From: Acidobacteriota bacterium | GTDB taxonomy: Bacteria; Acidobacteriota; Terriglobia; Acidiferrales; UBA7541 | Assembly: GCA_003167215.1 (NCBI GenBank) | Contig: PMTV01000014.1 | Coordinates: forward strand, 357,238 to 421,237 | Direction: 5' to 3' | DNA length: 64,000 nucleotides | Part shown: positions 1-64,000 of the stretch, one piece after another | Layout of the letters: each line of letters starts with the position of its first letter | How positions within the stretch are numbered: position 1 is the first letter of the stretch | Made by a program: the position numbers and the translations under genes | The notes under the pieces: model-generated | Seen by the model: the letters and a program-made list of their open reading frames with translations, nothing else | Databases searched by the model: none | Told to the model about the DNA's origin: nothing

Positions 1-1433
1 CGACTCCCATCAGTCCAATGTGCAGTGTTCCCGCGAGCAGGAAGGTACCCAGCACCAGCGGCACGCCCGCCGTTAGCGCCGCCTTTGTCGTCCAACAGAG
101 TGTCTTCTCGGACAGCAGAGCGTACGCCATCCCGCCAGTGCGCCAGCTCCCGCCGCTCCGATTAGCATGATCGTGAAATCACGCGCTGATCGCAACTTTG
201 CATAAAACCGGTCCGCCGCCGACTTTGTATTGTTCTCTGCAGGCGGTGCCTTTGCCTGGGCTCGAGCATGTCCGGCCAAATCGGCCATCTCTTCAGCGAT
301 CTTCGATACAAATGGCGCCAGCCACCGCCTGTAAGCGAATCCTGCGGCGCTTGCTGCTACCCATATCGCGCTGTAAGCAATCGCGCCATAAAGTGCCGAT
401 TCAGCGTACGGCAAATGGTTCTCGTGACTTCCTCCTCCGATTTGAGAGAACCTCGCTACCTGCCAGAGCGCCCCGAGAACCGATACCGCAAACAGTGGTC
501 CGGTTGCCAGTGCCAAAATCCAACCTTGTTTCGTCATTTGCCGCGCGCCGCCATCGTCGCGGCAATCCAGGTATGCCATATTGTTTAGGATTATAAGAAA
601 TGCGGTTATCAGCAGGACCATCCCGGCATAAATCCAGCTGCGCCCGATTTCTGGATTCCACTGCGCCGCCAGTCCCCATTTCTCCGCGAGACGCGGGAGT
701 AGCAGAAGCGCAGTCAGCACAGCGAGCACGATCGTCTGATTCAGCAGCAAGTTCCGCAGATAAATCGCCACCATTGCCAAAGTGTCGCCGCTAAAAATTC
801 CGAGCTTGGGCGTCAGGTAGTTGCTAACACCCGTAAAAATCGGATCGGAGGCGGCTCTTTGTCGTCTATCTGATGCACGCGGTTTGTCGCCAGCCGTTTT
901 TGTACTTCCCCAAAACTTTCTAGCCGCTTCGTCCACGCCGCCAGCCATCCTCCAATGTATCCTCCGCCGGAGACAGTCGAGAGATAGTCGATACGGTGCA
1001 GCAGCTTCAACTCCGCTAAGGCCTGTAGCACGCCCAGGTTGAAGGTTGCGCTACGGATCCCTCCCACTGAAAACGCCAATCCCGTCAGGTTCGCAGCATG
1101 AGCTTTGCTGACCGCATTGACCCAATTGACGTTGTCCCTCTGCCATGCCGGCTCGGCGGCGTCGGCCTTTCCCGCGATCGGCGCTACCGGTGGAACCGCG
1201 GCATCACGCGGTTTACCCGTTTTTCCAGACGTCCCCCTCATTTCTCGCACTTTCTCTATTTCCTGCCGCTCATCGTCAAGTACAACCTCCAGCGCAACAG
1301 GCGGGAACGGGTCTTGGGCCATTGATTTCGCCTCGCTTAGCAGCTTCTTTTTGAATCCATCGACCGCATGCATGGAGAACCAGCCGGGAGGGTATTTCGC
1401 GTGCAAATTAACTGTCAAGTAAAAATTTCCCAT
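1..1433 (-). pseudogene. patatin-like phospholipase, frameshifted and cut by the window edge
   Basis: Predicted lipid acyl hydrolase of the patatin family. The first segment (starting at 1433) carries the glycine-rich oxyanion-hole motif GLAFSVGGIRSATFNLG and the nucleophile region STVSGGGYIGGW. Its frame ends just after PPPIRFLR near 830. The expected continuation, SNYLTPKLGIFSGDT followed by membrane helices, is in another frame (about 134-829). That frame is in turn lost near 131-133, and a third frame continues the helix (MAYALLSEKTLCW...) to the window edge. Each break is repaired by one extra base, and both lie at a GGG run on the coding strand. Repaired, at least 475 residues are visible. 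The breaks could be true decay or sequencing/assembly indels. The family is clear; the start (ATG) is only probable. Confidence 0.8.
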
Positions 1434-1485
1434 TACCTGGCCGCTTCGCTCGTTGGGCCGTATGCTTTTAACGCATCTCTGGCAT

Positions 1486-1515
1486 TTGCGGTTCCCCGCG
1501 CAAATCCTCTATAAT
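1486..1515 (+). promoter_or_regulatory. candidate sigma70 promoter of greA
   Basis: A perfect -10 box TATAAT (1510-1515) lies 18 bases after a weak -35 box TTGCGG (1486-1491). It is about 70 bases upstream of the greA start in the gap that separates greA from the divergent patatin-like gene. Confidence 0.55.
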
Positions 1516-1585
1516 CTTTGGGTAATCCAAAAAAACACGACACGAGGGTATCCCTTCATTATCTTGCCCTCTCAAACTTGCCAAA

Positions 1586-2065
1586 ATGATTGATCTCGCT
1601 GAGAAAATTAAGAAGAAACTAAAGGACGAGATCGCCGCCCTCGAGCACGAACTTCACGATGAGCTGCCCAAGGAAATCAAGGTAGCTCGCGCTCACGGCG
1701 ACCTTTCCGAAAACGCTGAGTACAAGTACGCTAAGGAACGCCAGTCCTACGTCTCCGCCCGGCTCGGCCAGCTTCACCAACGCATGGCCGACATTTCCAT
1801 GATGAACCTAACCAACTTACCAAAAGACCGCGCCGCTTATGGCTCCCGCATCGTCGTTCTCGACGTTGCGAAGTCCACCGAAATCGAGTACAAACTGGTG
1901 ACGGTGGAAGAAGCCGACGTAACCAAGGGCCTCATTTCAACGAGTTCGCCCATCGGCAAGGCACTTCTTGGCAAAAAGCCCGGCGACGAGGTTACCGTTG
2001 TTACTCCGGCGGGTACCAGGGAATACGAAGTCGTTCGTCTGTCGACAATTTACGATGAGGAATAG
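1586..2065 (+). CDS. greA: transcription elongation factor GreA
   Basis: GreA rescues backtracked RNA polymerase by stimulating cleavage of the nascent RNA through the secondary channel. The 159-residue length is normal. The N-terminal half is the antiparallel coiled coil. Its tip carries the family signature GDLSENAEYKYAKE, whose acidic residues coordinate the catalytic metal. The C-terminal half is the FKBP-like domain, with the typical SPIGKALLGKKPGDEV segment. The ATG start matches the family N-terminus, although no strong ribosome binding site is visible. The phosphatidyltransferase gene follows after 18 bases, so the two may be co-transcribed. Confidence 0.95.
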   Translation: MIDLAEKIKKKLKDEIAALEHELHDELPKEIKVARAHGDLSENAEYKYAKERQSYVSARLGQLHQRMADISMMNLTNLPKDRAAYGSRIVVLDVAKSTEIEYKLVTVEEADVTKGLISTSSPIGKALLGKKPGDEVTVVTPAGTREYEVVRLSTIYDEE

Positions 2066-2083
2066 CATGGTGGCACTGAATCA

Positions 2084-2800
2084 ATGTTGACGCGTACCAT
2101 CGGTCGTTACCTTTCCTGGCCCATCGACCGGCTGGCAGCGCTCCTCGCTCCGACCGGCATTCCTCCCAACGTCATCACCTGGCTGGCTCTTGTTTTGAAT
2201 CTCTGGGCCGGCATACTTTTCGCTGCAGGCCGCTTCGCGGCTGGCGGCGGAATGATGATCCTAGCCGGCCTCTGCGACTTGCTCGACGGCCCAGTGGCCC
2301 GGCGGCAAAAGCGCGTCTCGCTGTTCGGCGGCTTTCTGGATTCAATTCTTGACCGTTACGCAGACCTCATCCTCTTCCTCGGAATCTTGGTTTACTATGC
2401 TCGAGTGAATCGTTTCATGTACGCCGTCCTGGCGGGTGCCGCCATGGCTGGCGCCGTAATGGTAAGCTACGCAAAGGCGCGCGCGGAATCCTTGGTACCA
2501 AAGTCGGAGGTAGGATTTTGGGATCGCCCCGAGCGCCTCACGCTCATGATTCTCGGCGCGCTCGTCAACCGCATGCCCATTGCATTGTGGATCCTTGCCA
2601 TTGGACCCAACATCACCGTGATTCACCGCATTCTACACACATGGAAACAAACGAAAGACGGCCCACTTCCGCTCGCTGGGAGCGAATCCTCTGCCGGTAC
2701 AACGTCTCCGCGTGCAAAATCCCGCGCTTCTATTCCGGCTCCTGTTCAGCCGCGCGACGCCTCATCTCTTCTCACCCGCGCAGCCAAACGCGGAGGCTAG
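2084..2800 (+). CDS. CDP-alcohol phosphatidyltransferase family protein
   Basis: Integral membrane enzyme that transfers a phosphatidyl group from a CDP-alcohol to a second alcohol in phospholipid synthesis. The full family signature D-x2-D-G-x2-A-R-x8-G-x3-D-x3-D is present: DLLDGPVARR followed by GGFLDSILD. Several hydrophobic segments surround it. The acceptor alcohol (glycerol phosphate, inositol phosphate or another) cannot be read from the motif. The last 45 or so residues are polar, rich in Ser, Pro and Ala, and look like a loose tail. It sits between greA and a small membrane protein on the same strand, with only 2 bases before the next start. Confidence 0.88.
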   Translation: MLTRTIGRYLSWPIDRLAALLAPTGIPPNVITWLALVLNLWAGILFAAGRFAAGGGMMILAGLCDLLDGPVARRQKRVSLFGGFLDSILDRYADLILFLGILVYYARVNRFMYAVLAGAAMAGAVMVSYAKARAESLVPKSEVGFWDRPERLTLMILGALVNRMPIALWILAIGPNITVIHRILHTWKQTKDGPLPLAGSESSAGTTSPRAKSRASIPAPVQPRDASSLLTRAAKRGG

Positions 2801-2802
2801 TC

Positions 2803-3087
2803 GTGCCCAAGCTTCTGTGGATTATCGGTATCCTGGTCATCTGTGCGGGATTCGATCTGCTCTGGCAATCGCGTCACGAAATAAAGTTCTGGCTCGTCGC
2901 TTATCTGGCGGTTTTTCGCGCGATGCTTCGCCAGCAGGAATCTCCGATGCGCGTTTTCCCGGCGAAAGAAGCCGCCTCCAAGCGACATGGAGCTGTCCGC
3001 TTTCTCCTCGGCATCGGCTTCGCGTTTCTTCTCGGCCCCGTCCTGATCGCTCTCGGCATTACGCTTATGCTGCATCCTCACCTCTGA
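2803..3087 (+). CDS. small two-helix membrane protein, function unknown
   Basis: A 94-residue protein starting at GTG 2803, two bases after the stop of the phosphatidyltransferase gene. A longer reading of the same frame back to 2518 would overlap that gene by almost 300 bases and is not credible. Visible are a helix at residues 3-18 (LLWIIGILVICAGFDLLW), a central polar stretch, and a second helix near 70-90 (FLLGIGFAFLLGPVLIALG). I do not recognise a family. The tight spacing suggests translational coupling with the lipid enzyme. Confidence 0.6.
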   Translation: MPKLLWIIGILVICAGFDLLWQSRHEIKFWLVAYLAVFRAMLRQQESPMRVFPAKEAASKRHGAVRFLLGIGFAFLLGPVLIALGITLMLHPHL

Positions 3088-3205
3088 ATCGGGCCGCCCC
3101 GCTGCAGGCCCATTTTGATAAGTTTGCGTATTGCGCAACGCCTCCGGCGAACGCGTGCGAATTCCCGTCCGTGCTGTATGATTTCATTTCACGGCCGATT
3201 CAAAC

Positions 3206-4138
3206 TTGAAACCTTCTCTGATCATTCACGGTGGCGCATGGAATATTCCCGATGAAGCAGTCGAGAGCTGCCGCGCGGGAATTCGCCGCGCTCTGGAAGC
3301 CGGCTGGAAGGTTTTGTCCGGCGCCGGCTCGGCGATGGATGCAGTCGAAGCCACTATCGTAATCCTCGAGGACGATCCCACGTTTGACGCGGGTTTCGGC
3401 TCGCATCTGAATCGTGATGGCCACGTCCAACTCGACGCTATCGTAATGAACGGCGCGACCCTGAAAGCCGGCGCCATCGCCGCCGTGGAGCGCGTGCGAA
3501 ATCCAATCCGTCTTGCGCGCTGCGTCCTCGAAAAAAGTGAACACATGATGCTTGTCGGCTCCGGCGCGGAAAAATTCGCCCTGGAACACGATATGCTTCT
3601 CTGCGCGTCCGAAGATCTCGTGAACGAGCGCGAACGTACTGCCTGGCGCCGGTGCCTGGAAGATTCGCACGCCGCCGAACATCATGTTGGCCACGAGCAA
3701 GGCACCGTCGGCGCCGTCGCTATTGATCGCCATGGAAATCTTGCAGCGGGCACCTCCACTGGCGGCACTTGCTGTAAATTTCCGGGACGCGTGGGCGATT
3801 CTCCGCTCATCGGCTGCGGCTGTTATGCCGACGCCGAAGCCGGCGGCGTCTCCTGCACCGGCCACGGTGAAGGCATCATGAAAATTGTGATGGCGAAAAT
3901 GGCCATCGATCTTCTTCACGACCAACGTGTCCTGGTGCCTCACAGGGAAAAAGGCGTCCCGCTCTCCCTGGCGCAAGCCGTTGCTGATGCCTGCATCCGC
4001 AAACTGGCGCATCGAGCGCACACCACCGGCGGCCTGATCCTCCTCGACCGCGATGGCCTTCCGGCCGCCGCATTCAACACTCCGCGCATGGCGTACGGCT
4101 ACGTAGAACCCGACGCCACTTTTCGAATCGCCCCGTAA
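3206..4138 (+). CDS. isoaspartyl peptidase / L-asparaginase (plant-type, Ntn hydrolase)
   Basis: Plant-type asparaginases hydrolyse beta-aspartyl dipeptides and L-asparagine. The precursor cleaves itself to free a catalytic N-terminal threonine. The N-terminus IIHGGAWNIP is the family opening. The processing site is HEQG-TVGAVAID, which makes Thr167 the predicted nucleophile. The substrate-binding TSTGGT and GDSPLIGCGCYAD motifs follow. The length of 310 residues fits. The start is TTG at 3206, chosen because the conserved HGGA block lies 8 residues inside; no ATG is available upstream. Neighbours give no specific pathway. Confidence 0.92.
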   Translation: MKPSLIIHGGAWNIPDEAVESCRAGIRRALEAGWKVLSGAGSAMDAVEATIVILEDDPTFDAGFGSHLNRDGHVQLDAIVMNGATLKAGAIAAVERVRNPIRLARCVLEKSEHMMLVGSGAEKFALEHDMLLCASEDLVNERERTAWRRCLEDSHAAEHHVGHEQGTVGAVAIDRHGNLAAGTSTGGTCCKFPGRVGDSPLIGCGCYADAEAGGVSCTGHGEGIMKIVMAKMAIDLLHDQRVLVPHREKGVPLSLAQAVADACIRKLAHRAHTTGGLILLDRDGLPAAAFNTPRMAYGYVEPDATFRIAP

Positions 4139-4226
4139 AGCCCGTTTGCTGAAACCTTACTGGAATCCCTTCATCCAAAAACGTTAGAATCAGGCAGGCC
4201 GACCTTAATAGCTTTGGGGAGAAATC

Positions 4227-4739
4227 ATGCCGATCCGAGATGCAATCCTTGCCGAATTCGACCACGAAATGATCAGCACCCGTAAGACACTCGAACGCGT
4301 GCCCGAAGGCAAAGCCGAATGGGCTCCCCACGAAAAATCAATGAAGATGGGACGCCTCGCCGGCCACGTCGCTGAGCTTTCCGGATGGGCCGCCACAATC
4401 ATCGGACAAGACTCGCTGGATTTCCGGCCGGTCGGTGCCCCTCCTCAGACGCCCACTGTCATGACCTCTCAAAAGCAAATTCTTGAAGTTTTCGACAAGA
4501 AAGTAGCTGAGGCGCGTAAAGCAATTTCCGGAGCGAGCGACGAAACTCTAATGAAGCAGTGGACGCTTCTCTCCGGCGGCCAGACCCTCTTCTCCATGCC
4601 GCGCGTCGCTGTGCTTCGCAGCTTCGTGATGAACCACATCGTCCATCACCGCGCACAACTCGGGGTCTACTTGCGTCTGAACGGAATCGCCGTTCCTTCG
4701 GTCTACGGCCCCTCGGCCGACGAACAGTCTTTCGGCTAA
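4227..4739 (+). CDS. DinB-superfamily protein
   Basis: A 170-residue four-helix-bundle protein of the DinB/YfiT superfamily. Members bind a divalent metal through three histidines and include thiol transferases and damage-inducible proteins of unknown activity. The predicted ligands are His47 (LAGHVAEL), His137 and His141 (NHIVHHRAQLG). The C-terminal GVYLRLNGIAVPSVYGPSADE is characteristic of a group common in Acidobacteriota. No operon partner is evident. The exact reaction cannot be assigned. Confidence 0.85.
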   Translation: MPIRDAILAEFDHEMISTRKTLERVPEGKAEWAPHEKSMKMGRLAGHVAELSGWAATIIGQDSLDFRPVGAPPQTPTVMTSQKQILEVFDKKVAEARKAISGASDETLMKQWTLLSGGQTLFSMPRVAVLRSFVMNHIVHHRAQLGVYLRLNGIAVPSVYGPSADEQSFG

Positions 4740-4781
4740 TCGGCAAAGAGCGCGCCGATTGAAGGCCGGTTCGTCTAAAAG

Positions 4782-4811
4782 TTGAACCGAAAGCACGCCG
4801 TGTGCTAGCAT
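4782..4811 (+). promoter_or_regulatory. candidate promoter upstream of the EF-G-like gene
   Basis: TTGAAC (4782-4787), an 18-base spacer and TAGCAT (4806-4811) preceded by an extended TG. It lies in the 292-base gap between 4739 and 5032, which otherwise shows no convincing gene. The implied leader is about 210 bases. Confidence 0.35.
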
Positions 4812-5031
4812 CCCAGTTTTCCGCAGGGTCATGCGCGTCAACCGACGGGGGCGGCGCCGTGATGGTTGTCTTTTTGCAAAGCTCGAATCTGTTTTCTGCA
4901 AGAACCCGCCACGAAATGCCTGTCCAGAAGGCTGACTCCGCACTTTCGCTGCATATTCTCCAGCTTGCGCGTCCAAGAAAATTTCTGCCGCTGGTTTCCA
5001 GAAGGATGGATCCTTCTATGTGAGGTGATTT

Positions 5032-7167
5032 ATGAAATCGTACAACACCGAATGGATACGCAACGTAGGCATTGTCGGCCACGGCGACACGGGTAAAACC
5101 CAGCTCGTATCGTCGCTCTTGTTCGCCGCTGGGATGACGCCCCGCCTCGGCAAAGTGGCCGAGGGCTCAGCCACCACCGACTGGGACGAAGAAGAAATTG
5201 CGCGAAAAATTTCCATCAATACCGGCCTCGCATTCGCCGAATGGCAAGCGCCCGGACTGCCGGAAAAAGTAAAAATAAATTTCCTCGATACGCCCGGTTA
5301 CTCCACCTTCATCAACGAAACAAAATCCTCGCTCATCGCCGCGGACGCCTCGCTGATCGTGCTGGACGCTGCCGCCGGTGTCCAGGTGTGCACCGAAAGA
5401 GTTTGGGACTACGCCACCGAATACGATCAGCCTCGCGCATTTGTCCTGAATTGGATGGACCGCGATCTCGCGAGTTTCGAACGCGCACTGGATTCCGTCC
5501 AGCATGTTTTTGGCCGTGGCGCTGTTCCGATTCAATTGCCCATCGGACACGAAAAAGGTTTTAGAGGTGTTGTGGACTTAATCTCAATGAAAGCCCTCAC
5601 CTACACGCCGGACGGCGATGGCAAAGCTAAAATAGAAGAAATCCCCGCAGTTCTTGCCGAAGAAGCGAAAGCTGCCCATGAAACGCTGGTTGAGCTGGTC
5701 GCGGAAGGCGATGACGCATTGATGCAGGAATTTTTCGACGAAGGCACGCTGCCCGTTGGTGATCTGAAAAAAGGCCTGCGCGAAGCAGTCCTGGCCAAGA
5801 GAATTTTTCCTGTCCTGCTCAGTTCCGCCTTGCATAACGTCGGCAGCGACGCGATTCTGAATTTTCTGACCGAGATTTTCCCCGCGCCTGCCGTTCGCGG
5901 GAAAATCACCGGCCACAAAACCTCAGACCACAAAGGCGACCCCATCGAGCGCAAGATTGTAGATTCCGAGCCCACTTCAATTTTCGTTTTTAAGACGCTT
6001 GCCGACCCCTTCGCCGGCCGCATCACATATTTTAAAGTCATGTCCGGGGTGTTGAAGAACGACGCTACGCTCAACAATTTCAACCGCAGCACGCAGGAAC
6101 GTCTCCAGCATATTCAGGTGATGCAGGGAAAAACGGCGACGGCGGTGAGCGACCTCCACGCGGGTGACATTGGTACCGTCGCCAAATTGAAGGACTCCAC
6201 CACCGGGGAGACCCTGGGAGACAAGAACGCGCCGATTTTTTACCCATGCGCGCGGATTCCCGAGCCCTCCATTACCTTCGCGGTTGAACCGAAGACGCGG
6301 GCCGACGAAGACCGCATAGGCGTCGCCATCCACAAAATCTTGGAGGAAGATCTCGCCTTACGTTTTGCGCGCGATCCTCAGACAAAGGAATTTTTGCTGA
6401 GCGGCGCGGGACAGCAACATATCGAAGTAGTCGTCGCAAAACTGCGCAAGCGCTACCACGTCGAAATGAAACTCCATCCTCCGAAGGTCCCTTATCGCGA
6501 GACCATCCGCGGCAAGGCTGACGCCGAAGGCAAACACAAAAAACAAACCGGGGGCCACGGCCAGTTTGGCCTTTGCCGCATCAAGATGGAGCCGCTGCCG
6601 CGGGGCAAGGGCATTGAATTCGTGGACGATGTCTTCGGCGGCGCCATTCCCAAAAACTGGATTCCATCCGTCGAAAAAGGCGTTCGCGATTCCGCTGAGC
6701 GTGGGTTTCTTGCGGGTTTTCCTGTCACCGATATTCGCGTGAGCCTCTACGATGGCAAGTATCACGACGTGGACTCCAGCGACATGGCCTTCAAGATTGC
6801 GGGCTCGCTCGCATTCAAGGAAGCCATGAAGCAGGCTCGCCCGGTCCTGCTCGAACCGATTATGCACGTCGAGGTCTACGCGCCGGATCAGTATTCAGGC
6901 GATTTGATGGGCCATCTCAGCGGGCGTCGCGGAAAAATCAGTGGCAGCGAACTGCGAGGCGGAAGCGTCGTGGTGAAAGCACTGGTTCCCTTCTCGGAAA
7001 TGCTGAGTTATGCGAACGAGTTAATTTCAATGACGCAAGGACGCGGAAGCTACTCGATGGAATTTTCGCATTACGATTATGTACCGGCAGAAATTGCGGA
7101 AAAAGTAATCGCCGCGCACAAACCGCATCACGCGGGCGAAGAAGAAAGCGAAGCTGCATCAGCCTGA
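5032..7167 (+). CDS. elongation factor G, EF-G-2 type paralog
   Basis: Translational GTPase with the full EF-G layout in 711 residues: G domain, domain II, and domains III-V ending in the domain V block. The P-loop is GHGDTGKT. Several G motifs differ from canonical FusA. Switch II is DTPGYSTF, with Tyr in place of the catalytic His, as is usual in the EF-G-2 subfamily. The guanine-specificity motif reads NWMD rather than NKMD. Switch I has RKISINTG instead of RGITI. The start is supported by GAGGTG 5-7 bases upstream. By family it acts on the ribosome, but it may be a specialised or weaker GTPase; a canonical fusA is not in this window. Confidence 0.9.
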   Translation: MKSYNTEWIRNVGIVGHGDTGKTQLVSSLLFAAGMTPRLGKVAEGSATTDWDEEEIARKISINTGLAFAEWQAPGLPEKVKINFLDTPGYSTFINETKSSLIAADASLIVLDAAAGVQVCTERVWDYATEYDQPRAFVLNWMDRDLASFERALDSVQHVFGRGAVPIQLPIGHEKGFRGVVDLISMKALTYTPDGDGKAKIEEIPAVLAEEAKAAHETLVELVAEGDDALMQEFFDEGTLPVGDLKKGLREAVLAKRIFPVLLSSALHNVGSDAILNFLTEIFPAPAVRGKITGHKTSDHKGDPIERKIVDSEPTSIFVFKTLADPFAGRITYFKVMSGVLKNDATLNNFNRSTQERLQHIQVMQGKTATAVSDLHAGDIGTVAKLKDSTTGETLGDKNAPIFYPCARIPEPSITFAVEPKTRADEDRIGVAIHKILEEDLALRFARDPQTKEFLLSGAGQQHIEVVVAKLRKRYHVEMKLHPPKVPYRETIRGKADAEGKHKKQTGGHGQFGLCRIKMEPLPRGKGIEFVDDVFGGAIPKNWIPSVEKGVRDSAERGFLAGFPVTDIRVSLYDGKYHDVDSSDMAFKIAGSLAFKEAMKQARPVLLEPIMHVEVYAPDQYSGDLMGHLSGRRGKISGSELRGGSVVVKALVPFSEMLSYANELISMTQGRGSYSMEFSHYDYVPAEIAEKVIAAHKPHHAGEEESEAASA

Positions 7168-7195
7168 GGCTCGTCTTTAAATCCGACCGCGGTGA

Positions 7196-7441
7196 TTACT
7201 TCCCCGCTTCAGGCGCCGCTTGACCTGTCTGCGGACTCTTGGCTTGCGCGTTGGCGCTCTGCGTCTTGGGGCCCTCGCCCTTCTTGTATTGACCGTTTTG
7301 GCCCACCGTGCGGGCCGGGCACCCCACCCCGAAGCACGGACCCGTGGGTCGAAGATAGTAGCAACCCGTAAGTGACAGCATGGACAAGAGTAAGGCCATT
7401 CCGCACGCCAGCATCGGTATCCCTACAACCTTCTTCTTCAT
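7196..7441 (-). CDS. small predicted lipoprotein
   Basis: An 81-residue protein starting at ATG 7441, with AGAGGG 5 bases upstream. The N-terminus is a lipoprotein signal peptide ending in the lipobox LTGC, so the mature protein would be lipid-anchored. The remaining 55 residues include two further cysteines (GPCFGVGCPAR) and a Gln/Ala/Lys-rich, probably disordered tail. A longer frame to 7510 exists, but it only adds residues before the signal peptide and lacks a ribosome site. No family recognised. It converges on the EF-G gene. Confidence 0.65.
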   Translation of the reverse strand: MKKKVVGIPMLACGMALLLSMLSLTGCYYLRPTGPCFGVGCPARTVGQNGQYKKGEGPKTQSANAQAKSPQTGQAAPEAGK

Positions 7442-7765
7442 AAGTGCCCTCTTTGAGAGGCTCGCAATGGTCAACGAATCGCCTGGGACTCCATGCTCAT
7501 ATCTTGGCACAAATCCAGGATAGCGTTCGTGTTTCGATGCGCATATGGCGCGAATGCGTTAGCGAACGAAAGGTGAACCCATCACTGGGGCGGGAAAAAC
7601 TTCAGCGGCTCCCCGCTGCCGGGCAGATAAAAACTATAGTTCTCAGTTTTCAGCTTCACGAAAAACGCAGAAAGAAAAAGCTGGTGCGTCGCGCGTGCTC
7701 ATCGTCCGGCGTGAACCAAATTGGCGCTTGCGATTTCCTCACAAACTGCGCGATCCTGCTGCGGC

Positions 7766-8953
7766 ATGAAAAAATCAAAAAAGACCGTCAAGCGCGCCGG
7801 CGATGCCACCCTTGCCATCCACGCGGGCCAAGAAAAATTCGGCATCGGCGCGTCCGTGGGCGTGGAGATCGCGAGGACCGCGAATTTCACATTTGCAAAC
7901 ACGGAAGAAATGAAGCGCTGGGCGCAGGGCAAGAGCTCGGCTTACATTTACACCCGCTACGGAAACCCTACGCTTACTATCGCCGAGAAGAAGCTGGCAG
8001 CGCTGGAAGGCGCGGAAGCAGCCGTGGTCACCGCATCGGGTATGGCCGCTATTTCGAGCGCTCTTCTTTCTGTGCTGAAGGCTGGTGATGAAGTTATCGC
8101 GACGAGGCAGGTCTATGGCGGCACCTATCGGCTGATGCGCGATGTTTTTCCGCGAATGGCCATCGTGGTTCGGCACGTGGAGTCAGACCTCGCAGGAATC
8201 GAACGCTTGATAACTCCGCGCACGAAAGCTCTTTATATCGAAACTCCCACGAATCCTACGCTGCGCCTCGTGGACCTGAAAAAAGCGATTGCGTTCGCGA
8301 AAGAGTGGGATCTGATCTCGCTGATCGACAACACCTTCGCCAGCCCGGTCCTGCAAAAGCCGATCGAGATGGGCTTCGATATCGTGCTGCACAGCGCAAC
8401 GAAGTATCTCGCCGGCCACTCCGACGTGATTGCCGGCGCCGCGGCCGGCAGCCACGCCCGGATGGAGAAAGTTCGCGACCTGATCATATATCTCGGGGGC
8501 TCGATGGATCCCGAGGCGGCTTTCCTGCTGATCCGCGGGATGAAAACTCTCGAACTGCGTGTGCTGCGACAATGCGCGACCGCCATGATCGTCGCGCGAT
8601 ATCTGGCCAAGCATCCAAAGGTCGCGCGCGTCCACTATCCGGGATTGCCATCGCATCCCGATCACTTGCTGGCGAAGCGGCAGATGCGCGGCTTCGGTGC
8701 GATGCTGGCGTTCGACCTGAAAGACGGCCTATCGGCGGCCCGCCATTTCTGCGACCGCACGCGAATTTTCCTGCTCGCGGCTAGTCTGGGCGGAGCCGAG
8801 TCACTCGTGGTCCTGCCAATTTATAGCTCTCACTACAATATGTCGCTCCAGGAATTACGCGGCGCGGGAGTCGAGCCCGGTACTGTCCGTGTTTCCGTCG
8901 GCCTCGAAGACCCAGAAAACCTCCTTGAAGATTTGCGTCAAGCCCTGGCGTAA
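7766..8953 (+). CDS. PLP-dependent Cys/Met metabolism enzyme (cystathionine gamma-synthase/lyase or O-acylhomoserine sulfhydrylase family)
   Basis: Fold-type I PLP enzyme of 395 residues acting in trans-sulfuration or direct sulfhydrylation. The PLP lysine is Lys213 in LHSATKYLAGHSDV. Other family landmarks are YTRYGNPT near the N-terminus (phosphate contact from the partner subunit), ASGMAAISS, IDNTFASP and the C-terminal ESLVVLP and VRVSVGLEDP segments. The ATG at 7766 is preferred over an upstream in-frame start at 7721, because the family begins shortly before the TLAIHAGQ block. Substrate specificity among the synthase, lyase and sulfhydrylase members cannot be decided by reading alone. 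Confidence 0.9.
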   Translation: MKKSKKTVKRAGDATLAIHAGQEKFGIGASVGVEIARTANFTFANTEEMKRWAQGKSSAYIYTRYGNPTLTIAEKKLAALEGAEAAVVTASGMAAISSALLSVLKAGDEVIATRQVYGGTYRLMRDVFPRMAIVVRHVESDLAGIERLITPRTKALYIETPTNPTLRLVDLKKAIAFAKEWDLISLIDNTFASPVLQKPIEMGFDIVLHSATKYLAGHSDVIAGAAAGSHARMEKVRDLIIYLGGSMDPEAAFLLIRGMKTLELRVLRQCATAMIVARYLAKHPKVARVHYPGLPSHPDHLLAKRQMRGFGAMLAFDLKDGLSAARHFCDRTRIFLLAASLGGAESLVVLPIYSSHYNMSLQELRGAGVEPGTVRVSVGLEDPENLLEDLRQALA

Positions 8954-9036
8954 CAACGCATAATTCGTGCGGTGCCCCGCTTAGACGCTGTTCGGAAAAG
9001 GGTTGCTGTGATTAGCGGGCTACATCGGGTAACTGG

Positions 9037-9510
9037 ATGGCTAAAAAACATCACTACAGCGTCACCATCAAATGGACAGGTAATACCGGGACTGGGACGT
9101 CCAGCTATCGAAGCTACGAGCGACGGTACGAAATATCTGCCGGGACGGAGAAGCCACTGATACCAGGCTCTTCCGACCCCGCATTTCGAGGTGATGCGTC
9201 TCGTTGGAATCCCGAGGAATTGCTGGTCGCTTCATTATCCGCGTGCCACAAGCTTTGGTATCTTCATCTTTGCTCGGAAGCGGGAATTGCTGTCGCGTCT
9301 TACATCGACAAGGCTGAAGGCGTGATGGAGGAGACCACCGATGGGTCGGGGCACTTCGAGCGCGTCTTACTGCGTCCGCAGGTAAAGGTTATGCCTGGCT
9401 CCGATATCGCCAAGGCGCGCGCATTGCATCACACCGCTCACGCGAAATGCTTCATAGCAAACTCCGTCAATTTTCCCGTGCAACTGGAGCCGGAGATAAG
9501 CTCTCTCTAA
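9037..9510 (+). CDS. OsmC-family peroxiredoxin-like protein
   Basis: OsmC/Ohr proteins reduce organic hydroperoxides with a pair of cysteines. Both are present here: Cys70 in LSACHKLWYLHLC and Cys138 in TAHAKCFIANSVNFPV. The 157-residue length is typical. The N-terminal AKKHHYSVTIKWTGN strand and the NPEELLVASLSAC helix are characteristic of the OsmC/YhfA branch rather than classical Ohr. The gene starts 83 bases after the PLP enzyme and could belong to the same transcript, which would fit sulfur or oxidative-stress physiology, but this is only positional. Confidence 0.9.
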   Translation: MAKKHHYSVTIKWTGNTGTGTSSYRSYERRYEISAGTEKPLIPGSSDPAFRGDASRWNPEELLVASLSACHKLWYLHLCSEAGIAVASYIDKAEGVMEETTDGSGHFERVLLRPQVKVMPGSDIAKARALHHTAHAKCFIANSVNFPVQLEPEISSL

Positions 9511-9859
9511 TCCTGCTTGCAATCCAGCTCCCATAGTTCCGTCATACCGACTGCTCGATTGCGTATGTCCGGGTTGCTTCCTGCTCAGGTCATTCCAAAA
9601 TGAGGGAAGCTGGGTGTACACTCTGGCGTTCCCTACTTTCCCTGGACTCGATGTCCTGATTGTCAACGACTGGTACGGCATGTCCATTGACCGGGGCGTT
9701 GTTACTTCGTAAGCTTTTCTGGCGTCTTAACGGAGCGTTGCACCCGGCTGGGTCTGCCGTGACACGAATTCTGGGCTTGAAGGATGCACCCCAGGAAGAC
9801 TCCCATTTGGCGACGCTTGGCAGTTTGATGGCGAGGTGGCCGAGGAGATGGTGAGCGGT
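9511..9859 (+). other. intergenic region without a recognised gene
   Basis: About 350 bases between the OsmC-like gene and the lytic transglycosylase gene. Short frames exist but none has a family resemblance or a ribosome site. A weak promoter-like pair TTGACC (9687-9692), 17 bases, TAAGCT (9710-9715) is the only signal noted. Confidence 0.4.
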
Positions 9860-11749
9860 ATGTACAGGAAGGCTACAGTCTGGACTCTGTTGGCGGCCGC
9901 GATGATTTTTCTCGCCGGTTGCGAAGAGACGGTGTCGTCCAAACAGGCCAAAGTCCATCCGCCGGCGGCAACGCCAGCTCCGGTTCCCGCCTTCGTCCGC
10001 GAGGCCCTACCCTTCCCGGAACATCCGGTTTACCTGGTATCGCTCCAGACCGATCCAAGGCCGGCGATAGACATCCTGGTGGCCAAGGTTCAGGCGAGCT
10101 TCGATGACGGACAGAAGAAGTATAAGGCTGGTGACTTTGACAAAGCCCGCGTGGACTTCGATCACGCTATGGATCTTGTCCTTCAAAGCGGATTTCAGCC
10201 CGATTCCGACCAGCGCCTTTCCGATTTGATCGATCAACTCGGCGAAACGCTCCATTCCTACGAATTGAACGCCGAGCAAAATGCGGAAGAAGATGAAGAA
10301 CCCGCGGGCCCTCCGGCTCCGATCGATGCACTCTCGGACATGACTTTGCCGAAGGGCGATCCCCGCCTGGCAGCCAAGGTGGAGCAGGAATTGATCAGCG
10401 TCCCGCACGATCTTCCCCTCACGGTGAATGATTCGGTTCTGCAATACCTCAGCTTCTTCACAACCACGAAGGGCCGAGCCGTCATGGAGCATGGGCTGGG
10501 GCGAGCAGGCCGATATAACGACATGATCCGGAGAGTATTGCGACAAGAAGGAGTGCCGCAGGACTTGATTTACCTGGCGCAGGCAGAATCGGCGTTCCAG
10601 CCGTCCGCGGTTTCAAGGGCGGGTGCGCGCGGGTTGTGGCAATTTATGCCCTTTCGCGGCGAAGAATACGATCTCGACCGAAACTACTGGGTTGACGAGC
10701 GCAGCGATCCGGAAAAAGCCACGCGCGCCGCGGCCCGTCACATGCGCGACTTATACGAAATGTTCGGCGACTGGTACTTGGTAATGGCGGCGTACAATTC
10801 AGGACCGATGAATGTGGTGAAAGCCATCGAGCGTACCGGCTACGCTGATTTCTGGGATTTGCAGAGGCTCCACGCGCTTCCTAAGCAAACTCAGAATTAC
10901 GTGCCCATCATCATCGCCATGGCTCTGGTAGCGAAGGACCCCGGGCTCTACGGAGTGCAGGTAGCTCCAGAGAAGCCGGCTCAAATTGACACGATCAAGG
11001 CCGGCCACCCCATCGATCTCCATCTCGTGGCGGATGCTTCCGGCGCTGACCTCGACGATTTACGGGCGCTGAATCCGGAGCTGCTACGCGGCGTGACCCC
11101 CAACGACCCAAAATTTGAATTAAATGTGCCCGTGGGCACCGCAGAAAAATTCGAAGCCAACATCCAGCAGGTTCCCGAAGATAAATGGACGAGCTGGCGG
11201 CTGCATAGCGTGGAAGATGGAGAATCATTGTCCGACGTTGCTCGGCATTACCGGGTAACCGTGGCGGCGATCGAAAACGCCAACCATCTGGAGCCTCACG
11301 CGATCCTGCCGGCGGGTTTTCTGGTGAATGTTCCTACCGCGCCGCCGGTGATACATCTGGTGCACTATAAAGTGCAGCGCGGCGATTCGCTCGAGGGGAT
11401 AGCGGGGCGCTTTGACGTCACTGTTTCGCAATTAAAGAAGTGGAATAATATTCGAGGAGCGAGCGTGCCGCGTGGCTCGCGATTGCGTATTTACGCCGGC
11501 GGTCCCCCCGACGACGCGGCGCCCCATGCCAAGCCGAAGTCGGCTCAAAGCGGCGGCGCGGCGGTGGAAAATGTGGCAACTCAAAGCTCTGGAAAACCAG
11601 AGTCGCTCGAGCACCGCGTCAAGCGCGGAGAAACGCTCTACTCGATTGCGCGCGAGTACGGTACTACTGTGGCATCTTTGCGCCAATCGAACCCATTCCT
11701 CTCTGGCCGAAGTCTGGTTGCCGGGGATGTCCTCAAGGTTAATCGCTAG
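9860..11749 (+). CDS. membrane-bound lytic murein transglycosylase with LysM repeats (MltD-like)
   Basis: Lipid-anchored cell-wall enzyme that cleaves the MurNAc-GlcNAc bond in peptidoglycan. A lipoprotein signal ends at LAGC, 20 residues after the chosen ATG (9860). In-frame starts at 9836, 9848 and 9851 are possible. The SLT domain has the catalytic Glu243 in LAQAESAFQPSA, then GARGLWQFMP and the MAAYNSGPMNV motif. It is followed by NYVPIIIAMALV, typical of MltD. Three LysM units follow (VEDGESLSDVA, VQRGDSLEGIA, VKRGETLYSIA), which bind glycan strands. An N-terminal Ala/Pro-rich linker separates the lipid anchor from the catalytic domain. Confidence 0.93.
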   Translation: MYRKATVWTLLAAAMIFLAGCEETVSSKQAKVHPPAATPAPVPAFVREALPFPEHPVYLVSLQTDPRPAIDILVAKVQASFDDGQKKYKAGDFDKARVDFDHAMDLVLQSGFQPDSDQRLSDLIDQLGETLHSYELNAEQNAEEDEEPAGPPAPIDALSDMTLPKGDPRLAAKVEQELISVPHDLPLTVNDSVLQYLSFFTTTKGRAVMEHGLGRAGRYNDMIRRVLRQEGVPQDLIYLAQAESAFQPSAVSRAGARGLWQFMPFRGEEYDLDRNYWVDERSDPEKATRAAARHMRDLYEMFGDWYLVMAAYNSGPMNVVKAIERTGYADFWDLQRLHALPKQTQNYVPIIIAMALVAKDPGLYGVQVAPEKPAQIDTIKAGHPIDLHLVADASGADLDDLRALNPELLRGVTPNDPKFELNVPVGTAEKFEANIQQVPEDKWTSWRLHSVEDGESLSDVARHYRVTVAAIENANHLEPHAILPAGFLVNVPTAPPVIHLVHYKVQRGDSLEGIAGRFDVTVSQLKKWNNIRGASVPRGSRLRIYAGGPPDDAAPHAKPKSAQSGGAAVENVATQSSGKPESLEHRVKRGETLYSIAREYGTTVASLRQSNPFLSGRSLVAGDVLKVNR

Positions 11750-11785
11750 CTCGCTGGAGCCTTCCCTTTTTGTATCTCTATTTTT

Positions 11786-11822
11786 TTGTTACAGTTGGGT
11801 CCGCTGTGTAACAATTTGTTAC
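11786..11822 (+). repeat. TTGTTAC dyad cluster
   Basis: Three copies of one element: TTGTTACA (11786-11793), its exact inverse TGTAACAA (11807-11814), and TTGTTAC (11816-11822). The last two form the 15-base palindrome GTAACAATTTGTTAC (11808-11822). It lies about 60 bases upstream of a strong promoter. It looks like an operator; no regulator can be named. Confidence 0.55.
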
Positions 11823-11884
11823 CTCCCCAATGCACTTGAATCACAGGCAATTTTTTATTAATCATCTTTTCAAGCCCTTGCGGC

Positions 11885-11914
11885 TTGACAAAGTTCCGAC
11901 TCTGCGTTTATAAG
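11885..11914 (+). promoter_or_regulatory. strong sigma70-type promoter of the acidic/basic protein gene
   Basis: A perfect -35 TTGACA (11885-11890), an 18-base spacer and the -10 box TATAAG (11909-11914). The start codon at 11965 lies about 45 bases after the expected transcription start. Confidence 0.7.
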
Positions 11915-11964
11915 CGGCGAGGGACTAATAATCGGTCCGGTACCAGAGACTCAGGGAGGGTCGC

Positions 11965-12276
11965 ATGTTTCAAGGCAAACTGCATGATGAGGAAGATGAC
12001 GAGCTGCCCCGCTATGAAGAAGAGGAAGGCGAGGAAGGGGGCGAACAGCCCCATGAAGGCACGATAGAAATTGAGGAGGTCGTTATCGAAGAAGACGACG
12101 AGGCTCCTGTGACCTCTTCTCCTCACAAGGTTGCACCAACCGCGAAGGCCAAGCGACCGAAGAAGAAGGCTAAGGCTGCCCCAAAAAAGAAGGCGAAAGC
12201 AAAATCCAAAACCAAATCCAAGGCCAAGGCCAAAAAGGTTTCCAAGAAAAAGGGTAGCAAGCGTAAGAAGCGTTAG
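11965..12276 (+). CDS. acidic-head, Lys/Ala-rich-tail protein (histone H1-like composition)
   Basis: A 103-residue protein with two opposite halves. Residues 8-48 are dominated by Glu and Asp (for example YEEEEGEEGGE). Residues 58-103 are a run of Lys/Ala/Pro repeats (KKKAKAAPKKKAKAKSK and similar), ending in KRKKR. The tail resembles bacterial H1-like and AlgP-like DNA-binding tails, so nucleic-acid or ribosome binding is a reasonable guess, with the acidic head as a possible self-inhibiting or chaperone-like part. GGGAGGG 4 bases before ATG and a strong promoter suggest high expression. No family assignment is certain; low-complexity similarity can mislead. Confidence 0.7.
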   Translation: MFQGKLHDEEDDELPRYEEEEGEEGGEQPHEGTIEIEEVVIEEDDEAPVTSSPHKVAPTAKAKRPKKKAKAAPKKKAKAKSKTKSKAKAKKVSKKKGSKRKKR

Positions 12277-12310
12277 GTCCCTATAACAGCACCGAGATTG
12301 TCGCCGGACT

Positions 12311-12349
12311 GGAGCGGCTGTTCGTGCCGCTCCGCGAAGCCTCGCTTTT
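12311..12349 (+). terminator. possible terminator after the basic-tail gene
   Basis: A perfect 8-base stem GGAGCGGC/GCCGCTCC (12311-12318 with 12326-12333) is followed at once by a small hairpin GCGA/TCGC and TTTT. It is located 35 bases after the stop at 12276. The T run is short, so efficiency is doubtful. Confidence 0.45.
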
Positions 12350-12515
12350 CGACCGCAGTTTCCCATTAAGGAATGAGTGTTTTCGAGGGGAGCCCTCCTT
12401 ACGAAATGGCGCGCTGCCATATCCGGTTTCAATCTAGTACACAATCTATCCATTTCCTACTTTCGAAATGTTTTTCTTGCCGTTGACCTCTTCGGGCCGA
12501 TAGCATACGCGCTTC

Positions 12516-13331
12516 ATGCCCCTGGTGCTCGAGCAAGTTCGGAGAATGCGCGGCGGAGCACAGTCGCATCTCATGAGATGCGAATCCAAAGCCGCGCCGG
12601 GCGAAGAGTCCTATTACGTTGTGAAATTCCAGAATAATCCTCAGGGTACAAGGATTCTGGCGAACGAATTGCTTGGTACCAGACTGGCAGCCCGAATGGG
12701 ACTGCCGGTTCCGCCGGCAAGTGTGGTGGAGGTGCGCGAAGAACTGATCGCGCATACCGACGACTTGGTGATTGAAATGGGACGCGAGCGCGCGCCCTGT
12801 AAGCCGGGCTTGCAGTTCGGGTCTCGCTATCCTGGATCACCGGCGGAAGTCGCGGTTTACGACTTTCTTCCTGACGATCGGCTTCGTGAGGTCGTGAATC
12901 TTACCGATTTTTGCGGCATGCTCGTCTTCGACAAGTGGACCTGCAACACGAACGGGCGCCAGGCTATCTTTCACCGCGCAAAGGATGAAACGCGTTACCG
13001 GGCTCAAATGATCGATCAAGGGTTCTGTTTCAATGCGGGCGAATGGAATTTTCCGGACGCTCCGCTCAGAGGACTTTACTCGCGTCATCGTGTCTATGAA
13101 TCGGTCCGCGGCCTCGAATCGTTCGAGCCCTGGCTGGGACGGGTCGAATTGAAAATCACTGAGGCCGTGCTCGACGAAATTCAAAAGGAAATACCTGGTG
13201 AATGGTACGGCTTCGATTTCGAGGCGCTCGAACAAATGCTCGAACATTTGTTGCGGCGGCGTAAACTCGTCCGCGAACTGCTGATAGCGGCCTGGAAATC
13301 GACGATGCAGCCCTTTCCGAACTGGAAGTGA
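12516..13331 (+). CDS. HipA-like kinase-fold protein
   Basis: A 271-residue protein resembling the HipA_2 (HipA-like kinase) domain. The N-lobe has the nucleotide-lysine strand YYVVKFQNN, followed by NELLGTRLAARMGLPVPP. The C-lobe has FDKWTCNTNGRQAIF, corresponding to the catalytic loop, and AQMIDQGFCFNAGEW, corresponding to the metal-binding DFG-like segment. Where classical HipA has an aspartate in its catalytic loop, this sequence shows Asn in CNTNGRQ, so activity is uncertain. It lacks the N-terminal HipA subdomain. There is no HipB-like gene beside it; instead a DUF3037 gene follows after 31 bases. The substrate is unknown. Confidence 0.75.
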   Translation: MPLVLEQVRRMRGGAQSHLMRCESKAAPGEESYYVVKFQNNPQGTRILANELLGTRLAARMGLPVPPASVVEVREELIAHTDDLVIEMGRERAPCKPGLQFGSRYPGSPAEVAVYDFLPDDRLREVVNLTDFCGMLVFDKWTCNTNGRQAIFHRAKDETRYRAQMIDQGFCFNAGEWNFPDAPLRGLYSRHRVYESVRGLESFEPWLGRVELKITEAVLDEIQKEIPGEWYGFDFEALEQMLEHLLRRRKLVRELLIAAWKSTMQPFPNWK

Positions 13332-13362
13332 TTTCTTGAATGAAAGCTTTATGGAGTAAGCC

Positions 13363-14184
13363 ATGCCTGAAGACCGAAAAACGCTGCGTTATCAAGTGTT
13401 GCGCTATGCACCGAACCTGATTCGCGACGAGTGGGTGAACATCGGCATCCTGCTGGAGGAGTTCCAGGAGCTTGAGGCGCTGGGAGGATCGCTTCGCGCC
13501 ATCAAGGTCATCGAGGAGGACCGCGAATTCGCGCGTGTGCGCAAACTTCATCCCAGCGCCGATGTGGAATTGCTTCACGGGCTCGCCTCGGAATTCGAGA
13601 CCCTGCGCTCCATGACCGGCGAGGATATGCGCAAGTATTTTACGAGACTCGAAAGCACCCTCTCCAACACACTGCAGCTCAGCCCTCAAAAGGCCGTTCT
13701 CGCGGAAGACTTCAATACCGAGCTGGCCCGTCTCTACGATACCCACGTTGCGCCTCCCCCCAGAACAGTCGGTGGAGGCATCGTGGAAAGCACGCGGGCA
13801 TGGATTCGAAACAAGCTCAAAGATGTTTTTCAGCGGCATCGCATCTCGAGAAAACTCAAACCGGCAGTCCGTATCGATGAATACACCCACTCGGGCGATC
13901 CGTTTAAATTTGACTATAGCTATAGGAATGGCGTCCGCGGGTACATTCAGTCCGTGGTTCTCAACCGCGATGCGGCGCAGGCCAAGGTTCTGGCTTACAC
14001 CGTTGAAAGCATAAGAAAACGGGTGCCGTCGTGCGAGTTCACCGCGGTAACCGAAGCCGCTCCCGTGCCCGGAAATCTGCAGCAGCTGTTCATCAGCAAA
14101 CTTTTCGAAGACCAGAACATTCGAATTGTTCCGATGAATCGCGTGGAGATGTTCGCGGAAGAATTAAGATTGAAGCTGCAATAG
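13363..14184 (+). CDS. DUF3037 family protein
   Basis: A 273-residue protein with the DUF3037 opening YQVLRYAPNLIRDEWVNIGILL near residues 10-31, followed by a mixed alpha/beta body. The family has no established function and is repeatedly found beside HipA-like kinases. Here it starts 31 bases downstream of one, with GGAG 7 bases upstream of the ATG. The partner relation (substrate, regulator or antitoxin-like protein) is inference from gene order. The segment around residues 160-175 is basic (RHRISRKLK). Confidence 0.78.
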   Translation: MPEDRKTLRYQVLRYAPNLIRDEWVNIGILLEEFQELEALGGSLRAIKVIEEDREFARVRKLHPSADVELLHGLASEFETLRSMTGEDMRKYFTRLESTLSNTLQLSPQKAVLAEDFNTELARLYDTHVAPPPRTVGGGIVESTRAWIRNKLKDVFQRHRISRKLKPAVRIDEYTHSGDPFKFDYSYRNGVRGYIQSVVLNRDAAQAKVLAYTVESIRKRVPSCEFTAVTEAAPVPGNLQQLFISKLFEDQNIRIVPMNRVEMFAEELRLKLQ

Positions 14185-14222
14185 CACTAGGAAGCCTGCG
14201 GATCGATCCAGCTGCCGCAAGA

Positions 14223-15380
14223 CTAACCTTCTGCTTCTCCCCACTCCGGCAGTTCGCGACGCCCAGTCAGAGCTTCCGCGGCCCAGCGCCCCAGATAGGA
14301 CGAAAGCGCGACGCCATGCCCAGCGAAAGCGCCAATCACAATCGCATTTTTCTTTTTTATCGCTCGAGGATGCCAGGCAAAAACTGGCTTCCAGGAGTCG
14401 CGGAACATGATTGGTCCGCCCCAGCGATGTGTGAAACGCACGGACGCCAGCGCCAGGTGCAAGCCGCGCACACGCTCCTCAAGCGCCGCGAATATTCGCG
14501 AAGGCTCCGCCGTCGAGATATCCACGCCATCAAGATCATCGGAGTCCGGCGATTGCACCAGACCCGCGCCAAAAATGATGGAATTGTCTCTGAGCACACG
14601 CCCCCAGAGATAAGGCAGGTCTGTGGTGTAAAAGGGTTTCCGTTGCGCCAGGCCGATTTTCTCAAGTTGCTCTTCGCTGACCGGCTCGGTGGCAATCGCG
14701 AGCGTCAATCTCGGATGACTACCGCGTTGCAAGCCGGATAAGCCAAGCGAAAGAGCATTCGTCGCAATAATAATTTGACGAGCGGATATTTTTTTCCGGC
14801 CCGGCGCGCCCGTGGCCAGCTCGATTTCCGGAGCGTCGTTCCATCGTATATTCGCTACCGAATGATTTTCCAGAATGTGCGCGCCCAGCCGATCGGCGGA
14901 GCGAGCTAGGCCACTGACGAGCTTTCCCGGATCGATGGTGCCGCCCGGAATTTCCTTTGTGACGCGCAAGGTACCCGAGTCATTCCAGGAAATCGAAGAA
15001 TCGGGGAGCGCTTTATCGCGCCCGACTTCCCAGGCGCCATGCAGATGGCGATCACACTCCACGCCAAGTTCGTCAAGAATTTCGCTGAATCCCGCAAGGA
15101 CATCGCCCAATCCCGGCAAATCACCAGCCGCAGATTCGGCAAGCGCCATGCCTCCGGTGCGGCCGCTTGCGCCCGCGCCGACGGTCCAAGCTTCAAACAC
15201 TGCGACTGATTTGTCCGGCGCGATTTTGCGCAGCCACGCTGCCGCGGCTAGTCCCGTGAACCCGCCACCGATCACAGCGAAGTCCAGAACGTTGGGCAGC
15301 GGCGCAGGTTTCGAAGTGGCAGTGAAATCAATTTGCCACGGCGGGCTGCCCCAGTTATGAAGTTTGGGAGTTGCGCACAT
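14223..15380 (-). CDS. FAD-dependent oxidoreductase (DadA/glycine oxidase-like)
   Basis: A 385-residue flavoprotein of the D-amino-acid/glycine oxidase superfamily. The dinucleotide motif VIGGGFTGLAAAAWL, followed by the acidic end of strand 2 (VAVFEA), binds FAD. GAGASGRTGGMAL is the second family signature. The C-terminal GAFAGHGVALSSYLGRW closes the FAD site. The amine substrate cannot be predicted. The ATG at 15380 is preferred over a TTG at 15428. The gene lies 102 bases downstream of the E2 gene on the same strand and may be read through from the dehydrogenase operon. Confidence 0.85.
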   Translation of the reverse strand: MCATPKLHNWGSPPWQIDFTATSKPAPLPNVLDFAVIGGGFTGLAAAAWLRKIAPDKSVAVFEAWTVGAGASGRTGGMALAESAAGDLPGLGDVLAGFSEILDELGVECDRHLHGAWEVGRDKALPDSSISWNDSGTLRVTKEIPGGTIDPGKLVSGLARSADRLGAHILENHSVANIRWNDAPEIELATGAPGRKKISARQIIIATNALSLGLSGLQRGSHPRLTLAIATEPVSEEQLEKIGLAQRKPFYTTDLPYLWGRVLRDNSIIFGAGLVQSPDSDDLDGVDISTAEPSRIFAALEERVRGLHLALASVRFTHRWGGPIMFRDSWKPVFAWHPRAIKKKNAIVIGAFAGHGVALSSYLGRWAAEALTGRRELPEWGEAEG

Positions 15381-15482
15381 AGAGGAAAGAAGATAGCTCG
15401 TCGCCGGAAGTAGGGACGAAACCTGCAACCAGCCCGCAGGCCTTTGTCTCGTGATCCAAGGCTGTGAAACAGTTGATTGCTG

Positions 15483-16865
15483 CTAGAGAATCTCTTCCGT
15501 CCAGTTCTCGAGCGTGTGCTTGATTTTGCCCATGAACTGGTGCGCCACGGCGCCATCCACCACGCGATGATCGTACGACAGCGTGAGATAGACCATCGAG
15601 CGGATGGCGATCGCGTCGTCAATTACCACCGGACGCTTCTCGATGGTGCCCAATCCGAGGATTGCGACGTTCGGCTGATTGATCACTGGCAAGCCAAACA
15701 GCCCGCCAAAGACGCCGGGATTCGTAATAGCAAACGTTCCCTCGGCAACTTCCTCGGGTTTGAGCTTCTTCGTGCGCGCGCGTTCGGCCAAATCGTTCAT
15801 CGCGCGGGCCAGGCCGAGAAAGTTTTTCTCTTCTGCGTTTTTGATTACCGGAACGATCAGACCCCAATCCAGCGCGACCGCGACGCCGATATTACATTCC
15901 TTGTGCAGCACGATATTCGTTCCGTCCACCGACGAATTTACGGTCGGAAATGCGCGCAAGGCTTCCACCGCAGCGCGCACGAAAAACGGCATGAACGTCA
16001 GCTTTGTTCCGCTGGTCTCTTCGAACTTATTCTTCATCTTCGCGCGCAGTGCGGCGATGCCCGAGACGTTTACTTCGTCCACGGAATACACATGAGGAGA
16101 AACGCGCTTCGAGAGCACCATGTGTTCGGCGATGCGCTGCCGCATCACGGACATAGGCTGAACTTCATAATGCCCAAAGTACATTTTTTCGCGCGGTACG
16201 GCATTCTCGAGCACCGCGGACGCGGAGGCGCCGCCGCTTGCCGGCGGGGGAGCCGAACTCCGCGACGGAGCCGACCCCGCTCGTGAAGGAGCAGCCGACG
16301 AAGCGCCGCCTTCCACGGCAGCCAGGATATCGCTCTTGCTGACGCGGCCACCCGCGCCGCTGCCGGGAACCTGGCTTAGATCCACATCGTGCTCGCGCGC
16401 AATTCGCCGCACGAGCGGGGAGCTGCGCACTTTTTCCCCGCTGGCCGTAACTGCTGGCTTCTGCTGGACTGTATCCTTGGGAGGCGTGGGCTTCGCCCCT
16501 TCCGCCTTGGCCGCGGGTGGCGCGCCGGCTGGAACGTTCGCTGGAACATTGGGTTTAGCGCCGGACGCGGCCGCAGGCGGGGCATCGGATTTCGTACCGG
16601 CAGGCGCTGCAGATTGGGCCCCAGCGCCGTCGGTCTCAATAACGGCCACCACAGTCTGTATCGGCACCGTCTGACCTTCGTTAACTTTAATTTCTTTTAG
16701 CACCCCGGCAGAAGGCGAGGGAATTTCCGCATCCACTTTATCCGTCGAAATCTCGAACAACGGCTCGTCGCGCTCGATCTTGTCTCCGGCCTTTTTCAGC
16801 CACTTGGTAATCGTGCCTTCAAAAATACTCTCCCCCATCTGGGGCATGATGACGTCAACAGCCAT
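15483..16865 (-). CDS. 2-oxo acid dehydrogenase E2 component (dihydrolipoamide acyltransferase)
   Basis: Core acyltransferase of a pyruvate- or branched-chain-type dehydrogenase complex, 460 residues. An N-terminal lipoyl domain has the lipoylated lysine in STDKVDAE. After an Ala/Pro-rich flexible linker comes the peripheral subunit-binding domain (SSPLVRRIAREHDVD ... GSGAGGRVSKSDIL). The C-terminal catalytic domain ends with the active-site motif DHRVVDG. It is the last dehydrogenase gene of the lpdA-lipB-E1alpha-E1beta-ORF-E2 series. Whether the substrate is pyruvate or branched-chain keto acids cannot be decided from the sequence alone. Confidence 0.93.
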   Translation of the reverse strand: MAVDVIMPQMGESIFEGTITKWLKKAGDKIERDEPLFEISTDKVDAEIPSPSAGVLKEIKVNEGQTVPIQTVVAVIETDGAGAQSAAPAGTKSDAPPAAASGAKPNVPANVPAGAPPAAKAEGAKPTPPKDTVQQKPAVTASGEKVRSSPLVRRIAREHDVDLSQVPGSGAGGRVSKSDILAAVEGGASSAAPSRAGSAPSRSSAPPPASGGASASAVLENAVPREKMYFGHYEVQPMSVMRQRIAEHMVLSKRVSPHVYSVDEVNVSGIAALRAKMKNKFEETSGTKLTFMPFFVRAAVEALRAFPTVNSSVDGTNIVLHKECNIGVAVALDWGLIVPVIKNAEEKNFLGLARAMNDLAERARTKKLKPEEVAEGTFAITNPGVFGGLFGLPVINQPNVAILGLGTIEKRPVVIDDAIAIRSMVYLTLSYDHRVVDGAVAHQFMGKIKHTLENWTEEIL

Positions 16866-16889
16866 GGTATTCTCCTGTGATTTCCAAAC

Positions 16890-17141
16890 TCAGACCGCGG
16901 CGAGACATTCTTCGTGCCACACACCCGGCACTCCCTCAAGTGTGTATATCTCGTCTCCGCCATGGAAAAATGACACCTCTTTCACCTTGGCCGTGCGGCC
17001 CGCGTATTCGAGCTGTTCCGGCTCCAGTTCATTGTGATATTGGCCGGCTTCCATGAAGCTTTCCAGGAACGCGCGGTCGGCGATGCGTACCTCATTGCCG
17101 ACTTCAAACTCCGCCTTGTTTAAGCCCTTGGTTTTTCCCAT
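16890..17141 (-). CDS. small conserved-looking protein inside the dehydrogenase operon
   Basis: An 83-residue soluble protein between the E1beta and E2 genes, 18 bases after E1beta and 24 before E2, so almost certainly co-expressed. The predicted strands (EVGNEVRIADRAF, RTAKVKEVSFFHGGDEIYTLE, VPGVWHEECLAAV) suggest a small beta-barrel of the kind used for protein or nucleic-acid contacts. There is one cysteine near the C-terminus and no membrane segment. GGAGG is 13 bases upstream of the ATG, farther than ideal. I do not recognise the family. Position suggests an accessory role in the complex, which is inference. Confidence 0.65.
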   Translation of the reverse strand: MGKTKGLNKAEFEVGNEVRIADRAFLESFMEAGQYHNELEPEQLEYAGRTAKVKEVSFFHGGDEIYTLEGVPGVWHEECLAAV

Positions 17142-17159
17142 GTCAGAGCGCTTGCCTCC

Positions 17160-18134
17160 TCAGTATTTTGCCAATTCGCGCGCGGCCGCGACAATCTTTT
17201 CTGTATTCGGCAGAAATCTCTCTTCCAGCGTAGGCGCATACGGCACGGGCGTATCGAGACCGGTCACCCGCGCGATGGGCCCGTCGAGATCTTCAAACGC
17301 TCCTTCGCACACGATGGCTGCGATTTCTCCCGCGATGCCTCCGGTGCGCGTGTCCTCGTGAACGATCAGAAGCTTGTTCGTCTTTTTCACCGAAGTGAGG
17401 ATGGTCTCACGATCCAGCGGGAGCAGCGTGCGCAAATCGATCACTTCCGCTTCGATGCCCTCTTTTGCCAATTGCTCCGCAGCTTCCATGGACGTGTGCG
17501 CCATCGCCGCGTAACTGATGATGGTCAGGTCCGTGCCTTCACGGCGAACGATGGCTTTCCCGATGGGAACCAGGTGATCGCCCTCGGGAACTTCTTCCTT
17601 GATCCGGCGGTATAAGAATTTGTGCTCGAAAAACAGCACGGGATTATTGTCGCGTATCGCCGACTTCAGCAAGCCTTTGGCATCTGACGGCGTGGAAGGA
17701 TAAATGATCTTGAGCCCCGGCGTGTGCACGAAATACATCTCCGGGTTCGCCGAATGAAACGGTCCCCCGTGAACGCCGCCACCCGAAGGCCCGCGGATCA
17801 CCATGGGCACCGGCGCACCCCAAAGATAATGCGATTTCGCGACGAAGTTTGTTACCTGGTTGAAGCAGCACGCGATGAAATCAATGAACTGCATTTCCGC
17901 CACCGGCCGCAACCCCAGAAATCCCATTCCGCAGGCAGCGCCCACAATCGCCGTCTCGCTGATCGGCGTCTCAATCACGCGCTCGCGGCCAAATTTCGCG
18001 AGCAGCCCTTCGGTGGCCTTAAACGCCCCGCCATACACGCCGATGTCCTCGCCGATAGCCACTACGGCTGGATCGCGGTCCATTTCTTCGAACATGGCCT
18101 GGCGGATTCCCTCGATCATCGTAATTGGGGCCAT
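17160..18134 (-). CDS. 2-oxo acid dehydrogenase E1 component, beta subunit
   Basis: The beta subunit of the thiamine-diphosphate E1 heterotetramer, which decarboxylates the 2-oxo acid together with the alpha subunit. The 324 residues begin MAPITMIEGIRQAM. Motifs are VAIGEDIGVYGG, RVIETPISETAIVGAACGM and GGGVHGGPFHS, and the C-terminal transketolase domain has DLRTLLPLD and VHEDTRTGG. The ATG at 18134 is one base after the alpha-subunit stop, so translation is coupled. A longer frame to 18266 would overlap the alpha gene and is rejected. The sequence looks as close to the branched-chain type as to the pyruvate type. Confidence 0.93.
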   Translation of the reverse strand: MAPITMIEGIRQAMFEEMDRDPAVVAIGEDIGVYGGAFKATEGLLAKFGRERVIETPISETAIVGAACGMGFLGLRPVAEMQFIDFIACCFNQVTNFVAKSHYLWGAPVPMVIRGPSGGGVHGGPFHSANPEMYFVHTPGLKIIYPSTPSDAKGLLKSAIRDNNPVLFFEHKFLYRRIKEEVPEGDHLVPIGKAIVRREGTDLTIISYAAMAHTSMEAAEQLAKEGIEAEVIDLRTLLPLDRETILTSVKKTNKLLIVHEDTRTGGIAGEIAAIVCEGAFEDLDGPIARVTGLDTPVPYAPTLEERFLPNTEKIVAAARELAKY

Positions 18135-18135
18135 G

Positions 18136-19467
18136 TCAGCGTCTTCCTCGCTTGTCGCGTGGATTCTGATGTCTATCGCGAGGATTCTGAGTTTCTCGCA
18201 CTGACTTGTCCTTGGGCCCACGTCCAAACGGTACGCGCGGAATATCCGGTGTTTCAGGCTCCGCAAGCCGCGGCTGTTGCTTTTGGGGAGGCTTGCCCCC
18301 CGATTTCACCACTGGCTTAGCAACCTTCGAACCGTTGCCGCCACCAGCCACAACGGGAGCCGCGATTTGTTTCGTGATGGCCTCAACTTCGGCGTACGAG
18401 CCGTAGTCCTTCACTTGCCAGCCCGGCTCAATGCTGCATCTCGGCGGCATGACTTCCGCTTTCGGACGCTGCCATGCAGCTTCAATCTCGTGGCAGCCGT
18501 CGCAGTACACACCTTCTTCCGCAAGCTCAGGCGGCGGCATGGGCGAATCTTCTGCGAATTTCTGTTCCACGTCGAGCTCGCGCTCGATGCGCGCGTCTAT
18601 TTCAGCTTTCGCCTTCGAGTCCCAGATTTTGTTCTCGGTAAGATATTTTTCGTAGAGCGTAATTGGATCGCGCGCCTTCCAGTAGTCGAACATCTGCTTC
18701 GGAACGTACTCGGCGGGGTCGTGCTGCGCGTGACCTCTCATGCGCATCGTTTTCACTTCGATCAAAGCAGGCCCGCGTCCCGCGCGACATTCGTCCACAG
18801 CTTCTTTTGATGCGTTGTACACGGCGAGGACGTCGTTTCCGTCCACAATCCAACTCCGAATTCCGTAAGCCACCGCGCGGTCGGCAAGATTTTTCACCGG
18901 CACCTGGCGCGAAACCGGCGTGGAGTAAGCCCACTGATTATTCTCGACGATCAGCACGAACGGCGCGCGTTGCTGCGCAGCCAGATTCAGCCCTTCGTGG
19001 AACGCCCCGGTAGAACTGCCTCCGTCGCCGATCCAAGTTAGCGCGACGATGTTTTGGCCCAGATACCGCCCCGCCATAGCCACGCCCGTCATCACCGGAA
19101 TCAAATCACCAAGCATCGAAATGGGCGAAACAATGTGGCGCACTTTCAAATCGCCGAAATGGCTGGTTCCGTCTTTACCCTGCGTCGGCGAAGTGTATTT
19201 CGCCATGTGCTGAGTGAAGATATCGCGCGGCGGAACGCCTTTCACCAGCAGCGCGCCGACGTTTCGGATCATGGGCGCGATCCAGTCCTTTTTCTCGAGA
19301 GGATAACAACTCCCCACGGAAACGGCTTCCTGGCCTAAGCTGGAGTAAAGTCCCCCGACAATTTTGTTCTGCCGGAAAAGACGTACCATGCGTTCTTCAA
19401 GCTGGCGGTTGAGCTGCATGAAGTAATACAGCTCGAGATGCTGCTCCCTCGTCAGCGGATTGCTCAT
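18136..19467 (-). CDS. 2-oxo acid dehydrogenase E1 component, alpha subunit, with C-terminal extension
   Basis: Thiamine-diphosphate-binding alpha subunit, 443 residues. The TPP motif is GDGGSSTGAFHEGLNLAA ending in ENNQWA. MRMRGHAQHDPAEYV corresponds to the phosphorylation-loop region in the family. The first ~330 residues are the normal subunit. About 110 further residues form an unusual tail: a CDGCHEIEA motif, a Gly/Lys/Pro/Gln-rich stretch, and a basic end with two QNPRD copies. Its ATG overlaps the lipB stop (ATGA), and the beta subunit starts one base after its stop. Confidence 0.92.
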   Translation of the reverse strand: MSNPLTREQHLELYYFMQLNRQLEERMVRLFRQNKIVGGLYSSLGQEAVSVGSCYPLEKKDWIAPMIRNVGALLVKGVPPRDIFTQHMAKYTSPTQGKDGTSHFGDLKVRHIVSPISMLGDLIPVMTGVAMAGRYLGQNIVALTWIGDGGSSTGAFHEGLNLAAQQRAPFVLIVENNQWAYSTPVSRQVPVKNLADRAVAYGIRSWIVDGNDVLAVYNASKEAVDECRAGRGPALIEVKTMRMRGHAQHDPAEYVPKQMFDYWKARDPITLYEKYLTENKIWDSKAKAEIDARIERELDVEQKFAEDSPMPPPELAEEGVYCDGCHEIEAAWQRPKAEVMPPRCSIEPGWQVKDYGSYAEVEAITKQIAAPVVAGGGNGSKVAKPVVKSGGKPPQKQQPRLAEPETPDIPRVPFGRGPKDKSVRETQNPRDRHQNPRDKRGRR

Positions 19468-20252
19468 GCCTCGCTCCCCCTTGCTGCTCCCGCCGGTATA
19501 TTTTCTCGCTCGTGCACATGTGCTCCGGCTGAAAACTCCCCGCCGGCCAATGTTTCTTCAAGTTCGCTTGGTGAAACAGAAATCATCGTGCGTTCGAAAG
19601 CTTCTCCAAAATGCAAAATGAAGTTTCGCCTCACTTCTTCCGTGTCCAAATGCCTGCCCAGCGCGCGTTCCAAGGACGTTGCGCGCTTGCCCGCAATGCC
19701 GCATGGCACGATCAAATCAAAGTAACGCAGATCGGTCGAGACATTGTACGCGAACCCGTGTGAAGTAACCCAGCGGCTCAAATGCACTCCCAGCGCGCCA
19801 AGCTTTTCTTCTGTCGCGGGAGCGCCCGTATCAATCCAAACGCCGTGCTGGCCTTCCACGCGCTTGGCACGTAGACCAAAATCCGCCGTCGCGCGAATCA
19901 TTACTTCTTCGAGCTGGTTAACATACCAGCGAACGTCGCGCCGGTGCTTCGCTAAATCCAATATCGGATAACCCACGATTTGTCCGGGACCATGATAGGT
20001 GATATCGCCGCCCCGGTCCGTATCGTGAAATTCAACATTCATCTGCGCCAGCAAATGATTTGATGCCAGCAGGTTTTCGGGCTGGCCATTGCGCCCCAGC
20101 GTAATCACATGCGGGTGCTCGCAGAGTAGCAGCACATCCGGAATTGCGTCTTCTTTTCGCGCCTGAACGAGCTTCCGCTGCAGGTCGTACGCCAGCTCAT
20201 AAGGCATAAGCCCAAGTCTTACTTCCCAGCAGATTTTCTCGTTTTGGTTCAC
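19464..20252 (-). CDS. lipB: octanoyltransferase LipB
   Basis: Transfers octanoyl groups from acyl carrier protein to lipoyl domains, the first step of lipoate assembly on E2 proteins such as the one encoded three genes downstream. Signatures are HPHVITLGRNG, RGGDITYHGPGQIVGYPI, the KLGALGVHLSRW segment with the conserved lysine, and VPCGIAGK with the catalytic cysteine. GTG at 20252 gives 262 residues and starts just before the ICWEVRLGLMPY block. The frame runs back to 20567, but that part overlaps lpdA and has no LipB similarity. The stop overlaps the E1alpha start. Confidence 0.92.
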   Translation of the reverse strand: MNQNEKICWEVRLGLMPYELAYDLQRKLVQARKEDAIPDVLLLCEHPHVITLGRNGQPENLLASNHLLAQMNVEFHDTDRGGDITYHGPGQIVGYPILDLAKHRRDVRWYVNQLEEVMIRATADFGLRAKRVEGQHGVWIDTGAPATEEKLGALGVHLSRWVTSHGFAYNVSTDLRYFDLIVPCGIAGKRATSLERALGRHLDTEEVRRNFILHFGEAFERTMISVSPSELEETLAGGEFSAGAHVHERENIPAGAARGSEA

Positions 20253-20271
20253 GTTAGGTTTTTGGTCGAAA

Positions 20272-21669
20272 CTAGATGTTAATCGCCATACCGCGGACGG
20301 AATTGAACGCATCACCCATCGCTTCCCATACTGTTGGATGCGCATGGATAGTCGCAGCCATATCGTCCAACGTGGCTTCCAGGCCGAGCGCCGCGACCGG
20401 CTCCGCGATGATTTCCGTCGCAAGCGGCCCGATCGCATGCACGCCAAGTATCTCGCCGTACTTTTCTTCTGCCACCACTTTGATGAACCCTTCGTGCTGA
20501 CCAAGAATTGTCGCTTTGCTATTCCCGATGAACGGGAATTTGCCGGTCTTGACCTGGAAGCCGGCATCGCGCGCCTGCTTCTCCGTTAGGCCTATAGAAC
20601 CGATTTGAGGCTCACAGTACGTGGCATTCGGGCAACGTTTGCGATCGAATGGCTGCACGTCTTTGCCGGCCATGCGGCCTACGGCGATGATTCCCTCCAT
20701 CGAAGCGGCGTGCGCAAGCTGCGGCAGCCCCGCAACGATATCTCCGATAGCGTAGAGATGAGGCTCGTTCGTTTCAAGATACGCGTTCGTGATAATGAAA
20801 CCGCGCTCGAGTTTCGCTTTCGTTTTTTCCAACCCTATATTTTCGGTGAGGGGACGGCGCCCCACAGCAATCAAGACTTTCTCCGCATTGATCGTCTGGG
20901 ATTTCCCAGCCTTGTCTTTGTACGTGACGGTCGCGCCGGTCGCATTCTTCTTCACAGTTTCCACTTTTGCTTCCAGCTCGATTCGCATTCCCTTTTTCGT
21001 CAAAGCCTTGTGCAACTCAGCAGATATTTCCTCATCCTCAAGCGGCACCACACGCGTGACTGCCTCCAGCAGGGTGACTTCCGAACCGAACGTGCGGAAA
21101 ATCGACGCGAACTCGACGCCTACCGCTCCGCAGCCCACCACGATCATCGATTTCGGAATGTCTTGCAGGCCCAAAATTTCGCGATTCGTCAGAACCGTTT
21201 TTCCATCGATTTCAACGCCAGGCAAAGAGCGCGCCTCCGAGCCCGTAGCGAGCAATATATTCGTCGTCTCGATTTCCGTTATCTTACCGTCCTTTTCAAC
21301 CGAAACTCGGCCCGGCCCGGCAATCTTTCCCCAGCCGGTAATTGTTTCAACTTTATGTTTTTTGAACAGGCTTGCAATCCCCAGAGCATGCTTCTTTACG
21401 ATCTTGTCTTTGCGCGCCAGGATGCTGGGCCACTTCACCTTCACATCCTTCACTTCAAATCCGAACTCTTCCGCGCGTTTGAAATGGTCGTAGATATCCG
21501 CATGATGCAAAAAGACTTTCGTAGGTATGCAGCCGACGTGCAGGCAGGTGCCTCCGAGAAATGGATCCTTCTCGACCACGGCTACCTTCAAGCCCCACTG
21601 CGCGGCACGAATCGCGGCGACATAGCCGCCCGGGCCACTCCCAATAATGACAACATCATATTTAGCCAA
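20272..21669 (-). CDS. lpdA: dihydrolipoyl dehydrogenase (E3)
   Basis: Flavoprotein disulfide reductase that reoxidises dihydrolipoyl groups of E2 and passes electrons to NAD+. The 465 residues show the FAD motif VVIIGSGPGGYVAA, the redox-active disulfide Cys42/Cys47 in GGTCLHVGCIPTK, the NAD motif VVGCGAVGVEFAS, the second FAD motif YAIGDI, and the C-terminal dimer-interface HPTVWEAMGDA with the catalytic His. It is the first gene of the minus-strand dehydrogenase operon, with 19 bases between it and lipB. Confidence 0.96.
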   Translation of the reverse strand: MAKYDVVIIGSGPGGYVAAIRAAQWGLKVAVVEKDPFLGGTCLHVGCIPTKVFLHHADIYDHFKRAEEFGFEVKDVKVKWPSILARKDKIVKKHALGIASLFKKHKVETITGWGKIAGPGRVSVEKDGKITEIETTNILLATGSEARSLPGVEIDGKTVLTNREILGLQDIPKSMIVVGCGAVGVEFASIFRTFGSEVTLLEAVTRVVPLEDEEISAELHKALTKKGMRIELEAKVETVKKNATGATVTYKDKAGKSQTINAEKVLIAVGRRPLTENIGLEKTKAKLERGFIITNAYLETNEPHLYAIGDIVAGLPQLAHAASMEGIIAVGRMAGKDVQPFDRKRCPNATYCEPQIGSIGLTEKQARDAGFQVKTGKFPFIGNSKATILGQHEGFIKVVAEEKYGEILGVHAIGPLATEIIAEPVAALGLEATLDDMAATIHAHPTVWEAMGDAFNSVRGMAINI

Positions 21670-22016
21670 ACCATTCCTCCCTGCGTTTCACAATCATGGC
21701 GAAGTCATTTAGATGCGTGGAAGGGTGTCTCCGATTGCGGCTCTTCCAGGCGCGCGGAACTAAGGATTTTAGCAGCCGCTCTCCGCTGCCGCAACCCTGG
21801 TTACCGGCAGACTCGGGTCGAAGGCGCGCAGCCAAGACACGTCAGGCAGACTATCCAAACCAGGGCGGCCGACGTCTTACTACCAGCGTTTGCCTGGTTC
21901 GCCCTAGCATTTCAGATCTTAAAGAAGTGACTTTGCACGCGCGCTCCTGAAGGATATGGCGATGAAACTAACCTGCGCTGGTTGCCGTATAGTACAGAGA
22001 CGATGAGAGGCCAGAC
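21670..22016. other. divergent intergenic region between lpdA and the CPBP protease gene
   Basis: About 350 bases with no convincing gene. It must hold the divergent promoters. For lpdA there is a candidate on the minus strand at 21766-21794. Toward the protease gene only a lone -10-like TATAGT (21988-21993) is seen, without a matching -35. Confidence 0.4.
21766..21794 (-). promoter_or_regulatory. candidate promoter of the lpdA operon
   Basis: Read on the minus strand, TTGCGG (21794-21789), a 17-base spacer and TAAAAT (21771-21766), giving a leader of about 90 bases before lpdA. The -10 matches five of six positions; the -35 is weak. Confidence 0.4.
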
Positions 22017-22979
22017 GTGACCATTGACTCAGAACCAGCCGTGCCTTCTTTGCTCGCTACAGAACCCATTTCGGTTCGCCCGCCACGGTCAGTAGGCCCC
22101 GAGATTTTTCTCGGCCCGAACGGAATCCGCGCTGGCTGGCGACTTTTGATTTTTCTTGTCATCTTCGTCGCTCTCGGCGCTGCAGTCCAATTCACAGTCT
22201 TTCGAATCCCAGCCGTTCGGGGCTACATGCAGTCCCAGCCCAAAGGTTTAATTACGCCAGGCGGACAAATCATTAGTGAAGGCCTGACAGTTCTCTGCTT
22301 ACTCATTTCGGCGTTCATTATGACCAAGATTGAGAAGCGATCCTTCGCGGATTACGGTTTGCCGCTCCGTGAATCATTTGGAAAACGCTTCTGGCAAGGC
22401 GTGCCTCTCGGCCTCGCCATGTTGTCCCTGCTGATGGCCCTGATTGCTATCTTCCACGGTTTTTCCCTCGGCGGATTTGCGATCACCGGTAGCGGTGCAG
22501 TCAAATACGGAGCTCTCTATGGCCTCGGCTTCATCCTCGTCGGTATCTTCGAAGAGTTTTCTTTCCGCGGATATTTGCAATCGACGCTAGCCTCGGGGCT
22601 GGGTTTCTGGCCCGCTGCAATCGTGCTGGCCACTCTGTTCGGAGCCATACACCTAGGGAATCCGGGCGAAGCGAAATACGGCGCGATCATGGCGGGTCTT
22701 TTCGGGTTGGTGGCAGCATTTTCGCTACGCCGCACCGGGACCATCTGGTTTGCCATCGGGATGCACGCCTCCTGGGACTGGGGCGAGACCTATCTGTATT
22801 CCGTCCCGGATAGCGGACTTCTCGCACAGGGACACCTTCTGAATTCGTCCTTTCATGGGCCCACTTGGCTGACCGGCGGATCAGTTGGGCCGGAAGGCAG
22901 CGCATTCGTGTTTCTCGTTTTGCTGATTTGGGCTCTGGCCATTCACCTTCTGTTTCCGTCGAAGCATCTGTCCTTCTGA
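22017..22979 (+). CDS. CPBP-family intramembrane metalloprotease (CAAX protease-like)
   Basis: Polytopic membrane protein of 320 residues with the Abi/CPBP motifs. The paired glutamates Glu179-Glu180 are in EEFSFRG, the first histidine is in ATLFGAIHLG, and the HASWDW segment follows. These residues line the proteolytic site within the membrane. At least six hydrophobic segments are visible, after a short polar N-terminus of about 40 residues. The start is GTG at 22017. CPBP members process prenylated proteins in eukaryotes and peptides or bacteriocin-related targets in bacteria; the substrate here is unknown. Confidence 0.87.
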   Translation: MTIDSEPAVPSLLATEPISVRPPRSVGPEIFLGPNGIRAGWRLLIFLVIFVALGAAVQFTVFRIPAVRGYMQSQPKGLITPGGQIISEGLTVLCLLISAFIMTKIEKRSFADYGLPLRESFGKRFWQGVPLGLAMLSLLMALIAIFHGFSLGGFAITGSGAVKYGALYGLGFILVGIFEEFSFRGYLQSTLASGLGFWPAAIVLATLFGAIHLGNPGEAKYGAIMAGLFGLVAAFSLRRTGTIWFAIGMHASWDWGETYLYSVPDSGLLAQGHLLNSSFHGPTWLTGGSVGPEGSAFVFLVLLIWALAIHLLFPSKHLSF

Positions 22980-23051
22980 TTTCAGTCGCCGGAATCCTTT
23001 TCCCTACCCGCCGCATCTATGACTGGTCTATCTCTTCGCGAATCGGTTGAT

Positions 23052-23081
23052 TTGACAATGAACAGAAGGTGTCGTTAAAAT
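23052..23081 (+). promoter_or_regulatory. strong promoter of the DksA-type gene
   Basis: Consensus -35 TTGACA (23052-23057), an 18-base spacer and TAAAAT (23076-23081). The expected transcription start is near 23088, about 40 bases before the ATG. Confidence 0.65.
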
Positions 23082-23126
23082 CGTTGGATTTTAGTGAGGC
23101 GGCAATCCTCGCTTAGGGACCTAACT

Positions 23127-23480
23127 ATGGATAAGAAGCGGCTCGAATATTATAAAAAGAAATTAGTCACTCGGCGCGACGAACTCATGCGTGGAATCGC
23201 GCGCACCGAACAAGAAGGCCGCGAAGCCGATGAAGACCCAACCGTGGACCTCGCGGACAAGGCTGCAAACTCCTACACCAAAGAGTTTCTCTTCGGCCAG
23301 ACGCATAACGACCGTTCGCTACTTCAATTGGTGAATGACGCCTTGGCTCGCATCAAAGATGATAGCTTCGGCGAATGCATCGCCTGCCATCAGGAACTCC
23401 AGCAGAAGCGCCTGGAAGCCGTACCCTGGACCCGTTACTGTCTCCCCTGCCAGGAAAAAATGGAACAGGGCCTGCTCTAA
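23127..23480 (+). CDS. DksA/TraR-family RNA polymerase regulator
   Basis: Binds in the secondary channel of RNA polymerase and modulates promoter open complexes, in many bacteria together with ppGpp. The 117 residues have the N-terminal coiled coil. Its tip, DLADKA (Asp41, Asp44, Ala46), matches the functional DxxDxA motif of DksA. A C4 zinc finger follows (CIAC ... CLPC). The ATG at 23127 is used; an upstream in-frame start at 23094 would overlap the promoter-to-leader region. It stands alone between the protease and comF genes. Confidence 0.9.
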   Translation: MDKKRLEYYKKKLVTRRDELMRGIARTEQEGREADEDPTVDLADKAANSYTKEFLFGQTHNDRSLLQLVNDALARIKDDSFGECIACHQELQQKRLEAVPWTRYCLPCQEKMEQGLL

Positions 23481-23645
23481 GTTTTTTGGCTCGATTCTGG
23501 TTTTGCAACCCGGATTCGACGGTCCTCCCACATAAAATGAACGCCACAATTCGCTGCGTAGATTTGCGTACGTAACTTAATTTCTTCACTTGCCTGCGCA
23601 ATCGGAGTAGCGTCCCTTCGTACCCTCTCGGTTAACAACGATTCT

Positions 23646-24428
23646 GTGATCATTCGGAATGCGGTCGACGCCATTGCCGCAGTGCTCTTCCCTGCGCCCT
23701 GCCGAATTTGCGGCCAAACGCTCATCACCGCAAGCCGCATCCCCATCTGCACGGATTGCCTGGCCTCCTTTCAACCCATCACCGACCCCATGTGCGATTG
23801 CTGCGGCCGCCCGTTTATTTCCAAGGTTGCCGCTGAGGCCATTCGGCCTCTCTGCCGTCTCTGCCGCCTGGACTCTTTTTCTTTCTCGCGCGCGCGAAGC
23901 TACGCGGTCTACAACGACGCGCTTCATAGCGCAATGTTGCTCCTAAAGTACGAAGAGGTCACAGGGCTCGGTGATTGGTTCGCTGCCAGACTGGCCGAAG
24001 TCCTCGCTCGGCAACCTGCCGAATTCCGGGCGGACGTTGTAGTCCCCGTTCCGCTGCATGCCGACCGCTTTCGCGAACGCGGCTACAATCAAGCAGACCT
24101 GATCGCGCGGCCGTTGGCCCGCCGGCTGGGATTAAAGCGGGGATCCTATCTCCTAATGCGTACAAAACCGCGTCCAGCTCGCTTAGTCCTCTCCCGCAAA
24201 GAACACTGGGACTCGGTACGTGGCGCGTACGCGACCCGTGAAGGCGTCCGAGTTGACAAATTGCGCGTTCTGCTGGTAGATGATGTATTGACGACTGGCG
24301 CGACCCTGGATGCGTGTTCGCGAGCTCTAAAGCAGGCGGGCGCGGCATCTGTGCTAGGCTTAACCGTGGCTCGAGTCGTCACCGGTTTGCCGCCCTCAAA
24401 TCCACAACCGCGGCAGAAAGCGTACTAG
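23646..24428 (+). CDS. ComF-family phosphoribosyltransferase-like protein
   Basis: A 260-residue protein with the ComF layout. An N-terminal zinc-finger region has several CxxC pairs (CRIC, CTDC, CDCC, CRLC). The C-terminal type I phosphoribosyltransferase domain has the PRPP loop [13 protein letters not shown] and the [18 protein letters not shown] segment. ComF takes part in uptake of single-stranded DNA in competent bacteria; homologs are also common where competence is not known. The start is GTG at 23646. The last 15 residues are a polar tail. Confidence 0.9.
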
Positions 24429-24502
24429 TCAGAGAAACCACTGGGGTGCGGCGAGCATCTCTGATAAGGAAGGGAATCTTCAAGCGCAGCGAAGGCGGAC
24501 AA

Positions 24503-25129
24503 ATGGATAACCGTCTCAAGAGCGTCTTACGCCCTCGGCCAAGGATCGGCCTAGGCGGCACCCCGTCCGATGCGCTCGCTTCCCGTCTGCCACAATCCTC
24601 GGCGAGCCGCCCTTCTGTAATGCAAGCGCCCGTACTGGTGCTGAACGCAACTTTCGAACCCATCAACGTCACAGCCGTGCGACGCGCTCTGGTCCTGATG
24701 CTCAAAGGCGTAGCTCAGGCGGAAGAAACAAATCACACCGAAGTCCATACTACGCAGAAGGCGATTCAAGTGCCTTCGGTGATTCGGCTTCTGACCTACC
24801 GCCATATCCCACAACAAAGCCGCGCGCTCTCGCGAAAAAACATTTTGCTGCGCGATCGCAATACTTGCCAGTTCTGCGGTCACGCACTTCCCGCTTCTGA
24901 ACTTACGCTCGACCATGTGATGCCCCGCTCGCGGGGTGGCCATTCTTCCTGGGAAAATCTCGTAGCATGCTGCTACGGCTGCAATAATCGCAAAGGGGAT
25001 CGCACGCCGGAAGAAGCCGGACTCAAACTTCAGCGCCGCCCGCGTCCTTTTACTCTCCACACTTCGCGCCAGTTGATGCGCCTTATCGGGCATCGCGACG
25101 AGAAGTGGCGCAAGTACCTTTTCTACTAA
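24503..25129 (+). CDS. HNH endonuclease-domain protein
   Basis: A 208-residue protein. Residues from about 38 on ([21 protein letters not shown]) are an N-terminal module usual in stand-alone HNH proteins of soil bacteria. The nuclease domain has the zinc-type CQFCG, then [11 protein letters not shown] with the HNH histidine, and [24 protein letters not shown] completing the fold. The ATG at 24503 follows AAGGCGGA; a frame extension to 24314 overlaps comF and is rejected. It lies 74 bases after comF. Targets of this HNH family are not established. Confidence 0.85.
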
Positions 25130-25208
25130 TTGGTTAGCGTTCCGCTGGAGATGCAACCTTTTTTCAATTCAAGCGTCTAAGTATTCAAATGCTTCTAGGA
25201 CACACCCC

Positions 25209-25252
25209 GGGAAGTGGTTCTGGTTCAACCCAGGCCGCTTCCCTTCTTTTTT
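25209..25252 (+). terminator. intrinsic terminator after the HNH gene
   Basis: Stem GGGAAGTGG/CCGCTTCCC (25209-25217 with 25235-25243, one wobble pair) with an inner CTGG/CCAG stem, followed by TTCTTTTTT (25244-25252). It sits in the 168-base gap between convergent genes. Confidence 0.8.
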
Positions 25253-25297
25253 AGTCTTCCGGAAATAACCTCTTAGGCTTTAGAACCATCTGAGATT

Positions 25298-26809
25298 TCA
25301 TTGGCGGAAAACTACCTGTAATCCCTCGCGCCACTTTTCGTTTAGACCAACACGCGTGATTTGAATTTCTGGCGCAAAATATTTTAAGAGTGTCTCCGCC
25401 GAGGGATGAAAGCGCAGCCCCGGAGCAACCAGCCATATCAGCGGCGGTTTCGGATCAAGTTCGACGCCCACAAAATACCCGTTGCGTTGAAAATTGCCTT
25501 CGCGTTGGTGGCGCCGCACTCGTAGCCAATAATCGACCGCCTGTATTGGTAATTGAATATCTTCCGACGCTTTCAATTCAATGACGACCAAACGGCCACG
25601 CAGCGTAACCCCAAGCAAGTCAATTACGCCTCGATCGCCCGCTGCAAGAGCAGGAACCTGCGAATAGAGGTGTCGCGGATAGAGTTGCGCGTCCAGTTTC
25701 GTTGGATCTTCAAGTATCAGCGTTTCCAGCCAGCGCTCCGGCGCACGTCGATACAGAGGATGATTCATCTCCTCAGCCTCGGATCTGCGGCGCAGTTCCA
25801 GATCACGCAGCAGTCGTGTGAGCGCGGGTTCAGTTCCACGGGATAAAGGTTGCTGCACGTCTCCTAGTCCAAACAAGACACCCTGCTCGGTCCAACGAGC
25901 GAATTCCAGCCCGCGGAAACAGACTGCAGTTTCGCCCGTTCCCGCGGCGACGCGGGTCTCGATTGGCAACGCAGTATTTGCCGAGAGGGAGCGAATGAGT
26001 GCGACGCTTTCTCGCGCCGCACCAAGGGCCATTTCAATCTCGCGTCGGGGAATAAGCCGGCTCTCCACATTTCCAGCATCCTTAGGGTCAACCTTTTGCA
26101 TCGGTCCATCAGGTTTGCGCCACTCGTAAGTCTCCGTCCGAGCCGCGGGCGAAAGCGCCAACAAACGCTCGCGAAGCGGACGGCTGGTACCTTCCGGCAC
26201 GAACAACCGCAAGCCCCCAACTGCGCGACGATCTGCGTGCGAGCGCGTCCAATCGAGCCACAAAATTCCGAATGCGAGAATCCCCTCGATAACTGCAGCG
26301 CTTTCATTTGGAGATACCGCCAGAAATGCCCAACCCTGGGAACCTTCATGCATATGCCCGCGAACATATAGTTCAGAAAAAGTATGCTCGAGGTCTTTTG
26401 CAGCGCTGAGCGATTCAACTGTGGCATCAGGAAAACTTTCGGAGAGTATGCGCCGAAGGCGCGAGCGGAATTGTTCTCGAGTAATACGTCCGGCAGAGCG
26501 CGGCGAATCAGCTCGTAAAAACTCAAGTCGGCCCGGTTTGGCATTCCCGAACCGCTGCACTTCCAGAAGGATGCGATTCTCACTGCGCTCTTTCACGCGC
26601 AACACGCGGCGCGTCAGATTCCGCTGATCCGACCACAAGTGAACCAGTGCCGCCTTGCCTTCGCGCCGCACCTCGTAGTGCAACGCAGCGAGTTCGTCCA
26701 GCCATTCGCCGTCCTCGCGAACTTCCACGCTGACCGACGCTGCCATCTCTCCTAAAGCGCGGTCGAGCTCGGCCCAGTCATCCGCGAACGCGTTCGAGGA
26801 CATCACCAC
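25298..26809 (-). CDS. large uncharacterised protein with a C-terminal PD-(D/E)XK-like nuclease signature
   Basis: A 503-residue soluble protein. Residues 385-440 fit the core of a PD-(D/E)XK nuclease: Asp397 in GDRGVIDLLGVTL, then Glu411-x-Lys413 in RLVVIELKASED, and a following helix containing a Gln (LPIQAVDYW). This pattern is typical of NucS-like and restriction-type nucleases. The N-terminal 350 residues have alternating strands and helices and no family I recognise. It is the last gene of the queA-phosphoesterase-anchored-protein series, 39 bases after its neighbour. A nuclease role is inference from the three-residue pattern, not from overall similarity. Confidence 0.7.
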   Translation of the reverse strand: MVMSSNAFADDWAELDRALGEMAASVSVEVREDGEWLDELAALHYEVRREGKAALVHLWSDQRNLTRRVLRVKERSENRILLEVQRFGNAKPGRLEFLRADSPRSAGRITREQFRSRLRRILSESFPDATVESLSAAKDLEHTFSELYVRGHMHEGSQGWAFLAVSPNESAAVIEGILAFGILWLDWTRSHADRRAVGGLRLFVPEGTSRPLRERLLALSPAARTETYEWRKPDGPMQKVDPKDAGNVESRLIPRREIEMALGAARESVALIRSLSANTALPIETRVAAGTGETAVCFRGLEFARWTEQGVLFGLGDVQQPLSRGTEPALTRLLRDLELRRRSEAEEMNHPLYRRAPERWLETLILEDPTKLDAQLYPRHLYSQVPALAAGDRGVIDLLGVTLRGRLVVIELKASEDIQLPIQAVDYWLRVRRHQREGNFQRNGYFVGVELDPKPPLIWLVAPGLRFHPSAETLLKYFAPEIQITRVGLNEKWREGLQVVFRQ

Positions 26810-26848
26810 TTCTCTTAGGCGCGAGAATACGAAACCAAAATCGCGCGC

Positions 26849-27340
26849 TTATTCCAAAATCAGGCCGGTGACACGAATCGTGGGATTTTGTTTGTCCCAT
26901 TGCGCGGGAAGATGCTCCATCTGGATCTGGAAATCGCGATGCTGTCCGGCATCCAGTGTGGCGCCGCGCCGGTCCACCAGTTGATTCGTATCGCGCAGAA
27001 TTACTTGTTGGAAAGGGTCATGGAATTCCACGGTCACCTCCATCGCGCGTACTTTCTGCGGCCCGTCGTTGGACATTGTTCCTGCCACGTACGTAAAATC
27101 CTGATTCAAAAAATTGGCGGCGTGCGCCAGACGAATGTCCAGAAAATGAACGTTCTGCGCATACGCTTGTTCGCCGGCGCCGAATGGAAGTTTTACAACC
27201 GTCGCGGAATCGTGAGAACGCATCACCCGCGTCAAAACAAGAAAGCCGCCGAAAAGCAGAAGCACAATTGCCGCTCCAGCCGCAAAAGCGATTGGAAACT
27301 GGCTTCTTTCCTTGCTGTACGAGCTTTCTCCGGGCTCCAT
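26849..27340 (-). CDS. membrane-anchored protein with an extracytoplasmic beta domain
   Basis: A 163-residue protein with a single N-terminal transmembrane helix (about residues 16-38, FAAGAAIVLLLFGGFLVL). The extracytoplasmic part reads like an FxLYD/DUF2393-type beta sandwich: the strand FTYVAGTMSNDGPQKVRAMEVTVEFHD, then LDAGQHRDFQIQMEHLP. Such domains are thought to be structural, and no function is established. It lies between the phosphoesterase (15 bases upstream) and the nuclease-like gene, so co-expression is likely. Confidence 0.65.
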   Translation of the reverse strand: MEPGESSYSKERSQFPIAFAAGAAIVLLLFGGFLVLTRVMRSHDSATVVKLPFGAGEQAYAQNVHFLDIRLAHAANFLNQDFTYVAGTMSNDGPQKVRAMEVTVEFHDPFQQVILRDTNQLVDRRGATLDAGQHRDFQIQMEHLPAQWDKQNPTIRVTGLILE

Positions 27341-27355
27341 CGGTTTCTTGTTGCC

Positions 27356-28099
27356 TTAGCGGCCGAATGCAAGCCTTCGTACCAGCGGGTCTGGTAGCCC
27401 AGCCGCTGTCATGCGTGCTTGCACCGCTTCTATGTCGTAGGGAACGCGCCAAAACTCAACAGTATTGTTGGCGATATCCGCAATCGCGAATGCAGCGCGT
27501 GCGTCACCGTCGCGCGGTTGCCCCACAGAACCGGGGTTTAGCAGGTAGGTTGTGCCCGGCTCAATGACCAGAGTTGAAGATAAAGACTCTGCCGCTGGCT
27601 TGAAGTGCAGCACCCCCACCTTATTGTCACGCAGGGTGAATCCTCCCTGCAGATGTGTGTGCCCGAAAAAAGTAATCGGCGAAGGAGCGTCCAGTAAGCC
27701 TTCCAGAGCCTGCGCGGGCGCGAAAACATATTCATCCTCGTCGCGAAATGCTCCGTGAACCAGTGAAAATCCTTCCACCGTTGCCGGGCCGATAGGCAGT
27801 TCTTCAAGCCACTTGCGATTCTCGGGCCGCAACTGGTCCCTAGTCCAAAGCGCGACGTTCCGCGCTACCGGATTGAAGTCATCCGCGTTCGCGATGCCGC
27901 TGCCCGCCTTGTCGTGATTGCCGCGAATCGCAAGAGCGCCGAGCTTACGGATGGAGTCGATCACTTCGTTCGGGTCCGGGCCATACCCCACAACATCACC
28001 CAAACACAGAACCTTGTCCCAGCGGCCCTTCGCAGCCTCTAGGGCAGCGTCCAGCGCCGTTACATTGGCATGGATGTCACTTAGGATTAAATACCGCAT
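27356..28099 (-). CDS. metallophosphoesterase (YfcE/ApaH-like)
   Basis: Calcineurin-like phosphoesterase of 247 residues. The metal-binding motifs occur in order: SDIHAN near the N-terminus, LGDVVGYGPDP, GNHD, and GHTHLQGGF. The family hydrolyses small phosphodiesters or monoesters with two metal ions, and the physiological substrate is not predictable. The short protein without signal peptide or extra domains points to a cytosolic enzyme. The ATG start is immediately before YLILSDIHAN, as in homologs. Confidence 0.9.
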   Translation of the reverse strand: MRYLILSDIHANVTALDAALEAAKGRWDKVLCLGDVVGYGPDPNEVIDSIRKLGALAIRGNHDKAGSGIANADDFNPVARNVALWTRDQLRPENRKWLEELPIGPATVEGFSLVHGAFRDEDEYVFAPAQALEGLLDAPSPITFFGHTHLQGGFTLRDNKVGVLHFKPAAESLSSTLVIEPGTTYLLNPGSVGQPRDGDARAAFAIADIANNTVEFWRVPYDIEAVQARMTAAGLPDPLVRRLAFGR

Positions 28100-28207
28100 T
28101 CACCCGCTCCCATCGGCAGGAAGCGGATTATAGACGAACCCGGCCCGCGTTGCACGAAACTCAATAGGGAAAAAGGGCTTCGTCAGGTCCTCCGGAAACC
28201 CGCCAGC

Positions 28208-29299
28208 TCACCGAATCAACATGCAGTCACCGTAACTGTAGAACCGATAGCCCGCTCTTACCGCATGACCATACGCCCGCAAAATGTTCTCGCGTCCCAC
28301 CAGAGTTGCCACCAGCGCCAACAAGCTTGACCGCGGTAGGTGAAAATTTGTCAGTAGCTGATCCACAATGCGAATTGGCTTCCCCGGGTAGATAAAAATA
28401 CCGGCTTGCGCGGTCCCGGACGTAACAAACTCTCCTCGCCGTGAGGATTTCTCAGCCGCGTCTTCGAGTGCACGAACCACCGTCGTGCCGATAGCCAGTA
28501 CCGGCCGGCCTTTGCTCTTCGCATTCGCAATAGCTTGCGCGGCGCCTTCGGATATCTCGTAGGTTTCTTCGTGAATCTTATGATCCTCAAGCCGCTCCGT
28601 TCGCACCGGCTCAAACGTTCCTAGCCCGACATCGAGTGTTATCTCCGCAATCTCGACTCCGCGCTCTCGCACGCGTTTCAGAATTTCAGGCGTGAAGTGA
28701 AGCCCTGCAGTTGGCGCGGCCACCGCGCTTCCCTGTCGCGCGTAAACCGTCTGGTACCGCTCCCGGTCCAGAGGTTCATCCGCGCGCTTGATGTATGGCG
28801 GCAGCGGGATGTGGCCGAGTCGAGCAAGCGCTTCATGAAAACCCGTCCGCGAAGTGAATCGCATTAGCCGCAGGCCATACCCGCCCCGGCCTTCCACCTG
28901 CGCTTCCAACTCGCCTTCGCCGAAAATGATGCGCTCTCCGACGGGGATCTTTCTTCCCGGCCGCACAAGCGTCTCCCAAAGGTCCGGTTCGAGTTCGCGC
29001 ACTAGCAGGACTTCAATCGAAGTTGTCAGATGCTCGTCGCGGGCCGCACTGTTCTGCCCGGGTTTCTCAGAACGAATACCCACACGCCGTCCAAAAAGCC
29101 GGGCCGGCAGCACTCTTGCATTATTGAGAACGATGAGTTCATCGCCGCGCAGCGTTTCCGGGAAGTCATGAAACCGGCTGTCCTGCAGTGTGTCCGATGC
29201 CCTGTCAATCACGAGCATTCGCGACGCGTCGCGCTCCTCCAGGGGATGCTGCGCAATTAATTCCGGCGGTAATTCAAAGTCAAATTCACTCAGTTCCAT
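28208..29299 (-). CDS. queA: S-adenosylmethionine:tRNA ribosyltransferase-isomerase QueA
   Basis: Adds the cyclopentenediol ring precursor from S-adenosylmethionine to 7-aminomethyl-7-deazaguanine in tRNA, making epoxyqueuosine. The 363 residues begin with the typical FDFELPPELIAQHPLEERDASRML. Later blocks are LNNARVLPARLFGRR, TAGLHFTPEIL, GLGTFEPVR and TNFHLPRSSLLALVAT. It starts divergently from the methyltransferase gene and leads the minus-strand group that ends with the nuclease-like protein. No tgt or other queuosine gene is in the window. Confidence 0.96.
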   Translation of the reverse strand: MELSEFDFELPPELIAQHPLEERDASRMLVIDRASDTLQDSRFHDFPETLRGDELIVLNNARVLPARLFGRRVGIRSEKPGQNSAARDEHLTTSIEVLLVRELEPDLWETLVRPGRKIPVGERIIFGEGELEAQVEGRGGYGLRLMRFTSRTGFHEALARLGHIPLPPYIKRADEPLDRERYQTVYARQGSAVAAPTAGLHFTPEILKRVRERGVEIAEITLDVGLGTFEPVRTERLEDHKIHEETYEISEGAAQAIANAKSKGRPVLAIGTTVVRALEDAAEKSSRRGEFVTSGTAQAGIFIYPGKPIRIVDQLLTNFHLPRSSLLALVATLVGRENILRAYGHAVRAGYRFYSYGDCMLIR

Positions 29300-29383
29300 C
29301 GGCGTCGCGATCCCTGCGCTCCCGTTCTAAGTATGCTGTACCATCATAGCGATTATCTGGCGCGTTCAGCGCCCAAGGCGGAA

Positions 29384-30550
29384 ATGGTGGCGGAGGCGTC
29401 CGTTGTTATCACTTCCCGGGGTTCCGAGCGCCTGCGCGGCGGCCATCCCTGGGTTTATCGCAGCGATGTCCGCAGCGCGCTCGCTGAAGCCGGCTCCATC
29501 GTCCGCCTAACGGATGAACGCGGCCGCTACCAAGGTCGCGCATTTTACAGCGACAAATCTCAGATTGCCGTCCGGCTGCTTACCCGTGAAGATGTTCCGG
29601 TCGACCGCGCCTTCCTCACCGAGCGGATCCGCCGCGCCGCAGCCTATCGTAAAATTGTTGTCGAGAACACAGAAACATATCGCCTTATTTACGGCGAAGC
29701 GGACCTATTGCCTTCTCTGATTGTGGATTGCTACGGCGATTACTTCGTGGTCCAAACGCTGAGCCAGTCCACCGAGCGGATCAAAAACCTCATTTGCGAA
29801 ATCCTGGTCGAATTGTTCTCCCCCAAGGGCATCCTTGAGCGGAACGACCCTAAGGTGCGCCTTCTTGAGGGCCTCGAACAACGCGTCGACGTTCTCTACG
29901 GCGAAATTCCGGATGAAATCGTGGCAAAAGAAAACGGAATCGCCTTCGTTTACGATCTTCGCCATGGTCAAAAGACCGGATCTTTTCTCGATCAGCGGGA
30001 AAATCACTGGGCTGCTCGGCGATACGCTTCTGGCGAAGTCCTCGATTGCTTCAGCTATCAGGGTGGATTTTCTCTCACCGTCGCCGACCATTGCGACCAC
30101 GTCGAAGGCGTCGATATGGCTCCGGCAGCCGTGCAGGCCGCGCGTCGGAATCAGAAGCTGAATGCGATTTCAAATGTCACCTTTCGCGAAGCAAACACAT
30201 TTGACCTGCTCAAAGAATATGATGAGGTGGGCCGGCGCTTCGATATGGTTGTGCTCGATCCGCCCGCTTTCGCTAAGAACCGCGATAGCATCCCGGCCGC
30301 GCAACGCGGATATAAGGAAATCAATCTCCGGGCGATGAAGATCATCAAGCCGGGCGGGTATCTGATCACGTGCTCCTGCTCTTACCACGTTTCCGAGGCT
30401 TCCTTCCTCCAGATCCTCGCCGAGGCTGCCAACGATGCCCGCAAAGTGATCGCGGTGGCGGAGCGCCGCACCCAATCTCAAGATCACCCGATTTTACTGG
30501 CAATGCCCGAGACGCATTATCTTAAGTGCCTTATTTTGCGCGTCTTATGA
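29384..30550 (+). CDS. class I rRNA methyltransferase, RlmI-like (PUA plus methylase)
   Basis: Predicted 23S rRNA cytosine-5 methyltransferase with 388 residues. The N-terminal PUA domain includes RLRGGHPWVYRSD. A linker domain contains GEADLLPSLIVDCYGDYFVVQ. The Rossmann methylase has VLDCFSYQGGFSL for SAM and VVLDPPAFAKN as the catalytic loop, then LITCSCSYHV with the conserved cysteines. The ATG at 29384 follows GGCGGAA and aligns with RlmI; an in-frame ATG at 29333 adds 17 residues not expected in the family. Confidence 0.9.
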   Translation: MVAEASVVITSRGSERLRGGHPWVYRSDVRSALAEAGSIVRLTDERGRYQGRAFYSDKSQIAVRLLTREDVPVDRAFLTERIRRAAAYRKIVVENTETYRLIYGEADLLPSLIVDCYGDYFVVQTLSQSTERIKNLICEILVELFSPKGILERNDPKVRLLEGLEQRVDVLYGEIPDEIVAKENGIAFVYDLRHGQKTGSFLDQRENHWAARRYASGEVLDCFSYQGGFSLTVADHCDHVEGVDMAPAAVQAARRNQKLNAISNVTFREANTFDLLKEYDEVGRRFDMVVLDPPAFAKNRDSIPAAQRGYKEINLRAMKIIKPGGYLITCSCSYHVSEASFLQILAEAANDARKVIAVAERRTQSQDHPILLAMPETHYLKCLILRVL

Positions 30551-30593
30551 TGTTAGGCCCAACAGCATACCCTTTCATAAATGCGATATGTAC

Positions 30594-30622
30594 TTGACAA
30601 TGAAACGCGCATATTTTATCAT
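30594..30622 (+). promoter_or_regulatory. strong sigma70-type promoter of clpB
   Basis: TTGACA (30594-30599), a 17-base spacer and TATCAT (30617-30622). The 207-base gap before clpB holds no CIRCE or HspR-type inverted repeat. The implied leader is about 130 bases. Confidence 0.65.
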
Positions 30623-30757
30623 GCTGCTTCACTAATAAATGTCATGCTGCCATTGCTGGAGCCATGTGCTTACACTTGAACGGAACCCAATAAATACGAG
30701 AGCCGTGGTATCTTCGGCCTACTATCTGTCTCAGTTGGAAAGTGAGAAAATCTCTTT

Positions 30758-33370
30758 ATGCCGCGTCTCGACAAACTAACGATCAAAGCCCAGGAAGCGC
30801 TACAAGCGGCCCAAGAGATGGGCGCGCGCTCCGGCCAGCAGCAGATTGAGCCTTTGCACTTGCTATGGGCTCTAATTGCGCAAGCTGAAGGCGTCGTGTC
30901 TCCTTTGCTCGAAAAGCTTGGTGTATCGCCAACCAAGCTTTCAAGCGATGTAGAGGCTCAGATCGGGCGTCTGCCTAAGGTTTCGGATTTGTCGCAGCAG
31001 TATTTGAGTCCGGCGACCAACAAAGTTCTCGAGCGCGCTTTCGACGAAGCTCAGCGCCTCAAAGACGAATACGTCTCCACGGAACACATTCTGCTCGCCA
31101 TCGCCGCAGATTCTCGCGATCCCGCTGGACAACTGCTGGCGCGTCAAGGCGTGACCCACGATGCGATATTGCAAGCGATGGCCACAATCCGCGGCAGCCA
31201 TCGCGTCACCTCCCAAAATCCCGAATCAACTTACCGAGCGCTTGAGCAGTATGCTCGCGATCTCACCGACCTTGCCCGGCGAGGCAAGCTGGATCCGGTC
31301 ATCGGCCGTGATGAAGAGATTCGTCGCGTGATGCAGATTCTCGCGCGCCGCACGAAAAACAACCCAGTCCTGATCGGCGAACCCGGTGTCGGTAAAACCG
31401 CCATCGTCGAAGGGTTGGCGCAACGAATTATCTCCGGCGACGTGCCCGAAGTCTTAAAGCCGAAGCGGATCGTATCGCTCGACCTTTCCGCGCTGATCGC
31501 AGGTGCGAAATATCGTGGCGAGTTCGAAGACCGCTTGAAAGCCGTCCTCAAGGAAGTCACTGAATCCGAAGGCCAAATTATTCTCTTCATCGATGAGCTG
31601 CACACACTCGTCGGCGCAGGCGCTGCCGAAGGCTCCATGGACGCTTCCAACATGCTCAAGCCCGCCCTGGCGCGCGGCGAGTTGCGCGCGATCGGTGCTA
31701 CCACGCTCAACGAATATCGCAAGTACATCGAAAAAGATCCCGCGCTTGAGCGGCGCTTCCAGCCGGTATATGTCGGTGAACCATCTGTGGAAGACACCAT
31801 CGCCATTTTGCGCGGTCTTAAAGAGCGCTACGAAGTTCACCACGGCGTGCGCATCAAGGATGCCGCGATCGTAGCCGCTGCCATGCTCTCCCAGCGCTAC
31901 ATCACGGACCGCTTCCTTCCCGATAAAGCCATCGACCTTGTTGACGAAGCCGCCGCAGGACTTCGCATGGAAATCGATTCGCTCCCCACAGAAATTGACG
32001 AAATCGAACGCCGCATCATGCAGCTTGAAATCGAGCGCCAAGCACTGCGCAAGGAATCGGACGCGCATTCGCGCGATCGCCTGAAACAAATTGATAAAGA
32101 ACTTGCCGGCTTGCGCGAGCAATCCAACGGCCTGAAAGCGCACTGGCAAACCGAGAAAGATGCCATCGGCCGCATCCGCAAACAAAAAGGCGAAATCGAG
32201 CAACTAAAGGCCGACGAACAGCGCTACGAACGTACCGGCGATCTTTCAAAAGTCGCGGAGATACGTTATGGCAAGCTCTCCGCGGCGGAAAAAGAACTGA
32301 AGGCCGCACAGGACCGCCTGGCCGATTTGCAGAAAGATCACCCGATGTTGAAAGAAGAAGTCGGCGAAGAAGAAATCGCAAAAATCGTCGCCAAGTGGAC
32401 CGGCATTCCGGTCGGCCGGCTTCTCGAGGGCGAAGTTCAGAAACTCGTCCACACGGAAGAACGCCTCCGCGACCGCGTCGTCGGCCAGGACGTAGCGTTA
32501 GCCAGCGTCGCTAACGCCATCCGCCGCAGCCGCTCGGGCTTAAGCGATCCAAACCGTCCCATCGGCTCATTCCTGTTCCTCGGCCCAACTGGAGTAGGCA
32601 AGACGGAACTCGCGCGCGCTCTCGCTGAATTTTTATTTGACGACGAGAAAGCCATCATCCGTCTCGACATGTCCGAATACATGGAGAAACATTCTGTCGC
32701 GCGCATGATCGGTGCGCCCCCAGGCTATGTAGGCTATGAAGAAGGTGGACAACTCACGGAACAAGTTCGCCGCCGCCCCTATTCCGTTGTTCTCCTCGAC
32801 GAAATTGAGAAGGCGCATCCCGACGTTTTCAACGTCTTACTCCAAATTCTTGACGACGGCCGTTTGACCGATGGCAAAGGCCGCGCGGTAGATTTTCGCA
32901 ACACCGTAATCATCATGACTTCCAACGTCGGCTCTTCGGCAATTTTCGAACTCGCCGAAAAAGATCCGAAGAAGGCGCGCGAACAGGCTATGGCCGCTCT
33001 GCGAGAACTTTTCCGTCCGGAGTTCCTGAATCGAATTGACGACATCGTGATGTTCCGCCCGCTGGGAAAAGATCAGATCGAGCGTATCGTCGAAATGCAA
33101 ATGCGCAATTTGACCAAACGTCTCGCCGAGCGCCAGCTGACCATTCAGCTGACACCGGCGGCTAAAGCCTTGCTCTTCCGCGAAGGCTACGACCCGGCCT
33201 ACGGCGCACGCCCCATGAAACGCGCCATCCAGCGCCTAATTCAAGATCCTCTGGCAATGAAACTCCTGGACGGCGAAATTCATCCCGGAGACCAGGTGCT
33301 CGTTGACGCAGATTCCAAGACTGGCGAAATGAAGATCACGCGTGGTGTTGTGAAAGCAGGCGCTGCCTAA
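30758..33370 (+). CDS. clpB: ATP-dependent disaggregase ClpB
   Basis: Hsp100 chaperone that threads aggregated proteins through its hexamer pore in cooperation with DnaK. The 870 residues contain the N-terminal Clp repeat domain, NBD1 with Walker [10 protein letters not shown] (near residue 210) and Walker [11 protein letters not shown], the long middle-domain coiled coil (about 410-530) that distinguishes ClpB from ClpA/C, NBD2 with GPTGVGKTE (near 612) and [10 protein letters not shown], and the D2-small domain. The pore loop KYRGEFEDR is intact. htpX follows after 29 bases, which makes a plausible stress operon. Confidence 0.97.
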
Positions 33371-33399
33371 ACTGAAATGCGGCGCAAAGGCTGAATTCC

Positions 33400-34254
33400 A
33401 TGAAAACTCTAAAGACTACATTCCTTCTTACGGCCTTGACCCTACTGCTGCTTTTCATCGGCGCGTCATTCGGTGGCGAGCGCGGCATCACGATAGCTCT
33501 CGTCGTCGCTGTCCTGATGAACGGCACCGCCTATTTCTTTTCCGATAAAATCGCCCTCGCCTCCAGCGGCGCGAAGCCGATCAGCAGAGAAGAGGCGCCG
33601 CGTCTCTACGCCGTCATGGAGCGCCTCGCCGCGAAAGCGAATTTGCCCATGCCAAAGTTGTATCTGATTCCGCAGCCGGCCCCCAACGCATTCGCTACCG
33701 GCCGCAACCCAAGTCACGCTTCGGTTGCCGTCACCCAGGGCCTGCTCGAACTCATGAATGACGACGAACTGGAAGGCGTCATCGCTCACGAACTATCGCA
33801 CGTCCGCAATTACGACATCCTCACCTCTTCCATCGCCGCTACGCTTGCCGGCGCGATTATGTGGATTGGCCACATGGGCCGTTGGGGACTAATCTTGGGC
33901 GGATGGGGCGGACGCGACAGCAATCGCGAAGGCGGAGGGATCACTGCGCTCCTAATGCTCATTCTCGCGCCCGTCGCCGCTCTATTGCTCCAACTCGGAA
34001 TTTCTCGCCAGCGCGAATATCAGGCCGACGCTTCCGGCGTGAAGATGATCGGGCAGCAGTACGGTCTAATCAGTGCCCTCGAAAAGCTAGGCGCTTACAA
34101 TCAGAGAATCCCGTCGAACATTCCACCATCAACCGCAGCGCTCTGTATCGTCGCGCCGCTCGCGCCCAGGCAATTCCTTTCGGGGCTTTTCAGCACACAC
34201 CCGCCGCTTGCGGACCGCATCGCCGAGTTGCGGAACATGACGATCACCCGCTAG
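33400..34254 (+). CDS. htpX: zinc metalloprotease HtpX
   Basis: Membrane-bound M48 endopeptidase that degrades misfolded membrane proteins. The 284 residues carry two N-terminal helices (TTFLLTALTLLLLFIG and a following segment). The zinc site is HELSH (His130, Glu131, His134), with the third ligand in the REYQADASG motif. Two more hydrophobic segments lie between these. The start overlaps no other gene; it lies 29 bases after clpB, consistent with a shared stress-induced transcript. The length and motif order match HtpX. Confidence 0.94.
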   Translation: MKTLKTTFLLTALTLLLLFIGASFGGERGITIALVVAVLMNGTAYFFSDKIALASSGAKPISREEAPRLYAVMERLAAKANLPMPKLYLIPQPAPNAFATGRNPSHASVAVTQGLLELMNDDELEGVIAHELSHVRNYDILTSSIAATLAGAIMWIGHMGRWGLILGGWGGRDSNREGGGITALLMLILAPVAALLLQLGISRQREYQADASGVKMIGQQYGLISALEKLGAYNQRIPSNIPPSTAALCIVAPLAPRQFLSGLFSTHPPLADRIAELRNMTITR

Positions 34255-34391
34255 GCGATCGCGCTGCGCCGTCGTATCAGGAGAAAACGAATAGAAAGTA
34301 TTCGCGTAGCGCCACGAATTCTCCACCACGCAGAAATATTTAAAATGACGTAAAAATTGCAGGTACTTACGTCGCCCGACGCTCTCAGTTC

Positions 34392-34419
34392 TTGCCTTGA
34401 TGCGAGTCAAGTCTATATA
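34392..34419 (+). promoter_or_regulatory. candidate promoter of the coiled-coil membrane protein gene
   Basis: TTGCCT (34392-34397), a 16-base spacer and TATATA (34414-34419) in an AT-rich patch. It lies in the gap after htpX, about 95 bases before the next start. Confidence 0.45.
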
Positions 34420-34513
34420 TATCAGTCGCTTAAACAGCTCGCTGAGCGTGTGCCACTTTGGTTCTGCGCTTGCTCCTACCGAGTCTGCACGTGGATTCAC
34501 ACAGGAGAAAGCA

Positions 34514-35362
34514 ATGAGCGAGCAAAGGCAAGATTTCATTACAGAGGACGCCTCCGCACCCCGGTGGGTCGGCATCGTAGTCGTCGCTCTGGCCGTGGTA
34601 TCTCTGGTGGCGCTAGGCGCAGGCTGGACCGCCTCCACGCGCTCGAAAGACCTCGAGCAAAATTTAGCCACCCAGAGCGAACAGTTTAAGAAAAACGAAG
34701 AGGTTCTCGATCAGCGTTTGGCCAAGGCTGAGGACACCAACGCGCAGCTTCAGGGCGAGCTCAGCGTCGTGACCGACAAAATGAAATTGACCGAAGGCGA
34801 ACTTGGCAAGGCCCGCCTCCAAGCCAAGAAGATCAAGGATGAAGACGCGAAAGAGTTGTCGGATCTGCAGAATCAGACCAGCGCCCAATTGGCCACCAAG
34901 GCCAGCGTGGACGATGTCAACAAGCTCGGCACGGACGTCAATGGCGTGCGATCTGACCTCGACAACGAAAAGAACAGCCTTCAAATGACTCGCGGCGAAT
35001 TTGGCACCCTGATCGCGAAGAATCACGACGAAGTGGAAGAACTACGCCGCCTCGGTGAACGCGATTATTACGAGTTCAGCATCGAAAAGAAAAACGATCG
35101 CGAAAAAGTCGGCAATTTGATGGTTGAACTCCACGGGACCAATATCAAGAAGAGCCAATACACCGTGACTATCTTTGTTGACGACCAACGCCACGAAAAG
35201 AAGGGACTCTCGGCTAACGAGCCGCTCTATTTCTTCGAAAATGGCGCGCGCGCTCCGCTTGAGTTTGTCGTGAACCAAGTGGGCAAAGACAAGATCACGG
35301 GATACTTGAGCGTTCCGAAAGTTTCACAGGCACACGCGCAAGCAGTTTCCGGCGGTAACTAA
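34514..35362 (+). CDS. single-pass membrane protein with a periplasmic coiled coil
   Basis: A 282-residue protein starting at ATG 34514, with GGAG 8 bases upstream. A transmembrane helix (about 20-42, VGIVVVALAVVSLVALGAGW) is followed by about 130 residues of heptad-rich coiled coil (for example DLEQNLATQSEQFKKNEEVLD). The C-terminal domain of strands (YYEFSIEKKNDREKVGNLMVELH ... QYTVTIFVDDQRHEKKG) is predicted to be extracytoplasmic. I do not recognise a named family, though the design is that of an envelope spacer or scaffold. A longer frame to 34397 would start before the promoter and is rejected. A strong terminator follows. Confidence 0.7.
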   Translation: MSEQRQDFITEDASAPRWVGIVVVALAVVSLVALGAGWTASTRSKDLEQNLATQSEQFKKNEEVLDQRLAKAEDTNAQLQGELSVVTDKMKLTEGELGKARLQAKKIKDEDAKELSDLQNQTSAQLATKASVDDVNKLGTDVNGVRSDLDNEKNSLQMTRGEFGTLIAKNHDEVEELRRLGERDYYEFSIEKKNDREKVGNLMVELHGTNIKKSQYTVTIFVDDQRHEKKGLSANEPLYFFENGARAPLEFVVNQVGKDKITGYLSVPKVSQAHAQAVSGGN

Positions 35363-35403
35363 GGCAGCGAAACTCGCGCACGAGCGGGAGCGAGCGGTGC
35401 GAC

Positions 35404-35436
35404 AAAAGGGGGCGTCCTGGGACGCCCCCTTTTTTA
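35404..35436 (+). terminator. bidirectional intrinsic terminator
   Basis: Perfect 9-base stem GGGGGCGTC/GACGCCCCC (35408-35416 with 35421-35429) and a CTGG loop, with AAAA before and TTTTTT after. It can end transcription of the coiled-coil gene on the plus strand and of the small gene on the minus strand. Confidence 0.88.
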
Positions 35437-35604
35437 TTCCGATTTCTTCAGAGCGCGCTGTTTGCGCGTCAGGAACTTTTTAGCGAGTGCTGAAAGCTGA
35501 TCGTGCTTCAGTTTTCCTTGTTCGTAGAGTTGAACCTTCTTCTTTGCTACTTTCCGGCGGCGACGTTCCCGCTTCTGTGCTACATACCGCTTTTCATTTG
35601 CCAT
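35434..35604 (-). CDS. 56-residue highly basic protein
   Basis: A short gene starting at ATG 35604 with a near-perfect ribosome site (GGAGGG 6 bases upstream). It ends inside the T run of the terminator at 35404-35436. The protein is about 40 percent Lys and Arg (YVAQKRERRRKVAKKK near the N-terminus), with a predicted helix LKHDQLSALAKKFLTRKQ in the second half. Size and charge suggest an RNA or ribosome contact, but no family is recognised. Evidence that it is real is the ribosome site, the clean terminator and the lack of any competing gene. Confidence 0.65.
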   Translation of the reverse strand: MANEKRYVAQKRERRRRKVAKKKVQLYEQGKLKHDQLSALAKKFLTRKQRALKKSE

Positions 35605-35710
35605 TCAATACCCTCCGGGAAATAGGCGACATCTGATTGTAGCGGAGAAGGAAAATGATGCAAGGTTCGCCTGTGTCTTTGCCGCGGAGTTCGAGTACGA
35701 TTCTTAGGCT

Positions 35711-36883
35711 ATGCCTGTCACCGCTATTTATGCGAGCCGCATCCTCACTCCGCAGGAGGAGCTCCTCGACGCCGTTATTCTCGTTGAAGGCGGCCGCATC
35801 ACCGCAATCGGTCATCGCGACCAAGTGAAAATCCCGGAAGGCGCCGTGGATTACGTTGCCTCGGGCATGACCGTCGTTCCCGGCTTTGTTGACGTGCATA
35901 TCCACGGCGCTGGCGGCCATGATGTAATGGAAGCGACTCCTGCCGCGCTCGATTGCATAACCTCCACCGTTGCGCGCCATGGCACCACGTCGATCCTCGC
36001 GACAACCGTTACCGCTCCGGTCGACGAAACATGCAAGAGCCTTGAGGGAATCGCTCAATACATTCGGTCTCACGAGCACCAGGAAAATACCGGCTTGGCC
36101 GCGGAAATCTTGGGGATCCACCTGGAGGGCCCGTTTATTTCAAAAACTCGCCGGGGAGTCCATCCATCCGATAGCATCACGCGGCCGTCCCTAGAAATCC
36201 TGGATAAATTTCGCGCCGCCTCGGACGGCTTGATCCGTATCCTCACCGTTGCCCCCGAAGTCTCTGGTGCCCTGGATTTGATCCGCGCCGCAGTTACAAA
36301 TGGGATCGTGGCCGCTATCGGCCACACCGACGCGGATTACGAACAGGCTCGCGCCGCTATCCAAGCCGGAGCGCGCCATGCCGTACATTTCTACAACGCC
36401 ATGCGCCCGTTCTCGCACCGCGATCCAGGCGTGATTGGCGCTGTCCTCACCGAGCCCGATGTCACCGCTGAAATCATCGCTGACGGCATTCACGTCGCTG
36501 GCCCTGCCATCCAGGTTCTGCTTGGCACAAAAGGTTTCGACACCGTACTCCTCGCAAGTGATGGAACGGCGGCCACCGGAATGCCCGACGGAAATTTTCG
36601 TCTCGGAAATTTCGAAGTAACCGTGAAGGACGGCGTTTGCCGGAACTCGGAAGGAAAACTCGCCGGCAGCACTCTGACTCTCGATCGCGCACTGCGATAC
36701 ATTGTCGCGCTGGGCGTGCCTCTAATCGACGCGCTACGAATGGCCACAATTCTGCCCGCTCGTCGCCTTGGCCTTGCGGGAAAAAAAGGAATCATCGCCA
36801 TAGGCGCGGATTCGGATTTGGTGGTTCTCACACCGGATTTGCGCGTCGCAGGTGTAATGACGCGCGGCGTAGGCCTGGCTTAA
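35711..36883 (+). CDS. nagA: N-acetylglucosamine-6-phosphate deacetylase
   Basis: Amidohydrolase that removes the acetyl group from GlcNAc-6-phosphate in amino-sugar recycling. The 390 residues show the metal-binding start of the barrel PGFVDVHIHGAGGHD, the glutamate in GIHLEGPFIS, the histidines in AAIGHTDADYEQ and HFYNAM, and LLASDGTAATG containing the catalytic Asp. C-terminal ARRLGLAGKKGIIAIGADSDLVVL is the family end. No nagB or transporter is adjacent. Its stop overlaps by four bases the stop of the convergent glutaredoxin gene. Confidence 0.94.
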   Translation: MPVTAIYASRILTPQEELLDAVILVEGGRITAIGHRDQVKIPEGAVDYVASGMTVVPGFVDVHIHGAGGHDVMEATPAALDCITSTVARHGTTSILATTVTAPVDETCKSLEGIAQYIRSHEHQENTGLAAEILGIHLEGPFISKTRRGVHPSDSITRPSLEILDKFRAASDGLIRILTVAPEVSGALDLIRAAVTNGIVAAIGHTDADYEQARAAIQAGARHAVHFYNAMRPFSHRDPGVIGAVLTEPDVTAEIIADGIHVAGPAIQVLLGTKGFDTVLLASDGTAATGMPDGNFRLGNFEVTVKDGVCRNSEGKLAGSTLTLDRALRYIVALGVPLIDALRMATILPARRLGLAGKKGIIAIGADSDLVVLTPDLRVAGVMTRGVGLA

Positions 36884-37143
36884 TCTGCTAACTTGTTCAG
36901 CGGAATCTTCAGTTCTTCAGCAAGCAAGTAAGGGTCAAACGGGCTGCATGCGAAGAAGCGCCCATCGATTTCCAACGTGGGAACTTTTCGCTTGCCGTTG
37001 TTCGCGCGAAGCACGATTTCCTCTGCGTCAGGCGACTCATCAATATTCACCTCGCGAAAAGGTATTTTTCGCTCGCGGAGAAACTGTTTCGCGCGCCTGC
37101 AATCGCAGCACCAGCATGTCGAATACACAGTGATTTCAGCCAT
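36880..37143 (-). CDS. glutaredoxin/mycoredoxin-like protein
   Basis: An 87-residue thioredoxin-fold protein with the redox motif in STCWCCDCRRAKQFL: Cys-Cys-Asp-Cys in place of the usual Cys-x-x-Cys, plus one more Cys two positions earlier. The conserved cis-Pro block KVPTLEIDG and the N-terminal strand ITVYST are present. It most resembles mycoredoxin/NrdH-type proteins, which are reduced by thiol cofactors or thioredoxin reductase. It is on the same strand as the ATP synthase genes, 86 bases after atpC. Confidence 0.88.
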   Translation of the reverse strand: MAEITVYSTCWCCDCRRAKQFLRERKIPFREVNIDESPDAEEIVLRANNGKRKVPTLEIDGRFFACSPFDPYLLAEELKIPLNKLAD

Positions 37144-37229
37144 TCAGGTCCTTCTGTATGTTACCTATATTTGATGCTGGCAGGAACTAGCGGATGCCGA
37201 CTTGTGCTAACCCATTACTCCCACAGCAG

Positions 37230-37682
37230 TTAGTGCGTGGAGCGGCGTGAATCCTGCGGCGACCCCGAACCGCCGCCTTTCGAAGCTGTCTGCAAACGTG
37301 CTGTGGCCCGTTCAACTTTTGCCTCGGCCTCGCTCGATTCGGCTTCCTGCGTCCCAGGCTTGGCGGCTTCTGCCTGTGCCCGTTCAAGCGCCGCCCGAGA
37401 CCTCGCCACGTCGATTTCCTCGGCGCGTTCGGAAAGCTCGGCCAGCACGATTACGCGGTCGGGCAAAACTTCAGCGAATCCATTCATCACTGTCAGGTAA
37501 CGCGTCTCGGCGCCTTTGTGATACGTCAACGTGCCCACGCCCAGCAAAGTAATCAGTGGAGCGTGCCCCGGCAGGACGCCCAGGTAGCCGTCTTTCGCCG
37601 GCATTTCCAGCGATTGCACGTTCTCGCTCAGGACGTGCCGCTCGGGCGTCACCACTTGCAGTTCGATGGCTTCAGGTAGCAT
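37230..37682 (-). CDS. atpC: ATP synthase F1 epsilon subunit
   Basis: Central-stalk subunit that couples rotation and regulates ATP hydrolysis. The N-terminal beta barrel is typical (IELQVVTPERHVLSENVQSLEMPAKDGYLGVLPGHAPL), then the helical part with DVARSRAALERAQAEA. At 150 residues it is longer than usual because of a Ser/Gly/Glu-rich C-terminal tail of about 35 residues. It closes the minus-strand ATP synthase series, 28 bases after atpD. Confidence 0.93.
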   Translation of the reverse strand: MLPEAIELQVVTPERHVLSENVQSLEMPAKDGYLGVLPGHAPLITLLGVGTLTYHKGAETRYLTVMNGFAEVLPDRVIVLAELSERAEEIDVARSRAALERAQAEAAKPGTQEAESSEAEAKVERATARLQTASKGGGSGSPQDSRRSTH

Positions 37683-37710
37683 TTACGCTCAGGCTCGCGC
37701 GGCCGAAAAA

Positions 37711-39198
<1,488 letters not shown>

Positions 39199-39204
39199 CT
39201 ACGG

Positions 39205-40146
39205 CTACCCCATAGCGGAAGCTGCGCCGCTGACAATCTCGATAATTTCCTTGGTAATTCCCGCCTGCCGGATCTTGTTCATCTGCAAAGTTAATTTGTC
39301 GATCAGTTCCGATGCATTTCGCGTCGCCGCATCCATCGCCGTCATACGCGCGGCGTGCTCAGCCGCGGCCGATTCGAGCAAAATTCGATAAATTTCAGTT
39401 TCAAGATAACGTGGTACCAAAGCCCGGAAAATTTCTTCCACCGGCTGCTCGTAAATGTAATCAACCAACAGCTCGCCGCCTCTGGGCGCCTGCTCCATGG
39501 GAAGAGAGCTTCCCGGCCCGGCATGACTGGCAAGCGACTTTTCCCCGTCTTTCTCTCCCGCGCTCACGACCTCCGGATCGACTGGCAGCAATTTCTGCGC
39601 TTGCAGGTTCTGCACCATCACATTCTTAAACTCGTTGTAAATCGCGTACACCGCATCCACTTCGCCGCTGATGTAAAGCTCGGCTATACGCGCCGCAATT
39701 TCCTTGGCTTTCGAAAATTCCACCTTTGCAGACACATCCAAATATTCGCCGGCAAACTTCAGGCCCCTCTTCCGGAAAGTGTCGCGCCCCTTTTTACCCA
39801 CCACTACCAGCTCTATCTGCTTCGACGAATGCTCCCGCATGAATTCGCTCGCGTGCCGGATCACGTTCGAATTGAAAGCTCCCGCCAGGCTGCGGTCGCC
39901 CGTAAGCACAACCACCAGGATCTTTTCTTCCGGCCGCCTGACCAGCAGCGGATGCGCCACATTTTCCATGCGCGCCGCCGCCGAGCGCAAAACTCGCAGA
40001 ATCTCGTGCGCGTAGGGCCTCGCCGCAAACACACCTTCCTGCGCGCGCCGCAGTTTTGCCGCCGCCACGAACTTCATCGCCCGCGTAATCTGCTGCGTAT
40101 TCTTTACCGATCGAACCCGCCGCCGATAATCAAGTAGTGTAGGCAT
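39205..40146 (-). CDS. atpG: ATP synthase F1 gamma subunit
   Basis: Rotor shaft of F1, 313 residues. The N-terminal helix (RRRVRSVKNTQQITRAMKFVAAAKLRRAQ) and the C-terminal helix (AARMTAMDAATRNASELIDKLTLQMNKIRQAGITKEIIEIVSGAAS) are canonical. The family is usually about 290 residues. The extra length is a loop of about 25-30 polar residues around 195-225 (SAGEKDGEKSLASHAGPG and onward), outside the core coiled coil. Spacing to atpA is 30 bases. Confidence 0.95.
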   Translation of the reverse strand: MPTLLDYRRRVRSVKNTQQITRAMKFVAAAKLRRAQEGVFAARPYAHEILRVLRSAAARMENVAHPLLVRRPEEKILVVVLTGDRSLAGAFNSNVIRHASEFMREHSSKQIELVVVGKKGRDTFRKRGLKFAGEYLDVSAKVEFSKAKEIAARIAELYISGEVDAVYAIYNEFKNVMVQNLQAQKLLPVDPEVVSAGEKDGEKSLASHAGPGSSLPMEQAPRGGELLVDYIYEQPVEEIFRALVPRYLETEIYRILLESAAAEHAARMTAMDAATRNASELIDKLTLQMNKIRQAGITKEIIEIVSGAASAMG

Positions 40147-40176
40147 CGAAACCTGTGTCTGATTTTTCCGCTCGAA

Positions 40177-41772
40177 TTAATGCGCCGCCGGAGCCGGTTT
40201 TGCTGCCGCGCTCGCTTCCTTTTTCGCGCCGGCATCCGCTTCCGCCTTCGCTGGATGCGACGCTCTAAATGTTTCTTTGAATGCATCCAGCGCTTTCTTC
40301 GCTTCCGCGCGAATCTCGTCGTCAAACGCCTTTTTCTCGCGTATGGATTTCAGCAACCCGCCGTAGTTCGTTTCGATAAACGGATACATTTCCAGCTCGA
40401 ACTGGCGGCACTGCGATACTTCCAAATCCTCGAGATACCGGTTCGCCGCTGCGTAAATAATCAAAACCTGCTTTTCCACCGGCAGCGGCTGGTACTGATC
40501 TTGTTTCAGAATTTCCACCAGGCGCTGGCCGCGAGCGAGTTGCGCTTGCGTCGCTTTGTCCAACTGCTCGGTCCCAAACTGCGCGAACGCCGCCAAATCG
40601 CGGTATTGCGCCAGATCCAGCCGCAGTGTGCCCGCCACTTGCCGCATGGCCTTAATCTGCGCGTTGCCGCCGACGCGGCTCACCGAAAGCCCCACGTTCA
40701 CCGCCGGCCGGACGCCGCTGTTGAAAAGATCCGCTTCCAGGTAAATCTGCCCGTCCGTGATGGAAATCACATTGGTCGGAATGTAAGCCGAAATATCGCC
40801 CGCCTGCGTTTCGATCACCGGCAGCGCCGTCAGCGAACCCGCTCCAAGCTCATCATTTAATTTCGCTGCGCGTTCCAGCAAGCGTGAGTGCAAAAAGAAA
40901 ACGTCGCCGGGAAACGCTTCGCGGCCCGGAGGACGCCTTAGCAGCAAGGAAATTTCGCGATAGGCCTGCGCGTGCTTCGAAAGGTCGTCGTAGAAGCACA
41001 CCGCGTGGCGCTTCGTATCTCGAAAGTACTCGCCAATAGCGCATGCCGCGAATGGCGCAATGTACTGCATCGACGCCGACTCCGAGGCCGACGCGGCCAC
41101 CACGATACTGTGCTCCATCGCGCCGTTATCGGTGAGGATCTTCACGATTTGCGCGATGGTCGAACGCTTCTGCCCGATGGCGCAATAGATACAAATCATG
41201 TCGCCGCCGCGCTGGTTGATGATCGTATCCAAAATGATCGCTGTCTTTCCGGTCTGCCGGTCTCCAATAATCAACTCGCGCTGTCCGCGCCCGATCGGAA
41301 TCATCGCGTCAATGGACTTGATTCCCGTTTGAACCGGCTCGCGCACCGGCTGCCGGTCAATCACGCCAGGCGCCAGACGCTCCAGCGCATTCCGCTTATC
41401 GGTTTGAATGGGCCCCTTGTCGTCCACCGGGTTTCCCAGCGCGTCCACGACGCGCCCGAGCATTGCATCGCCCACCGGCACGGACATAATCTTGTTCGTC
41501 CGCTTGACGATGTCGCCTTCTTCGATCTTTGTGTAGTCTCCCAGCAGCACCACGCCCACCTGGTCTTCTTCCAGGTTCAGCGCGATTCCGAAAACGTCAT
41601 TCGGAAACGCGAGCATCTCGCCCGCCATGCATTTATCCAGTCCGTGAACGCGCGCAATTCCGTCGCCGACCGAGATCACCGATCCCACTTCGTCAACCGC
41701 CAGCGTCTGCTGGTAGTTCTCGATCTGTTCGCGCAATATTTTTGTAATCTCGTCCGCTTTGATGTTCGCCAT
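40177..41772 (-). CDS. atpA: ATP synthase F1 alpha subunit
   Basis: Non-catalytic nucleotide-binding subunit, 531 residues. It has the P-loop GDRQTGKT, the arginine finger in [10 protein letters not shown], and the conserved N-terminal [20 protein letters not shown]-terminal Ala/Lys/Glu-rich tail of about 25 residues extends beyond the usual end. It follows atpH at 23 bases. The gene order b'-b-delta-alpha-gamma-beta-epsilon is the standard F1 order with the F0 a and c genes missing. Confidence 0.97.
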
Positions 41773-41795
41773 TCCCGCTCCTGAATTTCGACCGC

Positions 41796-42332
41796 CTATT
41801 CTGTTTCCAACCGCTCGCGCAGGCGGTTCAACTGCTCTCGCACCGACCCGTCATAAATTGTTGACCCCACGCGCACCACAGCGCCGCCCAGCAGCGTTTT
41901 GTCTTGACGGAAGCTTGCTTCGATTTTCTTGCCCGTGCGCCGCTCGAGCATCGCGGTCAACTGCTGCCGCTCCGCCCCGCTCAGTTCCCGGGCCGAACTC
42001 ACTTCTGCCTCGGCGATTCCCATTCGCATGTTCAATTGCTGCTGCAAAGCGGCGGGAATCTCGTGCAGTATCTCTGTGCGGCGATGGTCCACGATCAGGT
42101 AAAGAAAGTTTTGCACCGCAGCATCCAACCCCATCTTCGAGGCCACTTCGTGGATCACCTTGTGCTTTACGTCGCTGCTTACCACCGGGCTTTCCAGAGC
42201 ATTCCGCAGATCCGCCGAGGAAAGAAATACCGCAACGAATGTCCCCAGATCGCCCTTCACCTTGTCCGCGAGCTTCCGCTCCAGCGCTACTTCCGCCAGC
42301 GCCGCGGCGTATCTTTCTGCCACTGCGCTCAA
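41796..42332 (-). CDS. atpH: ATP synthase F1 delta subunit
   Basis: Peripheral-stalk subunit joining F1 to the b subunits, 178 residues. The N-terminal bundle opens with [15 protein letters not shown]. The C-terminal part contains the conserved [14 protein letters not shown] and [24 protein letters not shown], typical of the OSCP/delta family. The start overlaps the end of the b-subunit gene by four bases (ATGA-type), so translation is coupled. Confidence 0.92.
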
Positions 42333-42910
42333 TTGACGCTCCTCTCGAGTTCCGCCACGAATGTCCGAAACAGCGCCGTCTCAGCTTCCGGCGTCATCTC
42401 TTTCGACAGCAAAACTTCCGCGCGCTCCACCGCCAGCCGCGCAGCCAGCGCTTTTAATTCCAAACGCGCAGCGCGGCCCGCCGCTTCTATCTCCATCTGG
42501 GCCGCATGCTCAATTCTGTCCGCTTCGGAACGAGCCAGCGCGCGCAGCCGCTTTGCTTCCGCTTCCGCATCGCGCTTCGCTTCAACGCGCAGCCTCTTAA
42601 CCTCGTCCTCGAGTCCCGCCAGTTTCTTCTGAATTTCGTCTCTCTGCCGGTTAGCAGCTTCGCGCGCCCTCGCGCCCTCGGCGATTTTTCCCGCCGTCTC
42701 TTCCGCCTGTGCCCGAAAATAGGGCCCGCCCCACTTCACCGCCGCAAACGCAATCACGCCGAAAACGATCGCAAAATTCAGCCAGCGAAATACCAGGCCC
42801 ATGCCGGTTTCCGTCGGCGGCGGCGTTTCTCTCTCCGTCGCCAACACCGGCAACACCGCGAGAAACAAAAATACGGCCAAGAACCCGGCAGCCCCTAGCA
42901 GGCGTTTCAT
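42329..42910 (-). CDS. atpF: ATP synthase F0 b-type subunit (second copy, with N-terminal extension)
   Basis: A 193-residue stator subunit. A first hydrophobic segment (residues 5-22, LLGAAGFLAVFLFLAVLP, ending LATERETP) reads like a signal peptide. The usual membrane anchor follows at about 38-60 (GLVFRWLNFAIVFGVIAFAAVKW), then a long Ala/Glu/Arg coiled coil. It differs clearly from the adjacent b-type gene, so the pair probably forms a b/b' heterodimer. Its start overlaps the end of the upstream b-type gene, and its end overlaps atpH. Confidence 0.88.
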   Translation of the reverse strand: MKRLLGAAGFLAVFLFLAVLPVLATERETPPPTETGMGLVFRWLNFAIVFGVIAFAAVKWGGPYFRAQAEETAGKIAEGARAREAANRQRDEIQKKLAGLEDEVKRLRVEAKRDAEAEAKRLRALARSEADRIEHAAQMEIEAAGRAARLELKALAARLAVERAEVLLSKEMTPEAETALFRTFVAELERSVN

Positions 42911-43374
42911 CGCGACGCTCCGCCTTGCATCGGCGAGGGATTTTCGAGAATGATCCGCGCGATTTCGCGCGCCAGAACATCGGTCTGGCTCGCCGCGTCC
43001 TTGCCCGCCGACTCCAGCTCACCGGCAATTTTCTTCTTCGCCGCAGCTACTTCCTCTAGTGCGCGGCTGCGCATTGCTTTTAGCAACTTCGCGCGCTCGT
43101 CCAGAACCAATTGCCGTGCAGCCTCTTGTTCTACATAAATTTCCGCGCGCGCTTTTCTCAGCGCCTCGTTGTAGGCCTGCAATTCGCTCGCCGCTTCAGC
43201 TTCCATGGCCGCGGCTTCCGCGCGCGCACCTTCGATCTTCGCGGCCCGCTCCGCCATCGCTTTTTGAATCGGTGTGAAGAATGCCCAGCGCAGGAATAAG
43301 TAGAAGAGAAAAACGATAATGACTGTGGGCACAGCTTGAAGGAACAGATCAGCGAGCTGGTGGAGAATTTCCAT
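42907..43374 (-). CDS. ATP synthase F0 b-type subunit (first copy, b'-like)
   Basis: A 155-residue stator subunit with a single N-terminal anchor (about 14-32, AVPTVIIVFLFYLFLRWAFF), the FTPIQKAMAERAAKIEGA junction typical of b/b' subunits, and a heptad-rich Ala/Glu helix to the end. It is the first gene of the ATP synthase series. It is probably the b' partner of the next gene, because only the other copy has an extra N-terminal segment. Which of the two is functionally b is not decidable here. Confidence 0.88.
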   Translation of the reverse strand: MEILHQLADLFLQAVPTVIIVFLFYLFLRWAFFTPIQKAMAERAAKIEGARAEAAAMEAEAASELQAYNEALRKARAEIYVEQEAARQLVLDERAKLLKAMRSRALEEVAAAKKKIAGELESAGKDAASQTDVLAREIARIILENPSPMQGGASR

Positions 43375-43479
43375 GGTCAGGAGAAATTACGGATCTGCGC
43401 CCCGTTTAAAAACTCTTCGCATGCATCGGAGCTCACCCTCGCTCGCCGAAGCACGCTTCTAGGATCAACAAAGCTCGTG

Positions 43480-43508
43480 ATTATCGCATCGCCATCCGCT
43501 AACGTCAA
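43480..43508 (-). promoter_or_regulatory. strong promoter of the ATP synthase operon
   Basis: Read on the minus strand: TTGACG (43508-43503), a 17-base spacer and GATAAT (43485-43480), each matching five of six consensus positions. The leader before the first b-type gene would be about 100 bases. Confidence 0.65.
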
Positions 43509-43564
43509 CGCCGAGCTTGTTGCCGGCGAAAAGCGTCCAGCGGCTTTAAACCTTCACCACCCGC

Positions 43565-44542
43565 CTATCGCTCTGACTGAAACACGTCCTTCCGGCTGAC
43601 CACGATCCACAGCAACAAACTCAGCAGCGGCACCGCAAAAATCACGCCAAACCAAATCGGAACGTGCATCGGGGACGGCGGCGTCCCCAAAGTGCCCTGC
43701 ATGTCGCTCAACATCTCGCTCATGGCCTGTTCGAAACGCGCCTGCGTCCCTGGGATCAGCACCATTGTCAGCGAATTAAAAATCAAGAACTGAAAATAGT
43801 AAATTGCCAGCGTGCGCCCCCAGGGCCTGAGTTTCAGCAATCCAAATCCTATGAGCGACTGAACCAGCGCGAGCGCCAGCATCAGCATCGACGCATAGGT
43901 TCCCTTAAAAAAGTATCCCAGAAAAAAGACTGGCGGATTCACCGAGAGACCAAGCACGCCGATGAACCCGCTGATCAGCAGCCACCAAGCGATCAGCGTG
44001 ATGCTCAGCGGTCGCGCGTAAGGCGAAATAACCTCCCCTCCGGGCATTCCCTCCAGCCCGGGTATTCTCACTTTCAGGAATTGGTCCTTCGTCGATCGTT
44101 TGTTGAAGAAGTAAATCCACCAACCGCCCAGCGCCGCCAGGATTCCGTAAAGGACTGCCATGAAAATCCGCGTTGCCGCCAGCATCTCCTTCGTCAGTTC
44201 CGGACTCGGAGCCGTCCCCGGCGGCGGGAACGGCATGAACAGGAACATCAGAAGCCCGGGAATACAAACGAAAAGCAGCAATGCGCTGAAAACCAGCATC
44301 GAGATTCTCGCCCACTCTCGCAGTCGCATCAGACCCGTTCCGGACGCGATGCCCCAGGCCGCAGCCGCGAACAAAACGAGCGCAAGGAAAACCATGAAAT
44401 ATTTCAAGAAATGTACTTGGTTTTCGGGAATTGGAAGATCGCTGGACGAAGCGAAAAGCATCATCACTCCCGCCAGGAGTGTTAGGCCGCTGCCGAATAA
44501 CACGATAACTGCGGTCACCGTCACGCCAACCGATCGATTCAT
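43565..44542 (-). CDS. polytopic membrane protein with an internal duplication
   Basis: A 325-residue protein with about eight hydrophobic segments arranged as two similar halves of four. Matching landmarks are GTGLMRLREWARISML versus GFGLLKLRPWGRTLAI, and the ends WWIYFFNKRSTKDQF versus LLWIVVSRKDVFQ. The central linker contains RIPGLEGMPGGEVISPYARP. No transport or enzyme motif is recognised. It lies alone between the ATP synthase promoter region and the divergent VOC gene, and its role is unknown. Confidence 0.75.
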   Translation of the reverse strand: MNRSVGVTVTAVIVLFGSGLTLLAGVMMLFASSSDLPIPENQVHFLKYFMVFLALVLFAAAAWGIASGTGLMRLREWARISMLVFSALLLFVCIPGLLMFLFMPFPPPGTAPSPELTKEMLAATRIFMAVLYGILAALGGWWIYFFNKRSTKDQFLKVRIPGLEGMPGGEVISPYARPLSITLIAWWLLISGFIGVLGLSVNPPVFFLGYFFKGTYASMLMLALALVQSLIGFGLLKLRPWGRTLAIYYFQFLIFNSLTMVLIPGTQARFEQAMSEMLSDMQGTLGTPPSPMHVPIWFGVIFAVPLLSLLLWIVVSRKDVFQSER

Positions 44543-44650
44543 ACCCCACCTTGTGCAAGTTTTGGCCAGAAGTATACATTATTGCCGCTGGCTGCTTATC
44601 GAGTCAGGTTGCAAGAGTCTGCCCGAATGCCCGGCGAACCGGAGGATTCC

Positions 44651-45109
44651 ATGGCAATTAATATCAGAGGTCTCGCCCCCCTGCTCCAGGTTTTCGACAT
44701 GCCGACCGCCGTCCATTTCTACCGCGACATACTCGGCTTCGAACTTGTCACCACATCTCGCCCCGGCGACCACTTCGGTTGGGCGCTCCTCAAACTGAAT
44801 GGCGTGGAAATAATGCTCAACACTGCTTACGAAGAAGATCAACGGCCATCCGCCCCCGATCCCGCTCGCGTCGCCGCGCATAACGACACCGCTCTCTTCT
44901 TCGGTTGCGAAGATCTGGACGGCGCTTACCGGCATCTCCGCGCTCACGGCCTCAGTGTGAAAGAGCCGGCCGTCGCGCCCTACGGCATGAAGCAGTTGTA
45001 CGTCACCGATCCCGACGGCTACGGCCTATGCTTTCAGTGGCCAGCCGATCAGCATACGCGGAATCAGTGGAAGGCCTGGTACGGCCTCAACTCTGATCAC
45101 CCGAAATAG
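44651..45109 (+). CDS. VOC-family (glyoxalase/bleomycin-resistance fold) protein
   Basis: A 152-residue vicinal-oxygen-chelate fold protein. Two beta-alpha-beta-beta-beta modules are visible: PLLQVFDMPTAVHFYRDILGFELV and TALFFGCEDLDGAYRHLRAHG ... KQLYVTDPDGYGLCFQWP. The C-terminal strand VTDPDGYGLCFQ supplies a metal-site position in related enzymes. Members include lyases, dioxygenases and drug-binding proteins; specificity is open. The ATG at 44651 follows GGAGG, which decides against the longer frame from 44582. Confidence 0.86.
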   Translation: MAINIRGLAPLLQVFDMPTAVHFYRDILGFELVTTSRPGDHFGWALLKLNGVEIMLNTAYEEDQRPSAPDPARVAAHNDTALFFGCEDLDGAYRHLRAHGLSVKEPAVAPYGMKQLYVTDPDGYGLCFQWPADQHTRNQWKAWYGLNSDHPK

Positions 45110-45224
45110 CTCTCGCTGGCGCGGCAGGCCGTGAGTTCGATACAATCTCCGTTTGGCCGCTGCGGCGAAGTCTTCTCCGTGCGTCGCAATGGCTAGCCGT
45201 CCGGATTCTTCAAGGAGACATTTG

Positions 45225-46394
45225 ATGCCATCCTTCCCCGGGGTCGATTTCCTCGACTTCGATTCCCTGCTGAGCGACGAGGAAAAACTCGCTCGCCAGA
45301 CCGCTCGTCAGTTCGTCGATGACGCCATTATGCCCATCATCGAGCAGTACAACCGCGAAGGGAAATTCCCCGTGCAGCTCGTCCCGCAAATGGCTGACCT
45401 CGGTCTTTTCGGCGCCAGCCTGAAAGGCTACGGCTGCGCGGGAATGTCCAACGTCGAATACGGCCTGGTCACCCAGGAACTTGAACGCGGCGATTCCGGC
45501 TTGCGTAGCTTCGTCTCAGTGCAGTCCGCGCTCGTGATGTATCCCATCCACGCTTTCGGCTCCGACGCACAGAAAGACAAATGGCTTCCGCTGTTGCAAC
45601 AAGGAAAAGCAATCGGCTGCTTCGGTCTCACCGAACCTCAGTTCGGCTCGAATCCCGGTGGCATGCTGGCGCGCGCCGTAAAAAAAGGCGACAGCTACAT
45701 CCTCAACGGCGAAAAAATGTGGATTACCAACGGCTCCATCTCGGACGTCGCCGTCATCTGGGCAAAAACCGAAGACGACAAAATTCGCGGCTTCCTCGTT
45801 GAAAAAGGCACGCCCGGATACAAAGCCTGGGACGTTCACGGAAAATATTCGCTGCGCGCTTCGGTCACTTCCGGCCTCGCGATGACGGATTGCAAAATCC
45901 CCGCTGAAAATCTCCTGCCCGGCGTTCAAGGCCTGAAAGGCCCGCTTTCCTGCCTGAATCAGGCCCGTTACGGTATCGGCTGGGGCGGTATCGGCGCGGC
46001 CATGGCCTGCTACGACACAGCTCTCACCTACGCCAAGCAGCGCAAGCAATTCGACAACAAGCCCATCGCCTCGCACCAACTCGTCCAGGAAAAACTCGTC
46101 TGGATGATTACCGAGATCACCAAAGCCCAGTTCCTCGCGCTCCAGGTTGGAAGGCTCAAAGACCAGGGCCGCGTGCACCCATCCCATATTTCCATGATGA
46201 AAATGAATAACGTGTGGGTCGCCCGCGAGTCCGCCAGCAGGGCCCGCGAAATTCTTGGCGCAAACGGCATCGTGGACGATTACTGCGTCATGCGCCACAT
46301 GAACAACATTGAGTCCGTCTACACCTACGAAGGCACTCACGACATCCACAAGCTCATCATCGGCGAGCGCATCACCGGAATCTCAGCCTTCTAA
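45225..46394 (+). CDS. acyl-CoA dehydrogenase of the glutaryl-CoA dehydrogenase group
   Basis: FAD-dependent oxidation of an acyl-CoA, 389 residues. The N-terminal half has GLTEPQFGSNPGGM and KMWITNGSISDVAVIWAKT. The C-terminal half has the catalytic base Glu369 in SVYTYEGTHDIHKL, together with MMKMNNVWVARESASRAREILGANGI and MRHMNNIESVYTYEGT, which are close to GcdH. Glutaryl-CoA dehydrogenases also decarboxylate, serving lysine and tryptophan breakdown; that activity is inferred by similarity. The ATG at 45225 has AAGGAG 7 bases upstream. The stop overlaps the next gene. Confidence 0.9.
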   Translation: MPSFPGVDFLDFDSLLSDEEKLARQTARQFVDDAIMPIIEQYNREGKFPVQLVPQMADLGLFGASLKGYGCAGMSNVEYGLVTQELERGDSGLRSFVSVQSALVMYPIHAFGSDAQKDKWLPLLQQGKAIGCFGLTEPQFGSNPGGMLARAVKKGDSYILNGEKMWITNGSISDVAVIWAKTEDDKIRGFLVEKGTPGYKAWDVHGKYSLRASVTSGLAMTDCKIPAENLLPGVQGLKGPLSCLNQARYGIGWGGIGAAMACYDTALTYAKQRKQFDNKPIASHQLVQEKLVWMITEITKAQFLALQVGRLKDQGRVHPSHISMMKMNNVWVARESASRAREILGANGIVDDYCVMRHMNNIESVYTYEGTHDIHKLIIGERITGISAF

Positions 46395-47653
46395 TGAGAG
46401 CTCCCAATAAATCGCGCGCCGTCATCGCGCTTCTCTTCTCCCTTCTGCTAGTTGCAGCTGCGGGGAAGGCTCAAAGCGCATCCGAACCTGCTTCAAGACC
46501 GAAAATTCGCGCAATCACGGCTCTCGTTCGCCTCGATCGCGCGCACTATAAAGATCAGATTCAAGATGCCCTCACTTTCCTGCGCCAGGCCAAGGCCGCG
46601 TACGAAAAAATAGGATACGAAGTCCAGACCATTCGCATCACCACGCAGCCTTTCCCCGAATACACGCGCGACATGTCCGAAGAACAAACCCTCGCGTTCT
46701 TCCGCGACTACGACGCGCTAGCCGTGAAGGAAGGTTTCGACGCATCCATCGGTCCAGCCATGATGAAAGACACCGACGACCCGCGCGAAGCGGATCTCCT
46801 CGGAAAAATCCTAGCCAACGCCAAGACTTTGGAAGGCTCCATCTTCATCGGCGGCGAGGACGGAATTCACTGGAAATCCATTCGCGCCGCTGCCGGTGTG
46901 ATGAAGTATCTGGAAGCCAATACCTTGCACAGCCAGGGGAATTTCAACTTCACCACTTCCTCCTTCGTTCCGGATGGCACTCCGTTTTATCCCGCATCGT
47001 ATCTCGCGAGCGAAGGCAAGCGCTTCGCCATAGGCTTGCAGTCCGCCAACGTCGTGGCCGATGCTCTTGCCTCTACGAAGTCTCCCGAGCTTGCAGAGGA
47101 GCACTTGAAAGCGTCTTTGACCATCTACGCTCAGCAAGTCGAAAAGACCGCGAACGAAATCAGCCGGAGCAGCGGCTGGAAATACGGCGGAATCGATCTT
47201 TCGCCTGCGGGACTGAAAGATGTTTCCATCGGCCGCGCAATCGAGAATTTTCTCGGTGCGCCCATGGGCGCCAGTGGAACGCTGACCGCCTCCGCACTGA
47301 TCACGCGTGCGCTCAAGTCCATTCCCGTCACGCAAGCCGGATATTCCGGCCTGATGCTACCAATCCTGGAGGATTCAGTCCTCTCGCAACGCTGGACCGA
47401 AGGCCGCCTCTCGCTCGATGCTCTGCTCGCCTATTCCGCGGTCTGCGGTACCGGCCTTGATGTCATTCCGCTCCCCGGCGACATCTCCAACGATCAGCTC
47501 GCCAAGATTCTCGGCGACGTCGCCAGCCTTTCCGTGAAATGGCACAAGCCGCTTTCTGCCCGCCTGCTGCCCGTAGCTGGAAAAAAAGCTGGCGATCAAA
47601 CCGAATTCGACGATCCCTTTCTTGTGAATGCAAAAATTCAACCGTTGCCCTGA
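46394..47653 (+). CDS. DUF711 family protein with a predicted signal peptide
   Basis: A 419-residue protein whose body fits DUF711 (the PFL/UPF0210 group): RAITALVRLDRAHYKDQIQDALTFL, then the middle with FIGGEDGIHWKSIRAAAGVMKYLE, and GYSGLMLPILEDSVLSQR plus GTGLDVIPLPGDIS near the end. DUF711 proteins are normally cytosolic. Here the N-terminus is a clear signal peptide (about residues 9-26, AVIALLFSLLLVAAAGKA, then QS). Its ATG shares one base with the dehydrogenase stop, so translation is coupled. The function of the family is unknown. Confidence 0.85.
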   Translation: MRAPNKSRAVIALLFSLLLVAAAGKAQSASEPASRPKIRAITALVRLDRAHYKDQIQDALTFLRQAKAAYEKIGYEVQTIRITTQPFPEYTRDMSEEQTLAFFRDYDALAVKEGFDASIGPAMMKDTDDPREADLLGKILANAKTLEGSIFIGGEDGIHWKSIRAAAGVMKYLEANTLHSQGNFNFTTSSFVPDGTPFYPASYLASEGKRFAIGLQSANVVADALASTKSPELAEEHLKASLTIYAQQVEKTANEISRSSGWKYGGIDLSPAGLKDVSIGRAIENFLGAPMGASGTLTASALITRALKSIPVTQAGYSGLMLPILEDSVLSQRWTEGRLSLDALLAYSAVCGTGLDVIPLPGDISNDQLAKILGDVASLSVKWHKPLSARLLPVAGKKAGDQTEFDDPFLVNAKIQPLP

Positions 47654-47710
47654 CCACAGCAAGAAATCGTTTTCGAGACTTCGCCTTGTTTGAAAACCCG
47701 CTAATTGGAT

Positions 47711-47716
47711 TATGAT
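47711..47716 (+). promoter_or_regulatory. candidate -10 element of the glpX promoter
   Basis: TATGAT (five of six to consensus), 70 bases before the glpX start. The -35 is unclear: TTGTTT at 47686 has a 19-base spacer and TTGAAA at 47690 has 15. Confidence 0.35.
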
Positions 47717-47785
47717 AGGCCCCCGGGTGCCCCCGTGGCGGATGTCCCCGCTGCTCGGATTCACTCTTGTAATTCAGGAGCACTA

Positions 47786-48772
47786 ATGGAGAAAGCACTC
47801 AGTCTGGAATTCTTGCGCGTCGTGGAGCAAGCCGCCATCGCTTCGGCCCATACCATGGGTCTCGGGGACCGCCACAAATCCGATCAGATGGCCGTCGAGG
47901 CCATGCGCTCGGAAATGGATTCGGTCGGCATGGACGGCACCATCGTCATTGGCGAAGGCGAACGCGACGAAGCTCCCATGCTTTTCATCGGAGAAAAAGT
48001 CGGCGCCGCCGTGCGTGACAAAACCCGCACATTCCCCGCAGTGGACATCGCCGTCGATCCCCTCGAAGGCACCAATCTCTGCGCTACCGGCGAGCCGAAT
48101 GCCATCGTGGTTCTCGCCGCCAGTGATCGAGGCGGATTGCTTCACGCCCCTGATCTTTACATGGAGAAAATTATTGTCGGGCCCTCGTGCAAAGGCGCCG
48201 TCGATCTGGATGCGCCCGTGGCGGACAATCTGAAATCAATTGCAAAGCGTCTCAACCGCAAAGTCGAAGACCTTGTCATTATCGTGCTCGACCGCCCGCG
48301 CCATGAAGAACTGATCAATCAGATTCGAGCCACCGGCGCTCGCATCAGGCTCATCTCCGACGGCGACCTCTCTGCCGGAATCAGCGCCGCAGTAGTTGGC
48401 ACCGGCGTCCACGCCGTCATGGGCACCGGTGGCGCCCCCGAAGGCGTTCTCACCGCAGCCGCTCTGCGCTGCCTGAACGGCCAAATTCTCGCGCGCCTGG
48501 TAGCGTCAAAGCCCGAGCACCACGAGCGCCTCGCCCAGATGGGCATCAAAGACGCTAAGCGCATCTACGCCACGGAAGATCTCGCGCCCGGAAAGAAAAT
48601 CATTTTCGCATGTACTGGCGTCACCGGCGGCGGACTGCTCCGCGGAGTGCGCTTCTTCGGCGAAGGCACTCGCACCCATTCCCTGATCCTCACATACGAC
48701 GACCGCCAGGTCCGCTTCATCGACACCGTGCACCTGAAAAAGAGCCCAGACGTGAAAGTGGTTTTCTACTAG
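47786..48772 (+). CDS. glpX: class II fructose-1,6-bisphosphatase
   Basis: Dephosphorylates fructose-1,6-bisphosphate in gluconeogenesis with divalent metal. The 328 residues include [29 protein letters not shown], the metal-site motif [10 protein letters not shown], and [15 protein letters not shown] near the C-terminus, all family hallmarks. The ATG at 47786 has CAGGAG 5 bases upstream; the frame extends back to 47705 without similarity. A separate transcription unit is suggested by a possible promoter upstream. Confidence 0.95.
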
Positions 48773-48856
48773 CGCCGTCACCGCCCAGGGCCATGCTTGG
48801 CAGGAAACATTTCGCGGACACAATGCGTAACTAGATTCGACCGCTCGAGGGGAAAA

Positions 48857-49441
48857 ATGTCGGCCACACCACCACTACCACCCATCTACCCACAGGCCCA
48901 GCCGCCTCGAAGAAACAATGCAATTTGGTGGATCCTCGGTATCGTCGCCGCGGGAATCATAGTCATGTTTCTTTTCGGCGTGACTCTCGCCGGCCTTTTC
49001 ATCCATCACCTGAAAGTTCGCAACTCCGGCGACAAAGTTGATATCCAAACCGCTCTCGGCTCTCTTTCAGTCAACAAAGGCAGCCCCCACGCAACCGGCC
49101 TGGAAATTTATCCCGGCGCCTCGCCTTCATCCGATAACAAGAACGCCAGCGTAAACCTCAGCGCAAACGATAACGGCGTCGGCATCGCCACCGAGCAGTA
49201 TGAAACCAAAGATCCCATCGATTTCGTGCAAGCCTGGTACAAAAAGCGTCTCGGCCCCGATTTCCGCCTGGAAGCTAACAAGGCCGTTCCCGACCACTCA
49301 AACGGTCTGGTGAAAATGAATGACAGTGACGTTGCGTTCGTCGACGACCACCACAACGGCGTGCGCGTCGTGGCCCTGAAGAAAATCTCCGAAGGCACTC
49401 AGATCACTTTAGTACGCATCGGCAAGAAAGAAACGCAGTAG
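48857..49441 (+). CDS. membrane-anchored protein of unknown function
   Basis: A 194-residue protein starting at ATG 48857 after GAGGGGAAAA. A Pro-rich cytoplasmic N-terminus (PPLPPIYPQAQPPRR) precedes one transmembrane helix (about 23-48, WWILGIVAAGIIVMFLFGVTL). The extracytoplasmic domain of about 140 residues has repeated strands (GLEIYPGASPSSDNKNASVNLS, FVQAWYKKRLGPDF, ITLVRIGKK). I do not recognise a family. It ends just before a very stable hairpin. Confidence 0.65.
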   Translation: MSATPPLPPIYPQAQPPRRNNAIWWILGIVAAGIIVMFLFGVTLAGLFIHHLKVRNSGDKVDIQTALGSLSVNKGSPHATGLEIYPGASPSSDNKNASVNLSANDNGVGIATEQYETKDPIDFVQAWYKKRLGPDFRLEANKAVPDHSNGLVKMNDSDVAFVDDHHNGVRVVALKKISEGTQITLVRIGKKETQ

Positions 49442-49485
49442 CATCCAGCACCATTCCCATCGGAGCGCTCGCAACCTATCTAAAC

Positions 49486-49534
49486 AAGGACGGCCCGGCA
49501 AGTCGCCTCGTGGCGAGCTTGCCGGGCCGTCCTT
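49486..49534. terminator. long hairpin between convergent genes
   Basis: Perfect 17-base arms (49486-49502 with 49518-49534), beginning AAGGACGGCC, plus an inner 5-base stem. There is no T run on either side, so it is less certainly an intrinsic terminator, but it lies between the stops of genes that converge. Confidence 0.55.
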
Positions 49535-49572
49535 ACTAATTTCGGTTGTGCCGCGCTTTTCGTTCCGCGGAG

Positions 49573-50379
49573 CTAGCGGTGCAACACCGCCGCAGAATGG
49601 CCCGCTGGCTGTTGCCGCCGGGGCATGTTGTGGGGCAGCCTGTCAGCAGTCTGCGGCGGCATAGGGCGCACGCTGTGATTCGTGCTCACGTGCTCGCTAA
49701 TCGCCTGCAACCTCTTCAGGATGCCTTGCCACTGTGTCCAATCGAGTTGCCTCAAAAATGGTCGAAGCCCCTGAATGAACGGGTCCTCGAGTACTGTTTC
49801 GCCATTCGTTTCCGGCACGAAGAAGCGGTTCAGTCCAACCCCCAGCGCTTCGGCAATTTTCTCAAGCGTGCCAAGACTGGGCGTCATCTGTCCGCTCTCA
49901 ATTCGCGACAAATACGAACGTGAGACTCGCGAACGTGCCTGTAGCTGGCTTTGCGTCATGCTCCGCGACTCCCGCAACTGTCGTATTCGCTGGCCGATGT
50001 TCTCCACAGTTTCGCGATTCGGCCAGTTCTCGAACAGTTGGCGGTCGTCCCCCGGCAAATCCTGAGGTGACGGTGTCGGTATCACGAATGACACCTTGGG
50101 GGGCAGCATGCGCAAGCACCGACGACAATTGTCAGTACGTGTGCGGTATTGAACCAATCCACAGACTTGACAGCGAATTACTTCACGGTCGAGATCCATG
50201 CTTGTTGCTGTGCTTTCTTTTTCCGCCACCGGTTCTCCTCGCAGACTATTCCGGCGATGCGAAGAAGAGGGCTCTTTTGACAGGGGGAAGGCAGGGACGG
50301 CGCGCGAGTGATTGTCGCCAGGGTGCCATTTCTTGTCAAGTGTTATTTCGCCTGCCCGAGTCGCCAACTTTAAAGCCAT
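49573..50379 (-). CDS. zinc-ribbon plus XRE-type helix-turn-helix regulator
   Basis: A 268-residue predicted transcription regulator. After an apparently disordered N-terminal segment of about 60 residues comes a C4 zinc ribbon (Cys70, Cys73, Cys85, Cys88; CQVC ... CRRC). It is followed by an XRE helix-turn-helix at about 125-185 (RIRQLRESRSMTQSQLQARSRVSRSYLSRIESG and onward). The C-terminus is Pro/Gln/Arg-rich. The ATG at 50379 has AAGGAG 7 bases upstream, which supports the long form over the internal ATG at 50199. The divergent region next to it carries repeats that are candidate operators. Confidence 0.85.
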   Translation of the reverse strand: MALKLATRAGEITLDKKWHPGDNHSRAVPAFPLSKEPSSSHRRNSLRGEPVAEKESTATSMDLDREVIRCQVCGLVQYRTRTDNCRRCLRMLPPKVSFVIPTPSPQDLPGDDRQLFENWPNRETVENIGQRIRQLRESRSMTQSQLQARSRVSRSYLSRIESGQMTPSLGTLEKIAEALGVGLNRFFVPETNGETVLEDPFIQGLRPFLRQLDWTQWQGILKRLQAISEHVSTNHSVRPMPPQTADRLPHNMPRRQQPAGHSAAVLHR

Positions 50380-50639
50380 CGTCTTGCTCCTTACAAACTA
50401 AACTGCTTGGCCCCGCCTGCGCCGTCGATAAGATTTATTTTATCTTTCGCCTGACGCTTATGGTCTGCTATCCATCTGAACACATCGTCGCGCTGCGTCA
50501 ATCGGTGACGCTTTTTGCCTTACATTTCCATCTCTTGCACTTCGAGTTCCGAAAAGGTTTTCCTTTTCGTTTTTCCAGAATGAACTGCTCGGCTTCGTTG
50601 TAAGCGTCTTGCTGGTCGCTAGATACGCAATTTCTTCGC

Positions 50640-50666
50640 CTGGTAAGCTGCCGCAGTGCTTACCAG
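50640..50666 (+). repeat. 9-base inverted repeat, possible operator or hairpin
   Basis: CTGGTAAGC (50640-50648) and GCTTACCAG (50658-50666) separated by 9 bases. There is no T run after it, so it is not a terminator. The size and near-central position in the divergent region suit a dimeric regulator, possibly the adjacent XRE protein. Confidence 0.5.
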
Positions 50667-50682
50667 CCGCACCAATCGCACT

Positions 50683-50730
50683 GTCTCATTGTGGACTGGT
50701 GCCGTCTCATCTAGCACACCCCTGTCTCAT
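50683..50730 (+). repeat. three helically phased GTCTCAT repeats
   Basis: GTCTCAT begins at 50683, 50704 and 50724, spaced 21 and 20 bases. The first and third copies extend to CTGTCTCATT. The third continues as the imperfect palindrome GTCTCATTCTAAGAC. This phasing of two helical turns is typical of activator arrays upstream of a promoter. Confidence 0.55.
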
Positions 50731-50851
50731 TCTAAGACGCGCCTTATCTCTGCAGTTATGCTCAACTCAACAGCCTCTCTCTGATGCTTTGGGTCAAATA
50801 CACCAATATGGCGCTTGGCCTCACTTCTACCGCCTTCTAACATGACCACGG

Positions 50852-52090
50852 ATGAGCAAAACCTCCAGCACCGATTCGTCACGAACCGATGCGATTGTTG
50901 CCTGGCTGCACCGGCGCAAGGAAGAAATGGCCGCATTTCTCGCCGAGCTTGTTGCTATTCCGACAGAGAATCCGCCGGGAACAAATGATAGGGCTTGCGC
51001 GGATTTGCTCGAAGCGCACACGCGCCAACTGCATCTAGACTGCGAGCGATTCCAGACTGCAGAGACCAGCAAGGAGACCGACCAGGAACATCCCTGTCTG
51101 CTGACGACCTTTGGGAGCGGGGAGCGATCGCTTTATTTCCACGGCCACTACGATGTGGTTCCGGCGCAATCCTCGCAACAGTTCCAGCCGACTCGCAAAG
51201 ACAACTTCATATTTGGGCGTGGCTCGTGCGACATGAAAGGCGGCATCGTCGCCATGCTCTACGCGATCCTCGCGATAAAGGAACATGCCCGGAACCTAAA
51301 TGGCAAGGTCAGCCTGACCCTGGTTCCTGATGAAGAGACGGGAGGCAAGCACGGCTCAGCATGGTTGGCGAGCGAGGGATTGCTCGGGCGAAACGGCATC
51401 GGAATGTTGCTGGCGGAGCCGACCGGTGGTGTGGTTTGGAATGCGAATCGGGGCGCGATTTCGCTGCGCGTTCGAATCTTTGGAAAGTCAGCGCATGTTG
51501 GCTTGCAGCATCAAGGAGCAAACGCATTTGAACGCATGCACCTTGTCGTCGAGCGGCTGGCCCAACTGAAATGCGAAGTGGAACAGCGCAAGACCCGATG
51601 CCATGTTGGCGCAGAACAAATGCGCAACTCGATCCTGATGCTCGGGGGATTGAGCGGCGGCGGCGCTAACTTCAATGTAGTGCCGGAGGAATGCTGGTTC
51701 ACCATTGACCGGCGAATCAATCCAGAGGAAAACCTCGGCGAAGAAAAGCCAAGATTGCTGGGTGTGCTGGAGCAGTGTAAACGAGACGGCATTCCCCTCG
51801 AATGGGATGTCCTGCAGGAAGGCAATTCTGCCGCATGCCCGGAGGACGTAGCGCTGGGTCAAGCGCTCTCCAGCAGCGTACAAAACGTAACCGGCGCAGT
51901 ACCTTCCTTTGAAATGTGTCCCGGGCTGCTGGAAACCCGCTTCTATGCAGCGGCGGGAATCCCGGCATATGCCTACGGTCCGGGACTGCTTTCGGTTGCG
52001 CATGGGCCGAACGAATACGTTGATCTGCGAAAAATGATTGATTGCGCGGCGATCTATGCCCTTGCGGCTCTCGAAATGTTAGAGCTCTAA
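50852..52090 (+). CDS. M20-family metallopeptidase/deacylase (ArgE/DapE-like)
   Basis: Zinc-dependent amidohydrolase of 412 residues. Metal ligands are in YFHGHYDVVPA, GRGSCDMKGGIVAMLYA, and PDEETGGKHG with the catalytic Glu pair. NFNVVPEECWFTIDRRINPEEN is the dimerisation-domain junction, and SVAHGPNEYV carries the last metal ligand. It is typical of the broad ArgE/DapE/ACY1 group, and the acyl substrate cannot be named. The start codon is ATG 50852. It is alone downstream of the repeat-rich region; the HD-hydrolase gene follows after 96 bases. Confidence 0.9.
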   Translation: MSKTSSTDSSRTDAIVAWLHRRKEEMAAFLAELVAIPTENPPGTNDRACADLLEAHTRQLHLDCERFQTAETSKETDQEHPCLLTTFGSGERSLYFHGHYDVVPAQSSQQFQPTRKDNFIFGRGSCDMKGGIVAMLYAILAIKEHARNLNGKVSLTLVPDEETGGKHGSAWLASEGLLGRNGIGMLLAEPTGGVVWNANRGAISLRVRIFGKSAHVGLQHQGANAFERMHLVVERLAQLKCEVEQRKTRCHVGAEQMRNSILMLGGLSGGGANFNVVPEECWFTIDRRINPEENLGEEKPRLLGVLEQCKRDGIPLEWDVLQEGNSAACPEDVALGQALSSSVQNVTGAVPSFEMCPGLLETRFYAAAGIPAYAYGPGLLSVAHGPNEYVDLRKMIDCAAIYALAALEMLEL

Positions 52091-52186
52091 CCCGGATTTC
52101 TCATCTAGCGTCGGTGGAATCCAGGGTGCCCCGGATCACTCTTGCTTTTCGTGGGCCTCATCTTGCAGCATTGTGTCGAGGTAACT

Positions 52187-52768
52187 ATGCCAACCCGTGA
52201 CGATGCCTGGAAGCTTCTGTGTGAGTACACGCAAAGCGAAAGCCTCCGCAAACACGCTCTCGCCGTGGAAGCCTGCACGCGTGCCTACGCGCGAAAACTC
52301 GGCGCTGACGAGGATCTCTGGGGCCTCACAGCCCTGCTCCACGATTTCGACTACGAACGCTGGCCCAACGCCGCCCATCATCCCACGCAAGAACATCCCT
52401 ACGAAGGCTCGAAAATTCTCCGCGAGCATGGTTACTCTGAAGAAATGATTCATGCGATTTTAGGCCATGCCGATTATTGCGGCGTCGCGCGTGTATCGCC
52501 ACTCGACCACACGCTTTTCGCCTGCGACGAGTTGGCCGGCTTCCTCACCGCTTGCGCCCTAATTAAGCCCACCAAGAGCATTCACGACGTCGAAGCCGCC
52601 TCGGTGAAGAAAAAACTGAAAGACAAAGCTTTCGCCCGCGGCGTCAACCGCGACGATGTCTACAAAGGCGCCGAAGAACTCGGCGTCCCTCTCGAAGAAC
52701 ACATCGCCTTCTGCATTGAGGCTCTCCGCGCCATCGCCCCGCAGCTCGGACTCAACGGCTCGTCCTGA
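52187..52768 (+). CDS. HD-domain hydrolase
   Basis: A 193-residue metal-dependent phosphohydrolase of the HD superfamily. The metal residues occur in RKHALAVEACTRA, then LLHDFDYERWP with the HD pair, and ILGHADYCG. It lacks any nucleotide cyclase, GGDEF or RelA-type module. The ATG at 52187 has GAGG 5 bases upstream; a longer frame to 52142 is not supported. It overlaps the next start (TGATG), so it is translationally coupled to the DUF2071 protein. Confidence 0.85.
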   Translation: MPTRDDAWKLLCEYTQSESLRKHALAVEACTRAYARKLGADEDLWGLTALLHDFDYERWPNAAHHPTQEHPYEGSKILREHGYSEEMIHAILGHADYCGVARVSPLDHTLFACDELAGFLTACALIKPTKSIHDVEAASVKKKLKDKAFARGVNRDDVYKGAEELGVPLEEHIAFCIEALRAIAPQLGLNGSS

Positions 52769-53514
52769 TGCCGCACGCTGACCTCGCGTCTGAGAATAAA
52801 AGCGTCTTTCTCTCCGCTGAATGGCGCGATCTCGTAATGCTCAACTACGAAGTAAGTCCGCGGCTTTTGCAGCCTTACGTTCCACGCGGCACCGAACTCG
52901 ATTCATTTGAAGGCAAGACGTTCGTCAGTCTGGTCGGATTTCGCTTTCTTAAAACAAAACTCTTCGGGACTCTCCCAATTCCCTTTCACACCGACTTCGA
53001 CGAAGTAAATCTTCGCTTCTACGTTTGCCGCGACGATGCCGGAACAAATAAACGTGGCGTTGTATTCATTCGCGAAATCGTGCCCCGGCGCGCTATTGCA
53101 CTGCTCGCTCGGATCGCGTACGGAGAAAATTATATTGCTCTGCCCATTAAGCACGAAATTGTAGCGAACAGCGCCGGCATCTCAGCGATCTATCAATGGC
53201 GGCTTGATGGTAAATGGTGCCGCCTGCATGCAAAGGCCGCAGAACCTTGCATCCAACCTACAGAAGGAAGCCTGGAACAATTCATTACCGAACATTACTG
53301 GGGCTATGCCGCCCAGCCCGCTGGCGGCTGCAAGGAATACCAGGTAGTGCATGTCCCTTGGCAAGTTTGGACAGCCGCCGACGCCGGCGTTGATGGCAAT
53401 TGCGAAGCCCTCTATGGCGCGGAATTCTCGCGAATACTTAACCGTCAGCCCGATTCCGCATTCATCGCCGACGGCTCCCCAGTCCGCGTATTACAAGGTC
53501 GGCGCATATCCTGA
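52768..53514 (+). CDS. DUF2071 (YqjF-like) protein
   Basis: A 248-residue protein of the YqjF/DUF2071 family. Family features are WRDLVMLNYEVSPRLLQPYVPRG near the N-terminus, FVSLVGFRFLKTKLFG, the strand EVNLRFYVCRDDAGTNKRGVVFIREIV and the central HYWGY motif. The beta-rich fold is of unknown activity. It shares one base with the HD hydrolase gene. It has no signal peptide. Convergent with the DUF1203 gene. Confidence 0.85.
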   Translation: MPHADLASENKSVFLSAEWRDLVMLNYEVSPRLLQPYVPRGTELDSFEGKTFVSLVGFRFLKTKLFGTLPIPFHTDFDEVNLRFYVCRDDAGTNKRGVVFIREIVPRRAIALLARIAYGENYIALPIKHEIVANSAGISAIYQWRLDGKWCRLHAKAAEPCIQPTEGSLEQFITEHYWGYAAQPAGGCKEYQVVHVPWQVWTAADAGVDGNCEALYGAEFSRILNRQPDSAFIADGSPVRVLQGRRIS

Positions 53515-53613
53515 TCGGCTGGCTGACAAACGGCTGCTGCTCGTATAACTCCGTTCACATGGATCGAAATCTGCCCCGTTCTCTTATACTGTCGCGCGAG
53601 CAAAGGCTCACGA

Positions 53614-54084
53614 TCACCCGTCCGCGCGCTCCACTCGAAACGTGTAGCATCCCGCCGGCGTGCTGCGCACGTGAATGTAGTGGGTGTCCGTGCGCGCAAG
53701 AAGCTTCTGAATCCCCATATCGACGTTGCCACCCTCAACGAATTCCTGCGCCAAGAGTTGTGCGCCCTGAGCGTACGCGCTCAGCGTTCGTGGACTGTTC
53801 CGAAGCTCCGCAGGAAAGCCTCCGTCTTCTGGATAGCGCTCGCACGATTCCGCATGCACGTAAACCGGCCCGGGCAAAGGAAGCTTCTCGATGCCCTCGA
53901 AAGCATCGTGCGTGAAAAGCGTCCACCGTTCCCCTGGAGAAATCATTCGAAGACAATGCCTGCACGGCGCACCGCCTGTAGCGACCTCTGTATATGCTGG
54001 GAAACCGTAGCGCGGATCTTTCATCGTCTTTCGCACCGACTCCGCAATCTCGGTCGAAATAGCGATCACACGTATCGGAATCAT
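53614..54084 (-). CDS. DUF1203 family protein
   Basis: A 156-residue protein with the DUF1203 pattern. CRHCLRMISPGERWTLFTHDAF is a cysteine pair followed by a conserved proline-glycine turn. GPVYVHAESCERYPEDGGFP contains a further cysteine and the VHAE block, and ahead of the C-terminal strand lies the THYIHVRSTPAGCYTFRVER region. The cysteines could bind metal. The function of the family is unknown. Oriented away from dciA with 151 bases between. Confidence 0.82.
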   Translation of the reverse strand: MIPIRVIAISTEIAESVRKTMKDPRYGFPAYTEVATGGAPCRHCLRMISPGERWTLFTHDAFEGIEKLPLPGPVYVHAESCERYPEDGGFPAELRNSPRTLSAYAQGAQLLAQEFVEGGNVDMGIQKLLARTDTHYIHVRSTPAGCYTFRVERADG

Positions 54085-54216
54085 TTGGCCTCCTTAAAAC
54101 TTCGTCGTCTCTCATACAGTCTCTTCAACTCCGCGAGCCGAAACTATCCGCTTCTCGCGCCCAAACTTTCGCCAGCAGTTTGTTATAGCTTCCTAGATTC
54201 GTTGCGCAGACAGTCT

Positions 54217-54226
54217 GTGCTAGAAT
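54217..54226 (+). promoter_or_regulatory. extended -10 element close to the dciA start
   Basis: TGC-TAGAAT (54218-54226; -10 box 54221-54226) has an extended -10 TG, and a weak TTCGTT lies 17 bases upstream. Transcription would begin near 54233, only about 3 bases before the ATG. Confidence 0.4.
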
Positions 54227-54235
54227 CCGCCATCC

Positions 54236-54586
54236 ATGGATCGTGCCGGAAAACTTCTTGGCGGTGTCCTGCGGCGGCTCGACCGCCCCGAAGCAGCTCT
54301 CGCTTGGCTCACCAGCGCGTGGCCCAAGGTCGTGGGAAAAATTCTTGCGGCACACACCAAGCCCATTCGCTGCGAAGCCGGGCGCCTCGAAATCGTGGCC
54401 GATGGCAAAGCCTGGCAGAAACAACTTGAATCCATGAAAAAAGAATTTTGCGAGCGAGTCAATCAGGCTTGGGGCGGAAATCTCGTCCGCGAGGTAAAAT
54501 TCATCGCCAAGCCCGGCCCCAAGCGCGTCTCCCGCGAAATGGACAACGAGCACATCCCGTTTATCCGCAGCCGCAAAGGCAGTTAA
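54236..54586 (+). CDS. DUF721/DciA-like protein
   Basis: A 116-residue protein of the DUF721/DciA family. DciA is the ancestral loader that deposits the replicative helicase DnaB on DNA. Features are WPKVVGKILAAHTKPIRCEAGRLEIVADGKAWQKQLE and the basic C-terminal KPGPKRVSREMDN tail. DciA proteins are usually longer, so this is the compact form. The ATG lies 10 bases after a -10-like element and gives no room for a ribosome site. gatC follows 37 bases later. Confidence 0.83.
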   Translation: MDRAGKLLGGVLRRLDRPEAALAWLTSAWPKVVGKILAAHTKPIRCEAGRLEIVADGKAWQKQLESMKKEFCERVNQAWGGNLVREVKFIAKPGPKRVSREMDNEHIPFIRSRKGS

Positions 54587-54596
54587 TCTTTTTTAG

Positions 54597-54626
54597 CATC
54601 TAATCCGAGAGGTCACCAATTAGATG
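54597..54626 (+). promoter_or_regulatory. hairpin enclosing the gatC start codon
   Basis: CATCTAAT (54597-54604) is exactly complementary to ATTAGATG (54619-54626), and the start codon ATG (54624-54626) is the end of the second arm. The 14-base loop contains the ribosome site GAGAGGT. In RNA this stem would hold the initiation region and could lower gatC and gatA translation. Confidence 0.5.
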
Positions 54627-54959
54627 ACCATTAGCCGCGATGATGTTTCGCGCGTCGCCGAACTTGCTTACCTCGAGCTAACGCCCGATGAAGCTGAGAT
54701 GTATCGAGGCCAGCTGGACGAAATCCTGAACTATGTCGGAAAGCTCCAACAGCTCGACCTAACGAATGTTGTGCCGATGACCCAAATGTCTTTCGCGACT
54801 GGGGAAACAGTCTCCCCTCTTCCCGCGTCGAACCAAGAGGTCGGAACACCGCTGCGGGACGACATCGTCCACCCCTGCACCGTCGCTAATGCAGTCCTAA
54901 GCCAAGCTCCCGACGCCATAAAGCCCTTTTTTCGCGTTCCCAAGGTAATTGAAAGATGA
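54624..54959 (+). CDS. gatC: Asp-tRNA(Asn)/Glu-tRNA(Gln) amidotransferase subunit C
   Basis: Small scaffold subunit of GatCAB, which converts misacylated Glu-tRNA(Gln) and Asp-tRNA(Asn). The 111 residues have [35 protein letters not shown], then the typical LRDDIVHPC region. The ATG start at 54624 lies in a predicted hairpin with the ribosome site GAGAGG in its loop. Its stop overlaps the gatA start (ATGA), so the two are coupled. gatB is not in the window. Confidence 0.93.
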
Positions 54960-56398
54960 GCGCCGCGCCTTGGACCATCGCCGGCATACATGCCGCGCTT
55001 CAAGCGAAGAAGGTTTCGGCCCGGGAAATCGCGAGCGGGTTTTATGCTGAAATCGATCGGCGAAACCCCGAGCTGAATGCCTACCTGACGCTCTCGCACG
55101 AACGCGCCTACTCACAAGCCGACCGCGTGGACGCAGCTGTGGCTCGCGGTGAGAAATTGCCTTCACTTGCCGGCGTGCCGGTCGCTATCAAAGACGTTAT
55201 CAGCACCTCCGGCATCCGCACCACCTGCGGCTCGAAAATTCTGGAATCCTACATTCCTCCCTATGACGCCACTGCCGTAGCACGCTTGGAGAATGCAGGC
55301 GCCGTTATCTTGGGTAAGACCAACTGCGACGAGTTTGCCATGGGCAGCTCCAATGAGAACTCGGCGTATGGAGCAGTACGGAACCCCGTAGCCCTTGACC
55401 GCGTCCCAGGAGGCTCCAGCGGCGGTTCAGCCGCCGCCGTGGCTGCTGGGTTGGCTGTGGTGGCCCTTGGAACCGACACGGGAGGCTCGATTCGCCAGCC
55501 GGCAGCCTGTTGCGGCATTCCTGGCCTGATGCCGACATACGGTCGCGTATCCCGCTATGGGCTCATAGCCTTTGCCTCCTCCCTCGACCGCATTGGCCCC
55601 TTCGCCGCAAATATCGCCGATACCGCAGCCGTCATGGCCGTTATTGCTGGACATGACGAGAACGACTCCACTTCGGCAGCCGCTTCCGTCCCTCCTTACG
55701 ACGTGGAAATCGAAGGCCCCATCCGGGGCCTCCGCATTGGCGTCCCCGAGGAGTATTTCGGCGAAGGCATCGACAGCGAAGTGAAGGAGAAGGTCCTCAC
55801 TGCCATCGCTCTAATGGAGAAACTCGGTTGCCATCGTATTCCGCTCAAGATGCCCCATACCGAGTACGCGATCGCTACCTACTACATTATCGCCACTGCC
55901 GAAGCCAGCTCGAATCTGGCACGATACGATGGCGTACGGTACGGTCTTCGTGTCCCAGGTGCCACGCTTCTCGATATGTACCGGAAGACACGTGAACGCG
56001 GTTTTGGCCCGGAGGTCAAGCGGCGCCTTATGCTCGGCACCTACGTTCTGTCGTCGGGTTATTACGACGCCTACTATCTTCGCGCGCAGAAAGTGCGGTC
56101 ACTGATCGCGCGGGATTTCTCTGCAGCCTTTCAGAAAGTGGACGCCATATTGACTCCGACTGCACCCACCCCGGCCTTTAGGCTGGGGGAGAAAACATCC
56201 GATCCGCTTCAGATGTATCTGGCTGATATATATACAGTTACAGGAGACCTGGCTGGAATTCCCGGCATCTCAATTCCCTGTGGAAAAACAAAAGCCCAAC
56301 TTCCGGTCGGCTTGCAAATTCTGGGCCCGCACTTTAGCGAGTCTAGAATCCTGCAACTCGCCCTAGCTTTCGAAAAGGCCGGTGGCTTTGGCATTTGA
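54956..56398 (+). CDS. gatA: Asp-tRNA(Asn)/Glu-tRNA(Gln) amidotransferase subunit A
   Basis: Amidase-signature subunit releasing ammonia from glutamine, 480 residues. The Ser-cisSer-Lys triad maps to Lys79 (PVAIKDVIS), Ser154 (PGGSSGGS) and Ser178 ([10 protein letters not shown]), matching characterised GatA numbering. [21 protein letters not shown] is the C-terminal family block. Starts by ATGA overlap with gatC. The 3' end overlaps the start of the DinB-like gene by 17 bases if the GTG start there is right. Confidence 0.95.
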
Positions 56399-56927
56399 AG
56401 CATATCGCGTGAAAAACCTCGCACCGATTCTCGGCCTACTGCAAATGTCGCGGGACAGATTCTTCGCAATGGCCACCGAAGTCCCAGCAAACCTCTGGCA
56501 CGAATCACCCAGTGCCGATACCTGGTCGCCCGCCGAAGTCGCTGCGCACGTGACCATGGCCGAACAATTCATCATCGCCCGCTCGAAGACGGTTTTGCAG
56601 GCGCCACCAGGACAATTGCCGGTGCTCTTGAGATTTCACTTGCCTGTGGTTCTCGTCGCCTGGCGGGGCAGAAAACGAAAAACGCCCATTCCACTGGACT
56701 CTTCGTTAGTAGCCGACAGACCAGACGCACTCAGTCGCTTGGCTGCAGCGCGGGAAGGAACGCTAGCCTTTATTGAATCCACGCGAGCCCAGGATCTGAG
56801 CGCCTACCGCTCCCCGCATCCATTTCTAGGCAGCCTGAATATCTACGATTGGATCCGTACCATCGCTTACCACGAATTACGCCACGCGAAACAAATCCGT
56901 GAAGTGGTAGAAACATTTCCTCAGTAG
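56382..56927 (+). CDS. DinB-superfamily protein
   Basis: A 181-residue member of the DinB/YfiT metal-binding superfamily. The predicted ligands are His in [10 protein letters not shown] and the pair in [11 protein letters not shown] basic hydrophobic segment ([20 protein letters not shown]) lies in the middle. It is not closely similar to the protein at 4227. The GTG at 56382 overlaps gatA; an in-frame GTG at 56409 (VKNLAPILG) is a plausible alternative. Coupling to gatA may be accidental. Confidence 0.75.
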
Positions 56928-57087
56928 ACTTTAGTTTCCATTTTTGGAGAAAGGCACTGCCTGTGTGCTGCTTCTCCTGAATTTCGCATAATTTCGGCAA
57001 ACCATAGAATGCAAGAGAGTTCTCGCTGTATTCATAGACCTCTGGTTTACCTCGAATAGAACGGAAGGACTATTGCAAGCGTAATTG

Positions 57088-57106
57088 GTGACATTTATTC
57101 TGTCAC
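57088..57106 (+). repeat. operator-like palindrome GTGACA-N7-TGTCAC
   Basis: A perfect 6-base inverted repeat (57088-57093 and 57101-57106) with a 7-base AT-rich centre. It ends 25 bases before the start of a small gene in a promoter-proximal position. Confidence 0.5.
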
Positions 57107-57131
57107 TGCATCAAAGTGAGAGAGGGAACGC

Positions 57132-57350
57132 ATGGTGCGCATCAAGTCCAGCCAGAAGACCTTCACCGAAACCGAAGTATCTACCCTGACGGGTATATGC
57201 TTGGACCATCTTCGCGGTGTCGCGCGAAATAAGCATTTGGGCACGATCGCCCGCGCTGCGGAAGCCGCCGGCGCCGAAGCTGAAAAGTGGCTGTTCACCA
57301 ATTCTGACCTCATGATTCTCACGGTTCTTCAACCGCGCTGCGACCACTAG
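57132..57350 (+). CDS. small protein with a MerR-like helix-turn-helix look
   Basis: A 72-residue protein with ATG 57132 after GAGAGGGAA. The opening FTETEVSTLTGICLDHLRGVARNKHLG resembles the DNA-recognition helices of MerR/excisionase-type proteins. The end LFTNSDLMILTVLQPRCDH resembles the closing segment of small HTH regulators. The match is weak and by eye only. The palindrome just upstream would be a natural autoregulatory site if it is a repressor. One cysteine pair (Cys23, Cys70) is present. Confidence 0.5.
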   Translation: MVRIKSSQKTFTETEVSTLTGICLDHLRGVARNKHLGTIARAAEAAGAEAEKWLFTNSDLMILTVLQPRCDH

Positions 57351-57577
57351 CCTTCTTTATAAGCCCCCCTCCTGGAGTCTTAGGAATCCCGTCTTATCGG
57401 CCCCTCCTACACTGGCGTTTGCCCGTCTGCCTCATTTTTTATTCGCTTTGCCTTCGTAATTCATGCGCACGGTTGTAGTCGCCCGCGTGCCGGATTATCC
57501 TGAGTGCAACCAAACTCCCGTGCTGGAAAACGCATCGTAGTAGGAGCGCAGAGAGCGAGTTGGGGGACGCGATCACC

Positions 57578-58531
57578 ATGGCACCGCAGTGGCAAAGTAG
57601 AGATCAACGGCTCGGGCCACGGGGACGAATCCTAATCCTCGCCGTTGCTTTACCTTCACTTGCACTCGTCGTTCCCACTCCTGCACGGGCGCTCCAATCT
57701 TCCGCCCCCAATCAATCTCCACCTTCCTCCTCCACAGCGTCCCTCCCGCGCGGGAAGAAGCTCATCTTGCGCGACGGCAGCTTTCAACTCGTTCGCGAAT
57801 ATAACGTCGAAGGGGACAGAGTCCGTTACTACAGCATCGAGCAATCGCAGTGGGAGGAAATACCGGAATCACTTATCGACTGGGACGCGACGCACAAAGT
57901 AGAAGCCGACGAGGCCAAGCGCGATGCTGACGTGATTGCTAAGGTGCACGCTCGCGAAGCGGGACGCACAGCCCAAGCGCTGGATATCGACGCCAGCCTG
58001 GAAGTCGCTCCCGGAGTTTTTCTGCCGCCCGGCGAGGGTCTTTTCGAATTTGACGGCAAGGGAGTCTTTCCAATTCCGCAGGCGCCCGCGGATATCAAGT
58101 TCAGCAAAAAACAGATGTTAAAGCAGGTGCTGATCCCGATTCCCATCATTCCAACCAGGCATACAGTTTCACTAATCGGCCCGCGCGCGAAACTGCGCGT
58201 CAAAGCGGGCCAGACGGAGTTTTATATGCGTACCGCCGACGGCCGGGAACCGGAGTTGGAACTGCTTCGAGCGAAAGTTCGCGGAGACACGCGGTATCTT
58301 GAAAATCTCGATCAGCTATTCAAGGAGCAAGGGACCACGGGACAGACGACCTTGCTCATGCAGCGCTGGCTGATTGCGCCGGGCGTTTATAGATTTACTT
58401 TGGAAGAGCACATCGACCCGGGCGAATACGCTCTCGCGGAAATTGTCCAAGGTGGCGGAACGAATCTTTACTTTTGGGATTTTGGACTGGATGCAATGCC
58501 GGTGCAGCCCACCTCAAAGTCGAATAAATGA
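57578..58531 (+). CDS. exported protein of unknown function
   Basis: A 317-residue protein with a signal peptide (RILILAVALPSLALVVPTPARA; cleavage near residue 38). The mature protein begins with a Ser/Pro-rich linker, then KLILRDGSFQLVREYNVEGDRVRYYSIEQSQWEEIP, which reads like a short beta module that recurs in secreted Acidobacteriota proteins. The rest has no recognised domain. The ATG at 57578 is taken because GGGGGA lies 10 bases upstream; a TTG at 57560 is possible. It is convergent with the hybrid histidine kinase gene. Confidence 0.7.
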   Translation: MAPQWQSRDQRLGPRGRILILAVALPSLALVVPTPARALQSSAPNQSPPSSSTASLPRGKKLILRDGSFQLVREYNVEGDRVRYYSIEQSQWEEIPESLIDWDATHKVEADEAKRDADVIAKVHAREAGRTAQALDIDASLEVAPGVFLPPGEGLFEFDGKGVFPIPQAPADIKFSKKQMLKQVLIPIPIIPTRHTVSLIGPRAKLRVKAGQTEFYMRTADGREPELELLRAKVRGDTRYLENLDQLFKEQGTTGQTTLLMQRWLIAPGVYRFTLEEHIDPGEYALAEIVQGGGTNLYFWDFGLDAMPVQPTSKSNK

Positions 58532-58541
58532 CTCGGCCCCT

Positions 58542-60875
58542 CTATTTCGCAATAACCGCCTGCGATTGCAGAAGTTGCGTCAGCAATTTAGCCAACGCTG
58601 CCACGTGGAACGGTTTCTGCAGCACGGATGCACCTTTTTCTTGGAACTGCGTCACCTGCGAGTGATCTAGCAACGCCCCGGTCATAAAAACGAATCGCGG
58701 AGCTGCAGACTGTAGCTGCGACCGTACTCTCTCGAAAAGCCGTTCCCCATTCAATCCCGGCAAATTAAAATCGCAAAGCACGAATTCGTAATGGCCCGCG
58801 ATCAGGTGGGACAGCGCTTCCTCCGAGCTCGCCGCGCCTTCGACGATCATTCCGCGAGCCGCCAGCCCTTCCTGCACGATCTCGCGTATGCTCTCTTCAT
58901 CGTCCACCACAAAAACGGAGTGTCCGCGTAATTCGGCTGAGCCGGAGAGTGGAGGTGCGGCAGCCCGCGGGATAGCTGCTTCAGGCGAAACTTCTTCGAC
59001 CGCCGCCGGGAGCAGCACTCGGAAAGTCGCGCCTGCGCCTAGTGACGACTCGACCTCGATCTTTCCTCCGTGCTCCTTCACAATTGCTTGGGAGATCGTG
59101 AGCCCGAGTCCCGTCCCGCCCGTCGGGCGCCTAGTGGTAAAAAAAGGATCGAATACCTTTCCCAGGGTTTCCGGCGAGATGCCTGGGCCGTCGTCGGAAA
59201 ACGCCAGAGTGATTTTCCCGTCCGCGAACCCTGCCGAAATTCGAAGCGTTCCGCTTTCGCGGACGGATCCGATTGCCTGCTCGGCGTTTGAGATCAGATT
59301 CGAGAATCCCTGCACCAGAAGTTTCGGGTCTCCTTCGATGGGCGGCAGATCGCGCGCTCCCTGAAACAGTACCTTAATTTTCTTCTGCTGCAGCGACGTG
59401 TGCTGGGCATCCAGTGCCTGTTTGACGATTTGATCGAGTTGTACCCTCGATTTGCGCAGGGAAGACGGGCGGGAAAAGATGAGAAGGTTCTGTACGATGG
59501 TCGCAGCGCGCCGCGCTTGTTTCAAGACCGTCTCAATCTGGTGGCGCATAGCATCATCCAACGCGCGTTCACGAATAAGGTCGGTTATGCCCAGAATCGC
59601 CGTAAGAGGATTATTCAATTCGTGGGCCACTCCCGTCATCATTTCGCCCATCGCCGCGAGTTTCTCTTTTTGCACCAGTTGTTGTTCGATGGTCTTGGAT
59701 TCCGTGACGTCTCGCGCCGAGGCCACCACGCCATTGATCTTTCCCTGCGTATCGTAAAGCGGGCTTGCGCTGGCGCGGAGCATCCGCCAAGTTCCATCCG
59801 CATGATGCGCACGATACTCGAACTGGCTGTTGGTGCCGAGCCCGGTTGCAACTTTCTGAAAAATCGCCTGGAGCTTCGTAAGATCGTCCGCGTGAACTTC
59901 CCCGCCCAGCGGCTTTCCGATGAATTCCTCCGCAGGCCGGCCGAGCACATCCTGCACTCGCGGACTTATGAAGGTATAGGTACCCTCGAGACTCAACACC
60001 GCAATAACGTCGGGAAAGCTGGCAACCAGACTCCGAACAAACTCCTGCTCTTTATGCAGGTGCTCTTCCATTTCGAGCCGCTCGCTCACGTCCACCAGCG
60101 TCCCTTGAATGCGCAAGACGCGGCCCGCAGCATCACGAATCACGGCGCAGGAGTTGAGGCAATGGATCGTCTTGCCGTCCTTGCGTCGCAGGATAATCTT
60201 GCGGTCTTGTACCGATCCGTTTGCGAGAGCATCGCGAATCAGTGAATCCCGCTCGGATGGATTTACGTAAATATCTCGAACGTTGCGAGCCTGCAGCTCC
60301 TTTTTGCTTTCGAAACCCAGCATCCGAACGAGTGCGGGATTCGCATCCAGCAGTTTTCCCTCGGGCGTGCTCAAAAAGATCCCTTCGCGAAGGGTTTCGA
60401 AAAGTTCAGCAAAACGGACCTCGGATTGGCGCTCTGAAGTGACATCGCGCACCCAGCCGGTCACCGACGTGAATTGGCCGTTTTCACTGAGCGCCTGTAC
60501 CCAGCAGTGAAATTGCCTCGGTTCGCGGTCCTTTCTCAGATGCACGGTTACGGTTCCGGCCCATGACCCGGCCTTCAGAAGAAAAGGAAGCCACCGCTGG
60601 AATTGGGCGTACGTGGGCAGCTCGATGAAGTCCGTTAGCCGCCTGCCGATGAGGTGCTGAAAAGGAACATCCAGAAGCTCCGACAAGCAACGGTTTGCAA
60701 CCCGTATCTCGCCGTCAAGAGCCAGAGTGAAGACAGCATGATCTAGATTATCGATGAGGTCGCGGTAATTGCGCTGCGAACCTGAAATTACTGCGACGAG
60801 TTCGTTGTACTCCGCTTCGCTGGGAGAAGCGAACGCGGGTCTCTTAGACTGCTTGTCGGTCGACTTTGCAGACAT
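58542..60875 (-). CDS. hybrid sensor histidine kinase with three PAS domains and a receiver
   Basis: A 777-residue cytosolic signalling protein with no transmembrane helix. PAS domains lie at about 35-145, 155-268 and 280-395, each with PAC-like ends. The HisKA helix has phospho-acceptor His418 in MTGVAHELNNPLTAI. The HATPase domain has N530 in SNLISNAEQA, G1 DDGPGI and G2 GGTGLGLTIS. The C-terminal receiver has phospho-acceptor Asp702 in YEFVLCDFNLPGLNG. No cognate response regulator or output gene is adjacent, so it may act through a separate phosphotransfer protein. Confidence 0.94.
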   Translation of the reverse strand: MSAKSTDKQSKRPAFASPSEAEYNELVAVISGSQRNYRDLIDNLDHAVFTLALDGEIRVANRCLSELLDVPFQHLIGRRLTDFIELPTYAQFQRWLPFLLKAGSWAGTVTVHLRKDREPRQFHCWVQALSENGQFTSVTGWVRDVTSERQSEVRFAELFETLREGIFLSTPEGKLLDANPALVRMLGFESKKELQARNVRDIYVNPSERDSLIRDALANGSVQDRKIILRRKDGKTIHCLNSCAVIRDAAGRVLRIQGTLVDVSERLEMEEHLHKEQEFVRSLVASFPDVIAVLSLEGTYTFISPRVQDVLGRPAEEFIGKPLGGEVHADDLTKLQAIFQKVATGLGTNSQFEYRAHHADGTWRMLRASASPLYDTQGKINGVVASARDVTESKTIEQQLVQKEKLAAMGEMMTGVAHELNNPLTAILGITDLIRERALDDAMRHQIETVLKQARRAATIVQNLLIFSRPSSLRKSRVQLDQIVKQALDAQHTSLQQKKIKVLFQGARDLPPIEGDPKLLVQGFSNLISNAEQAIGSVRESGTLRISAGFADGKITLAFSDDGPGISPETLGKVFDPFFTTRRPTGGTGLGLTISQAIVKEHGGKIEVESSLGAGATFRVLLPAAVEEVSPEAAIPRAAAPPLSGSAELRGHSVFVVDDEESIREIVQEGLAARGMIVEGAASSEEALSHLIAGHYEFVLCDFNLPGLNGERLFERVRSQLQSAAPRFVFMTGALLDHSQVTQFQEKGASVLQKPFHVAALAKLLTQLLQSQAVIAK

Positions 60876-61031
60876 AACGACGCTCTTGCCGTATTTGGCG
60901 GCGGCCCTGCTACCAAGGCTGTGACCAGGGCTCTCTAAAGTTTACGGTCGGGAAGTGTTGCGCGGCGAAACAAAACAGCAGCCTATGCCAAGTTACTTAA
61001 CAGGTAAAACCTGCCTAATCGAGCGCAAATG

Positions 61032-61063
61032 AAAAAGGCGTCCCGGTTTGCACCGGGACGCCC
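61032..61063 (-). terminator. intrinsic terminator of rpoC
   Basis: On the minus strand a perfect 11-base stem GGCGTCCCGGT/ACCGGGACGCC (61062-61052 with 61047-61037) with a short loop is followed by TTTTT. It begins 22 bases after the rpoC stop. Confidence 0.85.
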
Positions 61064-61083
61064 TGACTAAAAACCGCGGAGGA

Positions 61084-64000
61084 CTAGCTCTCTGCGACGG
61101 CGTCGGTATCCTTGCGCAGGAAATCGAGTGCCGCAGCTTCTTCCGGTGTGAGCTCAGGCTCCATCTGCTGAATCTCTTCCTTCGGAATTTCCGTGAGGAG
61201 TTGGATATTCCGATAGCGATCCAGACCCGTGCCGGCAGGAATTAACCGGCCCATGATGACGTTTTCCTTCAAGCCGCGCAGGTAATCGACCTTCCCGGAA
61301 ATCGCCGCTTCCGTAAGGACGCGGGTGGTTTCCTGGAAGCTCGCCGCGGATATAAAGGAATCGGTCGAGAGCGACGCCTTGGTGATTCCAAGGAGCAACG
61401 GACGGCCCGTTGCCGGACGCCCGCCATCGTGAATGATCCGGTCGTTTTCTTCGCGGAAGCGGAACTTGTCCACCTGCTCTTCCAGAAGAAACGTCGTATC
61501 GCCCACGTCCTCGACTTTCACCCAACGCATCATCTGCCGAACGATCGTCTCGATGTGCTTGTCGTTAATGTTTACGCCCTGCAGACGGTAGACTTCCTGG
61601 ATCGAGTTCACCAGGTAAGCCTGCGTATACTTTTCACCGAGGACGGCGAGAATATCGTGCGGGTTCAGCGGTCCGTCAATCAATGGCTCGCCGGCCCGAA
61701 CGTGTTCGCCTTCCTGTACGTTGATGTGCACGCCGCGCGAGACGGAATATTCTTTCACCGTTCTTCCATCTTCGCTCTCGACGAAGATCTTGCGCTGGCC
61801 CTTAACGATGTCGCCGTACTTCACGATGCCGTCGATTTCGCTAATGACCGCGGGATCCTTCGGCTTGCGCGTTTCGAAAAGTTCCACAACGCGCGGGAGA
61901 CCGCCGGTGATGTCTTTTGTCTTGGTCGTTTCTCGCGGGATCTTCGCCAGAACGTCGCCCGGCTGCACCTCATCCCCATCCGCGACCATCAAGTGCGCGC
62001 GCGAAGGCATCAGGTACTTTTTGCGGACGCGTCCCTGCGGATCGCGAACGAGAATCGTGGGCTGATGCTTTTCGTCACCTGGAGGAAGCGTGACGACGAG
62101 CTGCGACAACCCGGTGACTTCGTCCACCTGTTCCTCGATCGTGATTCCGGGCTGCAAATCCTTGAACTGGATTGACCCGCCCGTTTCCGTAAGGATCGAG
62201 AAGGTGTACGGATCCCACTCGACCATAGTCTGGCCCAGCGTGACCGGTTGCCCGTCTTCCACCTTGAAGCGCGCACCGTACACCACGTGGTGGCGTTCCT
62301 TTTCGCGGTTCTTTTCGTCCACCACCGCGATCAAGCCGGAGCGGTTCATGGCTACCATCGTCTTGTTGCGGCCCTCGACCACGTTCAAGTCGATGAATTT
62401 CACGAAGCCGTTGTTGCGCGCTTCGACCTTCGACTGTTCGGTGACGCGAGTTGCCGTGCCGCCGATGTGGAACGTGCGCATCGTCAACTGCGTGCCAGGC
62501 TCGCCGATGGACTGCGCCGCGATCACTCCGACAGCCTCGCCCATCTCGACGAAACGTCCGGTAGCCAGGTTCCTGCCGTAGCACCGAGCGCAAACACCGC
62601 GGCGGGATTCGCACGTCAACACCGAACGAATCTTCACGCGCTCGATGCCTGCCGCTTGAATCGCGTTGGCCAGTTCCTCGGTAATTTCCTGGTTGATCTC
62701 GACGATCACGCTGCCTTCGTAGTCTTTGATCTTTTCGAGCGATACGCGGCCTATTACGCGGTCGCGCAACGATTCCACCTCGACGCCGGCTTCGAGAATC
62801 GGTTCGACGTAAATTCCGTCAGCCGTGCCGCAATCGAATTCGTTGATGATCACGTCCTGCGCCACGTCCACCAGACGCCGCGTCAGGTAACCGGAATCGG
62901 CGGTCTTAAGCGCCGTATCGGCCAAGCCCTTGCGAGCGCCGTGCGTGGAAATGAAGTACTGCAGCACGGTGAGGCCTTCGCGGAAATTCGAAGTGATCGG
63001 AGTCTCGATGACTTCGCCCGAAGGCTTGGCCATCAAGCCGCGCATTCCGGAAAGCTGGCGGATCTGCTGCTTCGAACCGCGCGCTCCGGAATCGGCCATC
63101 ACGTAAACTGGGTTGATAATGCCCTGCTTGTCTTGCTCTTCCAAAGCCTTGAACATTTCGTCCGCGACTTTTTCAGTCACGTCCGACCAGATCGCGATCA
63201 CTTTGTTGTAACGCTCGCCGTTGGTAATGGCGCCGTCAAGATATTGCTGTTGCACCTTGACCACTTCGTGTTCGGCGGCGTCCACCAGCTTGAACTTCAC
63301 GCTGGGGATAACCATGTCGCTGATGCCGATGGAGACGCCGGACTTCGTTGCGTACAGGAAGCCGAGTTCCTTCAGCTTATCGAGCGCCACCACAGTTTTT
63401 TCCAGTCCAAAGCGCAAGTAACAATACTGCACCAGCGCCTGGACGCCCTTTTTCTTGAGCAGGCCGTTGACGAAAGGCATCTCGGTGGGCAAGTGATCGT
63501 TGAAGATCACGCGTCCCACGGTGGTGTGCAGGAACTGGCGATTTAGATTTACAGGTTCCGTGTGTGAGACGTCCTGATCGTCATACGCATTGGTAAGGTC
63601 GATTACCTCGCCGGTGTAACGCATGCGAATAGGCGTCAACAGCTCCACTTCGCCTGCTTCGAGAGCCATTACGCATTCATCGCTCGAACCAAAAGCGCGC
63701 CCTTCGCCCTTCGCCTTCGGCTTGGACTTGGTCATGTAATAAATCCCCAAGACCATGTCCTGTGTCGGGACGGCCAGCGGGTACCCGTTGGCTGGCGACA
63801 AAATATTATGCGAGCTGAGCATCAAGACCGAAGCTTCCACCTGCGCTTCCGGCGAAAGTGGAATGTGTACCGCCATCTGGTCGCCGTCGAAGTCCGCGTT
63901 GAAAGCCGTGCAAACTAGAGGATGGATGCGGATAGCCTTTCCTTCCACCAGCACAGGCTCGAACGCTTGAATGCCCAGACGGTGAAGCGTGGGAGCGCGA
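61084..64000 (-). CDS. rpoC: RNA polymerase beta' subunit, 5' end beyond the window
   Basis: The catalytic beta' subunit, of which about 970 C-terminal residues are present. The open frame runs past the right edge: residues before the first visible methionine read [21 protein letters not shown], which is classic RpoC. The catalytic NADFDGDQM motif with its three Mg-binding aspartates is near the edge. The trigger loop and bridge helix region follows, then the zinc-binding [13 protein letters not shown]. The C-terminus is normal. The missing part (about 400 residues) lies upstream, beyond 64000. The gene ends in a clear terminator. Confidence 0.98.

Follow-up and report, generated by a model that had tools for sequence, protein, structure and literature searches.

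A conserved Acidobacteriota protein predicted to join an EndoMS/NucS-like degenerate half to an active NucS-type nuclease domain

Acidobacteriota are common soil bacteria. The described enzymes that come closest to the protein analyzed here are the EndoMS/NucS nucleases. In the accessible text of one survey, bacterial NucS or NucS-like proteins were reported only from Actinobacteria and Deinococcus-Thermus (PMC5290159), and the available part of another study describes a C-terminal clamp-binding motif in bacterial NucS members (PMC8228993). A further study, as far as its accessible text goes, listed Acidobacteria among the UniRef NucS nodes and reported a cluster of 115 Antarctic soil metagenome sequences, some longer than 500 residues, which contained no UniRef member and showed a conserved N-terminal extension of 100 residues (PMC10140301). 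According to the same text, the 58.8-kDa protein DV-NucS cut uracil-containing and abasic duplexes and degraded single-stranded DNA, activities obtained from 18-h incubations without active-site mutants, for which the authors themselves advised caution. A putative lysophospholipase gene was located directly upstream in all four of the neighborhoods examined there (PMC10140301, accessible text).

The window, that is, the whole stretch of 64,000 nucleotides of Acidobacteriota DNA that was analyzed, encodes the following protein.

25298 to 26809, minus strand: nuclease coding sequence, 503 codons plus stop, GTG start; homologues in 51 of 61 related genomes

An ATG at codon 3 (position 26803), with GAGAAG just 5' of it, is an equally plausible start and would give 501 residues. 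No model in Pfam, NCBIfam, PHROGs, or PADLOC covered the protein, and these libraries yielded weak local matches alone. Used as a single query, the full protein had no matching Pfam model, its matches in the PDB (E of 0.26 to 1.7) were at the level of chance, and NCBIfam gave a hint of endonuclease NucS (E of 0.0056) at residues 355 to 416. The first-pass annotation had proposed a nuclease of undescribed architecture. The lack of a covering model in the four libraries speaks for this view, but N-terminally extended NucS-like proteins of comparable length, which may belong to the same family, were already assayed in 2023 (PMC10140301, accessible text); the proposal was thus retained only in part.

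The annotation was built on a catalytic pattern near the C terminus, and all three residues were found where it had placed them, with 13 residues between Asp397 and Glu411. The codons concerned, and those of further conserved residues, are as follows.

25619 to 25621, minus strand: codon of motif Asp397 (Asp in 162 of 163 rows)
25571 to 25579, minus strand: codons of Glu411-Leu412-Lys413, the motif ExK (Glu and Lys each in 163 of 163 rows)
25736 to 25738, minus strand: codon of Glu358 in the first helix (163 of 163 rows), which pairs with Glu127 of Pyrococcus abyssi NucS
25529 to 25543, minus strand: codons of Gln423 to Tyr427, the QxxxY of the helix after ExK (Gln and Tyr each in 162 of 163 rows), which pair with Q187 and Y191 of P. 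abyssi NucS

The motif alone is weak, because the exact D-x13-E-x-K pattern occurred in 5.3% of 5,000 shuffles of the protein and the looser D-x(8-20)-[DE]-x-K in 54%; it is strong because of its conservation among homologues. The 163 rows come from a set of 175, from which 12 were removed for matching over less than 330 residues; thinning at 98% leaves 161. Since near-copies persist among them, the 133 representatives with less than 80% identity provide the cleaner count, and the Asp, Glu, and Lys were kept in 132 of these, so that the conservation in homologues on which the annotation had staked its reading was observed. The 35 rows taken from loci L156 to L195 kept Asp397, Glu411, Lys413, Glu358, Gln423, and Tyr427 throughout. 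A 40-row alignment (A1), which omits eight fragment frames (L002, L012, L029, L042, and L045) and one short L004 frame and in which the L022 row was shortened at a frame break, showed Asp397, Glu411, Lys413, Gln423, Asp426, Tyr427, Trp428, Glu358, and Trp360 to be invariant. A second alignment (A2) consisted of the window protein and 79 of 118 candidate stretches, with rows L001, L046, and L022 left out. A third, restricted to the nuclease domain (A3), held the window protein and 76 of 77 selected sequences; its list of invariant residues is flattering, because L107, which lacks the triad, had been omitted before the selection.

This one sequence (L107:5980-7497) carries Lys at the place of the catalytic Asp and lacks the conserved Gln and Tyr in a frame that is otherwise open; it is possibly a dead version or an assembly error. 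Its joint loss of the Asp, Gln, and Tyr could be taken to mean that the family binds DNA or RNA but is catalytically dead, a reading that is highly improbable given the near-complete retention of the triad among the representatives.

The C-terminal domain was compared with known structures by using an AlphaFold2 model based on A1 (mean pLDDT of 87.1, pTM of 0.75).

25301 to 25747, minus strand: NucS/EndoMS-type PD-(D/E)XK nuclease domain, residues 355 to 503 (5gkj_B, Z of 11.1)

The model reproduced the strand-strand-helix layout that had been proposed, with Asp397 in strand 396-402, Glu411 in strand 407-412 followed directly by Lys413, and helix 420-437. Together with helix 357-367, strand residues 382-383 and 387-388, and strand 457-463, these elements follow the PD-(D/E)XK order. 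In the VIA-align search, the top row placed residues 357 to 495 on EndoMS (5gkj_B) with a Z of 11.1, 2.1 Å over 106 residues, and 24% identity. The Foldseek search with the whole model ranked EndoMS second (E of 3.7e-4); its top match, the central domain of acetyl-CoA carboxylase (E of 1.5e-4), was rejected at an rmsd of about 20 Å and 7% identity. The A1 profile matched P. abyssi NucS (2vld) weakly (E of 0.091) and in the exact register D160-x13-E174-x-K176. With the A3 profile, Card1 was the best PDB match (E of 0.0018) and 2vld followed at an E of 0.0056, in the alignment that gives the Glu127, Q187, and Y191 pairings listed above. Asp397, Glu411, and Lys413 would cluster in space, as judged from the alignment with 2vld and not from distances.

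The sequence libraries pointed in the same direction at lower scores. The NCBIfam NucS model matched 28 of 40 members at E values up to 1 (best, 1.4e-4), and among 77 nuclease domains searched with Pfam at E values up to 1, weak matches were found to NucS_C (20), MmcB-like (14), PDDEXK_2 (8), and PDDEXK_1 (4), along with unrelated scattered ones such as FAF (4). The NucS family cut-offs were not reached, with 15.8 of 216 bits in NCBIfam and 13.2 of 24 bits for Pfam NucS_C. Separate NucS_C proteins that exceed the Pfam cut-off were observed in 7 of 41 relatives (L196 to L202, frames of 124 to 362 residues); they belong to a different family. The conserved active-site set and the EndoMS/NucS fold and profile matches bear out the proposal of a PD-(D/E)XK nuclease domain at the C terminus. 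The protein is thus almost certainly a PD-(D/E)XK nuclease, as predicted from these data, and its catalytic domain is very probably closest to NucS.

Because EndoMS/NucS provides the closest catalytic domain, the protein might be a NucS-type mismatch repair enzyme that replaces MutS-MutL. Such a replacement is unlikely, because, of 41 genomes, 38 contained the MutL C-terminal domain and 37 contained MutS domain II, the window's own genome included in both counts. The clamp motif of NucS ([E/K][L/Y][T/R]LF) was absent in a pattern search of the window protein, in which the only related pattern was QGVLF at residue 309, and the N-terminal half is unlike that of NucS in having an extra nuclease-like domain. 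We therefore consider this function quite improbable. Another possibility is a nuclease for single-stranded or branched DNA in recombination or replication, of the RecB-like or MmcB-like kind and not specific for damage. The helix with the RecB-type QxxxY, the 14 MmcB-like matches (best E of 9.8e-4), and the degradation of single-stranded DNA by DV-NucS, as given in the accessible text of PMC10140301, are consistent with it; however, the best structural match was EndoMS, and recombination genes were absent among the identified neighbors, so that a role of this kind appears unlikely.

The N-terminal half was reported by the first-pass annotation as 350 residues matching nothing. This description did not hold at the level of folds, where a beta domain and an apparent second PD-(D/E)XK-type domain, degenerate in its active site, were recognized.

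26495 to 26788, minus strand: N-terminal helix and beta domain, residues 8 to 105 (nearest fold, YojF, 1njh)
26072 to 26488, minus strand: apparent second PD-(D/E)XK-type fold, degenerate, residues 108 to 246 (PaqCI and XisH fold matches; residue counts)
25760 to 26071, minus strand: connecting region, residues 247 to 350 (two helices, then four short strands followed by a third helix)

Residues 8 to 105 matched YojF with a Z of 7.3 in the full model and 8.0 in a separate model of residues 9 to 250 (3.6 Å, 88 aligned residues). The following domain is laid out as helix 111-125, strands 129-135, 148-155, and 158-165, helix 171-190, and strand 197-205. In the full model, it was superposed on PaqCI residues 2 to 158 with a Z of 9.6 (2.8 Å, 116 residues) and on XisH proteins with Z values of 8.3 (2inb) and 8.2, and lower matches with Z values of 5.5 to 7.6 included Nt.BspD6I (7.6), EcoT38I, Can2, McrC, and Cap4. 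We take the XisH, Nt.BspD6I, EcoT38I, Can2, McrC, and Cap4 matches to be PD-(D/E)XK folds. For PaqCI, an N-terminal PD-(D/E)xK endonuclease domain is described in the accessible text of PMC10201449. The separate model, built from 80 sequences (pLDDT of 90.7), gave similar values, with a Z of 9.5 for PaqCI and 8.8 and 8.5 for XisH. It also ran along residues 22 to 239 of 5gkj_B, through both EndoMS domains in order (Z of 9.4, 178 aligned residues), at an rmsd of 18.5 Å, so that this alignment shows the order of the domains and not one arrangement.

The Z values of 8 to 10 are only moderately above background, since acetyl-CoA carboxylase chains reached a Z of 6.5 on residues 108 to 246, as did viral RNA polymerase chains, and Foldseek with the model of residues 9 to 250 returned nothing at an E below 0.001. 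The case for a pseudo-nuclease fold comes from the coherence of the top structural rows. The carboxylase relation was set aside as a shared arrangement, and a match of residues 266 to 354 to VP1028 (2od0, Z of 4.8) was too weak for use. Comparison of the two nuclease-like domains with hhalign did not support an origin by internal duplication (probability of 0.9%). With equivalences in the degenerate domain taken from strand positions and not from coordinates, the place of the motif Asp is held by Arg150 (153 of 163 rows), an acidic residue was found there in none of the 133 representatives, and [DE]xK occurred within 158-171 in 2 of them; the window protein has no ExK in this domain. Arg111 (148 of 163), Arg150, and Trp184 (158 of 163) rank among the best-conserved positions of the degenerate domain, and in the connecting region, Gly300 and Arg341 were invariant in all 163 rows. 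Taken from the predicted models, residues 108 to 246 probably form a second, degenerate nuclease-like domain. In the accessible text of papers retrieved on NucS, PDC-S11, PaqCI, and pseudo-nucleases, no description of such a tandem of live and degenerate domains was found.

Next, the distribution of the family was determined. The homologues counted above, several of which are fragments, were found in 18 of 20 genomes of the genus, counting the window's own; for the remainder of the family, order, and class, the figures were 14 of 17, 4 of 6, and 15 of 18, respectively. The matches of each genome lay on one contig. When 297 genomes were sampled from the phylum, 96 gave a match, 86 of them strongly (E of 1.4e-36 or better); the other 10 were weak local matches (E of 4e-6 to 1e-3) in different open frames of 136 to 410 residues. 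A scan of genome contigs gave at least 569 confirmed stretches, of which 80 were kept, all titled as Acidobacteriota groups. None was found in 72,556 plasmid records or 50,697 phage records. A 35% relative lies near a contig end (L205:76-1503), on a single contig of a viral collection.

Variant forms were also observed. At L190:3070-4432, the nuclease domain occupies its own frame of 184 residues, and the overlapping upstream frame weakly resembles the N-terminal half (E of 1e-4 for the whole frame and 0.02 for the best domain); we regard it as a split gene or a frameshift. L191:3965-5893 and L192:3857-5902 are longer, with frames of 643 and 682 residues that have extra sequence before the nuclease domain and match the profile stretch of about 333-360 twice. 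Downstream of the gene, a short frame repeats the last 34 nuclease residues with 62% identity (L133, frame from 8468; L004:3959-4228), as a remnant of partial duplication.

The resemblance of the catalytic domain to Card1 and Shedu SduA brings in a further alternative. Card1 and Shedu SduA are defense effectors, and the window protein could be an anti-phage nuclease of the Shedu, PDC-S11, or Card1 kind. In favor of this, the PADLOC PDC-S11 models matched 40 of 40 members locally (E values up to 1; best, 3.4e-8), and both effectors have a PD-(D/E)XK C-terminal domain that aligns with residues 355 to 502 (6wxw, Z of 5.5; 8ps5, Z of 6.8), Card1 being the top PDB match of the nuclease-domain profile. 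Of 77 members, two had a weak match to Pfam SduA_C (best E of 0.034). However, the PDC-S11 match of the window protein is confined to the nuclease core (profile positions 24 to 95 of 358), and the N-terminal domains of Card1 and SduA differ from those of the window protein. The family is also widespread among relatives, with a constant gene context among the closer ones, and is absent from the phage and plasmid records, apart from the one match in the viral collection. A defense function is therefore improbable, and the predicted chromosomal DNA endonuclease remains the preferred reading.

The first-pass annotation had placed the gene in a queA-phosphoesterase operon. Around the gene, the window contains the following neighbors.

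26849 to 27340, minus strand: DUF2393-like protein, directly upstream (Pfam E of 3.5e-4, below its cut-off)
27356 to 28099, minus strand: calcineurin-like phosphoesterase
28208 to 29299, minus strand: queA
24314 to 25129, plus strand: gene for an HNH endonuclease, convergent with the nuclease gene

In the 80 loci kept from at least 569 matches, many of which are ended by contig ends, relatives of the phosphoesterase were present in 37, the HNH protein in 33, queA in 31, comF in 31, and dksA in 27, and these window neighbors occurred nearly all in closer relatives. In 34 of these 80 loci (L076 to L111 and L133), the gene directly upstream was DUF2393 in the same orientation, and in 16 it lay upstream in the opposite orientation, again for loci taken from at least 569 matches. 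A divergent TldD gene within the limits of the script was detected in 25 of these 80 loci (from at least 569 matches), among L113 to L155, whose titles are mostly Acidobacteriaceae, Acidobacteriales, Terriglobales, or similar; it was combined with an opposite-strand DUF2393 in 13 of the 80 (L114 to L153; same set of at least 569). DUF2393, an uncharacterized protein, thus marks a loosely kept neighborhood. Of loci L156 to L195, two (L191 and L192) belong to the window's class, and the remaining 38 come from other classes. TldD and DinB were found at L191 and L192 and an IMPDH-like gene at L167, and the other 37 had none of the tested neighbors; DUF2393 was found in none of the 40. The operon is therefore limited to closer relatives, many Terriglobales-type loci having TldD/PmbA instead and those of other classes none of it, and the annotation was too broad in this respect. 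Because these 37 loci share none of the tested neighbors, the nuclease gene travels without the operon. We did not rely on a functional link to queA, the phosphoesterase, or DUF2393, given the absence of the last from L156 to L195.

On the basis of predicted folds and conserved active-site residues, we moderately favor the view that the protein is a chromosomal DNA endonuclease of Acidobacteriota, predicted to consist of an EndoMS/NucS-like dead half, a connector, and a live NucS-type domain. In this arrangement, residues 8 to 246 would form the two-domain EndoMS/NucS-like half with its nuclease-like domain dead, residues 247 to 350 the connector, and residues 355 to 503 the live domain. The N-terminal half may hold or recognize DNA, and the C-terminal domain would hydrolyze one strand with a divalent metal at Asp397, Glu411, and Lys413. 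With one cutting center per chain, the enzyme would nick DNA unless two chains pair. If DV-NucS is a relative, the target may be uracil-containing, abasic, or single-stranded DNA, and the enzyme may act in repair beside MutS-MutL and not in place of them. By this analogy, incision of damaged or single-stranded DNA has an even chance of being its job. A more specific and tentative idea, which we hold to be possible at most, is that the single chain is an asymmetric stand-in for the EndoMS dimer, in which the dead half and the live NucS-type domain would make a dedicated nickase. It would open a single strand where a base is deaminated or missing and would serve Acidobacteriota as a general repair pathway alongside MutS-MutL and base excision.

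If correct, these predictions describe a strictly conserved nuclease across Acidobacteriota that is unnamed in the family libraries searched and a natural pair of active and pseudo-nuclease domains within one chain, in which the residues suited to mutagenesis are evident. The family would extend NucS-type nucleases past mismatch repair, and it may give the activity of the Antarctic DV-NucS a taxonomic home.

The relation to DV-NucS was examined by comparing descriptions. Like the proteins of cluster 2 in the accessible text of PMC10140301, some of which exceed 500 residues, the window protein (503 residues) combines a C-terminal RecB-like domain with an N-terminal extension. In 6 of the 40 loci L156 to L195 (L176, L177, L181, L182, L184, and L188), a GDSL-lipase relative was located directly upstream on the same strand, with overlapping frames; Pfam GDSL was confirmed in five of five such relatives tested. 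All six loci are from one family (f31), five of them from one genus, and are therefore not independent; four other loci of the family (L166, L169, L173, and L189) have no lipase gene there, nor does the window. GDSL esterases are often annotated as lysophospholipase L1. In contrast to this likeness, the neighborhood of the window's clade differs, and the reported extension of DV-NucS is 100 residues, whereas the window protein is about 250 residues longer than NucS. The accessible description of DV-NucS mentions no second nuclease-like domain, and its reported Pfam NucS match (E of 3.5e-6; PMC10140301) surpasses the best one among the members tested here (E of 6.6e-4). The lipase loci from a single family and the shorter extension lowered our estimate, and, with the better Pfam match, they mean that DV-NucS may be a neighbor rather than a member; by analogy, we lean toward membership.

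Altogether, the closest described system is EndoMS/NucS (5gkj and 2vld), with which the protein shares the fold of the nuclease domain, the Glu, D-x13-E-x-K, and QxxxY in the same register, and, as judged from the predicted models, an N-terminal half in which a beta domain precedes a PD-(D/E)XK-type fold. It differs from 2vld in its length (503 against 251 residues) and in the extra degenerate nuclease-like domain, and from EndoMS/NucS in that the family coexists with MutS-MutL and the window protein has no C-terminal clamp motif. The fold of residues 108 to 246 resembles the PaqCI endonuclease domain, XisH, and Nt.BspD6I; these are parts of restriction or excision proteins, whereas the domain in the window protein lacks the canonical active-site residues. 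The catalytic type is already known, and the architecture and the family represent a new form of it.
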